DNA of 64,000 nucleotides from Conus ventricosus (Eukaryota > Mollusca > Gastropoda > Neogastropoda > Conidae): contig CM031600.1 in the NCBI GenBank assembly GCA_018398815.1, positions 56,962,924-57,026,923 on the forward strand. The letters run 5' to 3'. The notes beneath the pieces are model-generated. The model made no database searches and was not told where the DNA came from. It worked only from the letters and a program-made list of their open reading frames with translations. How positions within the stretch are numbered: position 1 is the stretch's first letter; the number at the start of each line of letters is the position of its first letter. Positions 1-64,000 of this stretch are shown here, in pieces. The translations under genes were made by a program, and so were the position numbers.

Positions 1-24
1 ACACACACACACACACACACACAC
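1..24. repeat. (AC)n microsatellite at window edge
   Basis: A pure AC dinucleotide run that continues beyond the left edge of the window. It is the first of dozens of AC/GT arrays here. Reading frames of alternating Thr/His or Cys/Val across such arrays are not genes. Confidence 0.95.
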
Positions 25-64
25 CCTACACTGTTCTGAAATTAAAGCACTCATTACTAAAACT

Positions 65-320
65 TTAGGGGCGTGCTGCTACCTTATGAGCCATTATCCA
101 TTGAAAAAATTGTAAATGACTTTTAGCTTCTAAAAAAATTTTCCCAAATTTTGCATTCCAGTCCTGCTGGTATTTTTCTTTGATTTGTTGATTTATTGTT
201 GTTCTTTCCTGCGTTATTAAATTATATCTGTTAATTGTTAAGATAGTAGGACACATTGGGAATTTATTACTTTTAGATTTAAGATATTTAAAACAGTCTG
301 AATATTCTATGCAGTATGCA
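65..320 (-). other. Unrecognised open reading stretch, possible transposon remnant
   Basis: On the minus strand a frame stays open for about 80 codons, from about 320 down to 65. It is lysine-, glutamine- and aromatic-rich, including the stretch KEKYQQDWNAKF. I do not recognise the product. Low-complexity repeats on the right, no visible splice signals and no homologous copy in the window leave open an eroded LINE segment or chance. No function is assigned. Confidence 0.2.
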
Positions 321-600
321 AGTCAATTTTTCTAACCATAACTCGAGATTACGGGATCGAACTTTTACACGGTGGCTATCCTGGGATGGCTTTCATGATT
401 GGCTGGGCTGTGGACCGCACAACTTGAATTGATTTGCAGTCCAAATCTATAGATACTTTATAATGTATCAGATCTGTCAATGTACTAGTAGAAGTGAAGG
501 ACAGAAAGAGAAGGGTGAAGGACAGATTATTCTACTATCACTAAAGGACACTATACACCATCACCACAAACAATACAAACCCATCCAGTGACACATACCC

Positions 601-637
601 CCCCCCCCCCCCCCCCACACCACACACACACACACAT
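601..637. repeat. Poly-C run joined to (AC)n
   Basis: A run of about 18 C residues is followed directly by an AC array. Sequence from about 320 to 750 otherwise holds no gene that I can see and is AT-rich towards its right end. Confidence 0.85.
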
Positions 638-751
638 TTCTTTATTATTCTATCCTGTTTAGTTTATCTATCTATTATTTTATTTTAATCAATTTATTTC
701 ATTCATTTATTTTATTTTATTTTACTATACTATTATTTTATTTGATATTTA

Positions 752-826
752 TTTATTTTGTCTAATATCACCTTTGGGTGAACAGACGTTAAATCAAAGA
801 TGATGACACACACACACACACACACT
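752..826 (+). mobile_element. LINE 3' end with hairpin tail
   Basis: The stretch TTTTGTCTAATATCACC, a short loop, GGGTGA and CAGACGTTAAATCAAAG forms a small hairpin followed by simple repeats. The same arrangement closes the large LINE at 23104-23142. It is typical of the 3' ends of RNase H-type LINEs, whose reverse transcriptase recognises such hairpins. No coding part remains, so this is a very short 5'-truncated insertion with an AC tail. Confidence 0.6.
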
Positions 827-876
827 TCCTTTACAATCCTTTTCCGTGAATAGCGGCTAAACTGAAGAACGAACGA

Positions 877-879
<3 letters not shown>

Positions 880-932
<53 letters not shown>

Positions 933-936
933 GCAC
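880..936. repeat. (AC)n passing into (GC)n
   Basis: About 38 bases of AC repeat grade into alternating GC. Both are alternating purine-pyrimidine and prone to left-handed DNA. No gene is supported on either strand. Confidence 0.9.
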
Positions 937-1039
937 AGAACAGATTTTGAACCCACTATTTCTTCTGGATCCGCAACACGGATCAATTCCCAAATCTGAT
1001 TCAAAGGGTTCGCCCCCTCAAGAGATAGGAGGGGTGACA

Positions 1040-1345
1040 GCAATCAAACGAACATTCTAGATAATGATAATTAAAGGGGGGGGGGGGAGGGAGAGAGAGG
1101 GATAAAGGGGGCAGCCAAATACATTCTAAATATGATGAGTGGGAGCAATCAAACGAACATTCTAATTACTTGATAATTAAAAGGGGGGGGGGGGGGGGGA
1201 GGAGAGGCAGGGGCAATCAAACACATTCTAAATATGATAACTAAATACTAACACATTCTAAATATGATAACTAAATACTAACACATTCTAAATATAATAA
1301 TCAAATACTAACACGTACATTCTAAAAATCATCATTAAAAGCAAC
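1040..1345. repeat. Decayed minisatellite with G-runs
   Basis: Units related to ACATTCTAAATATGATAACT recur about every 30 bases between 1222 and 1320. Two longer relatives precede them at about 1047 and 1147, each ending in a run of about 12-18 G. The array looks like a tandem repeat in decay. The sequence from 1345 to 1590 shows no gene that I can support. Confidence 0.7.
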
Positions 1346-1592
1346 AGGTTCAGTTTCATCAAGCAGGTGTGTCTGCGTGGCAAATCAGTCCGTACACACC
1401 GCACCACGTCACGTGTGATTATGCAAAGCTTACGACACTACAGTGCGCAACGTGTACAGCTGGCTGCCTGGCGGCTCTGTAACAAGGAAATGATCTGAGA
1501 AGTCTGACCAAGACATGACAGCAGCTGACTTGTGCACTGGCCCTGTCAACTCGCTAGTCAGGCCTCGCGTGCGCGTCTTAACATTACACTAC

Positions 1593-1596
<4 letters not shown>

Positions 1597-1660
<64 letters not shown>

Positions 1661-1681
1661 ATGCGCGCGTGCGCCGAAGCG

Positions 1682-1734
<53 letters not shown>

Positions 1735-1743
1735 GTGCGTGCG

Positions 1744-1787
<44 letters not shown>

Positions 1788-1800
1788 TGTGCGTGTGAGT
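1597..1800. repeat. Compound (GT)n microsatellite
   Basis: Three GT arrays are separated by short GC-rich interruptions. Overlapping frames on both strands read as Cys-Val or Thr-His repeats and have no coding support. The flank up to 2240 is GC-rich near the array and shows no recognisable gene. Confidence 0.95.
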
Positions 1801-2247
1801 GCAGTGTGTACGCGTGTGTGCTTATGCGTGCGTTCTCCTGCGTGCATGCATGTGCGTGCGCTTGGGCATGTTGCTGTTTGTCCGTCGAGACGACGAAGAC
1901 CATCTAGTCATCCTGGGATCGGGGGTGAGTGCGTAGATGGCTGGTCAGGCCGCAGCATGGCCAGGGGGTGGTGGCGGCAGTTGGGTATACGTATGCTGTG
2001 GTGGGCTTAGACGAATGCGAATGTGTATGTGCGCGCGCATGCGCGGTCGCGTGTTTGTGTATGCACTTGGTTATTTGCGTAGAATGGCTTTTTAGAGGAT
2101 GGACTAAGTTGATTTTGACTAACAACACCACCAACAATGATAATAATAGGCTTACTACTACTTCTACTACTACCAGGAAAAAAGCGAATGAGTGAAAATG
2201 ATAATAGTATAACTAAAATGAATAACAATATAACCAACTTAAAACAG

Positions 2248-2249
<2 letters not shown>

Positions 2250-2282
<33 letters not shown>

Positions 2283-2891
2283 CTATTCACCACCACCGTA
2301 AGCGTAACCACATATTCTCCACTTCCACCCCCCACCATCCTACCTACACTAGCACGCATTTCGATGGAACGCGCACAAGTCCATAACATCCCATCCCAAC
2401 CCCACCCCTCCCTTCCACAATTACACACACACACATGAAAAAAAGACCACCAGAAAAATGAAGAAGAAACTGAACCGAAATTCCAAGAACGAGTAATTTC
2501 GAGTCCACGGAGAGAAATTTAAACGAATTCAACTTACTCAATCTCCAGCGCAGCAAGTGAGAGCGAAACGGACTTTTTTTCTCTGCACATTCACCACAGC
2601 CTCAACAGACCAAACGAACAACACTCGCCGCTCTGCATTGTTAAGATCAAATAAGCGTACGTCTGTCAGGCGCAGTCTTTTCCCGCGTGCTGCGAGTGGA
2701 TGGCCAAACGACTGCACGGGATATTAGGCTAACCCGTCGACATGCGCAGCATGAGAGAGGGAGAATGCACGCACACACACGCACTCTCTCTCTCTCTCTC
2801 TCTCTCTCTCACGAGGCAGCATGCAATGGTCATATTATTTTGTCAAAAATGAAGAGAATCGGAAGTAGGCCGGAAGGCGGACGTTTGTCTA

Positions 2892-2935
<44 letters not shown>

Positions 2936-2950
2936 CACGATAGAAGAGAG

Positions 2951-3044
<94 letters not shown>
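2250..3044. repeat. Cluster of AC, CT and GT arrays
   Basis: Separate arrays lie at 2250-2281 (AC), 2785-2812 (CT), 2895-2934 (GT) and 2953-3043 (GT). The unique sequence between them, including 2282-2780, contains no frame with conserved features. Confidence 0.9.
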
Positions 3045-3468
3045 TTTGTATTTTAAAATTTGAATATCCAGTGGTACCGTCTATCCCATAGCCTCCCTCT
3101 ATGTCCGTTATGGTGTACATGACTATTTCATATAGCTTGTTTGCTCATATTATACACCTTTCATGCACTCTCCTTGTCAGTGAACGCGGCGGATCAAATA
3201 ATTCACCTCTAGAATTGAATGCATATCTCCAAGCCAGTAACATGCCTACACAAACTGTAAAAAAAAAAAAAAAAGAAACAACCAAACAAAAAAAACAAGG
3301 TTGTTGAGAAAACTTGTGAGGCTGGATGATTATGCTGCTATATTTCGTGATCAAATGAATGGAGGTTGCAATATCTATGATAGATACAGCGACTGGTCTA
3401 ATTGATTGATGTTGATGAACCAATTACAAATGACAGGGAGTTGTCTGTCTTGACTTCAAGACAACGAA

Positions 3469-3552
3469 GGGTAGGCTAGCAGTCAGTATGAATCAAAGTT
3501 AGATCTAGTTGCAAAGTGAGACTAACTTTCATTCATACTGACTGCTACCCTC
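3469..3552. repeat. Near-perfect inverted repeat (hairpin)
   Basis: The left arm contains GCAGTCAGTATGAAT and CAAAGTTAG. The right arm contains CTAACTTT, ATTCATACTGACTGC and TACCC. The arms are about 30 bases and separated by about 18. I see no coding content. It could be an insertion scar, a short MITE or a recombination product. Confidence 0.7.
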
Positions 3553-3749
3553 TGTTGTTTTGTATTTTTGTTTACGTCATCAGTGTGTGCAATTGTGATC
3601 GCTGTATACGTCTTTCGATCGTTATTATACTATTTTTCATTGATCCGTATTTCGTTTCACATCCGTTTTTAGTCGTGTACGACTCCACATTATCTCCCTT
3701 CTGACAGCCTCGTTTTCATTCAACGCCTCTCTTACGCTGAAGTGAATGA

Positions 3750-3885
3750 AGGTAAGTGATTGCCGTTCATTTTCGTTGCCCTAATTGTTTTGTATCTTGC
3801 CTGAGGAAGACCTAAGAGGTCAAAACACGTTGTGTTTTGTCTTGTAAAATCTTCATCCTCGCGTATTAAAAATCAATCAATCAAT
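3750..3885 (+). repeat. Dispersed repeat with CTGAGGA...GGTCAAAAC core, copy 1
   Basis: This is one of five copies in the window of a family of about 150-200 bases. Its core reads CCTGAGGAAGACC, TAAGA, GGTCAAAAC. It is preceded by a TTTTCG/TTGTTT-rich lead and followed by TTTTGTCTTGTAA. The other copies are at about 44017-44281 and 47783-47970 on the plus strand and about 52712-52870 and 63940-64000 on the minus strand. The family is not identified. The core resembles terminal sequences of Penelope-like elements. Confidence 0.65.
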
Positions 3886-3966
3886 CAACCAGTCACTCTT
3901 TCTCTGTGTGTGTCTCTCTCATCCACCCCACCCCTCTCCCACCGACACACATACACACGTATATAA

Positions 3967-4293
3967 CCAGACAGATCCCTACCACCTCCTACCCAGACCA
4001 GACCAAGTGAACATTGTGAGGCTGAGGACGGGCCACTCCAGGCTACACCATCACATGTTCACAAGGTTCCGCACTGGCGAATCTGCAGTGTGCCCCTGCG
4101 GTACAGCCCCAATGACAGTGGAACACTTCCTACAAGACTGTCCAACTCACCATGACCTGAGAGCAGAGACCTGGCCTGCTGACCAACCGATGAGGGAGAA
4201 ACTCTACGGATCTCTGGAGGACCTCCGCCGGACGGCAGCCTTCATCAGTGCATCTGGGGTTCCTGTCTGAGCGAACGAAGAAGAAGAAGAAGA
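3967..4293 (+). mobile_element. 5'-truncated LINE: C-terminal end of ORF2
   Basis: An open frame of about 100 codons ends at 4270. It carries NIVRLRTGHSRLHHH, then a zinc-knuckle-like CPCG, VEHFLQDC, and near the stop EDLRRTAAF. This order is characteristic of the C terminus of a very common invertebrate non-LTR retrotransposon polyprotein, downstream of its RNase H region. A GAA-repeat tail follows the stop at 4276-4293, as expected for a LINE 3' end. The 5' side merges into AC-rich sequence near 3967, the usual result of 5' truncation. The same 3' end is found on the minus strand at 28165-28250. Confidence 0.75.
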
Positions 4294-4904
4294 TACACAC
4301 GTGCGTGCCCGCACACATGGACAGTAATCAAACTCGTTTCCTAGGTAATTATATACTTTAACAAAAATGATTTAAAAATTGTTTCCAAAACATGGCTGTA
4401 AATTAATGTTATATATTGCAAACTGAAAGCTTAGAAACCGATAAGAAATGAAACAGGCGAACAAAATTCACTGTATTATTCTGAAGACTTCAGAAGAATA
4501 GACTGTCAGAAGAAATGACACAGCGCCACGATTTGAAGGTGGGAGGGGGAAAGGGGGATTTCTGCACTGTTCACACACTGTTAGGTTATTAGAGTATGCA
4601 CTGGTGTGGAAATAAACACTTAAGTAACTGATTTTAAAATACACGCACTCTGCCAAACAGAGCAATTTCTTGTTCTCGTCACAGCTTGAAAAGACATTAC
4701 AATAACCAAAAATATTTAGTATGTCAATAAGGTCTCGAAAAGAAAATTATGATTTATGACTTTTCTCCATCGTTGCAGCGAAAGTCACAGATGTGTTATT
4801 ATCTCTTAGTGTATACAATCAAGAGGGTTTTTTTTTTTATTAGCAGTACACATTAGCTCACTCATATACAATTAATGAAATGGCAATTATAATGTCTGAT
4901 ATGT

Positions 4905-5212
4905 GAATGTTCGCATTCTATGAAACAACAGAAAAGGATGACTTTTTGTTTGTTGTTGTTGTTTTTGCCACATTGGACGAAAAATAAAACCCCTCAAATT
5001 CTCACATTCCATGAACGAACAAAAATGGATAATTGTTTTCAAAGATGGACGAAGGAAAAAAAAAAAAAAAAAAAGAAATTTCTCATATTCTGTGAAACAA
5101 CAGATAAGGATGATTGTTACCACACTGGACGGGGAAAAAATCCGTCAAATCTCACGAACTTTGACGGAACAGATAAGGTTGATTGTTGCCACAGGTGGAC
5201 AAACAAAACAAA
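4905..5212. repeat. Four-unit minisatellite, about 70-85 base period
   Basis: Four diverged units share a CTCAcattc-tgAA start, AACAGATAAGGATGATTGTT-type middle and a CCACA..GGAC end. Their approximate starts are 4908, 4999, 5083 and 5150. A run of A interrupts the second unit. The sequence from 4294 to 4900 holds no gene that I can see. Confidence 0.65.
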
Positions 5213-5225
5213 ACTAAACTAACCA

Positions 5226-5545
5226 GCCGCCGTGGCGAAGTGGTTAGGGTCGCGGACTCCCGGCTGGGAGGTCGCGGGTTCGATTCCCATCAGAGTCATG
5301 TGGGATTGTTCTGCCCCGACCGGCTTCTACCCAGAGCTGAGTTTGCTACAGGATCAGCTGGAAGACTGGGACCACCACACAGTCGAGTTTCATCCACTTA
5401 ATGGATGCGTCTCTGAGAGTGTTGCTCAAATTTCATGACCAACATTGCAGGTGTCTGAATCTCTCGGACCTGGTTGGCACCGGGATATATTATGCAAGGA
5501 AGCGTAGAGTACAGCCCTGTCATGTAGTATCAGACCGAAATGGAA
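5226..5545 (+). mobile_element. tRNA-derived SINE head and body
   Basis: The head has an internal RNA polymerase III promoter: A-box TGGCGAAGTGG at 5233-5243 and B-box GGTTCGATTCC at 5277-5287. Downstream body sequence including GGATGCGTCTCTGAGAGT has a close minus-strand counterpart at 23237-23550, which establishes it as a repeat. It is a SINE and not a functional tRNA gene, because the head continues into unrelated body sequence and lacks a closed acceptor stem. Confidence 0.8.
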
Positions 5546-6055
5546 ACCCGTAGCATCATCTTTATCATCCTCATTCTCATTGATCAGCATAAAATAATCT
5601 CGAATTCTGTGGCCCTTCATGCCCTGCTCTCATGGTGACCTCAGTTTCGATGTCCTCTCCACGTCTGTGACCTTGGTTTGGTTCCGTCGGGGTCACCGGT
5701 ATCGGCGAGTCCGTGGGGGGTGTCGCTGGACGGGCGTGGTGGCGCCCTCCGGAGGGAGAGCTCACGCACGCCGGCTCCGCGACTAAGCAATTATTGTCGT
5801 CAGTAGGTGGCTTAGTAGGTGGTGTCCTGCATACGTTAGATCAGAACAGGCGCCACTGAACACCACCGAACTGACTCGGCAGCAGTGCAGTGTCTCCTCC
5901 GGTGAGTTGCCGCTTGACGACTTGACATTGACTGCTCCCTGTGGATTGCCGGTGCCAGGGCTGTGGCGGGACCGACCGGGCTGTGGACGGGGTGTCGGAG
6001 TGAGTGGCGTGGGCGCACTGCCACTGAGGTGGCACAGAGGTTGGGGCAGAAAAAA
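5546..6055 (+). repeat. Long repeat body joined to the SINE, copy 1
   Basis: About 500 bases match 23551-24055, including ATGGAAACCCGTA, CATCATC repeats, GTGTCGCTGGACG, GCAGTGTCTCC and TGACTGCTCCCTGTGGATTG. Both copies end near a short A-run. A partial copy lies at 32890-33030 and a small piece at 24195-24240. The order SINE head, tail, body occurs in both long copies, so this may be one composite retroposon of about 830 bases. No protein is encoded. Confidence 0.65.
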
Positions 6056-6894
6056 ATGCTAAACTAAAACAATAAAACTTAACCTTATACAGTGAAGAGA
6101 AAGATCTTGAAAGGATAATGATTTTGTTTTTCATCCTCGTAACACAGTAGTCCACATGATTACACAAAGGACCCAAGTACATGTACGTGCAGCAGTTTTG
6201 TCAAACTTCTCGTTTGACTCTCTCCGATAGGTATCTGTAAGGAGTTCTGGCGTGCAACGGTGTCCTCACCTTCAAAATACTGACTTTTACACTTCTTTTG
6301 AAGCCAGAATGATTGCAGAGTCGGCAGCGCAATTTCATTCTTTCGGCTTTCATGTTCTGTTTCGCTGGATTTCATACGACTTCTTGAGTAATTTCATTTT
6401 TTGCCTTTTGCGACAGGCCTTTGCGACGCGCAGACGCCATGATAACATGGCCTATGGAATTAAAGCCTGGCACCCCAACACCCTCCTTCTCCTGCACCCC
6501 ACCCTCCTCTCTCTGGCATGTCTCCTCCGTCTACAGTTGCTGAATTTGCTTCCACCTGAGTCGACTGCTCTGCTTCGACGATGACTGGCACTCGCGTTAC
6601 AGACAATTACAATACGACTTTCTTTCTTACGAATTACAAAGGTGACGTTTGCCAAACAACAAACATACAGTAAAAAAAAAAATACTATGTACTTTAATAA
6701 ATCTGCCTATGCTAAGCTGTGTAAGAAAATGATATAAGCTTAGGTTATGCATGTAGTCAAATACATGTGTGAACTCTATTTAGAGCAACGCATAAAAAAA
6801 ACTCTGCATTTCATATGGTATGCTAACACTCCTCTTTCTCCCTAGAACAGCATGCGACCGTATGAAGCAATACACATCGCAGCGAACTAACCAA

Positions 6895-7178
6895 CCATTT
6901 TTGAGAAAAGTAATCACTTCGTTATATCCGGCTTGAACTCTTCGCGGAGCTGGACATAATGATTCGCTATAGGCGGCTGCTTCGTTATAACCGGCGTGAT
7001 CGCCCGCTGGGAACCCCAGAACCATTTTACTGTAAGCGGCATTTTGTTACATCTGATTTCGTTACATCCGACGTATCTTTAGTTATGTAAAGAAGGATTT
7101 TTGCCGGGACCAACCCTTTCGCTTCGTTATATCCGGCATTCGTTACATCCGACTCCGTTATAAGCGGCTTTGACTGTA
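6895..7178. mobile_element. pogo/Tigger-like DNA transposon end (one-sided relic)
   Basis: Repeated GTTATATCCGG, CGTTATAACCGG and GTTACATCCGA motifs lead to a right terminus. Read on the minus strand at 7176-7155 it is CAGTCAAAGCCGCTTATAAC, next to a TA dinucleotide. Terminal repeats built from such motifs next to TA are typical of pogo/Tigger elements. I could not find the partner left end. Further TATATCCGATG-like motifs at 7319-7360 may belong to the same relic. The interval 6060-6890 shows no supported gene. Confidence 0.5.
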
Positions 7179-7724
7179 TCATTAAATGCAGAAATGCCTT
7201 GTTCCAAATGTAAATAGGCTACTGTTCGAGCGGCAGCGATCCTTTTTATTTCTGGGTCATCTTTGGAGACTACACTCCACGTAGAAGAAAGTCAATGGAA
7301 GATGATTTTTTGTTTTGATATATCCGATGTTGCTCATATAAGAGGGGACCAACGTCGGATGTAAAAAAAAATTTGAGTCGCAAAAGGCTTTAGTTCCGAC
7401 CATATGTACACAATGTTTGCGTACGCACGCTTTCCATCTGTGCGATTCATGTCATACTCTTGTACGTTGAGGATACACGGATATAAATAACCTGCACACA
7501 CCTTGTCCGACTGAAGATGCACACACGAAAGCTCTAAAGTGTGAGGATTTAAAAAAAAAAAATTTAAGCAATGACAGTGACTGAGAACCTGACACTGTGA
7601 CCGATTTATGCCTGACAAAGCAAGTTTCAAGCGAATGATAAATGAATAATGGAGTTGTTGTATCTCGGCTTTACCCAGTTGATGGTGTGGGCCCGTTTGT
7701 AGTTCTGTGCTTGCGAACGTGTGC

Positions 7725-7749
7725 GTATGTGTGTGTGTGTGTGTGTGTG

Positions 7750-7783
<34 letters not shown>

Positions 7784-7804
7784 GTTTGTAGTTGTGTGCT
7801 TGCG

Positions 7805-7857
<53 letters not shown>

Positions 7858-7898
7858 TGTGCGTGTGTGTGTGTGTGGTGTGTGTGTGTGTGGTGTGT

Positions 7899-7934
<36 letters not shown>

Positions 7935-7935
7935 G
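7725..7935. repeat. Compound (GT)n microsatellite
   Basis: GT arrays are interrupted by duplicated CCGTTTGTAGTTGTGTGCTT-like segments at about 7694 and 7782, so the array has expanded with its unique flank. No gene is supported. Confidence 0.9.
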
Positions 7936-8129
7936 CGCGTGCACGCATGCCGGTTTGAGCGTACGTTCATATATGTATGCGAGCGCACACGCCTCTGTGT
8001 GTAGATGTGCATGTATATGCATATATGTGTGCATCCATGTATACTTGCGTATATGCAGCATGTATGTAGGCATTATTACTGCTTAATTGTGTGCCTATTT
8101 GTGTATGTGTGAGCACGTGTGGAGATGAA

Positions 8130-8254
8130 TGAAAGTGAGAGGGGGGAGGGAGGAGAGAGAGAGAGACAAACAGACAAAAACACAGCGAAGGAGAGCGAGA
8201 GCGGAGAGAGAGAGACAGACAGAGAGAAGAGACAGAGAGAGAGAGAGAGAGAGT
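8130..8254. repeat. (GA)n-rich tract
   Basis: A purine-rich block of GA and GACA repeats. The following 8260-10430 is AT-rich intergenic sequence with homopolymer C (9306-9325), G (about 8601-8613) and CTT (9469-9489) runs. I see no coding signal there. One open stretch near 9047-9260 has no recognisable features. Confidence 0.8.
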
Positions 8255-10429
8255 GTGTGTTAAGTCAAGTCAAAATTTTGTTTTGAAATGGTACTTTGAA
8301 TAAGCTGAATCTGCGGTTTTTTTTTTCTATCAAGCCATCTGCAAAAACAAAACGAAATGATTAGCATAAAAGCGAAAAAGATATGTCAACACATCCGAAT
8401 AAAGAATGGTATCATGTATTCTGCGTTCGGAATCTTTTGGACGAGAACGGCGAGTTTCTTTTCTCTTTAGTTTCCAGTCCCCACCCCCCACCCACCCCTT
8501 TTTAACAAAAATTAATATAGTGTCAATACAGATATTGTTATATGTAATTTGTCTGTGGAAAAATATTCAAGAGAAACTGGAGTAGAAATAAAATACTGGG
8601 AGGGGGGGGGGGGGTGTAAGGTAAGACAAAAGTAAATTATTGACCGAGATGTGTTCACTTTCAAGAAGAGTCTCGCTTTGCAACGATTTATTAAATGAAG
8701 ACACGACAGAACAAGCTTTTTGCTATTATAAATGGAATGGAGGACTTCTGAAGAATATTACATAGGTAAAAACATTTCCACAATGGCCAACACATAAAAG
8801 GCACAAGGCTAAGATGGTTTCACATGAGAATTATTAACAGAATGTTGGCAACCAATATTATTTTGCAAAACACAGAAATTGGAAGAGTCATAAAAATCTT
8901 CTTTTTGTAAGGTAAGAAAACATTCATGATATACTGTGGCACTGTTTCCATGTGTGAAGTTTGTGTCCAGAGTTTCAAACCGTGGTAAACAGAAAATGTG
9001 AAATCATAAACCTATTGCTTGATGAAAATACTGTCCTGTTTGGTTTGTGATTGTAACTTTGAATCTGACAGAACGTTTGGCTAATTCTGCTGCTCCACCA
9101 TCAGCTCAAACCTTCGCCGTCTTTTTGAAAGCCAGATATGAAATAGGAAAAGTATGCTGCTCGCCTGAACATATCCCGTGGAAATTCTGTTGCAAAACGG
9201 CTTCCATATTTGCCTATATTGCAGTGAAACTTAAGTGGTTTATGGCATGCATAGGGTATGGCAAAAGCCAACTGAACATTTCTTTTTCTATTTTTTTTTC
9301 TACCTCCCCCCCCCCCCCCCCCCCCGAAAACAACAACAACAACAAAATATGGGCCTGTTTCTTGTAACTTTTAGAATTCTTTCCTGCTTTATCATCATCA
9401 TTATAATCATTTTGTTCATAAATGTTTGTGGTCTGATGTACAAACAAACGTGATTATTTGTCAATGATTTCTTCTTCTTCTTCTTCTTCCTAAAATACTG
9501 GTTCACTCAAAAACGAGTAGGTCACCAGCGCGCATGTTAAGAAGTAAAAATAAAATAACATAAAATAGTGCGACTCAGACTGTTGGTCCTGGAGCAAATT
9601 TGGCAACAAGGGGTCGCACTCGATATTCAAGAAGTTAAAAGCAATGGCCAAATTCAGGCCAGATAACAGTAAAATATCTGGGGAAGTTAAAATAGAAAAT
9701 CGTCAATATGCAGATCTCAAAACTGTCGTATCAATTTGTTTTTTAAATGAGACTGCACCCGTGGCAATCTTGATTGCACCCGGCAGTGAGTTCCACAGCC
9801 GTACAGAACTAGGATAAATGAATGCAAGTGGCTGTCAATATTTGATGCAGGTATGGTATAACATTGACCGCCACTCCTTGTGCTACTTTTATTCAATTTC
9901 ATGTCCTATCATTTCATTGTTGTTCAGCGAATAGGTATAATTTTATTTTGTATTCATTACCTCTGATTTGAATTGTTCAAGTCTGGAAATGAACAAGTTT
10001 TTTTTATTTCTTCGGGAAAAAAAGACATCTAGATACCAACATTTTCCTCTAAATTTCATATTGCGAATTTCCAAGGTATGCTGATTCTTGTTAACTTGTT
10101 TTCCCATGACATGACGGCACTATGACTCATAGCATCTACGGTGGAACTGGGATCTATGCACTTTATTTACTGATGAAAATTCGGTGAAAGCTCATTTCTA
10201 TAAAAAGATTGCACGAGTAATGATATCAAATACGTGTTTCACGCCATGGAATCGTCAAATACAAAATTCTTTATCTAAATTCGGCTTTGACTGTCAGTGT
10301 GTCGGATGCTTATAAAGTTCTCGCTCTAAGAGTATAACTTATTCATTACGAAAAAACACAGAATGAATTGTGTTGTGCCTTCAAAAGTGCAAGAAATGCT
10401 TATTCTACAGAAGTTTACACACAAGTTTG

Positions 10430-10430
<1 letters not shown>

Positions 10431-10487
<57 letters not shown>

Positions 10488-10592
10488 GCCGTCTGGAATC
10501 ACTTTAAGTGGCAAGATGTTAAATTGGAGAAGAACAATAAAACACACACGCACGCACGCACCCACCACACGCACACGCACACACCCACACGC

Positions 10593-10629
<37 letters not shown>

Positions 10630-10748
10630 GTGTGTCTTAGTTAGAGTCCCATGCAGTTGTCATGACCCTGAAATTGAACTGGATGTCAAGGGAAAGTTTA
10701 ACATACAAGTCTTTCAATATGGTGATGAGTTCCGTTTCACTTTTGAAA

Positions 10749-10782
<34 letters not shown>

Positions 10783-11118
10783 GAAACAAATTTCTTTGTA
10801 TTAGATCGATGTCCTCATTTTGTAATTCTCTGTGAGTGCAAACAGGCCAGTTATGTTAAAATAAGCTAAGAATATGAAGTCAGAGAAATCTATTAAATTT
10901 TGATCACGTCCATCTTTTTAAAGAAGAGCCCAGGACAGAGGACGCCTGGAGGTCCTTGGTCCCTGTATCCCAGGAGGGGTAATAGGCGATACACACAAAA
11001 AAAGAGTTCTTTACATTCATGGGGCACTTCTCAAGAGGCTGGTTTGTGTTAACATTTGCTGAAATGAATTTATCCTCCATACCCCAAGCACAAGGATTTT
11101 ACAGGAATTGAATTTTGA

Positions 11119-11178
<60 letters not shown>
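10431..11178. repeat. AC and GT arrays with poly-A run
   Basis: Arrays occur at 10431-10482 (AC), 10595-10627 (AC) and 11121-11177 (GT), with a run of about 28 A at 10752-10780. Sequence between them and on to 11740 shows no supported gene. Confidence 0.9.
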
Positions 11179-11179
<1 letters not shown>

Positions 11180-12034
11180 CGTGAACAAGCACCCGCACCC
11201 GAATGCACGTGCGTGTATGTAATATCTCTGTCCCTACTAAGGCATGAGTGCATTTTCAATGCAACGAAACCCCATTCTGTTGATTCTACTTGCAAACATA
11301 CCATCATACCGAAGAAACAAAAGAAGCAAACAAAACCGTGAAAAGAAAAGCAAAGAAAAACGAGCAAAGAATGAACAACAAGGAACACGGTATGGCTGGC
11401 TCAACAGGTCTGTGGACACTCGACGATCTTTTTACTCCATGCTAAGCTGTTTACGCTGCGCGTTTGGGGAGAGAAGCTGCGTCCAACACGGCTCGTACTT
11501 CTACTGTCAACGAGCAGAGCGTCAGACTGTCGCCCTCTCATTTTGTAGATTGATATTATAATAATAGTGTGTGTCACAAGTAACAAATCCAATGTGAAAT
11601 TCTGCGAGAACATGTAAGAGAAAGAAAGACAGAGTCTACATAGTGGTAAGTACGATAACATTCAACGCCATCTTGCGACAGGAGATCGGCTGATCAACGC
11701 ATCTATTCAAATAACACGTGCGTGCCGCTGTTGGCAGGCGTGAGCGTATATTATATACACAAGGGAGTGTATATGTGTATGGAAACGGTTCTTTTGACAC
11801 ACACAAGATGGCGGAAACGACTAATACTTGTTGCCAGCATCTCTAGTAATAAGCTGGAAATTGTGCTTGAAAATCATGGTGCGGCTTAGATCCAGTAGGT
11901 TAGGGGGTCGCGTAAACTCCGTGTCATCTGCAAACAGTGATCTGGTGGCCGAAAAATGTCAACAAAGACCAAGCTTAAGAAAAACAGTTTTGGAGCGAGC
12001 GCTGCTGGAAAGTGTGCAAACTGCCGAAGAGGGA

Positions 12035-12618
12035 CTGTCGCGGTCAAATTCGTTGCTCCAGTCAAATTCGTTGCTGGTATCCAGCAAAGGTTGCTGGTAT
12101 ACGACCTTAGCCAAGAATGACGTCATAACGTGTAGTTGCTAATGGTAACGGCAAAACTCCACAGTTTAAGACATTCATTGCCACTACTGATTTGGCACAC
12201 TGACCAACAATATTCTAGTAGTAGTAGTAGTAGTAGTAACAGTATCAGTCAATTTCATTGCCTGGTCAAATTCATTGCCACTACTGATTTGGCACAATGA
12301 CCAACAATATTCTAGTAGTAGTAGTAGTAGTAGTAGTAACAGTAGTAGCAGCAGGAGTGGTCAGGATATTGCACGGCAACGAATTTGACTAGAGCAACGA
12401 ATTTGACCGTATCAGTCAAATTCATTGCCTGGTCAAATTCAATGCCAATACTGCAAAATAATCGAGTAGTAGTAGTGGTTGTCTTAAACTGTGGAGTTTT
12501 GCCGTTGCCATTAGCAACTACACGTTATGACGTCATTCTTGGCTAAGGTCGTATACCAGCAACCTAAGCTGGTATACCAGCAACGAATTTGACTGAGCAA
12601 CGAATTTGACCGCGACAG
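12035..12618. mobile_element. Fold-back MITE, left copy
   Basis: The ends are CTGTCGCGG and CCGCGACAG. The terminal inverted repeats are about 140 bases and nearly identical. They contain several GCAACGAATTTGAC units and a shared block with AAGAATGACGTCATAACG. The centre holds AGT triplet repeats and tandem sub-repeats. No transposase is encoded. As it stands it is flanked by GGA on the left and GGC on the right, which is not a target duplication; the inversion finding explains this. The superfamily is not assigned. Confidence 0.85.
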
Positions 12619-12782
12619 GGCCTGCTCAGTTTTTCGATCGCTTCTTTTTGCTCACTGATGGTTATTTCGAGCCGCAATATTCTCTCACACAGCTTTCCAA
12701 TGATATTTGTCAATTTTTCAAAGTCACTCACCATGTCAGCCTGATTTATTGTGCGTGATTCACCTTCATGCTGATGAGGTCC
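12619..12782 (-). pseudogene. Inverted segment of LINE ORF1 (coiled coil)
   Basis: On the minus strand this 164-base segment reads as an open coiled-coil stretch containing NQADMVSDFEKLTN, KLCERILRLE and EKLSR. The rest of ORF1 on both sides reads on the plus strand. Turning the segment round places EKLSR in frame with PVPITAFVNSQ, which begins just after 12979. It therefore belongs to the same ORF1 and was flipped in place between two MITE copies. Confidence 0.75.
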
Positions 12783-12979
12783 CTGTCGCGGTCAAATTCG
12801 TTGCTCCGTCAATATTTCTGGTAGGAGTAGTAGTAGTAGTAACAGTAGTAGCAGCAGGAGTGGTGAGGATATTGCACGGCAACGAATTTGACTGGAGCAA
12901 CGAATTTGACCGTATCAGTCAACCTTTGCTGGTATACCAGCAACGAATTTGACTGGAGCAACGAATTTGACCGCGACAG
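12783..12979. mobile_element. Fold-back MITE, right copy (short)
   Basis: It has the same CTGTCGCGG and CCGCGACAG ends as the left copy, with the same AGT triplet region and GCAACGAATTTGAC units, but much of one arm is missing. Flanks are TCC on the left and GCC on the right. It is non-coding. Confidence 0.85.
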
Positions 12980-13133
12980 GCCCGTTCCGATAACAGCGTT
13001 TGTCAATAGTCAAACCCAGACGGACGTAACACCTACCTCTGGTTATCGCTCCTATGCGGACGCTGTCAAGGTAGTCCCAACGGTCCCTACATCCAAGATG
13101 ACAACTGAAAGGTCTGTAGGGCCGGTGGTCTAC

Positions 13134-13243
13134 GAAAGAAAGATAAAAAACAAAAACAAAACAAAGATAAGATAAGATAATGTTGCTTATAGCCCAGCCG
13201 ATCGCAAAGGGCCACATCAGGGCTGTCACAAACAAAACAAAAG
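13134..13243 (+). mobile_element. Short SINE-like insertion in LINE ORF1
   Basis: The insert holds ATGTTGCTTATAGCCCAGCC and GGGCCACATCAGGGCTGTCA, preceded by an A-rich stretch. AAAGAAA occurs on both sides and may be the target duplication. Two more copies of the core are at about 38203-38290 and 57743-57830. It interrupts ORF1 between YERK and the esterase region and introduces a stop. Confidence 0.65.
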
Positions 13244-14152
13244 AAATAGCCAAAGAACAGTACGAAAATGACGTCACTACCAATTACGTAGATAAAGTGA
13301 CACCAAATAGAACGCCGAAGTTAACCCCAAATCAATGCCGGCAAAAAAATACGATTCCCTCAGATACTCCCCGTGTCCTTATTCTTCATGACTCTACGAT
13401 GAACCGAGTCAATCCTACACGCCTGGAATGGCTTATGGACTACAAGTGGCTGCAAGGAAAGCTTTCAACCATTGACAACATCAAGAAGGTTGCTGAAGAA
13501 GCAAGTCAATCGCTGCATCCTGCTCCAGATTGTGTGGTTCTGCACACAGGATTCAACGACCTTAAAGGGAAAGACGCCGCTGTGTGCGGAAAAGACATGG
13601 CTTCTGCTGTGATATCTGTCCAGCAAATCTTTCCCCAGTCCCACGTTGTGTGCAGCAAGTCAATCCCTGTCAAATCACAACATCTTGAAGCAAAACGGGT
13701 GATATATAATGCGCACACCTACTCTGAATTAACTGGAAAAAATACCAAAAATGTTTCTCATGTGGGTTACGACAACATCCAGAAGTCGTATCACCTTCAA
13801 GATGATCTCCATCCAAATGGCGAAGGAGCACGGCTACTGGCAAGAAACCTAGGCCGTCATCTACATCGCCTCTTCTGGGAGCGACCACGACGCAGACAAA
13901 AGAGGTGGAAGATTCAGCGGCACACGGGCATTCAACTGCAGTCCCTGGCCTTCCAGACCCCACGGATCCTTACCACCGCCAGGAATGTATGGTCTACCTC
14001 CTCCCGCGGCATTCCGCCATAGACCATAGGCATCGTCGGAAAATACCCTTAGTCCTGACTAGTGATTAGTTTTTCTTTTTTCACAAGTAACACATTGACT
14101 TATAGTTATAGACAATTATGAAGAAACAAGTATATAACAATTTGAAAATATT

Positions 14153-14376
14153 CAGGACAGACACGTCGGGGTCTTGGGAAGGAGAGTGTCTGGATGACAT
14201 GGAACTCGGGTTTTCAGACTGCGTCCCATGCTCAGTTGGGCAGGAGAGAAACCGTTGGGGAAGGGGAGTGTTGCGATACATGAGCAAGCCAAGGTACTCA
14301 TCATCGCACTTCTTGATGAGGTTCTTAATGGTTTGAACTGCGCGTTCAACCTCACCATTGGATTGGGCGTAGTGAG
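14153..14376 (-). mobile_element. Displaced duplicate of Gypsy integrase segment
   Basis: This fragment repeats 15304-15537 of the Gypsy integrase region almost exactly. Differences are mainly G-run lengths plus about one substitution. It is joined on the left to LINE sequence at AATATT and on the right to the LTR at a shared GTGAAG. It lies outside the LTR, where host flank would be expected. Confidence 0.8.
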
Positions 14377-14533
14377 GTGAAGTAATAACAAAACAAGGCA
14401 GCCAAAAAACCAGCATCCATCTACTTTCAGTTTCTGACGTCAAACCGAAAAGCGCGTCACACAAAAGCGCGTCATACATAAGCTGTATCCGGTTGAAAAG
14501 TGAAAGTGAAACTAGTTTTAACTTTACACTACA
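14377..14533 (-). repeat. Gypsy 3' LTR
   Basis: The sequence matches 19034-19192 throughout, except for the missing outermost base and one A-run shorter by one. On the minus strand it begins TGTAGTGTAAAG and follows the polypurine tract. Its outer end has been lost into the displaced integrase fragment. Confidence 0.85.
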
Positions 14534-14547
14534 TCTCCCTTTTCCAG
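14534..14547 (-). other. Polypurine tract of Gypsy element
   Basis: On the minus strand CTGGAAAAGGGAGA lies directly before the TGTAGTG start of the 3' LTR. This is the position and composition expected for the plus-strand DNA primer of an LTR retrotransposon. Confidence 0.8.
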
Positions 14548-14806
14548 AAGAACAATTTAAAGTTCTCAAACGTGTGATAAGACATATCCAGAATGACTAG
14601 AATGAGCACTGAGTATTTATGAAAATAATACTGCATGTAAGTTTGTACAATAGCACTACTTTGGTTCTGGGTCTCGCACCAGAGTCTTTCAATTGATTTC
14701 ATGAATGCGCCTTTCTTTTCTTTTCTTTTCTTTTTTTTATAAAATTATCAAAGAAATCATTTCAAATTTTCAAGTTCTGGTCTTTTAACAATGTTCAATA
14801 AGGCGC

Positions 14807-16016
14807 TCAGGCTTGTGCGTTGTTCTGGCGGATCTTCTCGTCTGCGACATCTGTGGCCCTGGGGTCATTGAAGATGGCAGGCTCTGGGAAGGAGTTGGCA
14901 TCATGGCTGTCTTGACTGGCGTCGAACCATCGTGACAGCAGGTAGGCCCTTGGCAGGTGAGCAGGGAGGAGGTTGTGCACTGGGAGTGGTGCACGTGGAA
15001 CCAAGAAGTGTGGAGGTGCGTTGAAAGGGAAAGGGGAAGGAGGAAGGTGGTTGCCTTGCTGGGAAAGCAAACAAGGCTCGTACAGCTTCCTGGTCATCTG
15101 CTGATTTCGGCGAATAAACTCCACCGTCGGATGTCTGGATGATGAGACTTCTGGAGTATCATGACGATTGATGACAATACCCTCCTTCTTCACGTCGGGG
15201 ATCCACACCTTGTTGCCAGATGAGATGTCTTCTGGAGCAACAACTTTATGTCTTCTGTCGTAGCTGGTTTTCATCTTCTCTCGGTATTCTTTTCTCTCTT
15301 CTTCAGGACAGACACGTCGGGGGTCTTGGGAAGGAGAGTGTCTGGATGACATGGAACTCGGTTTTCAGACTGTGTCCCATGCTCAGTTGGGCAGGAGAGA
15401 AACCGTTGGGAAGGGGAGTGTTGCGATACATGAGCAAGCCAAGGTACTCATCATCGCACTTCTTGATGAGGTTCTTAATGGTTTGAACTGCGCGTTCAAC
15501 CTCACCATTGGATTGGGCGTAGTGAGGTGAAGAGGTGATATGCTCGAAGTTCCAGGATTGAGCAAATCTGGAGAATTCTTCGGCTGCAAACTGTGGTCCA
15601 TTGTCGGAAACTAGAGTGTCCGGAATGCCATGGCGACTGAAGACTTTCTTCATTCTGTTGACTGTCTCTGCGCTGGCGATCTTGTTCATGAGCACGATCT
15701 CAACGTCCCGTGAGTAGTAGTCAACAACTATGAGGAACTGCTTGCCCTCATGCTGAAAGAAGTCAGCTGCAACTCTAGACCAAGGACGCTCAGGGAAGGG
15801 CGTACCTTTCATGGGCTCCACTCTGGCTTTCCTGTTTTTGGCACAGTCAGGGCAAGTCTTGACCATGATGTCAATGTCTTGGGACAGCCCTGGCCACCAC
15901 ACAGAGTTTGCCGCGTTTTCCTTCGTCTTGTTGACACCTTGATGACCATCATGTAGGTGTCGAAGGACATCTTGTCGGAGTGACGGAGGGATGACTAGTC
16001 GCGTACCTCTCAGCAA
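14807..16016 (-). pseudogene. Gypsy integrase and C-terminal tail (frame-shifted)
   Basis: The frame from 16016 down to 15303 contains the HHCC zinc region (HDGHQGVNKTK and later CPDC). The catalytic core has VVDYYS, SDNGPQF and GEVERAV, so the DDE residues are present. YRNTPLPNGFSPAQLSMG is the usual Gypsy integrase end. A shift near 15303-15350 moves the tail into another frame, which runs on to 14807 with basic YDRRHK and a proline-rich end. Given the near-identical LTRs, the shift may be a sequencing error and not decay. Confidence 0.85.
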
Positions 16017-16905
16017 GAGACTGTTGTTGACAGACAGGAAACTCTGCTCGTTGAAGTAGGTTTGAGAGGCTTGTTGAGAGTCCTCTTCTCTGGCCAGCCA
16101 TTTTGGACGTAGCGCATGACCAGTTTGAGGATGTCATCCTTCTGGAGTTCTGACCGGATCTCTTCCAGCCTGTGGTCAGAAGCTGGTAAGGTCAGCAGGA
16201 CAGCATTGACATATGCCTCTGCTTGGCAGGTCAGGTCTTTGTCCGCAGAATCTGTGGTAGGCAAAGGTGCTCTGGACAGAGTGTCAGCGGTATAGAGTTC
16301 TTTGCCAGGGACATGGACAATGTCAAAAGAATACCGCATCAGCCTCATCCTGAAGCGCTGGATGCGGACAGGAAGTTCATCGATGAGCTTGTAGAGAACA
16401 GAGGACAAGAGGCTTGTGGTCTGTTTCTACCCGAAAGGACATGCCAACCAACAAATCTGACCAATGTTCAAGGCTCCAGGTGACTGCAAGAGCCTCCTTT
16501 TCGATCTGTGCATACCGCTGCTCGGTCGCTGTGAGGGAACGGCTTGCGTATGCAACAGGATGGAGTTGACCGTTGTCTTGGCGTTGAAGACATACAGCTC
16601 CAAGACCGTAGCTACTGGAGTCTGCCGAGATGACGGTCTCACGCTCGGGACTGTACAGTGCAAGAGTCTCTGGTGAGGCAAGGTCCTTCTTGAGAGTGTC
16701 GAAGGCACCCTGTTGTTCTGGTCCCCAGATCCACGTTGACTCTTTGCGCAGCAGGTCTCGCAGTGGCTTAGACTTTTCAGCAAGGTTTGGCAGGAACTTC
16801 ATCAGCTGGTTCACCATGCCCAAAAATCTTCGGATGTCAGCCACGTTCTTCGGCCTCCATCTCCATGATGGCCTTCACCTTGGCAGGGTCTTTCCTCAGG
16901 CCGCC
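16010..16905 (-). pseudogene. Gypsy RNase H and connection region (frame-shifted)
   Basis: From about 16905 down: VADIRRFLGMVNQ (connection), then the RNase H-like domain with SADSSSYGLGAV, AYASRSLT, EKEALAVTWSLEHW and VETDHKPL, then RMRLMRYSFDIVHVPGK and ADTLSRA. These are the standard Gypsy blocks in order. The frame changes at about 16910 and again at about 16380-16400. Between 16016 and 16100 another shift precedes the integrase zinc region. Confidence 0.85.
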
Positions 16906-16916
16906 GACTGAAGAAT

Positions 16917-17560
16917 CTACGATCTGGCCAAGGTACTCGAGCTGCGTTTGGCGAACTCGAACTTGTCGGGGTTGAGGGTCAGGTTTTCCTGGGAGAGCCT
17001 CTCCAGGACAGCATGAAGCCTGGCGTCGTGCTCAGCTTTGTCTTTGCCAACGACAAGGATGTCGTCCATATGACAAAGAACACCCTCAAGGCCATGGAGG
17101 ATGTTGTCCATTTTCTTCTGGAAGTACTCCGGCGCGGACGTAATTCCATAGGGCAGACGCTTGAATTTGAAGCGCCCAAAGGGAGTGATGAACGTGGTGA
17201 GCTCGGAACTTGCCTCGTCAAGCACGAGCTGATGGAATCCAGAGTTTGCATCCAACTTGGAATACACGTTGCCCTTGGAGATCTTGCTGAGAGTCTCCTC
17301 CACAGATGGCATGGCGTAGACCTCTCTCTTCACGCTCTTGTTGAGGCGGGTCAGGTCGACGCAGATACGAACATTGCCGTTGGATTTGGGCACAACAACG
17401 ATTGGAGCGCACCAATCCGTCGGAGTGTCCACCGGTTCGATGACGTCACCTTCCACCATCTCGTTCAGCTGAGCTTCCACCTTCTTCAGGAGGGTAAGGG
17501 AACACGCCTGGGCACCGTTTGAGCGAACGGCTTGGCGTCGTCCTTGAGGAGGATGGCTTG
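16917..17560 (-). pseudogene. Gypsy reverse transcriptase
   Basis: The frame starting at 17480 shows WCAPIVVVPKSNG, RICVDLTRLN, KLDANSGFHQ (motif A Asp present), FKRLPYGITSAPEYFQ and CHMDDILVVG (active-site MDD at residues 138-140 of this frame). It ends early at 16917 through a frame shift after KFEFAKR. The preceding linker with FPKLFTGLGKLGG is in the adjacent protease frame. Confidence 0.88.
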
Positions 17561-18091
17561 CTCACCACCCAGTTTACCCAGTCCGGTGAACAACTTGGGG
17601 AACTGACGCTTGACGTCGCTGGATGAAGCGAAGCTGGCCTTCGCCGTCTGCTGGGCAGGCTGACCACCAGTAGGCAAGGATCTGATTGCCCTGATGGTAA
17701 AGGCACCTGGGATGTCGCTGATGAGCCCCAGCTTCCTGATGGCAGGCGCACCAAGTAGGAGTTTAGATGCCTTGACGATGTAGACCTTCTCACGAACACG
17801 TGTACGACCAAGGTTGAGGTCGAGGTTGACGCACCCCTTCACCTCCAGAGGCTGGTCACCAGGCCCAAGGAGAGTGCGGTCAGGCTCTTGGAGTGTCCCA
17901 AACGCTGGCTTGAAAATGTGGTCGGGCATCACAGACACTTGGGCCCCAGTGTCTATACACCAGGTCAGCTCGCGTGATCCCACCTTCAGCTTGATGTGCC
18001 ACCCAGGGTCAGCAGGCACTGATGACCTCACCGGAACGGCTGCTGGAGTGACAGTTCTTGCACGCACGCCATTACTACTGACGCCACCCAC
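17486..18091 (-). pseudogene. Gypsy aspartic protease
   Basis: The frame contains WCIDTGAQVSVMP (DTG catalytic triad at about 17953-17945) and LLLGAPAIRKLGL, the usual second protease block. It continues into the link to the reverse transcriptase. The overlap with gag in another frame at 18028-18091 fits a Gypsy gag-pol arrangement. Confidence 0.85.
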
Positions 18092-18970
18092 GAAAACTGG
18101 ACCCCATCTTCAGACTGTTCCGCTTGGTTCTCGTGGACGACCTCATGGACTGACGCTGAGCTTCTACAAACGATGGCGTAGTGGCCTATCTTGGTGCACT
18201 TTCTGCAACAAACCTTCACTGCCGGGCAGTTCTTCTTGCCGGGAGGATGCTTGCCATTGCAGTAGCCGCACTTCTGGCCAGCTGGCGAGGCCTTGGTGTC
18301 ACCTTTCTTGCCACCTGCGCCACCTTTGTATGCACTCTGTCGCATGTTACCTTGAAAACTTCTCTGGAGGGCACCCACACTGGCTGTCTTGCTTCTTTCA
18401 GTTCATTCTTAGCCAGTTCCCTCATGGCGAGAATGTCAGTGGTCTTCTGTAAGGTAAGCCTTGGACCAACGTCGTACAGTTTCAGCTTGGCGGTGTCATC
18501 TTTGCATGAAAACACCAGCTTGTCTCTGATCATTGTGTCACAGTTGTCAAACTTACAAGCTGCTGCCTTGTCTTTGACTAACCTGAGCCAACAATCAAAC
18601 GACTGGGAAGGCTCCCTGTGCAGATGGAACCAAAACTGTTCGCGCACATCAACTGCGGGTCTCTACGTTGAAAAAAGCATCATACTTCCCCAGAACAGTG
18701 TTGTAATTGGTCTTGCTTTCTGCTGGCAGGGGCTGGTCGGCATTGTCTGGGTTAGGTCGTTCCCCCAAAACACAAAATTGGAGAAGATCTCGAGTCCTTC
18801 ATCACCAATATGGTTTAATAAAAGTCCAACCTTCACCGCGTCCGGCTTGGCACTGGCACCCGTTGCTTGAAGGAAAATGTCGAAACGAAGTTTCCACTTC
18901 TCCATGCCGCCGCTGGATTTGCACTAACCACAAATGAGTCGGGAGTCCTCACATAAATTGACTCAGCCAT
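18028..18970 (-). pseudogene. Gypsy gag (frame-shifted)
   Basis: The likely start is ATG at 18970 (MAESIYVRTPDSFVV). A shift at about 18897 leads to EKWKLRFDIFLQATGASAK and LLLNHIGDEGLEIF, typical Mag-type capsid sequence. Further shifts lead to REPSQSFDCWLRLVKDKA and then the nucleocapsid. Two zinc knuckles are visible: CGYCNGKHPPGKKNC and CRKCTKIGHYAIVC (the second is CX2CX4HX4C). Three frames are needed to cover the protein. Confidence 0.8.
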
Positions 18971-19015
18971 CACGTACGTCTATTCCAGTTCAAAAATACG
19001 TAGGTCTGTTTCAAG

Positions 19016-19033
19016 TTCACAATTCTGACACCA
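19016..19033 (-). other. Primer-binding site of Gypsy element
   Basis: On the minus strand TGGTGTCAGAATTGTGAA follows the last CA of the 5' LTR directly. TGGTGTCAGAA is a common Gypsy primer site complementary to a tRNA 3' end. The first eleven bases match this pattern and the remainder has drifted. Confidence 0.7.
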
Positions 19034-19192
19034 TGTGAAGTAATAACAAAAACAAGGCAGCCAAAAAACCAGCATCCATCTACTTTCAGTTTCTGACGTC
19101 AAACCGAAAAGCGCGTCACACAAAAGCGCGTCATACATAAGCTGTATCCGGTTGAAAAGTGAAAGTGAAACTAGTTTTAACTTTACACTACA
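19034..19192 (-). repeat. Gypsy 5' LTR
   Basis: A 159-base LTR that on the plus strand runs TGTGAAGTAATAAC...CTTTACACTACA. Internal features include duplicated AAAAGCGCGTCA units. It borders LINE sequence (ACTTATAG) on its right. Confidence 0.88.
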
Positions 19193-19212
19193 ACTTATAG
19201 TTATAGACAATT

Positions 19213-22157
19213 ATGAAGAAACAAGTATATAACAATTTGAAAATATTACAGTGGAATGCCAGATCAATCTGCAAATTTTCTGCCCTTTCAAATTACGTAC
19301 AACAGGGAAATTATAGTGTATTAGCGCTTCAATCGCTAAATGTTGAAATATCAAAGCTTCCAAATATTAAGAATTTCTACTAATCCACCACTAACTAACG
19401 TAAATATTTCAAATGAAAAGGTGCAGTGCACTATTTTGTTAGATGTGATTTACAATTTTCCACAAGTTTCTATGCCCAGGACTACAAGATTCTGAAGACT
19501 GCTTTTCTGTAGGGGCTGCGATAAAAGTTAATGACACCTCAGTTTATAATGTCATTTCAGTGTATTATCCCTACGGCCCCAAAGATGATAATACGGACTG
19601 GCTGAAAAACATCGATTTCACTTCTAAGAAATGGATCATTCTTGGCGATTTTAATGCTCATGCTCCTTTTTGGGATACAGAATGTTTAAAAGTGTCTTCT
19701 AACAGATTTCTAGAAAATATTGTTGATTCCAGTCTAATCTTGTTAAATGATGGTCGAGTTACTCGAATCCCAGATGTATCAACACACAAACCAGCTGCTA
19801 TAGACTTGTTGCTGGTATCTCCAAATTTAGCAAATTATTGCGATTGGTCCACTGGAGAAGACTGCCTTGGAAGTGATCACCTTCCAATCACAATAAATTT
19901 GAATGATGAAATTAGCACTGACATATCAGATGTTGAAGACAAAATCCCAAATTATAATTATAAATTAGCCAATTGGTAAGCTTTTGCAAATAGTCTGATG
20001 ACATATGATACAACGTCGGTTGAAGATGACAACATTGATGTTTTTTATTCAAATTTTGCCAAAATATTGATTCAAGCTGCTGATAGTGCTATTCCAAGGA
20101 GTAGATATAGGAAACTTGGTAAATTTTTCGGTAACGTTGGTGGACTTAAGAATGCCGATTAGCTGTAAAATCAAAACGTCAGGCTTTTAAAAGGTGGATC
20201 CGAAATAAGACTGAAGAAAATTTTCAGACTATGAAACAGGAAAAAAACAACTGTAATAAAATAATTGCTCAAGCAAAAAAGGCATACTGGGATGAATTTT
20301 GTAAGAAGGAAATTACAGAATCAAAAGACATGTTTAAAGTGTGGAAAAAAGTAAAAGAAATGAAAAATGGTCACAAAAAACAACTTTACCCAATTAAGCT
20401 AGAAAAGGAATTTCCTACCTCTTATGAAAAAGCTGAGGCTTTTGTTGATTTCTTTTCTCAGAATAGTTTGTCTTCATCTCTACAGGCAGAAAATGAGCAA
20501 TATAGATTGAAAGAGGAACAAAAAGAGGACTATTGGGATCCTGATCCAGTTGCAGATCATTTTTTGAATTCTCCTACCAGGTCTCAGAATTGTCAGAAGC
20601 TTTATCATCAGTCTCATCTCAGAACTCAGCAGTTGGTCTAGATGGCATTTCTTATCAGATGCTATGTCATCTGCCGTCTTCCTGGAAACATGTACTACTC
20701 TCGTTGTTCCAAAAATGTTGGAATAATGGCGCTCTCCCTAAAATTTGGAAGAAGTTCGGTGGTCATACCAGTTCTGAAAGAAGGCAAGATAAATACTTCT
20801 GTAAGCAGTTATAGACCAATCTCTTTGTCTTCTCATGTCGGGAAACTTCTGGAAAAAAATTGTATTGAAGCGTCTGATGTACTATTGTGAAAAGAACTAT
20901 TTGCTTCCAGTCCAGCAGGCTGGTTTTAGAAAGGGTCGATGCACTACAGACCATCTTGTAAAACTTACAAATCAAATAAAAAAACAGTTTGCCCACAGAA
21001 AAAGTACGATGGCTACATTTTTTTATGTTAAAAAAGCCTACAACAGTGTTTGGCATGCTAGGTTGCTTTACAAATTAAAAAAGATTGGTATTTCAGGCAA
21101 CATGTATTCTTACATAAAAGGTTTCTTAATGGACAGACATATATGTACAAGAATTGGTAAGATGTATTCTTCCTTCAGGTACATTAATATGGGTATCCCC
21201 CAAGGATCAATTATTGCCCCAATTTTGTTTTCAGTTCTCCTTTATGATCTTCCTTCTGCGCTGTCCAAAAATATCCATTTAGTTCAGTATGCTGATGACA
21301 TCGCAGTATGGATGCATACTAGTTTAAGAAAACATACAAAGAGGAGGTCAATTAATCATGTGCAGAAGTCATATCAATATGAATTGGACAATTTATGGGC
21401 ATATATAAAAGAAAATGGGCTAGAATTATCGGGTGAAAAAACCTGTTTAATGTTGTTTAACAATGGAGAAAATCCGCCTGTACTCCCATCCTTGAATATA
21501 GATGGCACTTTGTTGCAATATCAGAAATCAGTCAATTTTTGGGGAGTCCTTTTAACACCAAAACTAAGCTGGAAAATGCACATAGAAAAATTGTTATCTA
21601 AAGCTAGAACTAGACTAAATTTTCTTAAAATTGTTAATTGCCAACCTTGGGGTCAAAATACTAAAACCCTTTTGCATCTGTCTTTGGCTCTTGTCCACTC
21701 CAAGTTAAAGTATGGACAAGAAGTTTACTTTTCAGCGCCAAAGTATCTTTTAAAAAAGTTACAAAGTATTGACAGTAAAGCTATTAAATTAGGTTTAGGA
21801 GTTCCTGTACAAACAAATACATATAAGAGCTACAAAGCAGCGAATATCTTACCTTTATCGGAGCAAAGATGTCTAAAAGTAGCCAAATATGTGATTCGAA
21901 GCTTGTCAGTAAAAAATTCAGTTGCTGATGATATTTTTGTAAATTCGAATAAAGATTTTCCAAGTAGAGCCAAGGAAATTTCATATATTCAGCCAATAAT
22001 GAATTATACCGCTGAACTTATGTCTAAGTGTAATGTAGATTTAACATCGATTCCAGAGTTCCCCACGGTTCCGATGATGCCTCCTTGGGAACACTTGAGT
22101 GGAAATTTTGATTATGAGTATATGGTCTCAAAGAAAAAAGAAAATATTACATTCTAG
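19213..22157 (+). pseudogene. LINE ORF2: APE-type endonuclease and reverse transcriptase
   Basis: The start ATG at 19213 gives MKKQVYNNLKI then QWNARS. The endonuclease continues in shifted frames with IILGDFNAH, AIDLLLVSP and GSDHLPI. The reverse transcriptase shows YRPISLSSHVGK (about 20810), then from 20835 QAGFRKGRCTTDHL, GIPQGSIIAPILFSVLLYDLP and QYADDIAVW. The thumb region ends at 22157. Motif A reads FFYVKKAYNSVWH where an Asp is normal at the Tyr, so the copy looks catalytically dead. Stops near 19380, 19979, 20160 and 20640 also mark decay. The left neighbour is a Gypsy LTR. Confidence 0.85.
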
Positions 22158-22927
22158 TGAACGATGTGAAAGAACACATAGAAAATTCATATTCTAATCA
22201 CCTTAAAATCTATACTGATGGTTCAGTTATGGACACAGCTGACAGCGGTTCTGGTTTCGTTATTCCAAGTCTGAATATAGGAAAACATTTTCATCTCGGA
22301 AAGGGATTTTCAATATTCACTGCAGAACTGTATGCTATACTGATGGCTTTATTTTGTGTATATAGTACTCCAATATCCTTTTTTAGTGTGCTGTTTTGTG
22401 TTGATTCCAAGTCTGTTTTGCTAGCACTGCAAACTTGGGATTGTAAGGCCAGAAAAGATTTGTTATATGAAATAAGGTACCTGATACACTGTATTATGTC
22501 TCAGGGTATAATCGTAGACTTCTGTTGGATTCCTTCACATTGTGGTCTCAGAGGGAATGAAATAGCAGATAATCTAGCTAAACTTGGTGCACAAAACTGT
22601 TCAGAATGTGTGCTAAATTTGCCATTACATCCTTCCAAGTGTGAAATACTATTCAACCTGGAACACTACGTTTACAAAACCTTTTTCTGTGAAAAATGCT
22701 ACACACTGCCTAGCTGCTCACGCCATCTTGCTAAGATTATCACAAAATTAAGGCTGAACACATGGAAGACCAAATTTTCTCCTGAAATTGTGTGTGTCTG
22801 TGGAAAATTCATCTCTGTGCACCACCTTCTATTAGATTGTCCAGTTTTAACTAAATGTATAAGGCGAAAGGTATCAATCTTGACAAATATGAAAATGAGA
22901 GTCAAGTTCTGTCTGACTCATGCATAA
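22157..22927 (+). pseudogene. LINE ORF2 C-terminal RNase H domain
   Basis: An open stretch of about 255 codons overlaps the reverse transcriptase frame end. It has all RNase H blocks: KIYTDGSV, FTAELYAILMAL, FCVDSKSVLLAL and WIPSHCGLRGNEIADNLAKLGA. Beyond it lies a zinc-knuckle-like CVCG, SVHHLLLDCP. RNase H after the reverse transcriptase places the element in the I-like group of LINEs. The four acidic residues are kept, so this domain is the best preserved part. A decayed copy lies on the minus strand at 28965-29905. Confidence 0.88.
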
Positions 22928-23103
22928 TTGAGTTTGCCGCCACTTTAGCCAGTTCTGATGTAGCTAGACTATTATGAAGGTCCTTAACTGATATGCTGTT
23001 TTCTTTTTCATAAGTGTATGCAGATGCATGTGTTGAAATGACTTAAGTGGTTGTTGTTGTTTTTTTGTCCCCCCCCCCCCCCTTTTTTTTTTTTTTTTCC
23101 CCC

Positions 23104-23142
23104 GTCTAATATCATCTGCCGGATGAAAAGACGTAAAATTAA
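23104..23142 (+). other. LINE 3'-terminal hairpin and tail
   Basis: GTCTAATATCATC, loop, GGATGAAAAGACGTAAAATT repeats the structure seen at 752-808 and is followed by CCA/AAC simple repeats. A C-run and T-run at 23068-23100 precede it. It marks the end of the large LINE, which therefore spans about 11.8 kb including later insertions. Confidence 0.6.
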
Positions 23143-23236
23143 ACCACCACCAAACCACAGTTCTTTTGTGAGCGCAAAGAAACCCGTAAATATTTGATCG
23201 CAGTCTTTGCCACCCTTTGTTGGCCTTTTTTGTGCT

Positions 23237-23550
23237 TTGAGACTGCACGACAGGGCTGTACTCCACGCTTAGTTTCATAGTAGTATATCCCGACGTCAAC
23301 CAGGCTTGAAAGATACAGACACATGCAGTGTCGGTCTGGGAACTTGAGCAATACTCTCAGAGACGCATCCATCATGTGGATGAAACTCCACTGTGTGTTT
23401 CAAAGTCTTCCCAATGAGCTCATAGCAAACTCAGGTCCAGGTCGGAGCCGGTCATGGACCGAAATATCCCACAAATGTCGATGGCTCGGATGGAATCGAA
23501 CCCATGACCGCCCAGCTGCGAATCCGCGAGGCTAGCCACTGCGCCTGCGG
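23237..23550 (-). mobile_element. tRNA-derived SINE head, inverted
   Basis: On the minus strand the A-box region is at 23546-23531 (AGGCGCAGTGGCTAGC) and the B-box GGTTCGATTCC at 23502-23492. It is followed by body sequence matching 5300-5540, for example GGATGCGTCTCTGAGAGT. The adjoining tail and body at 23551-24055 run the other way, so the head is inverted relative to its own 3' part. Confidence 0.8.
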
Positions 23551-24055
23551 AGTACAGCAGTCTCAGATCAGAATGGAAATCCGTAACATCATCGTCATCA
23601 TCCTCATCCTCATCGATCAGCATGACAAACCTATCAAATTCTCTTGCCTTTCATGCTTTACCTCGGCTTCGTCTATGCTCTTGGTGAGGTTTCTGTGAGG
23701 GTCAGCAATGTTGCAAATTCATGGGGACTGTCGCTGGATGGACGTAGTCGGTGGCGGCCGCCGCAGGTAAACCTCACTTGCAATGGCTCTGCGACTATTG
23801 TCGCCAATAGAGGGTTTAGTACGTGATGTTGTACGTATATCGGATCGGAGCAGCACCATTGAACACCGCCAAAGTGACTAGGCAGTAGTGCAGTGTCTCC
23901 CCTGGTGGGTTGCCTTATGAATGCTTGACATGCGACTGCTCCCTGTGGATTGCCGGTGCTGGGGCTGTGGCAGAGACAGCCAGGCTGTGGTTGTGGACGG
24001 AAAACCGCAGCGTGGGTTCAAAGCCACCGGAGCGGCACGGAAGACGGAAAAAAAA
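23551..24055 (+). repeat. Long repeat body joined to the SINE, copy 2
   Basis: It matches 5535-6055 in plus orientation from the ATGGAAATCCGTA tail, through the CATCATC repeats and the GTCGCTGGATGGACG block, to GACTGCTCCCTGTGGATTG and a final A-run (24045-24055). It is non-coding. A short piece of the same body recurs at 24195-24240. Confidence 0.65.
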
Positions 24056-24239
24056 AAGTGAAGAACACACACACACACACGCACACAACACACACAAAGG
24101 TTCTGTAGCTTCCACCTAGTCTTTCTAATAGACAAACCAACAAACGCATGCAAAAACGTAACCTGGCTCGTCCTTAACCGATGAATCCCCACCCCAGCAG
24201 CCTCATGACTGCTTGACATTGACTGCTGACTGCTCCCTA

Positions 24240-24895
24240 ACACAAAGGGGGAAAAAAGAAGGAAAAAAAAGCAGAAAAAAAGAAAGGAAAAAAAAAGAAG
24301 AAAAGAAAACCCCTGAAAGCCGCACTGCGGTGAAAAGGAAGCGTGGGCATTCCGTTAGCTATTCCTGCAGGCCAACGCAGCGTTACTTGACATGTAGGAC
24401 CGGAGCGGTAGGCCCTGATGGAAGCCTGCTGTCCCTACTTCCCGCTCTTTTGTCCTTTCCTATACACCTTCGATCCGTTCCGTGGTTAATAAGGACATCC
24501 ATTCATTTGTTCAATAATCTTCGAAACAGAGCTTGGGGGGGGGGGGGGGGGTGGGGAGGGGGGAGGGGGGAAGGGGGGAATGGAAAAGAAAAAAAGAAAA
24601 AGAAAGAAGAAAAGGAAGAAAGAAGGGAAATGGAAACAAAGAAAGATAGAAGAAAGAAAGAAAGAAAGAAAGAAAGGTAAATAGATAGATAGATAGAAGG
24701 AAAGAAAGAAAGAAAGGTAAATAGATTGACAGATAGAAGGAAAGAAAGAATTAAGACAAGAAAGAAAGAATTAAGACAAGAAAGAAAGAATTAAGACAAA
24801 AAAAGAAAGAAAAAAGAAAGAAAAGAAAGAAATGAAAGATAGATAGATGATAGATAGATAGATAGAAGGAAAGAAAGAAAGAAAGACAAAGGAAA
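24240..24895. repeat. Long purine-rich strand, GAAA/GATA repeats
   Basis: Apart from an insert at about 24310-24535 the plus strand is almost all A and G. It includes a run of 18 G at about 24535, GGGGAGGGGGG blocks and many GAAA and GATA units. Such tracts can form triplex or G-quadruplex DNA. No gene is present. Confidence 0.85.
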
Positions 24896-25067
24896 CGTCT
24901 GTCAATAGTTCGATGGTTGCCTTGACTGTAGGACTGCTTAAGAACATGACAGTTTGTTGCCGTTTGTTTTGTTTCGTTTGTTTGTTTTCAGATCAAAGGA
25001 CGATGCACATGTCCATCATATGCGCCAGCAAAGTAGCGGAGGAGCATGGCACACACACACACACACA

Positions 25068-25186
25068 CACATTATATATATATATATAATAATAATATTA
25101 CATATACATTTGTACTTACATATAATACATGTGTAATAACTATTATATATATATTATATATATATATATATATATAAAAATCAGGG
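25068..25186. repeat. (AC)n and (TA)n tract
   Basis: AC repeats lead into TA repeats, ending directly before the 3' end of the Penelope-like element at about 25186. Sequence from 24896 to 25050 holds no supported gene. Confidence 0.85.
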
Positions 25187-26415
25187 TTAAAAAGCCACTC
25201 AGAACGTTAAAAGTGCTCAACCATGTAGGGAGCGACATACCAGTTTAAAATAGGATTTTAAAATGAAGAGATTAAAACCTACAAGCTTGTTTCAAGCTAA
25301 AAACGCTCTCCTCAGGGTATACAATTTGGGCACGCCACCTGTGTTATATATTGTGGTATGTGGGCGTGTGAGTTCTGTGGTGTGTCACGTGGCCTGCCGG
25401 TTTTTTCTTTTTTGGGGCGCGTTCAGGGGGACGTGTTACGGAATGGTGCATTGACAAAGATTTCCATTTATGCCTGCAATTGTTTATCATTTCTACTTTA
25501 GAGTTCAGGGATGCTAGGTGGGGTTTACATAATATCAGCCACTTTTCTGTAGTACATAAGTTGCATTTTTTAGAAATGTTGTTGTATGGTGTTGCTCTTT
25601 TTATAATTTTCCATGATATGTTGTAATCTATTTTCTTATTTTTCAGCTTCCAAATATATTTACTTAATTCTGTTTGGTTTTTATATTTTTCATTTTTGAA
25701 AGACTGTTTATGGTTTGCATATCTGGTTTTTAAAGTGGTTTGCCGTGATTCCTATGTATGTTTCTTTATCACTGTCTGTTGTTACCGTAGCTTGGTACAC
25801 AATATTGTCGTAGAGACATTTATTATTCAGAGGGCACTGGTCTTTTTTTGTGCAATTACAAGATATCCTTTCATCACCCTCTTTGGTTGTGTTGTTTTTG
25901 GTTTTATTGGAAGAATCAATTATATTTTTAAGGTTGGGCATACACGAGTATGATAGCTTGACGGTATTTTTGTTGAATATTTTAGATAGTACATGTTCTT
26001 TTGTGAATGATGTTTTAAGGATTCTGAGGAATTCTTTTCCAACGTTAGTTTTTGTTCTTCCATCATATGGAGGGTTATTACCATATAATTTTTCTTTTCC
26101 TGTTTTTCCTGTTGCTGTTCATGTTGTTATCTGGGTTGTATTGTAATTTGTAGTTGTAGCCACTTTTTTTTAGCACCTCTTGATATTCAGCTGCTGCACT
26201 GTTAAATTCTTTCACATTGCATGACAGTTTAGATAATCTTTTGTTTATACCATTAGGTATGGTTTTTAAGATGGAGGGTGGGTGGTTACTATTGATGTCT
26301 ACGTAGACAGGTGTGTCATTAGGTTTTTTATATGGTTTGTATGTATGATCCTTAAGGTCTAATGTTATGTCTAAATAATTTACTGTTTTTTTGTTGGCTT
26401 CTACTGTGATTTTTT
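25187..26415 (-). mobile_element. Penelope-like element, 3' part with GIY-YIG endonuclease
   Basis: From 26415 downwards the minus strand encodes the end of the reverse transcriptase region (VNYLDITLDL, KPNDTPVYVDINSNHP, GINKRLSKLSCN). After a shift near 26070 comes PPYDGRTKTNVGKEFL and VKLSYSCMPNL. The endonuclease follows: cysteine cluster CNCTKKDQCPLNNKC, YQATVTT and ETYIGIT (the GIY-YIG core). An extra base in the T5 run at 25727-25731 breaks the frame; beyond it RYANHKQSF and later KCNLCTTEKW continue the expected C terminus. The element is 5'-truncated at a TA repeat. The rest is untranslated and holds the hammerhead motif. Confidence 0.85.
25276..25322 (-). ncRNA. Hammerhead ribozyme motif in Penelope-like element
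   Basis: Read on the minus strand: UAUACC, then core CUGAGGA, stem II GAGC / GCUU around a GUUUUUA loop, then GAAA, stem III ACA / UGU around AGCU, then A, then GGUUUU. This gives CUGANGA, GAAA and UH at the proper spacing, with stem I supported by CC/GG plus an A-U pair. Hammerhead motifs with very short stem III are known in terminal regions of Penelope-like elements. It lies about 0.4 kb downstream of the nuclease ORF on the same strand. Activity is untested. Confidence 0.65.
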
Positions 26416-26584
26416 ATATATAATATATAAAAATACATAGAGAGGGAGGTGGATAGATATGTGTGCGTGTTCCAAACACACACACACATAAAACCATTTT
26501 ACAGGGAACGGTGCGAGGAGACAGGAGAGGAAAACAGAGATAGAGATGGAGGACATCAGTGCATGGACTGGCCTCACCTTGGCA

Positions 26585-26668
26585 ACTGCCTGATATATAT
26601 ATCTATATATATATAAATATATATATATATACTATATATTATATATATAATATATACACACACACACA
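26585..26668. repeat. (TA)n microsatellite
   Basis: AT-alternating sequence with an AC end. From 26670 to 28140 I see no gene. That interval holds a GA array (27243-27262), GT repeats (27207-27235) and two further GA arrays (27974-27990, 28011-28041). Confidence 0.85.
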
Positions 26669-27242
26669 GGTGCTACAATACGCACAGATCTTTAAATGAC
26701 TTTTAGCAGAAAGAATGGTTCGTTTTTCGAGTTACTTTCAGCCTTACCTCCCTTGATTGATGAATCTTGATTATTTCGTGTAAATTCTTAAAATGTGAAT
26801 GCCTCAGAACATTTAAGATATGATATATACGTCACAGAAATCATTCGAACTAATGTATTTTATTCATTATTGCTGTACTGGACTGGAAAGCCAATATTTG
26901 CTCTAAATTAATATTTTGCACAATTGATTTTGGCGCCATTTTGATTCTCTGCTGGTCAAACCTTGAATATGTCTTGATTTAGCACAAAGTATGAGAACAA
27001 CTGTAGAATCCGAAAACGTCATTAAAAGAAAAGTCCGTAAGCTTTCGTTTTGTATATCGCATGCCTAGGATATTTTCTGCACAAGTCTGCAACTATGTGA
27101 AAACACTGACTGTAACAACCTCTGTTTGTTTCACTCTTTTTCAATGTCAGAGTTTTTGGCTAAATCATCATTCTAAGAAACTCAGACTTTCCTATCTAAA
27201 TTTTGTGTATGTGTGTGTGTGAGTGTGTGTGTGTTGTGGTGT

Positions 27243-27279
<37 letters not shown>

Positions 27280-28006
27280 GGCGGTGGGAAGAAGGTGGGG
27301 TGTGGAGAAGTGTTTGGTTGTGGATGATGGGGAGTGATCAGACACTGCATATCCCACACATCGTCTATATCTACGACCACGTGTGTAAGACGATCTTTTT
27401 CTTTCTTTTTATTTTTTACCAGACCCCACCCCAATCCTGCCCCTGTCTCCATCGGTCAGAATCCTGAGAAAGGATTTTTTCATTTTGGCGCTTTTAGTAT
27501 TTTTCTGAATTGGGTCAGAAATGGTGCAGAAGGGTCCGCAACTCCCAAAACACATCCACCCCCACAGCCATTCCCACACACCTGCTTTTACTATATGCCT
27601 GCTAAACAATAAGTGAGTTGTGCATGTAGCGTGTACTATGTGTGCTTCTTTCTTTTCTTTTTGTCATGTCATATTGGCAAGTGATGCTGGGCTTGTTTAC
27701 CATGTGTTAGTAAAGTTATGTTACTCAGTTGAGACCATACGCGCTCTGTATGCATGGTTTTGCTTATCTCAGTCTGTGTAGGAAACTCACCAATTTTCAA
27801 GTCAGAAAACTGACTAACTTTCAAGTCATTGCTTTTTCTGATTGCTGGTGATACAACCTACATCTTTTCTGTCATCTGCATTAACTGTCTGTGAAAGATG
27901 AAGATTTCCCCTGAAAAATGAAAACGGATAAACTGCAGCCCTCCACCACCAACACACACCCCCTTTCCCAAGAGAGAGAGAGAGAGAGTCATTGAACTTG
28001 AAGCAA

Positions 28007-28045
<39 letters not shown>

Positions 28046-28149
28046 TCATTAAACTTGAAGCCGAGTTCATTCTGTAAGGGAGGCAATCCTAAATGTTACC
28101 TGCATGCTGAATCTTCTTAATTGTGACTTTCTTCCCCTGAAAAAAAAAA

Positions 28150-28495
28150 GTCCATCATTTCTCCTCTTCTTCGTCATTCGCTCAGACAGGAACCCTCGAT
28201 GCACTGACGAAGGCTGCCGTCCGGCGGAGGCCCTCCAGAGATCTGTAGATCTCGGCCTCTCCAATCAAGGAAAGCTGCAGGCTAGACCAGTCCAGACGGA
28301 GGAGTAAAGCCCCCACCGAGAAAGGAAGGAACTCTGTGCAGGCCCACCGGCCCATGGACACGCCCTAACACTGCTCCAAGCCTTACCCCAGCCAGGGGAT
28401 AAATGGCAAGAGCCGAAGTCGGATGTGCTGGTCCTGACCTCTCAGGGGCGTAACGGCAGCACAACGCATCCCCGCTCACATGACAGTCCATCATT
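28150..28495 (-). mobile_element. SINE-like retroposon with LINE-derived 3' tail
   Basis: On the minus strand the last part (about 28250-28165) matches the 3' end of the LINE at 4190-4293: TCTACAGATCTCTGG, CCTCCGCCGGACGGCAGCC, then GTTCCTGTCTGAGCGAA and a GAAGAA tail. The preceding 230 bases, including CCCCTGAGAGGTCAGGACC and TCTCGGTGGGGG, have no counterpart in that LINE and contain no long frame. A non-coding head with a LINE tail is the normal design of a SINE that borrows a partner LINE's machinery. The head origin is not clear. Confidence 0.55.
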
Positions 28496-28964
28496 CGAAC
28501 AAGCTGGTTTTAAATTTGTCTGTGATGGCAACAGTGAAAACAAGCAACAAAATCACTGATTTAACGGCAAAGCAGGCTGTTACGCAAAACAACCAAACAA
28601 ACGAACTGAACAGTAAAAAGCACCAGCACCCAATTAGCAAATGTTTGGTTTATTTCTAAAATCCTCTTCAAAGGTGAGCAGACCTGGACAAAAGGGCTGA
28701 TGTTCCTGTGGATGATCTGCACACCAAAGACTGCTACCTATCCTCCACATTCTGTAATTCAGTTTGGTTCAATGGCTTAATTCATTTTCTCTTCATCATA
28801 GATGATAATAGACAACAGATATTCACTTCCACTCAATAATTCTCACACACATCCACATGACCTACTATACAGACCCTAGCACTAAAATGTTGGATCCACC
28901 TAACAATCTGGCTTCTTCAGACCAACCAGTAACAGTTGCATTGTTAGTAATGCATGGATCATAC

Positions 28965-29905
28965 AAAATATGACTTTGATAGTTTTGAAGATTAAACCTG
29001 TCTCCTTATAAGTTAGGTTAATACTTGACAGTTTAATAAAAGATGGAGCATCGAAAAGGTCTTCTATAAATATAAAAAAACATTAAGAGAAATCTTAAAG
29101 TTCCATGTGTTCAAACTTAATTTTGTAAATATTTCAGCTAAACAGATTGGGTAGATGGGAAATGAGTGTAACTTATCACAAACATTTATTTTATAAACAT
29201 GATTTTTCCAAATCTAGAAGGATAAGGCAGTAAAATTCGCAATGCGAGACTTGAGTCATTTTCTGTACACTCCTATGCTCCAAATTTCGCTAAATCATCT
29301 GCTGTTTCATGCAACATTCGACAACAATATGATGATACCCGAGAGAAGTATGCTTATGCCTTGAGACATTATACAATGTAGTAAGAACTTTATTTTATAG
29401 AGTAAATCTATTCTAGCTCTACAGCCTCAGTTTTGCAATGACTGCAAAACAGACTTGGAATTAGCACAAAATAGAACGTTAAAGGACAATGGTGTACCAT
29501 GTGAGTAGATTAAGGCCAACAGTATTGCACATAATACTGCTTTGTTAGACAAAAGTGTTCTTGTATTCTTACATTCAAAACAATGGATCCTGATCAAATT
29601 GCATCTGTAATTGAACCTTCAGAGTGAATTTTAAGGTGACTTGGATATGAACTCTCTACGTGTTTTCTCATCATTTATCAAAAAACAAATATTTCTTGTT
29701 TCTTAAACTTTATATTCATAATCAAACTTTCCACTCAGGTACTTCGATGCAGTCATCTGAGGTACAGCAAGAATTTCTGGGACATACAATGTTGTACGAA
29801 AAATTATGTCTTGACAAAAGTTCGGAAGCATAATTTCTTCATCCATGTGAGAGTTTGGTGGGTTATGGAAACATGAACATGTCAAGAATGCAACAGGATA
29901 TACTT
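28965..29905 (-). pseudogene. Decayed second copy of the RNase H-type LINE
   Basis: On the minus strand KYLSGKFDYEY (about 29720) matches HLSGNFDYEY at the end of the large LINE's reverse transcriptase. The following DNA tracks its RNase H segment base by base with many changes: ATTCCAAGTCTGTTTTGC, GAAACAGCAGATGATTTAGC and ACAAAATTAAGTTTGAACAC have direct counterparts in 22400-22760. Stops and indels are frequent. It is much older than the 19213-22927 copy. No hairpin tail is evident. Confidence 0.7.
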
Positions 29906-30341
29906 GGAGAGGACATGGGCACTGTCAAACAATCAGAATATATCTCTGAAAAGCTGTCATGACCACTTAAGCAGCAGCAGCTCTATTTGTTCCTGTGTCT
30001 GTTACCAAACGCCTATGACACTTTGGTCATGGCATAGTTAGACTAAAACAGTGTAATGAAAATCATCAAATTTGGTACATTTTAAACGGTCCAGGCAGCT
30101 GTTATTTGGTGGTCAGAACCAGAACTGGCTGCACAAAGTTTTCAAAATTTCCAAGCATTTGTATCATACAATAGAAGCTTCCTCCTCCATACCTATCTCT
30201 TACAAGGGGAATATATATCACAGATAGCAGAACACTCACTATAGCAACTATCGTTGATGAAAACACCACCAACATGCAAACCTCCTTTACCAAAAACACT
30301 GTCGGCAACAAAAATAATAATTATAATAAGTATAAGCAGTA

Positions 30342-30375
<34 letters not shown>

Positions 30376-31255
30376 TTGTCTTGCAAGCTAGTGCAAAGGA
30401 TGATGAGTGAAGGCCGGGGGGGGGTGACAGGAAGAAATAAAGAGGAGATGGACAAGAAGTAGGGAAGGAAATGAAAATGAAGGGAAAAAATGGAAACAGC
30501 GCGACAGAATGTAAACAGAGAGGGCATACAGAAAAGATGCACTGAATTAATGAGGATAATAATCCACCAATCTATTTGTTGGCAACGAATGAAAACAAAA
30601 AGGTTGGGAGGCAAGGGGAGAGAGGGGAGGGGGAGGGGGAGGAGCAGTGGGGCTAGAGAGAAGAATATGGGTGGGTGATGGGAATATATCTATGCATCTA
30701 TCTATAATTCTACATTTGTGATTAATTTCTTTTTCATTTCAAATCATTATTTTCAAAAATAAAACACTCTCCATACACTTACAATTTGTGATGCCTACAG
30801 CAAACATCAATAAACACAAACGAAGCATGCGTGTATATATGATTGGAAATATTATGTATCTATCTATAATGCCACATTTTGTGATTACCAGACCTGCCTA
30901 CCTCATGTTATGCTCATCAGTAATAACCACAGAGATTTTCAGTAATTTTGCATTTTCCTTCAGTAATTCCACGGACGCGTAATACACGGCGTTTTTGAAC
31001 AAATAATGTGTACAAAACTCCAACTACATTTTTAACATTTAACAAAAAATATAAACAGTAAAAAAGGAACAAAAACAACAAAGCAGAATTAAAATACCTT
31101 GGGATGATGGCTGATGACAGACTCAGGACAGGGTTTCAGGTCAATTCAAAGGTGATATACTTGACAGTTTGTAACTTACACAGCAGTCACCACAGATGAC
31201 ACCACTGATGAAGAACCTAATGTACAACCCCCCTCCCCCCCCAAAAAAAAAACTA
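29906..31255. other. Stretch without a recognised gene
   Basis: AT-rich sequence with an AC array at 30350-30372 and purine-rich segments at 30410-30670. A related pair, each with AAAACACTCTCCATA followed by ACTTACAATTTGTG or GCTTACAATTTGTG, occurs at about 30762 and 32140, which suggests another dispersed repeat. No coding signal can be supported. Confidence 0.6.
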
Positions 31256-31259
31256 CAAA

Positions 31260-31260
31260 A

Positions 31261-31318
<58 letters not shown>

Positions 31319-31323
31319 TGTGT
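31260..31323. repeat. (GT)n microsatellite
   Basis: A GT run of about 50 bases plus an interrupted extension. It borders the truncated end of the BED-finger remnant on its right. Confidence 0.95.
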
Positions 31324-31339
31324 TGCACTAAGCCTTGTA

Positions 31340-31805
31340 TTGTGCCTGAGAGATTGCTGAGTCTGGAAACATCCTTTTCATTTTCGCCACTATCTTGTCA
31401 GCACAGCTCAGGGACAAGTTGTTTCCGCAGATCAGCTCACACAACAGTCTTTCTGCGTTGGTGATCTTCCGTGTGTGGGTCTGACGGCTGCTCTCGCTGG
31501 ATTTCGTAAACAACGATGTGATCTTCTGACTGGAGGCACTGGCAGCTGTCTCTTTGTGCATTTTCCCCGAGATATGGCGCTTGCAGTCATTTGCTCCCCA
31601 TGTCGATGGAGAAGTCTGAATTGCACACGAGCAGTAAAAATCAGGTCCAGTTTTTGATTGCAAAGAAAGGCAAGAAGTCGTGTATTTACTTGGAAACTTG
31701 CTACTTCGCCTTCTTCCGTGTGAAGTGGTTTTCGAACCCGCGTCGTCATGCAAACGTTTAGAAGATTCACGCCATTTTCACAATGTCGGAAAATAATCGT
31801 CTGAA
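31340..31805 (-). pseudogene. BED-type zinc-finger protein fragment (hAT-related family)
   Basis: The minus-strand frame from about 31800 to 31340 shows KYTTSCLSLQSKTGPDFYCSC, then GANDCKRHISGKMHKETAA (the His part of a BED-like finger), SSQKITSLFTKSS, then NAERLLCELICGNNLSLSCADK and MFPDSAI. This order of a finger, a spacer, an 'AE' helix and MFPDS is typical of invertebrate BED-finger proteins related to hAT transposases. The finger's Cys part needs small frame corrections. No ATG is in frame upstream, and a TGA precedes the frame. The fragment stops at a GT microsatellite, so most of the protein is absent. A longer overlapping frame from 31905 is a shadow. Confidence 0.55.
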
Positions 31806-32296
31806 ACTTTGTCTTGCAATGATGAACAAAAAGGTTTGGAAGGCGCACAGATGAGAGGCGGCGTCGGTTGGCCACGCACCACATTGACAATGCAAGTTCG
31901 AACATATGGGTTCGGTTGAGTCAAGGGAAGTTACTCTTGGTCTTCGAAAGGTCTAGCATGTCGACAATTTTTTCAGTTTGGAATTTGCGTTAGTTTTTCA
32001 ATTATTCTCTATTCCTAAATTTCGCACGAAAATCGTACCTCAAACGGCGGGTTAATTTCCATAATGATTACATCTATACGAGGTAGCCAGTTGGATTACA
32101 TATTATTTACGTTTAAATCATTATTTTTCAAAAAGAAAACACTCTCCATATGCTTACAATTTGTGGTGCCTGCAGCAAACAATCAATAAAGACAAAAACA
32201 AAGCATGCGCACGCACACACATCAACACACAATCACATGTTGTCACAAATCTTGAATAAAAACATTTGTCTTGCTGTCAGTTTGAATATTAGCCAG

Positions 32297-32301
<5 letters not shown>

Positions 32302-32347
<46 letters not shown>

Positions 32348-32372
32348 ACACACACAATACACACACACACAC
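32302..32372. repeat. (AC)n microsatellite
   Basis: An AC run broken by CA and ATA interruptions. The flanks 31906-32300 and 32375-32680 show no gene that I can support. Confidence 0.9.
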
Positions 32373-32681
32373 ATTCATTTTTCAAGTTCTTAGCACCCCC
32401 ATCTCCTGCAATAAGGAAGACAATAAAATCTGTTATCACATTCACTGATATTTCCATTTTCTGTCAACTCCCCCCATCCTTTTACACACAGTTGTACATC
32501 AGACTCAAGGTGAGTAATAAAAAATCATTTCCTTACAAACGGAGTTGGTAATATAAAAGGAGGGGCTATGGTCAGATGACAACAAAATAAATCAAAACAA
32601 AACCAGCTGCTGCTTTCATAGCAGACAAAAATAGTACCTCGAATCTTTTGAATTTTTTAGATTTTTGGTTTACTATAAGAG

Positions 32682-32808
32682 GGGCATAACGTAGCCAAGT
32701 CCCAATCACATTATCCTGAAATAAACATGATGTAATCAAAATAAGGGCATAACACAGCCAAGTCCCAATCACATTAACCTGAAAATAAACATAATGTAAT
32801 TAAAATAC
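32682..32808. repeat. Tandem duplication, unit about 63 bases
   Basis: Two adjacent units share GGGCATAAC, AGCCAAGTCCCAATCACATTA, CCTGAA and AATAAACAT-ATGTAAT. They differ at about six positions. It lies downstream of ALKBH7 and is non-coding. Confidence 0.8.
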
Positions 32809-32889
32809 TTGTACTGTGACTCAGATCGCAGTGTATCTTGTGGGGATAAATAATCTTTTTTCTTTCGTCTCTTGTGAAATTTGCTTTTC

Positions 32890-33030
32890 AGACTTACGGC
32901 AGTTGTATTTCTGGGCAGCGTACTGTCTCCTCTGGTGGATTGCCTCATGATCACCTGATGCTGACTCCTCCCTGTTGACTGTTGGTGCTGAAGGCTGTGA
33001 CAGTGCGAGCCTTGATGCGGCTCTGTATGG
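32890..33030 (+). repeat. Partial copy of the long SINE-associated body
   Basis: GTCTCCTCTGGTGGATTGCC, TGACTCCTCCCTG and GCTGTGACAG follow the 5880-5970 and 23885-23975 sequences. It is more diverged than the two long copies and lies just 3' of ALKBH7. Confidence 0.55.
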
Positions 33031-33197
33031 GAAAGCCAGAATGATCAGCATTGGAGGAATGCCATTAAAAGGACACAGTACATAACAGAGACAAAAAAAT
33101 CCAACTACATAGCTACCTCAACTTTTCAATGCAAGTGATTTCGATACATTCAGCTTTGGGGTGCCACTCTAGACCATAGTTGAAGCTGACGGATGGC

Positions 33198-33348
33198 TCA
33201 GTCTTGTTTCTCTGGTTCATTTCGGCAGATGACAGAGATTCTCCGGTCTCTTGGTACCACCTGATCTTTGAACACCGATGTATCTGGTGCCAGTATTTCA
33301 TGGGTGTACTCATAACGGGCTCTGTGTCTGCACGTGTACATAAACACA

Positions 33349-33386
<38 letters not shown>

Positions 33387-33417
33387 TCATGCACATGCAA
33401 GAAGGCACACACACACA

Positions 33418-33449
<32 letters not shown>

Positions 33450-33790
33450 TGCAAACACACACACACAAAACTTTCAATTATGTTGGGTTTAATAACATGG
33501 AAAGGAAAAAACAGAAACAATACATTGCAGTTAAGGTTGTGTGTGTATAAGTGTGCAACAGACAGGTACCTCCTCAAACTTAACAAATCATAACAATGAC
33601 ACATAGCGTATATTCACATTTGTATATGTAAACACGCACACACAAGCATATATCATAATATCTCACAGACATGTAGTCAAGCATGTGGGCGCACACATAC
33701 ACGCAAGAGAACTATCATAATATTCAACAAAAAAACAAAACACACACATACTCACACATGTGTAAATGCACTCTTGAATACAAACCAGCA

Positions 33791-33848
<58 letters not shown>

Positions 33849-36800
33849 GCGCACACATGCATGTTTTAATACCCACACACACAAAAACTCTTGCCTGCCT
33901 CCCTCTCCCCACACTACCACACCACACCCACCACACCACACAACACACACACCACACACTCACACACACACTCACACAACCACACACACACACACACACA
34001 CACACATCACACAACACACACACCACACACACACCACACACACACACAACACACACAACACACAACACACACAACGCAAACACACACTCACATACACACA
34101 GAGTGAAGAATGTACCTACCTCATGATATATAACGATCTTTGATTTAGGAGAACATCACCATAGCGATGAGGGTCACTCTCCAGCGCTAGCCTCATGACA
34201 GAGGGGACAACAAGCTCAGGCCAGCAATTGTGTTGCCACAGAACTGGAACAGACCAAACAATACAAATATATATATATGCTGTATGAACAACATGACATT
34301 TCAATTTCAATACTTTATGGAGGACTGGCGGCTTTTGCTGATTGGACCTGATCTGAAATCAAGATTTAATCAAAGGAAAGAAATCTTGAACGAGGCAAGA
34401 AAGTGTAAATGGTAAATAATGAACAAGTAGACTGACTCTTGCTCCATCAAGAAATAAAAACAAGCCCATAAGTTGGCATAACTCCAATTCCAAACGAAAG
34501 ATGCTTACGACACATCGCCTTGTTTGTTCTGTGTGCACTGTGCTGTCATTTCTGTTGGACGATATCATAAGCAGCTTTCGTTTGGAGTTATGGGCATATA
34601 TGTATTTCATGATGGAAGCAGAGTCGCCTACTTTTTTTTTTTTAATTATTTGATTAAGGACACAAACTTTGTTTTCCTTCATTCTTAAAACTACAAGAAT
34701 GTATCAAATCAATATCTCACAAGAAGAATTAAGCTGCTGCTGAACACTTGCCCTAAACCAAAAGATTCTCTGGACCAAACTGCCTTGGGACATAACATTT
34801 AATCGATTAATGTCACAATTAAGTGATAAATTACTATCATAACTAACTGAAGCAATCTAAAGTGAAACCTTGACATTAGGAGCCTCAGTCTTGTACACAT
34901 TTTGAATCTGAAGGCAAGATTAAGTCTGCCTCCCTTCTTGCAGAGGAAAGTGATTCGGGTCAAAACCCATAGATCTAAAATTATGACAAAAACGAACTAG
35001 TGAAAAATTACAGAACTTTAAAACAACTTTGGGTTAAAAAAAAAGAAGAAGAAAAAGAGAATGACTCCGTATGAGATGTTAATCAGAGGACAAAAAAATG
35101 GTGTGTTTTATTTCCTTTGAAAAATGCATTTAAAAAAAAACAACTTAGAACACCTTTACTGAAACTCTAGACATTGTAATAAATGACACAAGAGAATTCT
35201 TTCCTTATCCTCACTCAGTTTATTGATGTAAACATTTTGCATTTTACCCTGACAGCATCCACATGCGGTTTGATATAGCCCTCTTTCGAAATATCCAGAA
35301 CATGAACATAGGCAATCTGGGTCACCGCCGGTGGGAAGGCCAGCTCTCGCACACGCTGCAATATCTTCTGGTTCTCTTCGTTCCATCTCAGCTTCTCTGT
35401 CTCCCTGTACCCGTGAATGGCCTGAAAAAGAAATCAGTCAATCATCATAATGACTATAATAATAATTGCCATGATAAATAGTGTTAGTATGGGTGGGTGG
35501 ATGGAAGTTAGGAAGTTAAATAAAGATCAACGACAGGAGAAAAACAATAGCAAACAGAAGAAACACTTCTATGGCACCTTGTTTGGACTTTTTTTTTCTC
35601 GCTGTCTTATAAATAAATAACCTTTTAGACAACTAATTTGAAAGTACTTCCTAAAGCTATATGATCAAGTTTAACTTTACAATAACAAGTAAGAAAAAAA
35701 ACAACACATATTAAATGTACAGTCAAAATAAGAATTCATACTGTTCGTCTTGTAAACATCCCATTTTATTCGCGTGATCACAACATTGTTCCACTGCACA
35801 TCATCTTCTTGTCCCATCAAAGAAAATGTCAAACTCAAAGTGGCTGAGGATGTGCACGGAATGAAAGCACATATTTCTAGGTTTGAAAAAGTGAAATTGA
35901 AAGGCTATGAAACATGTGAATCAAAAAGCAAGCAAATATTGTCATTCTCATCATTTCTTTCCGGGTGCTGGACTTTGAAGACAGATTTTTTTTATGTCAG
36001 ACACATATGAAATGAAGATTCTGAGAAGTATATGGAATTTTGATTGCAAACCACAATGTTTAAAAGGAAAGAAGAGGGGGAGCTCTGCTTAAAAACATCA
36101 TACTTGCTAAACTACTAGTTTAGGAATAATGTGATAAATATTCTTCCACACATTGGGTTTCATAGATGGACAGTTCTGTTTGCAAAATATTTTTTTTCAA
36201 TAGTTTCATGCACTTAAAATGTTAAGAAGGGCTAACCCACCCCCCACCCCCCACACACACACCTTATTTTGAAGGTTTGAAACAAGCTTCAGTCTCATGT
36301 CATACTTCTTTTGAGCTGTAAAGAAATCAAGTCTAGAATAGGAAATTTATTTAAGTCAGAAGTACGAGTTCTGCTTTGGAGACAGACATACTAGGATATC
36401 CAGCTACAACTTTTTTTTCATTGCTGTAGACATCACTTCATATAGTACAAATGTATTCATGGCAGTCATCATTTTCTAAACCATTTACTATTTTTTCAGA
36501 TGCTTTTTTTTCTTTCTTTTCAACATTTATTTCTGGAACTGTGAATTTTCTGATAAAATATAAACATAATTCAAATCAAAGGTAGTGGCGTTCATTTGCA
36601 ACCCTATTGACTGGAAACACAAAATGCATTTTACAGAGTCAAAACTCAATCCAATGCATTCATATTATGTTGTCTGTGTTGTGGTCATATAAAAATCCTT
36701 GTTACAAAAAAACTCACAATGGTAGCATAAAAGTGAGGAAGCTACCAAGTTTCAAAAACTGACTTATGCTGAATAGTTAATACTGTCAAACCTGGTAACC

Positions 36801-37805
36801 AGTTCACCAATGACACAGACTTTCTGGCTGGCAATTCAGAGGATTTCACCAACCTCCTTAACCACCTGGATGGATCTACCAGATACAACATTAAAAAAAA
36901 AAGAAGAAAAGTTGATGATGAGCAGCATGAAGGTTCTTGAGACAAAGATCAAAATTGGTGGACAAGAACTTGAGACTGTAAACACTAAAATATTTTTTAA
37001 AGTTTAAAAAATTCATCTCTTGCTGCCGTCAAGAACTGAAATCCTTGTTAGATCATGACCTGCACAAACAGCAGCATCACTGACAAAACTAAAATCTGTC
37101 TGTAGAAACAAAATGTCACTCTCAGTCTCAGATCGATCTATCCAAGCTAAAGCTTTCCCATGTAACTGGGCTGGTCATCTTTCTGTATGCATGTAAATCA
37201 TGGATTCTGACAGAAGAACTACACATAGTTGAAATGGGATAAATAACAAATTGTGCAGAACTATCGGCTGTGTGTATGTCATTCACTATGAAGGCTTGTT
37301 GATCACAGTAAGTTAAACTGAAAAGAAGAATGAGGGATAGAGTATGTATGTATGTGTATACAAGATCAAAAGAGTATGTATGTATGTGTATACAAGATCA
37401 AGTGGACTCAGCTAGATCATCCAACTATCTTCTAAGAAACAGTCCATGAAAAGAGCGGACAGGACAGACAGAGAAAGAGGTGGGCTGAAAATACTGCCAT
37501 GTGGACCTGGATGAGCTTTGCGATAACCTACACTCATTGTCTTACCTGGGCCAACAAGTCTCAGCCATCAGCAGTGGAGACTGTATCATTGTAGTGCTTT
37601 GTAAAATTTTATCATTCTTATTTACTTATTCTGGGCATTATGAAAATGACTAGTATGATCATTTCATTGTTTTCATTACCATTTCCATCCCAGTTAGTAT
37701 TGATTCTCATCATCATTGTTGCTGTTGTTGTTACTGATCAATAAAAACACTGTCATCTCCTGAACATTCCTCAAATAATTTAACACACGCACAGACACAC
37801 ACACA

Positions 37806-37846
<41 letters not shown>

Positions 37847-38621
37847 GTGTGTGTGCACATACACAGGCATACACACACAAAGATGCGCATACACATGAAT
37901 GCACATGCACACGCACATGTGTGTATGTCCATATACACAGGCAGACATACATGTATACACACATATATACAGTACATGTAGACTCATGTAGGAACCTGAG
38001 TGCATGCAGGAGCATACTCACACAAGCTGATAGATCACACACACAAATATACATGCACACACATGCATGCACACCTGCCCACACACACACACACACACAC
38101 AGAGTGACATATACATGCACAGTGCATGTATACACTGGCACGCACACAGGTCTATGCCAACCAACCTGTGCTCACACACACTCGCACAAGAGAGAGAGAG
38201 GTAATGTTGCTTATAAATATAACCCAGCCGACCGCAGAGGGCCACATCAGGGCTGTCAACACGTTAAAATGAACTCACAAGTCGCACTCACACAAACACC
38301 AATACATACATGTATACAATGATAATAATGGTGCAGACAATGTTACTTATGTTGTTAGGTAGGTACCCAAGGTCTGACCAGCATGCTGGGCTATTTCGCA
38401 GGTTAGACATCTGGTAAGTTGTATCCATGAGACCCTGTTTCTAAATCCTCTTATCTTACGTCATTCATTAAATAATCCATCAGCTGTAAATCATACGCGG
38501 TGTGGTCTCCAAACTTAGCGGACGTGGTGTAGCATTTATAGACTAACATGCATGCAGTGACACCTCCTTGATGAAACCCAACTGTATTGCCTCACACGGC
38601 CATGATCAATCCTGGGGCCAG

Positions 38622-38670
<49 letters not shown>

Positions 38671-39034
38671 TCACACACACCCTCACATGGCCATGGTCAA
38701 TCCTGGGGCCACACACACACACACACACACATGAACTCACATTATCCCAGTGATCAAACTCATATCGCAGTCTCTTCATGTATGGCTCCACTTCCCCCAA
38801 CAAGCTCTGTTCTTCGGCTTCAGTCAGAAAATCACGAAACACGAGCATGTCTTTGCCAAGGATGGTCTCTGTCTCCACATCAGTGGCCGTGAGATAATTT
38901 TTCCACTGATCAGGAGTCACTAGATTGTCATTTGATACATTCTGTGTGCTACTGGTGGAATTTCGAAGTAATGTGCGTGCAAAGGTTGCTGGAGAATTCA
39001 GTCTTTCTGACAATAAAACCGTCCCGAGTTTCAA
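33198..39034 (-). CDS. ALKBH7: ALKBH7, mitochondrial AlkB-type dioxygenase
   Basis: There are four coding exons on the minus strand: 39034-38741, 35421-35248, 34243-34120 and 33327-33198, with GT-AG introns. The product is an Fe(II)/2-oxoglutarate dioxygenase of the AlkB family, known in animals as a mitochondrial-matrix protein tied to programmed necrosis and mitochondrial tRNA demethylation. Exon 1 ends RRLRYEFDHWDN-like (KRLRYEFDHWDN). Exon 2 has AIHGYRETEKLRW and GYIKPHVDAV with the HxD iron ligands. Exon 3 has FCGNTIAGLSLL. Exon 4 has YEYTHEIL (second His ligand) and RRISVICR (2-oxoglutarate Arg). Length is about 240 residues against 221 in human. The start is unsettled: no ATG is in frame in exon 1, but ATG at 39089 would serve if one base shift near 39045 is an error. 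Exon 3 lacks one C in the C4 run at 34203-34206. The gene is head to head with CFAP57. Confidence 0.9.
33344..34106. repeat. AC arrays in ALKBH7 intron 3
   Basis: Arrays at 33344-33381, 33405-33470 and 33793-33846, and a long degenerate ACACACC region at 33900-34106, occupy the intron between exons 4 and 3. Thr-His frames here are artefacts. Confidence 0.9.
35422..36780. other. ALKBH7 intron 1, left part, no further gene seen
   Basis: AT-rich intronic sequence with short poly-T and poly-C runs. I see no exon or RNA gene. An open stretch at 35774-36010 has no recognisable features. Confidence 0.5.
36785..37530 (+). pseudogene. Decayed RTE-like LINE fragment
   Basis: In several frames the plus strand keeps the order of the C-terminal half of an RTE-type reverse transcriptase: DFLAGNSEDFTNLLNHLDGS, KIGGQELETV, a later stretch around 37150-37215 reading VTGLVIFLYACKSWILTEE-like with shifts, and a basic RTGQTEKEVG region. 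Stops are frequent, so this is a fossil. It lies in ALKBH7 intron 1 in antisense orientation. A 32-base tandem duplication (GAGTATGTATGTATGTGTAT) at 37337-37400 is a later event. Confidence 0.6.
37793..38130. repeat. AC arrays in ALKBH7 intron 1
   Basis: AC runs at 37795-37842 and 38081-38101 with ACATGCAC-like interruptions between. More AC runs are at 38622-38665 and 38711-38730, close to the exon 1 donor at 38740. The motif CACGGCCATGATCAATCCTG is repeated around these last two arrays. Confidence 0.9.
38203..38290 (+). repeat. Short SINE-like core repeat, copy 2
   Basis: ATGTTGCTTATAAATATAAC, CCAGCCGACCGCAGAGGGCC and ACATCAGGGCTGTCAACACG match the insertion in LINE ORF1 (13179) and the copy at 57743. 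It ends in CTCACAAGTCGCACTCACAC, so adjacent AC arrays may be its tail. Confidence 0.65.
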
Positions 39035-39089
39035 GCAATGTGTTGGGCGAATGTGTCAGAATGCATAGTAACTTGTTCACTGCATGCAT

Positions 39090-39600
39090 CTTCGGAGATT
39101 TCCTCTGAAAGATTGCAACTATGATTCTGGCTCTTGTTTGTAGCTATTTTTCCAAGTAAAAATTATAACACCATGTGAAAGATTGTCGACGAAGTTCCAT
39201 ATGTGTAATTAGTTTAGATTCATTTACTGAAAATGCTACCTTTTTTACACCCATCGAAAACAGTCATTCTTTTAAAAAGAAAACTGCACGGACAAATTCT
39301 TTACAAAAAGTTTTTTCTTTCTTTCTATTTTTTTTTTCGTTTATGTATGACCCTTTGTCCACAACTTTAACCCGCAATTCTACTTAGCAGAATTACTCAA
39401 AGAGCTTATGCACAAGGTACACAGGGAATCGTCAGTCCGGTTTCTGGAGTATCCATCCAAGAATATAATGCACACAAGGTCGGAAACGTGCCGCGACGAA
39501 CGTGCACTTCTGCTAGTTATTAAGAATGACGTCCCTTGCATGCTTCACCGGAAGTTTTCAAGAGAGAGCACTTCGAGATTGGTCACTCCTAGCAACGCTG
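39090..39600. promoter_or_regulatory. Bidirectional promoter region between ALKBH7 and CFAP57
   Basis: The two genes diverge from this interval of about 0.5 kb. It carries CCGGAAGT (ETS-type site, 39548-39555) and an X-box at 39582-39596. No TATA box is obvious near the CFAP57 side. The overlapping open stretch at 39408-39671 is not convincing as protein. Confidence 0.55.
39582..39596 (+). promoter_or_regulatory. RFX X-box motif
   Basis: GTCACT, spacer CCT, AGCAAC. The right half-site fits RGYAAC exactly. The left differs from GTNRCC at its last base. RFX factors drive motile-cilium genes through such imperfect inverted repeats near the start site. It lies about 65 bases before the proposed 5' UTR donor of CFAP57. 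Confidence 0.55.
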
Positions 39601-39604
39601 TCGT

Positions 39605-39662
39605 TGACGGCGGAAGACAGGGGAGCTGGATACTGAATACAATCGACTTTGTGTTTTTTGAG
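39605..39662 (+). other. CFAP57: Probable 5' untranslated exon of CFAP57
   Basis: A donor GAG|GTAATC lies at 39662/39663. A matching acceptor TTTTTACAG is at 41294, directly before the exon with the start codon. The exon's 5' limit is not visible and is placed just after the X-box by inference. Confidence 0.4.
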
Positions 39663-39917
39663 GTAATCTAGATGACTCTTAATTGCTTATTCCCTTCTGA
39701 CTTATTCACTAAACAAAATCTGTTTCGTGTTTAATTATAACTGAGATAAGAATATTTTGATTGATATGTGTTAAACATTACAGGAAAGACGGGATGCATG
39801 TGAAAACTAAAATAAGTCCATCATTCAGTCATTGAGGGTCGGCTATGAATGTAGACGCTAGTGCCATTACCATGTTGCTCATATCCTCTCACAAATACTC
39901 ACTTACAAACAGACTTG

Positions 39918-40246
<329 letters not shown>

Positions 40247-40888
40247 CTTTCATCCTATAAAACCAGTTTAAACATGAGCTCAATTTAGATTGCTAAATGT
40301 TGGCAGGTTGAATTAAATCAGGCTGGTTATGTTGAAAATTAAAGAGGTTGATGGTTATAGCAGATCAAGGTAATATGTACACAGTTTGACTCCTCTCATC
40401 TGGCTATGTAAAATCCTGAGGGTTCTGGATCATGAAGGCTGAAAATGTTTCCATTTATCTTGGTCAAAAGACATAGATGATGGGTATAAGGGCCTGAATA
40501 CCAGGCACCATGTGTGTGGACTTGAAACTTGTAGAAGTACTAAACCCCCAAATAGCAAGCTTGTTCGCGTTAGTCATAACAACATCAGAAGCAAACTGAC
40601 CTTGATCTTGTAAGAAAAAGAAAAGGGAATGTCTGCCGACCAGACATTTATAGATTTTCACATCACAGAATGATACAATAGCTAGATATTTTAACTTATA
40701 TGGAGCAGAATATGTATGATGTGCTTGTGATTTTTTTCCTCTGTTAAATTCAGACTCAACTCTCTATTGTAAAAGATGTGTCAGCATTCTAGGTTTGTGT
40801 ATTCAAAATTTTGTTATGCTCTCTTTCCAGCAAAGACAAAATGCAACCAGAATATATCAGTGTTAGCATTTCTATTAAGCTGCAGCAT

Positions 40889-40960
<72 letters not shown>

Positions 40961-41294
40961 TCCCTCTTTCTCTCAATCTCAGACAAATGCGCTTGTCTTA
41001 TTGTGGCACAATATGCACAAATACAGACTGTTTATTTGCAATGTGATTAGCACAGTAATATTATCACACATATTGTGCTTTTTGGCAGACAGCTCAAAAC
41101 ATGCATTTAAGTGAAAAGACTCATAGATTTGAACTAATTATCCATCTTGTAAATCCTCCATCAGCAACCAGTACAAAGATGATAACTGTGAGTCCCTTTG
41201 TATGAATGCCAGTTAGTTAATTAAGGAAAAAATATTGCCGTAATGAAAGAACCACCAACTGCATATCATAACACTTTTTTCTGTATTTTTACAG

Positions 41295-43380
41295 GCAAGT
41301 AAACAAGAGCCTCCAAGATGTCCATTGCCATTGCCCAGGCCAGGCACATCTTTGGCCTGAAGCCTGGCGTCTCAGGAAATATCTGCTACCATGACGAGCA
41401 GACCATCGTTTACCCAGCTGGTGCCAACTGCATTCTCTACAACATTGACCAGAAGGCCCAGAAGTTCATCCCAGGCTCGGAGAAGAGTGATGGAATGACA
41501 GCCGTCACAGTCAGCCCCAATCGCCGCTATGTGGCCATCGCTGAGAAAGGGGAGAAACCCACCATCACCATTTATGACTTGCACTCCTTGAGGAAGAAAA
41601 AGGTGAAATGGGTGTGCTGTCTCAACTGAACCACGTTTCTGATGATCATCCGCAGCTGTGTTGCTAAATTGTATGGATTGCAATGCCTTTGCTTCATATA
41701 AAGATATTATGATAGATAATCAGACAGAGTGTACTTAAGAACAGATCACAGACAAGAGGTGAACTTGTCAATGATTATGATAAAATAGTTACCATACAGT
41801 ATGTTATTGTGTTACATCTTTTTACTTTTACATAAATAAAATGCAAATGATGTTTATTGAAAACAGTCTCCCACTTCTTGCAGATTATTGTCTCTTGTAT
41901 CTGGTCTCCATGGGTTGCTGATGATTTTTAAAAAAAACCATTTCAGTTCGCATCTTTTTTCCTGACACATATTCATAATAGAGAATGATCAACTGAATTG
42001 CTGAAAATGTTGTGGGTTTTTTTTTGCATATGATACGATTTAAAAAGAAATACCTTTCACAAAAATACTAAGAGATGCTTAATATCAACTGACAGAAAAC
42101 ACTGATTTTTGTGAGCATTAGTTCATGATGATCATAACAATTCAATAACAGTGTGAACAATGAATAATTGTGCAGGTCTTGAGCTCACCAGACGTGCCAA
42201 CTGGAGAATACGTCAGCCTGGCCTTTTCTCCAGACTCCAAGTATCTGGTGGCTCAAGGAGGCAAACCTGACTGGACTTTGTTGTACTGGACGTGGGAGAA
42301 ATCCAAAGTGATGGCCACCACCAAGACCTCCAATCCACAGAATCCTTCAGGAGAAGTTTATCAGGTACTTGGCATCACATAACTGCTGGCAACATGAAGC
42401 TGAAGGGTTGATTGTCCTTTTCTTTTTCCCTCCATGAAATGAGTCAGAGTTTGTCGCCAGCAGCTGATGTAGGAGATCAAGGTGTCAGGGGTCGATATGG
42501 GTTGATCGATTTAACGATGTTTCCTGCATACGCTACTCTCTGTGTGTTTGCATTATTTTCTCTCTTAAGAAAAGGTACACTTAGAAAAACATTTGGCTAA
42601 CAGTGTGATGCTGAACCTAAATCTGACTTTTTGTTGATTTTTTTCCCAAAGTAAAATAATTTTCCAAACCCCATATCTCAGAAAGAGTACATGTGACTTT
42701 AACATCTGTTTTACCGTGAGAAAGAACACAGTTACAATTGAATTTAGATTCTGCACAACCTCAGCCCCCTGTACTCCACCCCCTCTGCCACCCGCTCAAG
42801 AAAGTCACCTAAATACACCCACTGGTGACAAACATTTATTTTGAAGTGGAAGGTAATGATTATCTGACATTTGTGGATAAAAGGTTGTGCCCAAGAATCA
42901 TTAAGTTGATGTCTGTTTTTGTTTCACGTTTTGTAGAGATTTTACTCAAATGTCTGTAAATACTTATTAATTCACAATGACATAGTAACTTTTTTTTTCT
43001 TAATTCACTTGTGTGTAATTTTGACATTGTAACTTCTGTCAGTGGATGAGAAACACTCCCTTCCTCCCCTAATGGCATGGTCATTCTTTGGTGCTGTCTG
43101 TTTCCTCAGGTGAGCTTCAATCCCCAAGACAACACACAGCTCTGTGTGATTGGCAACACCATCTTCCGTCACTTCCGCTACAGTGAGGGCAACCTCAAGC
43201 CTTCAACTTCCAGAAAATGGAGCCACAGAACTATTTGTGCCATGCCTGGGTATCTGAGGAACGCATTGTCGTCGGCACTGACAATGGGCGGCTGCTTCTT
43301 TTCGAAGCTGGAGAGCTGAAGCATGAAATCAACGTGGGAAAAGATGAAAAGTCAGTTTTTTCATGGGGGGAAGAAGGAGG

Positions 43381-43451
<71 letters not shown>

Positions 43452-44479
43452 AGATAATGTCTAACGGTATAAGGGGTGGAGCTGGCAAGAATAGTGTAAA
43501 AAGTGATCAGCAGACAGTGAGAAGAGACAGAGAGGGTGATGTTAGTTTTGGTCATTGATGACTTTTCACTTACTATCCATATTTTTCAGTTACTATCTCA
43601 CTGCCACATAAGCATTCTTCCATGACTCTTGTTTAATGCCAGCAACTATTGTAATAATCTTCCGGTCTAGAATGAGGTCAATACTGAATTGGGGAAAAAA
43701 AATCAAATGAAAAAGATGAGTTTACTTGGAAAACTTCAATGCATATGATTAACAATGTCAGTTACTCAGCATGAAACAAAGATTTGAAAGGAAACAGGGA
43801 GAGTGCCCATTGTGTTTCCTTTATCTGTGTTCATAGTGCACGTAGTGTTTCCATTATCTGTGTTCATAGTGCCCATTGTGTTTGTTATCTACATTCATAG
43901 TACCCATCTGTGTTGCCATTTGCTGTGAATTGGTGCAGATGGGCTTAACAATATTGCTCTTTCTTTCCATTTGTTCATTTATCTATGTTGATTTTGTCAC
44001 CGATGAAGCACTCAATCAAGTGACTGCTCGTTCTTCATTTTTCATTGTCATGAGTGTTGTTTATCTTCCTGACGAAGACCCATCAAGTGACTGCTTGTTC
44101 TTCATTTTCATTGTCATGAGTGTTGTTTATCTTGCTTGAAGAAGACCTAAGAGGTCAAAACGCATTGTGATTTGCCTTGTAATTCATTTGTCCACATTAG
44201 TTGGTGGAGTCATTATAATTACTTCTTAAAATTTGTTTAGATCTCCGCCTGCAGCCGTCTCACTTCGCAACTAACTCTGTCAATGTGTTGCTGTAGATCC
44301 GGAGAAGAGAGTGCTTCATCTGCAGTGGCCCAGATCACTGCCATTGTGGCCTACTCCAAAGGCTTTGCCTGCGCCTGTGGGCCTGGCACTGTCTTCCTCT
44401 TTGAGAAGACAGACGATAAAGACTTCTTCAAAAAATCCAGAGAAATCAAGGTATTCTGTGTGATATCTGGACAAAATGT

Positions 44480-44529
<50 letters not shown>

Positions 44530-44557
44530 TAAATGCATATGTATGTGTGCCCATGTA

Positions 44558-44589
<32 letters not shown>

Positions 44590-45427
44590 TCTGTATGTGT
44601 GTGTGTGTATGTAAGTGTGCTCACATGCACATCTGCACTCAAGTATTTCTCTGACAAGGTCATTTTTGATATTTTAACTGAACCTGCTCATGACTCAATT
44701 CTGGATGCTGCTTGTCACAAGTAAATTTACAGTGACACTTCCATGTTCTGGCAGCTTCAACAAACAGACAAACCAAGAACAAAAAGAACACACAGGCAAG
44801 CCAGTGAATGAGCTGAACGATTAACTGGAAAAAAAAAACATCATAAAAAGAAAAGAAAGAAGCTTCAACTAACAGATAGCAGTTGCAGACATGATTACCG
44901 ACATACATGTCTGGTTGCTGACCAACATTACCTTACCTTACCTTACCTTGCTGCAGATTCCCCTGGACTCCAGCAACAGTGCTGACCCGGCCAAGTCCCA
45001 GCAGCAGATCATCAAGTGCCTGACGGTCAGCCCCTCAGAGGAGACCCTGGTGGCCTCCACTGACCAGGCCCAGCTCTATTACCTCACTCTGTCCAGTGCC
45101 GATATCGGCAAGGTAAGGCTGAGTCAGTCGTCAAAGGGTTCCTAGGCCGGTGGTCTGTCTTCCTGGTGGTTGGTGGTGCCTTGAGATTGAAGTCTTGCTG
45201 ACAGTATGTATGTGCTGGAGCTTCAAAGATGCTGACTGAGATTAGTTTGTGTGTGAGAGACGCACAGGATTTGTCCATCTAACTCTCTGTCACACACACA
45301 CACACCACACATATATATGTAAATGTATACACACATACTGATACAGAGAAATACACAGACACACACAGACACACACACATGTGCAAACATACACATGTAT
45401 AACACACACACACACACATAACACACA

Positions 45428-45488
<61 letters not shown>

Positions 45489-48400
45489 CAGAGCCATGAT
45501 GTGATCCACTGTTTTGACCAGTATGAAAGCAAAATTTTCTTATCGTATAGGCAGTTTATTCAAAACCAGCGATTACATCTCCATGTCAGTATTTTTCCAG
45601 TTACCTGAAATCTACACTGACCTACACTGGTCCGTCTTCTATCACAGATTGAAAAAAAAAATCCAGAACTATGGTATTGTATATATGGTGACAACAGTAA
45701 GAGAAGTATTAAAATACAATAAGCAATCTGTCACTGCCATTTGAATTCAGCCAATTTAAACCATCTTCATTGTTGACAGGGAGACCAGGCCACATTTGAA
45801 GTGTTGGCTCAGGCGTTCCACAATGGCCAGATACAGGGGCTGGACGTGTGCATTCGTAAACCTCTCATCGCCACCTGCTCTCTGGATCGCTCTGTGCGCA
45901 TCTGGAACAACGAAACATGGCGAGTTATCTGCAGTCAGGGTTTTGGGGAACATAGACATAGATGGAAAAGATGCTAAAGACCAGTTGCATGAATGTGCCA
46001 AACAAGTGCATCTGCAGTAGTGTTTGATTTCAGTCTTTAAAATTGTGTGATATCTGGTAAAGAGAGAGAAACACAGTGTGTGTATGCACCTGTTCAAGTG
46101 AGTGAATGTTTATGCTTACAAGCATCTTGTGGGGAATATATTTATTAAACTGTGTTCTAAGCCATTGTTGGTTGAACAAAATGTGTTGTCCCTTTTTGAG
46201 TCATGCTTACCTGTGTGTGTCAGCAACCTGGAACTGTACAAGGTGTTTGCGGAGGAGGCATACAGCATTGCTCTGCATCCCTCAGGGTTGTACATCCTGG
46301 TAGGCTTCAGTGACAAGCTGCGCCTCATGAACCTGCTCATCGATGACATCCGCACCTTCAAGGAGTTCACTGTGCGCGGCTGCAAAGAGGTCAGAAACAG
46401 TCAGTGATGTGAGTCCGCAGGACTGTCCATCTTTCTCTTAGACACTTTGGTTTTGGGTAAATGAAAAAAAATTTTTTTAGACAGGTACATGGTTTGAAAA
46501 AGGGGATGTTTGAGTGAAACAAGAAAACATTTTGATGGGTTCTGAAAGGAATCTTTGGGTAAAAAAGAAACAGTTTTGGCAGGTTTAAAAAGGGGATATT
46601 TGAAGTAAAAAGAGGTAAATGTTTGACTGGATGAAAAAAAATGGTCTTGCATTGTGATGCTCATGTAAACTGCCATGATTTATTTTGTTGAAATTGAAAA
46701 TCCAATGCTATCTTTAGTGTGACAAGTTGTGTCAGTCCGCTATGTATATTCAATGAAGTCATGGGTACACCATATTTAGGGAGGCACCTGAGGCCTGCCC
46801 AGCCTGTTGCATAGATCAGGCATCAGTCTCATAGTCTCACCCATGAGGATGACTCCAACCATCTCTCCCCAGTCCTTCCCCATCCCTCTCTATCCTTCCA
46901 TATTCCTCACTCCAGCCACCAGTTCAATGAGAACATTACATTTTGTTTACTTGTTTGTTTGTGTCCCATGAAGAAAATAAAAGCTGTAGTACTGAGACTT
47001 TTATCAAGCTGAAGCAACTACTGGCAGTCGCATTATTTCAGTGTGTTTATTTGATTAACAGTTGCTTATGATTGCTTGCTGAATGTGTTTTGACAGTGTG
47101 CCTTTAGCAATGGAGGGCACCTCTTTGCGGCGGTGCACGGCAACGTGATTCAGATCTACTCCACCACCACGTTTGAGTGTGTCACCAATCTCAAAGGTCA
47201 TAACGGCAAGGTCAGGTCCATTGTCTGGAGCACGATGACAGCAAAATCGTCTCCTGTGGCATGGACGGGGCTGTGTACGAGTGGGACGCCTACACAGGAA
47301 AACGTGTGGGAGAAAGCGTGTTGAAATCGTGCAGTTACACTGGTGTAGCCATCACTCCCGATGGAAAGACCACTTTCGCAGCTGGGTCCGATAAGACGCT
47401 GAAAGAGATTGCTGATTCACAGGTACATTCAAATAAGTGTTTGTTTCGGGTGAGAGTGTGCAGTAGGAGTGCGGGGATGGGGGTGGGAGAAAGGGAGTGT
47501 ATGCTTGCATGTGCACACTTATGCACGCATGTGGAATTATCACTCAGATGTAGGCTTCTGTTCTCAACTTCCAGTGTCATTAATTAGTTCACATTATTAT
47601 TGATGAATGCTTTTAATTCAGTAACATAGACTTATAATCTTAGAGCTGAGATGAGTGAATACCAGCTTGGTATGTTAAAATGCAAACAGACAGTTTTTCT
47701 TCTAAGAAGCACTTTCGCAATCAGATAAAGAGCTTAATACTTCATTTCTAATGTCAAAGAGAAACATCCATTTTTGAGAAGACAAGTGATGCTCGTTCTT
47801 CATTTTCAACTCCTGAATGTTGCTTACCTTGCCTGAAGAAACCAAAGAGGTGGAAACGCCTCAAGTTTTGTTTGTCCCTTTTATCCGGTGGAGTTTATAA
47901 TTCCTCTTTAAAATTGGTTTCAGTCTCCACCTGCAGTCACCTCCCTTTGAAACGAACTTCATCACGGTAAAGGTGTCTGAGAAAAGTTTGTGGTCGAACA
48001 AAGTGCTGAAGTCATAGTCTTATGTGGAGTCTGCCTTTCCTGTCACTTCTCATCCAACTGTGGAACCTTCATGCATGAATGAAACGCCTCTGCTGCCTGC
48101 TTCAGATCTTGCGTGAGGTGCCATCCGGGGACATGACGCTGACCAGCGTGGCGCTGTCACACTCGGGACGCATGCTGTTTGCTGGCACGGCTCGGGGCAC
48201 CATGTGGTCCGTCAAGTACCCCTCACCATCCCTGGAGAGTGGCAGGAGCACCAAGGTCATGGATCGGCCATCACCAAGGTAAAGAACGCCCCCATGGTTG
48301 CTGATTCGATTAATTTATGTTGAAACACAAGAATAAAAAATAATCACAAGTAAAATATTTAAGTTTATTTCAAAACGGTTGTCAGTGGTTGGTGTCAGGA

Positions 48401-50237
48401 AGACCAGAGTTAGAACTAAACTTCATCTTGAAAAAAAACAACAGACATGATTAGTTGGGTTTTTTTTCAAAATTGACATTCACTCTCTGAAGACACATTG
48501 TAGCTGCCTGAATGACAAAGTAGTTCATAATGCACTGGATGACCTGGAATTCGCTTGGGAGGGTATACCCAGAGGGTGATCCCCAGAATTTCCAGCTGTC
48601 CTGAGAATGTTCATTGACAGAACACTGGAAAAAAAAATCCAGCACTCCTTGAGTGCTCTTCAAATAAGCAAATATCCCTAAAGTGTTCATCTGCAGAATG
48701 CTAATAGACAAACTTGGTTCTTCCTTCAGGGCTTTTCACAAAAACACATCTCTAAAGTGTTTATCTACAGAACACTAACAAACACTGAATTCAACAATTC
48801 TTCAATGTTAATCAAATAAACACACATTTCTATAGTGCTCAACTAAGGAACCCTAACACAAGGAATTCAAATGTGCTCAAGTGTCCTCAAGTAAATGCAT
48901 GTTTTCTTAGAGTGTCAATCTGCAGAGCACTAACAAGCATACTGTATCTAGCAGTCCTTGAATGTTCTTCAAATAAACACGTGTTCCTAGAGTGTTCATC
49001 TGCTGAACGCTAATAAACAAGCTGAATTCACCAGTCCTCGAGTGCTCTTCAGAAAACTAACAATCAAAATGAATCTAAGGATCCTTAAGTATTTTTCAAA
49101 ATAAACATCTGTCCATAGAGAGTTCAACCAAGGAACCCTAACAAACAATCTGAATTCAGCAGCCTTTGAGTGCTCTTCACATGAACACATATCCCCTGGA
49201 ATATTTAAGCTGAAAAACCACTCATAACCAAAAGATAAAACTGAAGTTAAGTGATTCCCGAGTATTCATCGTATGACCACTTTAAAAAAAAAAAGACACA
49301 CCCAAAGGTGCGGGAAGGACCCAGAGAAGTGCTGTCCTCAACTGCTGAACAAACCAGCTGGGAGCAATCCTGCGCCGCCCTTGGAAGCCTGCGCTGTGTT
49401 GACGTAGGGTGCAGGTACACACAGGACATTCCATTAACATGCAAAGGGACATAACTGTTCTGTGGCAGATGCTGAGTGTTCCTCATATAACCACACCATG
49501 TTCTGGTTGTGTGCAGATGAAGATCACGTACGATGACCAGTACCTGATCACGGTGGCGGAGGATGCCTCCATCCTGCTGTGGAAGATCCAGGACAAGGAA
49601 GGCAGGGGCCTGAAGCGAGACAAGGAGGTGGGCTGGGCCGAAGAGATCCTCATCACCAAGAGCGACCTGGAGGAGAAGGTCAGTTGGGTGCCGTGTTGGG
49701 TGGTGTTACGATGTAGTGTCTTGAATTGTGGTGTGCTGTGTTGAATAGCAGCCCATTGTCAGAACTGATTTCTCTGTGAGAATTCACATTTCTCACCCAG
49801 TTGTTGTTGTGTTGTTGTTGTTGTTTGTTGCTTACTTGACAAACTGGATTTTTTAAGAGACACTTTTGCCAGGGACATATAACTGCTTCATTACCACAGG
49901 TTTCATTTACAGATGCTAGGTGGATGCTGCTAACAGGAATATCATTCGAAAGGCTTGCCACTGCCATGTGGTGGAGAATGAGAGAAAAAAAACATACCAA
50001 GAAAAAAAAGGAGAAAAGGAAGATCTGAGATCTTCCAATTCCCCAGACAAGTGCTTGCTTTCATGGTGCCACTGGTCAATGGCATTGATCCGACAACCTC
50101 AGTTATTCTGGAATGGATGGCTTCCACAGCCTACTGTCACACCGTTTCAGTGACGGAACTTCCTTTTTCTGTTCTTAATTTTTGAAAAAAAATCACACTG
50201 ACTACTTAGTGTTCACATTAAAGAAAAAAATGTGGTT

Positions 50238-50305
<68 letters not shown>

Positions 50306-50470
50306 ATAGGGTTTCTCTTGCTCCCATAATAAAGAGTTGTCAGTCTGACAGCAGTATTGCTAGGGCAACATCAATGGTAAAAACACTGGTGTAGTTTTAT
50401 GGGTATATGGGCAGTAAAATGGTGCGTGTATGTATGTGTGTGTGTGTGTGTGTGTGTACATGTGCATGCA

Positions 50471-50544
<74 letters not shown>

Positions 50545-51441
50545 TGCATGTGTGTGTGCGTGTGCGTGTGCGTGTGAGCACGTGCATATGTGGTATTGCT
50601 GTTGAATACGGCACACCACCACATTTTAAAAAAAATGTACACTTATATAAAACCCATCATTCACACTGCCCAGCTAACTGTATTTCAGTACCTGCTCTTC
50701 AAATGACTTAATACTCACACTTCACATTGTGTCCACAGAACGCATCCATGGCAGACCTCAACTCGCGAGTGGAGGAGCTGAAGATGGAGAACGAGTACCA
50801 ACTGAGGCTGAAGGATATGAACTACAATGAGAAGATGAAGGAGCTGACCGAGAAGTTCATTCAAGAAATGGAATCTCTCAAGACCAAGAATCAGGTCAGT
50901 ACATACATCGCAGCATGATAGATTAACGAAAGAATGAACACACAATATAAGATGTGGAGAAGGCTGGGCATTCAGTGATGAGTAATAAACAATAAACAAT
51001 GATCCTACTAAGTGTGAACATGCTCTGATATTTTAGGATAGTATACTAAAATGAAGGGCATGATCAAAAAGAAAATTAACAGATAAATGGAGGAAAGTAT
51101 TTTCAAAAGAAGTATGATCATCATGATGAATCAATCAACAAATGAATCCATCAATCGGTCATTTAGTAACTTGTCAGCAAGAGCAGCAGCAGTAACACAC
51201 AGACTGAAGTTTACATGCTAGATATGCAGGAATGGATGAAAAAAAAACAACAACAACAAACAGATAAACAAAACACTTTGTCATGATTGAAACTCTAACT
51301 GTACTTTCAATGGAAACAATGATTAGAATGAAATATTTCATGGCAGTAGTGCAAAGAAACAGTGTTTTGAGTATCATAATCCTGTGACTGGATTCACAAA
51401 TACTCCCAAATGATTTTTGTTATATTTGCACTCACGCGCGT

Positions 51442-51518
<77 letters not shown>

Positions 51519-51804
51519 TAACACACACACACACACACACAAGCACACACATGCATGCACATACACACGCATGCGCGTGCAAGCACACACACCCAAACAC
51601 ACACACACACACCGTTCATAGACTGATACTGCACAGGTGACGATTTCAATCAACTGTATGATGTTATGAACACAGTGGGATGGTTTGCGTGCTGCAGGTT
51701 CTGAAGACAGACAAGGACAAAGAGGAAGCCAAACATGAGGAGGAGATGGCTGAACTGATGGAAAAGCATGCCAAGGAGCTGCAAGATTTGGGTAAGGTAT
51801 TCAT

Positions 51805-51867
<63 letters not shown>

Positions 51868-52269
51868 GTGTGGAGCATGAGGAGGAGATGGCTGAACTGA
51901 TGGAAAAGCATGCCAAGCAGCTTCAAGATTTGGGTAAGGTATTCATGTGTGTGTGTGTGTGTGTGTTTGTGTGTGTGTGTAGATATATAGATAGATATAG
52001 ATGTGTGTGTGTGTGTGTGTGGTGTGTGTGTGTGTGTGTGTGTTGTGTGTTGTGTGTGTTGTAATGTGTGTCTATATGTTTGTGAATTGTGTGTTAAGCA
52101 CATTTAGTTTGAAACAATCTGAAATAAAAACTTAAGCCCTTAAAAGTTGAAACTCAGATTACAAAGAAAAGGCGTTAAGAAAAATCAAACACAAGCAATA
52201 TGATACCACACACACACACACATGCACACACACATGTCCCTCCTTCTCTTTTCCCACTGTCATCCCCCC

Positions 52270-52300
<31 letters not shown>

Positions 52301-53639
52301 ACACACGCACGCACACTCTCTCTTTGTCTTCATACTCTATTCCACCACTACAAACCCAGCAAGGACAACAGCAGTGACCATTTTAATTAACTGCACCTCA
52401 CAGAGTCGGCCAACAACCAGAAGCTGATGCTGGAGTATGAGAAGTTCCAAGAGCAGCAGGCCAAGATGATGAAGATGCAGGAGGACTACGACCGCCAGCT
52501 GCAAGAGATGGACGAGAGCAAGGAGCGTGCCCTGGAGGAGCTGACCGAGTATTATGAGACCAAACTGCAGGAGATGACCACGAAACTAGAACAGGTGGGT
52601 CAGGGAGCTTTGTCCGTATCGGTGGTTTCAGAACTGTCTTCAAGACTTATACTCCTTCATTGTGCCCACGAAGCATCCATGCAGACCTCACTCGCGAGAA
52701 GCAAATTGAAGCAAATTTTATAAAGAAAGGTTATTAGTTCTGCAAGACAATCCAGACAAACAGATTACAGGACAAAACATGATGCATTTCCATTTCTTAG
52801 GTCTTCTTCAGGCACAACAAACAACACACTTAGGACAATGGAAAACGAAGAACGAGCAACCACTTACCTTCTCATGTTTGGCGCAAAATGGGTCTTGAAT
52901 GAAAACCATTCATTTAACCCCCATATGTTTTCATTTCAACACCCATTTTGTGCCAAACTGATACTCAGATTATCTGCTGTATACTAGAAGCAGCAGGTTG
53001 TTCTAAAAAAATTATCTGTTTACAACCAGATCAGAACACAAAAATACAGTGAAAGAAAATATCCATGGATTCTACATCTCAAAAGGCAACAAAACAAAGC
53101 CTAAAGGCAGGAAATGATTGAAAATAAAGCTATTGTGCTAGCAGCTATTTTTCATAAACTGTCCCCTGTTATCTCTTTTTTTATCTCCTATACTTTTGTC
53201 TTTGACGTAATTCATGAAAAAAATAACTCTCCCATCTCCACCCACTCACCCGCCATTCTTTCCTTAACCACCAAACGGACAAGGACAACATTATTCTTTG
53301 ATTGTGTGCAGTCCAACGATGAGGCACGGCAACAGAGTCGAGAATATGAGGAAACCAAGAAACAGATTGAGGAGGACGCTGACAGAGAGATCTTGGACAT
53401 CAAGAACAAGTATGAGCGCCGACTGCGAGACGAGAAAGAAGCCAACATGAGGCTGAAAGGGGAGACAGGCATCATGAAGAAGAAGGTACACATCAGTGAA
53501 TGTTTGCTTGAAGCCACAGCAGAGGCTGGATACGTTAGATCAGTACTAGCAGCAGCTTTGTCTCTGTACTGTCAGTGGTGGAATGTAGTGGTAGGGATGT
53601 ATGTGCGCTCGCGCATGCATGCATGCATGCATGCGTGCG

Positions 53640-53683
<44 letters not shown>

Positions 53684-54446
53684 TGTGCCCTCATGGATGT
53701 GTGAGTGCAAAGTAATTTTAGTGACTGGGGGAAAGAAAAAAAAAAGCAAGAGAGAGAAAGAGAAATTGATAAACAGGGAAAGAAATACAAAAAGAAGCGA
53801 AAGACGTTTTGCAGTAGCTGTGTTCACTGATTTCCTAATTCCACACAATTCTTTCCTGCACTGTTAAGTTCCGCTGGCCATTTCGAAACAATTGAAAAAA
53901 AAAACATTTCACATAAACTGTGCATTGACTGAACTGGATTGAGCAGCGTTTGCCTGTTTGCTTGCAGTTCACCAGTCTTCAGAAGGAGATTGACGACCAC
54001 AAGGAGGAGATCAAGAAGCTGCAAGCAGAGACGGCCAAGCTGAACAACATCATCCGCAACCTGGAGAAGGACATCCAGGGCTGAAGAAGGAGATCCAGGA
54101 GAGAGATGACACCATCCAGGACAAGGTGAGAGTTCATGTCAACATAGAACACATGCATGCAGGGTTGCATGCCTGTTCCTGCATGTGTACAAAATGTGGA
54201 TACATACATACACATGTTTGAAGAGTCAGATGGGTTTGTACATACATTTGCACACACACACACACACCACAATACACACACAGTTCACACACAATTACAC
54301 ACACACACACACACACACACATTGCAATAATTGATATTTTTTATTGTCCTTCTAAGCCTCTTGGGTTTCTTGGCATTCAACTTTTTTGTTCATTTCTATT
54401 CATGTTTGTGCATGTGTGTGTGTGTGTGTGTGTGCACGCGCGCACA

Positions 54447-54484
<38 letters not shown>

Positions 54485-57400
54485 CACACACAACACACAA
54501 ACAAACCCACTGAAAGCTGAGATGTGCTAAAAAAAAACAGTTTCTGAGTGCCTCTAGAGTGTGCACACACAGAGAATTGAAGGTGGAGAAGATAGGAAAG
54601 GAATCCCTCTCTCGTCAAATTTACCACAGATCTGATCCCCTCGTTCTGCTTGGCATTTTTGCAGGAGAAGCGCATCTACGATCTGAAGAAGAAGAACCAG
54701 GAGCTTGAGAAGTTCAAGTTTGTGCTGGACTACAAGATCAAGGAGCTGAAGAAGCAGATCGAGCCACGGGAGAACGACATCAAGAACATGAAGGAACAGA
54801 TCCAAGAGGTAAGGAAGGCACTGTGTGGGGCAGGTGTGAGTGTGTCCCATATCTGGGTGGCTGGTTTTTAGGTACGCTTTTTGAAATTAGGTGGTCTTCA
54901 TTTTGCCTTTACACACACACACACACACACGAATGTGTGAACACCCACATACAAATATGTGAAATAGAAATGCAGGCACTAATGCATAAACACATTTTCA
55001 CACACACATGTAGCACACATACACACACAGGCATGTGTGGACACAAATACACCACAAACACTAAACACACACACACACACACATGCCAAGTCAAACATAT
55101 TCACACAATGCAGCTTTTGCCGTAACTTCATACCTTGATATGTGGGTGAATAAACCAATTTCAAAGATGCATTTTTGCACTTTAAAAAAAAAAGAAAGAT
55201 AATTGTGAATGAAAGCACAGCTGAGAGTCATTGTTGAATTCATATTGAATCTCATGCAAGGGTTACACTTGTGTGCATTCATGTGTGTGTGTTCATGTGT
55301 GTGTGTATGTGTGTGAGTGTGTGTGCGTGTGTGCGCGCGCGCATGCATACGCTCACAAGCGCGCATGCATGCATGCATGCACTCAATATTCTTGTTCGCA
55401 CATATAAGCACCGTCTGTTGTAAACCTGTATCTGTTCATCATGCCTGTATAGTGTTTCTCTGTGTGCACATAGATGGAGAGCGAGCTGGAGAGATTCAAC
55501 AAGCAGAATACTCAGCTGGAGCTGAACATCACAGAACTCCGCCAGAAGCTGAAGGCCACCGACAAGGAGATGCACCAAGAGCGGCAGAGGGTACATACAT
55601 TTCTTTTCTGATATGAAGTACAGCTACTTCCAAAATGTACCTTTCCTATACTTCAGTATATTCCAGGTCTTTAGTCCTTCCTTGTAATTTCCCTGCTGAT
55701 GTTCTGTGTTTGAAAAAATGACTAGTAATTGTTTCAAAAATGTTTAACTGCTTTGTTTATCAGAAAGATGAAGAAAGTAGAAGATTTATGGCGGTTTCTA
55801 CTTTTAAATGGTTGCTATTTTCTTGTTGAGGAGGTATAACAGCATGGGAAGTTTTTACATGGATAATAGGAGAACGTTCATCTCAACACAGTGTATCATC
55901 CCACATGTTTCAGGTGCGTGACGTGGAGGCAGTGGTGAGGAGGTTCAAGACGGACCTGCACAACTGTGTGGGCTACATCCAGGACCCCAAGATGCTGAAG
56001 GAAAGCATCAAGGCACTCTACCAGAAGCACGTGCAGGAAGACATTGTGAGTCAGCTTTGTCCTTACAATGGTGACAGGATCACATGACACTGGATCACTT
56101 GTAAACAGTATGATAATGGAAGAGACATTGTAGGTTTACTGGAAAACTTTAACGCTCTTAACAAATGAACGCATGTATGTATGTATAAGTTGGATGAGGC
56201 AGGGAGGAGAATCTTTGGCATCTTTGTTTAATTCTATTGTTGCTTTGTCTTTTTCTGTTTTCTTCATAAAAAGCAATTTTTTTTCTTGTAAAAAAAATCA
56301 CTTCAGAAATATGCTTCTCATCATGGACACCTAAGAAATACACCAATCCCAGCTTCTTCAGAAACATTTTCTCATATGGACACCTAAGAAATACACAAAT
56401 CCCAGCTCTTCAGAAACGTATTTGATTTCCAATCATCGAAGCTAAGAAATGCACTCATCCTGGTACCTCAGAACTATCAACATTGTTTCTCACTGACCTT
56501 TTCCTCCTGCAGACGGAGTCAGCCAGTGTGGATGCCGACATCCAGAAAGAGTTCAGCCGGCAGAAGGAGCACCTTGAACGCTCTGTGGCCTCTCTGCGCA
56601 AAAAACTGGAGAAAGACTCCGAGATCCACAAAGCCGACAATGTCAGAATCATGCAGGTGAGGTTTGGGGGCATTTGAAAAGCATTTGAAAAATGCTGACA
56701 ATTTTCAGATGCTAACGTCTATGACAAGGATGGGATAATCTGTGGTCCAGTGGCAACATATCACTAGAATCTCCAGACAATGACCCTCAGAAATCCTGAA
56801 GAATTGTCTGTGATGAGAGTGAATCCTGGAAGGGCAGAAAGTCTGGTGAGGGCAAAGAGTGAAATTTTTTTTACAAAAAAAGTCTTTAAAGGCAGGAAGT
56901 TTTAATGGCATAATCCAAGTAAATGTTTTGCTGTTATCATTAATTTGACTATTTGAATATCTTGATTATCTTATACTGTTAATTTTACAAGGGCTGCCAG
57001 TACGAGGCATAGTAACAGTGTAGCAGAATTACTGGAAATTAGTTAATTCTGTAATGCATCATAGGTATCATTTTCCTGCTCCTCCACTCAACCCCTTCAC
57101 CTACACCCATTGCTCTGATTCATACCTTTTCTCAGCATCCTAAAAGTCTCTATTTACCAAGAGGAATTTAGGGATGCTGTATGCATATCAAAAAAAAAAA
57201 AAAGGAAATAGTTGTTTTGGGATCACATAATCCATGTGATTTCATGTCTTATATTTATTAGAAACTTGCATCAGAAAATGTTACCACTAGTAAAAGCATT
57301 TCTATCTATTCTTTACTTCCTACACCACTTGTTGTTATATTTGAAAAGGGACTGTTGTACAGTGCGAACTATAATGAAATCCAAACACTTGACTTTTTTC

Positions 57401-58844
57401 AGAGAATTCTTTATTCTTCCTGCTAACAAAAAAAAAAACCAACATCGCACAATCCTTGTTGCAGGAGAATGTGTCGCTGATCAAGGAGATCAACGACCTG
57501 CGTCGTGAGCTGAAGATGTGTCGTACACACATCCACGACATGGAGGCGGCACTGGGCCTGCACAGCAAGAAGAACAAGAAGGGCAGCGACACCACCGCCC
57601 TGGCTCAGCTGGCCGCCAAACAGCCCTCTGCCATCATGGAGCAAAAGTTGGATGAACAGGTCAGTGAGCACGTGAACAGTGGGCAGGTGGCCTTATGGAC
57701 AATGCGTTTACCTAGGAAGCGAGGTACGATAAGGTTAGAAGGTTATGTTGCTTATAGCCCAGCTGAGTGTAAAGGGCTATATTAGGGCTGTCACCACGTT
57801 GAAGTCAACTCAGAAGTCATTCATTCACACACCCTTTAAAATACACCTTCTAAAAACACTAGAAATTTTTGTTAAAAATGTTTGTACTGTAAAATCCGAG
57901 ATCAGATGAAAAATGTTAATCTCTTTCAGAAATTCAAAGGTCACATCAGGTGGAACATCTCTGAACAAGGTTTTCATGGAGTCTGCTGTAAAATGTTTAT
58001 GTCTCACATCATGCAAATCCCAACATTCTAAAAGAATGTTTCATTGTGAATGGTACATGACTAGAATTTCATGAGTCTAGAGGTCCAGTCTCACGAGGCG
58101 CTTTTTTCTTCTCTTCCTGTTCACTGCATTTTATTAAGTAGTAGTGCGAGCGCCAGTACATCAGATGGGGAGGTAAACGGAGGTCCCGTGTACAGCATGA
58201 ATGTATCATACATGAAAGAACTCATGGCAACAAGGGAGTTGTCCCTGAGCAAAGTATGTAGGATAATCCACTTTGATAGATGTGGATATACGAACAAAAG
58301 TCATATGGGAGGCATTGAATTTCACTCTTGAGAAATGTGTTGTGAGAATGCAGATACACAACTCTTTCAAAACAGGCATGACATCAGCACCAACACGCAT
58401 TGTTTTGGATAGTGTAAATAATCATTAATTTTAAAAAATACTGCTAAACTGAATCTATATATTTAGTATTTGTGTGTGTTCGTGAGTGTCAGAAAGCATG
58501 TCAGCGTGTGCATGTGTGTGTGTGTGTGTGTGCATGCACGCACGCTTTATACCCGACACTGTGAAAGAAGAAGAGAGCCAAATGGGAGACTGGAAAAGGA
58601 AGAAAGAAAGTGTATGAAATAGAAAAGAGAGAGAGAGAGACAGACAGAGAGAGAGAGAGAGAGAGCATTTTAAAAAGCAATGACACTCATCCACCCTCTG
58701 TGCTGTGCTGTTAACCAGGTCAAGATCATCGACATGCAGCGCATGGAGATCAAGCGGTTACGACAAGAGAATCAAGACCTGGAAAAGAATGGTTCTCGTC
58801 CTCCTTCAGGTCCAGCACTCCCCCCTATGCAAACCGTCATGTAG
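41295..58844 (+). CDS. CFAP57: CFAP57 (WDR65), cilia- and flagella-associated protein 57
   Basis: Coding exons: 41318-41602, 42176-42364, 43110-43350, 44297-44450, 44957-45112, 45780-45919, 46224-46389, 47097-47422, 48106-48278, 49517-49678, 50739-50894, 51698-51791, 52404-52594, 53312-53485, 53968-54125, 54665-54808, 55474-55590, 55914-56045, 56513-56656, 57465-57659, 58719-58844. About 1208 residues against 1250 in human. Exons 1-10 encode WD40 repeats (about residues 1-665; [37 protein letters not shown]). Exons 11-21 encode a long coiled coil ([37 protein letters not shown]). The protein is axonemal, linked to inner dynein arm assembly and ciliary beating. Four one-base losses break the frame at about 43200, 47231, 48237 and 54080, but conserved sequence resumes at once, so I read them as sequencing errors. 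Intron 6 appears to use a GC donor. Flanking X-box suggests RFX control. Confidence 0.95.
43383..43449. repeat. (GA)n microsatellite in CFAP57 intron 3
   Basis: A pure GA run of about 60 bases lies 33 bases after the exon 3 donor (GTCAGT at 43351). Confidence 0.95.
44017..44281 (+). repeat. Dispersed CTGAAGA...GGTC repeat, copy 2, internally duplicated
   Basis: The core TTGAAGAAGACCTAAGAGG is followed by TCAAAACGCATTGTGATTTG and a tail ending CTCCGCCTGCAGCCGTCTCA. The leading 66 bases (GTGACTGCTCGTTCTTCATT ... GACGAAGACC) occur twice in tandem. The copy ends within about 15 bases of the exon 4 acceptor. Confidence 0.7.
44479..44600. repeat. (GT)n and (GA)n after CFAP57 exon 4
   Basis: A GT run of about 45 bases starts 29 bases after the exon 4 donor, followed by TGTGTATGT variants and a short GA run. 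Confidence 0.9.
45292..45486. repeat. AC arrays in CFAP57 intron 5
   Basis: AC runs with ATATAT and CAAACAT interruptions, the longest at 45432-45485. No exon is present. Confidence 0.95.
47783..47970 (+). repeat. Dispersed CTGAAGA repeat, copy 3
   Basis: GCTCGTTCTTCATTTTCAAC, CTTGCCTGAAGAAACCAAAG, AGGTGGAAACGCCTC and a tail ending CTCCACCTGCAGTCACCTCC align with copy 2 along its length. It sits in CFAP57 intron 8. Confidence 0.7.
48600..49265. repeat. Decayed tandem satellite, about 75-base period
   Basis: Degenerate monomers carry TGTTCATCTGCAGAA-like starts at about 48608, 48682, 48758, 48836, 48921, 48994 and 49121. Each is followed by CACTAACAAACA, GAATTCA, a CCTTGAGTGCTCTTCA-like segment and AATAAACACAT. 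It fills most of CFAP57 intron 9. I count at least seven units. Confidence 0.7.
50239..50580. repeat. AC and GT arrays in CFAP57 intron 10
   Basis: An AC run at 50240-50302 and GT runs at 50435-50457 and 50475-50526, followed by GTGC variants, are separated by about 130 unique bases. AC and GT arrays so near each other form a potential long hairpin. Confidence 0.95.
51443..51612. repeat. AC array in CFAP57 intron 11
   Basis: A long AC run (51443-51511) with CATGCATGCAC and ACGCATGCGCG interruptions afterwards. Confidence 0.95.
51734..51948 (+). repeat. Partial tandem duplication of CFAP57 exon 12 with its donor
   Basis: 51734-51805 holds the 3' part of exon 12, its donor GTAAGG and the start of the intron. 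51876-51948 repeats it with about two base changes (GAGCTG versus CAGCTT). A GT array of about 65 bases sits between. The second copy keeps the donor but has only a weak AG before it (TGTGTGGAG). Confidence 0.88.
51950..52062. repeat. GT arrays after duplicated exon piece
   Basis: GT runs with GATATAGATAGATA and TTGTGT interruptions. They are followed by unique intron sequence and, at 52205-52310, AC runs around a stretch of about 24 C. Confidence 0.9.
52655..52698 (+). pseudogene. Ghost of CFAP57 exon 11 in intron 13
   Basis: TTCATTGTGCCCACGAAGCA, TCCATGCAGACCTC and ACTCGCGAG match the acceptor and first bases of exon 11 (50723-50769: CATTGTGTCCACAG, AACGCATCCATGGCAGACC, TCAACTCGCGAG). Differences are mostly one-base losses. 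The copy is out of context, lacks an intact AG and is not expected to be spliced. Confidence 0.6.
52712..52870 (-). repeat. Dispersed CTGAAGA repeat, copy 4
   Basis: On the minus strand: GTTGCTCGTTCTTCGTTTTC, TGTGCCTGAAGAAGACCTAA, GAAATGGAAATGCATCATG, TTTTGTCCTGTAATC. The order matches copies 2 and 3. It lies in CFAP57 intron 13, immediately after the exon 11 ghost. Confidence 0.65.
53641..53678. repeat. (GT)n in CFAP57 intron 14
   Basis: A GT array preceded by a GCATGCATGCATGCAT alternating segment at 53614-53636. The intron 15 arrays at 54262-54322 (AC), 54414-54433 (GT) and 54443-54500 (AC) are similar. Confidence 0.9.
56285..56470. repeat. Three-unit tandem repeat in CFAP57 intron 18
   Basis: Units share CTTCAGAAA, CTCAT-ATGGACACCTAAGAAA and TACAC-AATCCCAGCT. 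Period is about 57 bases and the third unit is more diverged. Confidence 0.75.
57190..57365. repeat. Duplicated segment, copy in CFAP57 intron 19
   Basis: Shared with 59260-59435: a poly-A run followed by GGAAATA, then ACTTGCATCAGAAAATGTT, ACCACTAGTAAA, TCTATCTATTCTTTACT and ACAGTGCG. Identity is interrupted by small indels. Both copies have the same orientation. Confidence 0.7.
57735..57830 (+). repeat. Short SINE-like core repeat, copy 3
   Basis: TTATGTTGCTTATAGCCCAG, TAAAGGGCTATATTAGGGCT and GTCACCACGTTGAAGTCAAC resemble the copies at 13179 and 38203. It is in CFAP57 intron 20 and is the most complete on its 3' side (CTCAGAAGTCATTCATTCAC). Confidence 0.65.
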
Positions 58845-59840
58845 AGAGATTCATCATTTAAATCTAACAGCAATGGACGTGCTGGGGTCTTGGCCACACT
58901 CTGGAAAAACACTTGATGCATTTTACGATCATCGATGATCAATATCCTCCGACTATTGTAGCTTTAATTGCACATTGATGATGTTTGACCCATCTTCAGT
59001 GCTGACAGTTTTGTTATGGAATGCGGCAGGAAGCTTTCCTCTCTCATACTACAGAGTTCTTTGTATTTCAGTAAGCTTTGCTGATTTTCTCTTTAATGTT
59101 TTTAAGATATCTTTTTCTTTTTCGTAGTTTTTTTTTTTTTAACCCAGCTTTTTCCCTTCTCTTTCCATATGCTGGAGGTTGTTTGCAAAGAATATGCAAT
59201 GTGATATTATTTTTATAAATTGTGGCGCAAATGATTTTCTTGTAAAAGCATAATGCAATAAAAAAAAAAGGAAATATGTTTTGGGGACACACATAAGTCC
59301 AATGTGGGTCAGTCTTATTATTTTAGGAACACTTGCATCAGAAAATGTTAACCACTAGTAAAGCAGTTTCCTATCTATTCTTTACTCCTACAGCCACTGT
59401 TGGTATTGGAAAATTGACTGTGATACAGTGCGGACTTGTTTGGCCTGTTTGGTGGACAACCACATTTTGCGTTAGTTTTTTTTTGTATTTGCTCTCAACA
59501 TTAGTCACTGCAATGCATTGACAAAACAGGATGACAACTGTGTTTCCAGACTGTTATCTGTTTTGAGCATTCAACCACCGTCATCATGCACAGAAATTTG
59601 GAAAGTGTCTTTCTTGGGTGGGTACTACGAGAACATTTTTGTAGGATTTTGGTGAAAGGCTTCCTTCTGATGAGATGAAGTGTACGAAAATAAAGTTTTG
59701 TACATCTTGCAAACCATTTAAAACAGTCTTGTCAATTTCATGTATACAGCATGCATGTTCAATTCTACTGTGATAATGTGTTGTATATATTTGTTTATCC
59801 AAAAAAAAGGAAAAAAAAAAGGATGTGGTGAATAAATTTC
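58845..59840 (+). other. CFAP57: CFAP57 3' untranslated region with poly(A) signals
   Basis: After the TAG at 58842-58844 there are AATAAA signals at 59257-59262, 59689-59694 and 59831-59836. The second is followed by a GT-rich GTTTTGTACATCTTG stretch and looks the best placed. Which one is used cannot be told from sequence alone. Confidence 0.5.
59260..59435. repeat. Duplicated segment, copy in CFAP57 3' region
   Basis: Partner of 57190-57365. It begins at the A-run of the first AATAAA signal and runs to GATACAGTGCGGACTTG. Confidence 0.7.
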
Positions 59841-59892
59841 ACTTCGTTAGATGGCATTCTTGTGTGTTCTGTGAAGCAAACGTCTTTATTAA

Positions 59893-60039
59893 CCTCTTCA
59901 CTGCGCTGTTGACGAACGGTGTTCGTCATAAAAAGTGCCGTCTGCAATGCTCAGTTGACGAACACTGTTCATCATGATTCAACACTCTTTCTGTTTCGTC
60001 CAGCATGGGACTTAGCAAAATATGATAGCAGTGAAGGGG
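59893..60039. mobile_element. piggyBac-like MITE with TTAA target duplication
   Basis: Flanked by TTAA at 59889-59892 and 60040-60043. Ends are CCTCTTCACTGC and GCAGTGAAGGGG, a 12-base inverted repeat with one mismatch. The TTAA target and CCY-type ends fit piggyBac. The 147-base inside includes GACGAACGGTGTTCGTCA, an internal palindrome, and encodes nothing. Confidence 0.75.
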
Positions 60040-60043
60040 TTAA

Positions 60044-60461
60044 TGTAGAAAATTGCAGAATATAATCATACATGTACTTATTTAGCTCTAATTTTAACAC
60101 AAACACCAGTGCACATTAGAAATCCTTCAGTACAATGTATAAACAATGGAGCACTCAAATCACTTTCCTCTTCCTTTCTTTCTAGGTTCTATGCAATCGG
60201 GCTGCAGTGTGTATTTGCATGAGAGTGAGCGATATAGTTACTACCACTGGAGAACTCCTAGGGCTTGATATTGCTCATGATGATGATTCTTGTATCGTAT
60301 TCTGAACAGCATACAGCGCATTCACCACAAAATCAAAACTCACACAATCCGGAAAGAGAAAAGCATGAAAGTAAAAATTGAAAGACCTGACAGAGGTGCT
60401 ACTACTGTCTCCGTATATGACACAAATTTATTAACAGCAGCAGCAACGAAAGCACTGAAAG

Positions 60462-60527
<66 letters not shown>

Positions 60528-61050
60528 GTGTTTGCATCAGAAACTGATGAGAACTAGCGTGCCTATAATTCCTTGCATGGTAAAAGGTAGTTCAGATACT
60601 TTGAAGGATTTATGACAACTGTTTCTATTCTCCTGTCATTTATAAACAAGAAAATAAGCATCAGGCTTTACTTACTTCAGGTGAATGCGAGATCCTTGTC
60701 TGTCCCAGGGGCCTCAACAGAAACACAATGTTTTGACTGGCCCAGACAGAGTGCATGTTGAATTGAAGACAGCGCAGTTCTTTTGCTGACCTGTGCTCCT
60801 ACACAGGTTTTCTCTGTTTAAGAAAAGCTGCTTAAAAATCACGATTTTGCACTATGTTCTCTAACACACACGCCACAATGGGCTTATAAAGTTGCCTGGT
60901 ATCTGTATATATGCATCTTTTCATCAATGTCTGAAAATCATACTGATCTACAGGGATGTGATTCTTCTGTTGATAAAACCCTATTTTGGGGCTTTTTTTC
61001 AACCTCATACCTAGCACAGTAAAGACAGTGATCATGTAAGTATTAAATTT
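60044..61050. repeat. Intergenic sequence with (AC)n
   Basis: An AC array lies at 60463-60524. An open stretch at 60290-60460 is not recognisable. I see no gene between CFAP57 and TECR. Confidence 0.7.
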
Positions 61051-61057
61051 TGTTTAA

Positions 61058-62252
61058 AGGTCTACTTTAGAGGTTTTCGATAATTGGTCTGCTTATGCAG
61101 AAATATGAAATGTTTGATAAATTGGTAAAACAAACATCCGATTCTCTCCCGATCACACGAAATCGATCCGCGAAAGTGGGCATTTTCACCTGTAATCAGG
61201 AAAATGGGAGGTAATCAACTAAATCTTGGCATGGCATGGCTTAACTACTCTTGGATGTGACGTCACATGATGGACTGGCCGTCAGCCGCGACCTACACAA
61301 CAAGCCAACGGCGACAGAAAGCGATTCTGATGGTTCTTGCACATCCCGATCGGTATTTAATTTATCATGTAAAAGCAGTGACTATGATTGCGACAGCCAA
61401 TGTAACTCTGGGGATGTTTCTGCAAGGCCTTTACCTTATCAGTTTGAACGCTAAGTTCTTTTTACCACGTCAGTTCCAGCTGGACCACGGAAACGAGCTA
61501 TTCAGTTCCAGCTGGACGCCCGAACACATCATTCCGAAGGCGTACGGACTTTACCGAAGTCTCGAGGGAGGCTACCGACTGACTTCTTGATGCGATCACG
61601 CGTGGACGGCGAGCGGAGATTCTCCTTCCTCAAGCCTTAACGTGTTCATTCAATTTAACAAGTGTGATCTGTCCATAGATAAGAACAGAATAAACGTGCG
61701 ACTATCGTACTCATCTGTACGAGCTTCCCACTCCGCCTTCAAAGTATACGCGCACAATGCAGACGAAGTTTTTGATCCACTCGAACGGGCTCGGCAATTG
61801 TCGGAACAGCTCGTTTCCGTGGTCCAGCTGGAACTGACGTGGTAAAAATAACTTAGTGGCCCGGCATGGTTGCACCAACCGAATCCACTTATTTCGAGTA
61901 TCTGGATCAGATGGAATGTGTGCAAAGAATATCCGTCTCCTGCTGAGCTGCTGCACACGCCTACAGCACAATATCTGCCACCCCCTCGTGACCTTTTAGG
62001 CTGTGGGGATCGCAACTCGTGTTGATTTCACTTGGCGTTGGCTTGTTGTGTAGGTCGCGGCTGACGGCCAGTCCATCAAGTGACGTCACGGTTTTCGGTC
62101 TACCGCGCGGGGCTTAAACAGGTGTGCAAAACTCGTTTTTTTATCTATTAAATTCTTCCGGCGACTTTTTTTGAAAAATGAATACCATACTGTAGTTATA
62201 TGACATGTAGACCTGTTTTTAACAAATTATCGAAAATCTCTAAAGTAGACCT
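61058..62252. mobile_element. Kolobok-like DNA transposon relic with THAP domain
   Basis: Flanked by TTAA at 61054-61057 and 62253-62256. Terminal inverted repeats: AGGTCTACTTTAGAGGTTTTC and its mirror GAAAATCTCTAAAGTAGACCT (one mismatch). On the minus strand from about 62000 a THAP-type finger reads RYCAVGVCSSSAGDGYSLHTF, then after a one-base shift PSDPDTRNKWIR. TTAA targets, AG ends and a THAP domain together point to Kolobok. At 1195 bases it cannot hold a complete transposase. Inner arms are also inverted: GATGGACTGGCCGTCAGCCG at 61269 recurs on the minus strand at about 62077, and CCACGTCAGTTCCAGCTGGA at 61467 recurs on the minus strand near 61830. Confidence 0.7.
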
Positions 62253-62399
62253 TTAAAACCAACAAACAAAACTTGCTTTAAACGGAAAATTAAAAGTCGT
62301 TTTGTTCTTAAAACAAATGTGAACTCTCCTTATCCCCCTCCCCATCCCCCAAAGTGTCAAATACGATCATCCAAATTCAGAATGCAAATCAAATGGCTT

Positions 62400-62506
62400 C
62401 CTTTTATTGTTTCTTTTTTTTTACAAACTGTTTTAAACAATGAAGATTACAAATACATTTTCTTGATCAGGTGTCTGTGCTTACTTTAAATGTAAGAGCA
62501 TACACG

Positions 62507-62553
<47 letters not shown>

Positions 62554-63546
62554 ACATGATGAAAGTATAGAGGTAAAACTGTCAATTTTATGTGCTTTAT
62601 TGTTGTTCTCCTGAAAGAGGCAGAGGCAAATGAAAATGATTCAGTTTGTTCGAGAATGTGGCCAAAAGGAACACAACACTCAAAAACCAAACAAATAAAC
62701 AAACAAACCTGCACGCGACCCCATCACACGGTAAGTGTTTGCAGAATTATTGTGTGTCTAATTCCTGCCTTATGCTCCACATTCAACACCTGTAACATCT
62801 TTCTTTAAAACAAAAAATTGTTTGAGCACACAACAGTGTCATGAAACAGTTATGATTTCTGACTTAATATCGTCATAAACAGAAGCATCTCCCCAGAATA
62901 CCAAGCATAAAGCTTTAAAACAACTTTCACAACAATACAAATGCATTCTCTTCCAAATTAATCATCTACATAGCAATCTGCCTTTGATTATTGACCAACA
63001 AATGAAAATTAAGCTTTACATCTTTGCACATACTTTTCTGACTTCAGCATCCACAAACGCCGAGTGAAATGTGTTTGACCACTCTGAAGACTCATGCTAC
63101 AAGTATGATGCTGTACACTATCTTCCTGCAGATAAAAAAACCCAAAAAACAATCATTGCAATTTCTTTCAAACATTATTAAAAACAATGATGCCAAACAT
63201 AACTTGCAACGACCAATCATTTAAAAATCACTGTAATAAACAAACTCCCAACAACAAATAAATAAGGTCTAATTGAAATTTATGGGATTAGACAATCATC
63301 ATGATGAAACTTTACAAGAACAGCAAAGTTAAACATGAACTTAGTAATTAAACACTTGGCAACGTAATGGAAATCAACTATTATGCCAGATGCAACTGAA
63401 CAATCAGCGTTTCAATCTACGCCACTACACCAAACACAAACAAACTCCTAGGATATCCTGCTCACCACAATCAAGCATACAACATTACGATGGACATGGA
63501 TCTTGCCAGTGCCAACAGCGCGTGGGAAAGAGATGTGACCTTTGCC
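62400..63546 (-). other. TECR: Presumed TECR 3' untranslated region
   Basis: Downstream of the TECR stop on the minus strand the DNA is AT-rich and holds no other gene. Possible poly(A) signals on the minus strand are AATAAA at about 62603-62598 and 62409-62404. The real end is not determined. Confidence 0.4.
62508..62549. repeat. (AC)n in TECR 3' region
   Basis: An AC run of about 40 bases within the presumed TECR 3' untranslated region. Confidence 0.95.
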
Positions 63547-63674
63547 TCACATTAAGAATGGAATGATGGAAGTACGGCGGCGAGGATAGTCCTTGAACTC
63601 CTTCAGGTAGTTGCGATGCTTCCCCTTGGCCCACACCGCCATCTGGTAGAAGCCGGCAAGCATGAACAGACCCG
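63547..63674 (-). CDS. TECR: TECR last coding exon (very-long-chain enoyl-CoA reductase)
   Basis: The acceptor TTTTTCAG precedes 63674 on the minus strand. After two bases of a split codon the exon reads GLFMLAGFYQMAVWAKGKHR, then NYLKEFKDYP and IIPFLM and stop (63549-63547). This is the distinctive C terminus of trans-2-enoyl-CoA reductase, the ER membrane enzyme of the last step of very-long-chain fatty-acid elongation. The short basic tail after a final membrane helix fits the steroid-reductase-like family. Only this exon is in the window; the rest lies to the right. No frame damage is seen. Confidence 0.88.
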
Positions 63675-63939
63675 CTGAAAAACAAGACCGCAGAATCAGA
63701 CGACAGCGAGACGAAGAGGAATATTTATCGGCACTGATCTACTGATATCCTTAAAGCTGTTAAAATCTAGGCTGAAATTTAGGCTTAGCTGACTGCAACA
63801 GACTTTCCCTTAATTTATCATATCCAGACTTAAAAAAGGAAAAAGCAAAAACCATTCATGATAATTTCAAAATGGAGTGACTGATGGCGGCGAACGAAGT
63901 AAAATTTAGAAATAGAGTTTGTTTCTTACCGCCAATGAC

Positions 63940-64000
63940 ATTGACAAACAAAGCACATGACAAGACACGATGCATTTCAACCACTTGGGTCTTCTTCAGG
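63940..64000 (-). repeat. Dispersed CTGAAGA repeat, copy 5 (cut by window end)
   Basis: On the minus strand CCTGAAGAAGACCCAAGTGG is followed by TTGAAATGCATCGTGTCTTG and TCATGTGCTTTG. It matches the family core and 3' side. The 5' part lies outside the window, in the TECR intron. Confidence 0.65.

Follow-up and report, generated by a model that had tools for sequence, protein, structure and literature searches.

In the window, a stretch of 64,000 nucleotides of the Conus ventricosus genome, a 166-base piece of a LINE ORF1 is inverted relative to the rest of the ORF1. This piece lies between two fold-back elements of one family, M1 and M2, which interrupt the plus-strand ORF1 between 12036 and 12978 (Table 1). 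The piece stands in forward order in other copies of the LINE, both insertion sites are empty there, the 5-bp target duplications are exchanged between the two breakpoints, and members of one element family occupy both. The locus is an unusually complete record, since the two target sites, the two half-duplications that were displaced and twelve sister copies without the inversion are all legible in one genome. A sequence-only reading of the same DNA had placed two fold-back elements with like ends here, and the same 17 bases were indeed found at all four M1/M2 ends (4 window matches at ≤2 mismatches against 0 expected). The segment between M1 and M2, a putative coiled coil, has 54 residues without a stop on the minus strand; turned round, it forms one open frame with both ORF1 flanks, so that the in-frame joining read from the letters holds across both joints. 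The earlier finding is right in substance and wrong on the length of the duplication.

Table 1. Features of the interrupted LINE ORF1, in window coordinates.
Feature	Position	Strand	Remarks
LINE ORF1, 5' part, beginning with its first ATG (by reading) and ending at the left-hand insertion	11876..12035	+	In-frame continuation into the turned segment; copies elsewhere up to 98% identical
GGGAC, outer target-duplication copy of the left-hand insertion	12031..12035	+	Single copy at the empty site; 5-bp rule
Element M1, 582 bp, TGTCGCGG...CCGCGACA	12036..12617	.	B-type left end (CTCCAG), A-type right end (CTCAG)
GGGCC (reverse complement of GGCCC), displaced target copy of the right-hand insertion	12618..12622	-	
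Inverted ORF1 segment, 166 bp including both displaced target copies	12618..12783	-	Identified by translation; forward in 12/12 fetched LINE copies and in P0002
GTCCC (reverse complement of GGGAC), displaced target copy of the left-hand insertion	12779..12783	-	
Element M2, 195 bp, family of M1	12784..12978	.	Right end type B; left end CTCCG, not clearly A or B
GGCCC, outer target-duplication copy of the right-hand insertion	12979..12983	+	Single copy at the empty site
Remaining LINE ORF1, weak GDSL/SGNH-hydrolase similarity	12984..14022	+	PF13472, E 0.00023, below its curated cut-off

It is the empty sites of other LINE copies that support the conclusion of an inversion, since the footprints alone are ambiguous. 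For the orientation, a 523-base empty-site query, joined in the flipped order, was compared with the same genome assembly (3.52 Gb), scoring 40 of 70 candidates. Both joints were crossed in one alignment, in the flipped order, by 34 of the 41 matches listed, the best having 98% identity, and 30 of those 34 among the matches listed covered almost all of the query, starting at base 8 or earlier and reaching at least base 504. In the best 12 of the 41 listed, which were fetched, the segment is forward and the M1/M2 inserts are absent in all 12, as the sequence-only reading had expected of uninterrupted ORF1 copies. At the first empty site GGGAC is intact in 10 of these best 12 copies, and at the second GGCCC is intact in 10 of 12; the copies without the intact 5-mer have a substitution or small deletions at that site.

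In the closest LINE copies the segment is about as similar as the flank on either side of it (left flank 178/182, segment 159/161 and right flank 175/178 in L059), and the segment is therefore taken as native to this LINE copy. Its derivation from another LINE copy was judged unlikely on the same closest copies; in L066, L068 and L069, three of the 12, the segment is less alike than the flanks (148/161, 148/161 and 147/160, respectively). Additionally, the segment is forward in P0002, one of the ORF1 homologues drawn from the protein collection (43% over the alignment), and the more distant homologues P0003 and P0004 (31-32%) align weakly across it. A protein search with a 160-residue piece gave 59 candidates, with none at threshold. 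At ≤2 mismatches, the assembly contains a single instance of the joint of M1 with the reversed segment, the one inside the window; the empty-site listing omitted the window's own copy, and it is this single-joint search, made with the M1 joint only, that bears on further inverted copies. No un-inverted chromosome bearing both insertions was found in the assembly, the joint query having matched nothing but the M2 joint inside the window, since an un-inverted M1 joint would be identical to it in sequence. For this reason the order of events given below is a reconstruction.

In the present order the 5-bp flanks are GGGAC/GGGCC for M1 and GTCCC/GGCCC for M2, with 4 of 5 bases matching in each, and with the segment turned back they become GGGAC/GGGAC and GGCCC/GGCCC, with 5 of 5 in each. 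GGGAC is one base away from GGGCC, the reverse complement of GGCCC, which explains the 4/5 match of the present order. The earlier statement that neither element has a target duplication as it stands is true at 3 bp only; taken alone, with 4/5 as standing, the footprints are ambiguous.

The target duplication of the M1/M2 family is 5 bp, and not the 3 bp (GGA, GCC) proposed before. In a sister family, a perfect 5-bp duplication was found in 15 of 19 complete copies (14 perfect ones when L089, a run of G, is left out) against 1 of 342 mismatched pairings, and a perfect duplication in 1/19 at each of 3, 4 and 6 bp; 20 copies had been fetched for this count, and L096, being incomplete, was left out. 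Similarly, 17 other end pairs of the M1/M2 family have a perfect 5-bp duplication in 4 cases and at most one mismatch in 9, against 1/272 and 16/272 of the mismatched pairings. A 3-bp duplication was rejected, as it is perfect in 1/17 and 1/19 of these sets against 4/17 and 15/19 at 5 bp. The 17 pairs were hand-picked (14 from 13 of 20 loci, L045 of 30 loci, and L071 and L074 of 7), leaving out L011, L012, L014, L017, L025, L026 and L027, where two clear ends could not be made out; of the two candidate left ends of L018, one was used, and the matches of the L013 flanks and of L089, which are runs of G, carry little meaning. The base outside TGTCGCGG varies among the other copies (T, G, A or C). 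The 'CTGTCGCGG' previously given as the element end therefore includes flank, its first C and last G belonging to the target, and the true ends are TGTCGCGG...CCGCGACA.

At least two of the five flank bases differ in 8 of the 17 end pairs, so a missing duplication is by itself no proof of inversion in the M1/M2 family. Flanks mismatched at 5 bp were seen in the family copies L010, L018, L022, L024, L045 and L074; those of L045 match at a 3-base offset and those of L074 at 4 bp.

Here it is proposed that a single LINE ORF1 copy received two non-autonomous fold-back transposons of one family in separate insertions, at sites about 160 bp from each other, with 5 bp of target duplicated at each (GGGAC at one, GGCCC at the other). 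The inverted terminal arms of the two would then have undergone an exchange, by crossing-over or by a polymerase template switch, that flipped the intervening DNA and carried one half of each target duplication across, giving the present exchanged footprints. Taking crossing-over and template switching together, a flip by exchange between the inverted ends of two independently inserted elements is the probable origin of the arrangement; we infer that both elements were in place before the flip and that the exchange took place in the terminal arms. The exact inverted runs are 26 bp in the inner arms (23 of the elements and 3 of the flanks) and 46 bp in the outer arms (45 and 1). Exact arms of this length seem short for ordinary homologous recombination, unless the elements were once longer. 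M1 runs from a B end to an A end, and M2 ends in B, its left end being not clearly A. The direct orientation of stretches of about 116 bp common to M1 and M2 was dropped as evidence, as both orientations recur in L009.

Recombination between inverted copies, as proposed by the sequence-only reading, stands as the likeliest of several mechanisms, and not as the only one, since template switching and the transposition of a hybrid element would leave the same flanks. According to PMC2775673, the copies left by ectopic exchange are chimeric and those left by hybrid-element insertion are identical at birth; the M1/M2 ends are identical over 23-45 bp, with no site informative on chimerism seen in the possible exchange tracts. 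In yeast genes, template switching is reported to flip spacers between arms of more than 9 bp, with 2-5 bases changed (PMC8604942). Those spacers are far shorter than 166 bp, which counts against template switching at M1/M2.

In hybrid-element (aberrant) transposition, opposite ends of copies on sister chromatids would insert nearby and flip the DNA between them; one original element would leave a copy at each breakpoint, and M1 and M2 would then shrink by different internal deletions. Exchanged duplications and mutually inverted copies are what this mechanism predicts, as set out in PMC2775673, and both M1 and M2 are derivable by deletions from an L009-like element. The newborn copies should, however, be identical, whereas M1 has 582 bp and M2 195 bp, which would need at least three later deletions (probably one in M1 and two in M2). 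A private change common to M1 and M2 was not seen, over a comparable stretch of only about 58 bp. The differences in length and internal deletions favour two separate insertions, and a hybrid-element origin is considered unlikely.

Exchange between the elements would be dispensable if a transposase had cut both facing element ends and the freed 166-bp piece had been end-joined backwards. This gives the same order and leaves M1 in its canonical B-to-A form, as seen; it also requires two simultaneous one-ended cuts. Moreover, both new joints are base-exact, whereas small footprints are usual where ends are joined after excision. Such a cut and rejoining is regarded as very improbable. An assembly or scaffolding artefact in this repeat-rich stretch might be suspected from the palindromic and repeated arms, but the M1 joint is unique and lies within a chromosome-sized contig (C6, 106 Mb), and two exact exchanged 5-bp duplications would hardly be expected from such an error, which makes it scarcely credible. 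Reversed-end transposition into a freed circle was rejected: it needs a direct repeat at the inner ends, which read GGGCC and GTCCC.

The flip by exchange between two insertions is a known kind of event, that of the Galileo type, at a very small scale. In the Galileo inversions of Drosophila buzzatii (2j, 2q7 and 2z3; Delprat et al. 2009, PMC2775673), two copies of one long-armed DNA transposon lie at the breakpoints, the target duplications are exchanged, and the empty sites are single-copy in uninverted DNA, all as at M1/M2. The Galileo inversions are chromosomal, with 7-bp duplications and copies shown to be chimeric, whereas the M1/M2 inversion is of 166 bp inside a broken LINE, with 5-bp duplications and ends too short to read chimerism. 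The likeness is further limited in that the M1/M2 empty sites are read in paralogous LINE copies and not in an allelic chromosome. Template-switch spacer inversion (Abraham and Hazkani-Covo 2021, PMC8604942) also flips a spacer between short inverted arms with exact joints; in that study, however, spacers of ≤70 bp were searched and the arms were not transposon ends, in contrast to the 166 bp between transposon ends at M1/M2. All that the M1/M2 event changed is the order within a LINE copy that was already broken. What the event suggests is that short transposon ends separated by only about 166 bp are able to flip the DNA in between, and, since the M1/M2 family and the LINE are both multi-copy, a genome-wide count could give the rate of such micro-inversions.

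Among the fetched copies of the M1/M2 family, L074 is the shortest, at no more than 163 bp, and L013 the longest, at about 6 kb. The long copies contain many GTCGCGGTCAAATTCGTTGC-like units in both orientations, which fits fold-back arms that are long, internally repetitive and of variable length. One end of a family member is usually CTCAG (type A) and the other CTCCAG (type B), with L071 having B at both; the interior of this 3.4-kb candidate copy reads N. M1 could derive by a single internal deletion from an element like the 2.4-kb one in L009, whose B end matches positions 1-138 of M1 at 99% and whose A end matches positions 138-582 at 97%. M2 matches two parts of the L009 B side with its positions 27-139 and 128-195, and may have come from an L009-like element by two deletions that left the B side. 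No other whole-length match to M2 was found among 40 scored of 822 candidates; further searches of the genome scored 40 candidates of 614, 792 and 540.

The family ends read TGTCG, in keeping with TGTNR. In this and in their long inverted repeats they resemble Ginger1 and Ginger2-TDD (Bao et al. 2010, PMC2836005). Ginger1 has 4-bp targets of CCGG/CCGT, whereas those of the M1/M2 family are of 5 bp and mostly GC-rich, and Ginger2 prefers AT-rich targets (RTATAY), unlike the targets seen here. Sister-family targets are, e.g., GGGCC, AGGCC, CCGCC and GGCTT, with GTACA (L078) as the most AT-rich perfect one. The M1/M2 family is not filed under Ginger/TDD on this evidence. The family end pattern was not found in viral contigs, and no paper with the end and sub-repeat letters of the M1/M2 family was found in the open-access literature. 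In a wider but unlikely picture, a family apparently without a name, with TGTCGCGG ends, GC-rich targets of 5 bp, arms growing to kilobase arrays and an integrase-like transposase, would act as a recurrent engine of local inversion; the end pairs with at least two differing flank bases could then mark more exchanges of the M1/M2 kind.

The sister MITE family (L078-L097; L021:3771-4043) has its first 15 bases in common with the M1/M2 family and copies of 265-294 bp, 19 of the 20 fetched being complete. Of 540 candidates for it 40 were scored, and the 40 full-length places listed are all identical over 77 bp, which suggests recent activity. At L021:2059-4043, two family members lie 9 bp apart, neither of them with matching 5-bp flanks; this is perhaps another rearranged pair.

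Other repeats also interrupt the LINE. Within the ORF1, a short repeat with GATAA units at 13171-13225 looks like a retroelement tail, with similar stretches at 38218-38258 and 57739-57794. Between ORF1 and ORF2 the window contains a minus-strand LTR-type element (14098-19251) with RVT_1 and integrase domains, flanked by a 59-bp duplicated stretch (14098-14155 / 19193-19251, 98%) that is unusually long for an LTR element. In a 233-bp alignment, 14151-14382 repeats the integrase region of this element (15302-15532, 98%), and this repeat lies outside another, of 158 bp, that is present on each side (14377-14533 and 19035-19192). The LINE ORF2 follows at 19449-22927 on the plus strand, with an endonuclease domain and several open frames, the later of which look by eye like reverse transcriptase and RNase H.
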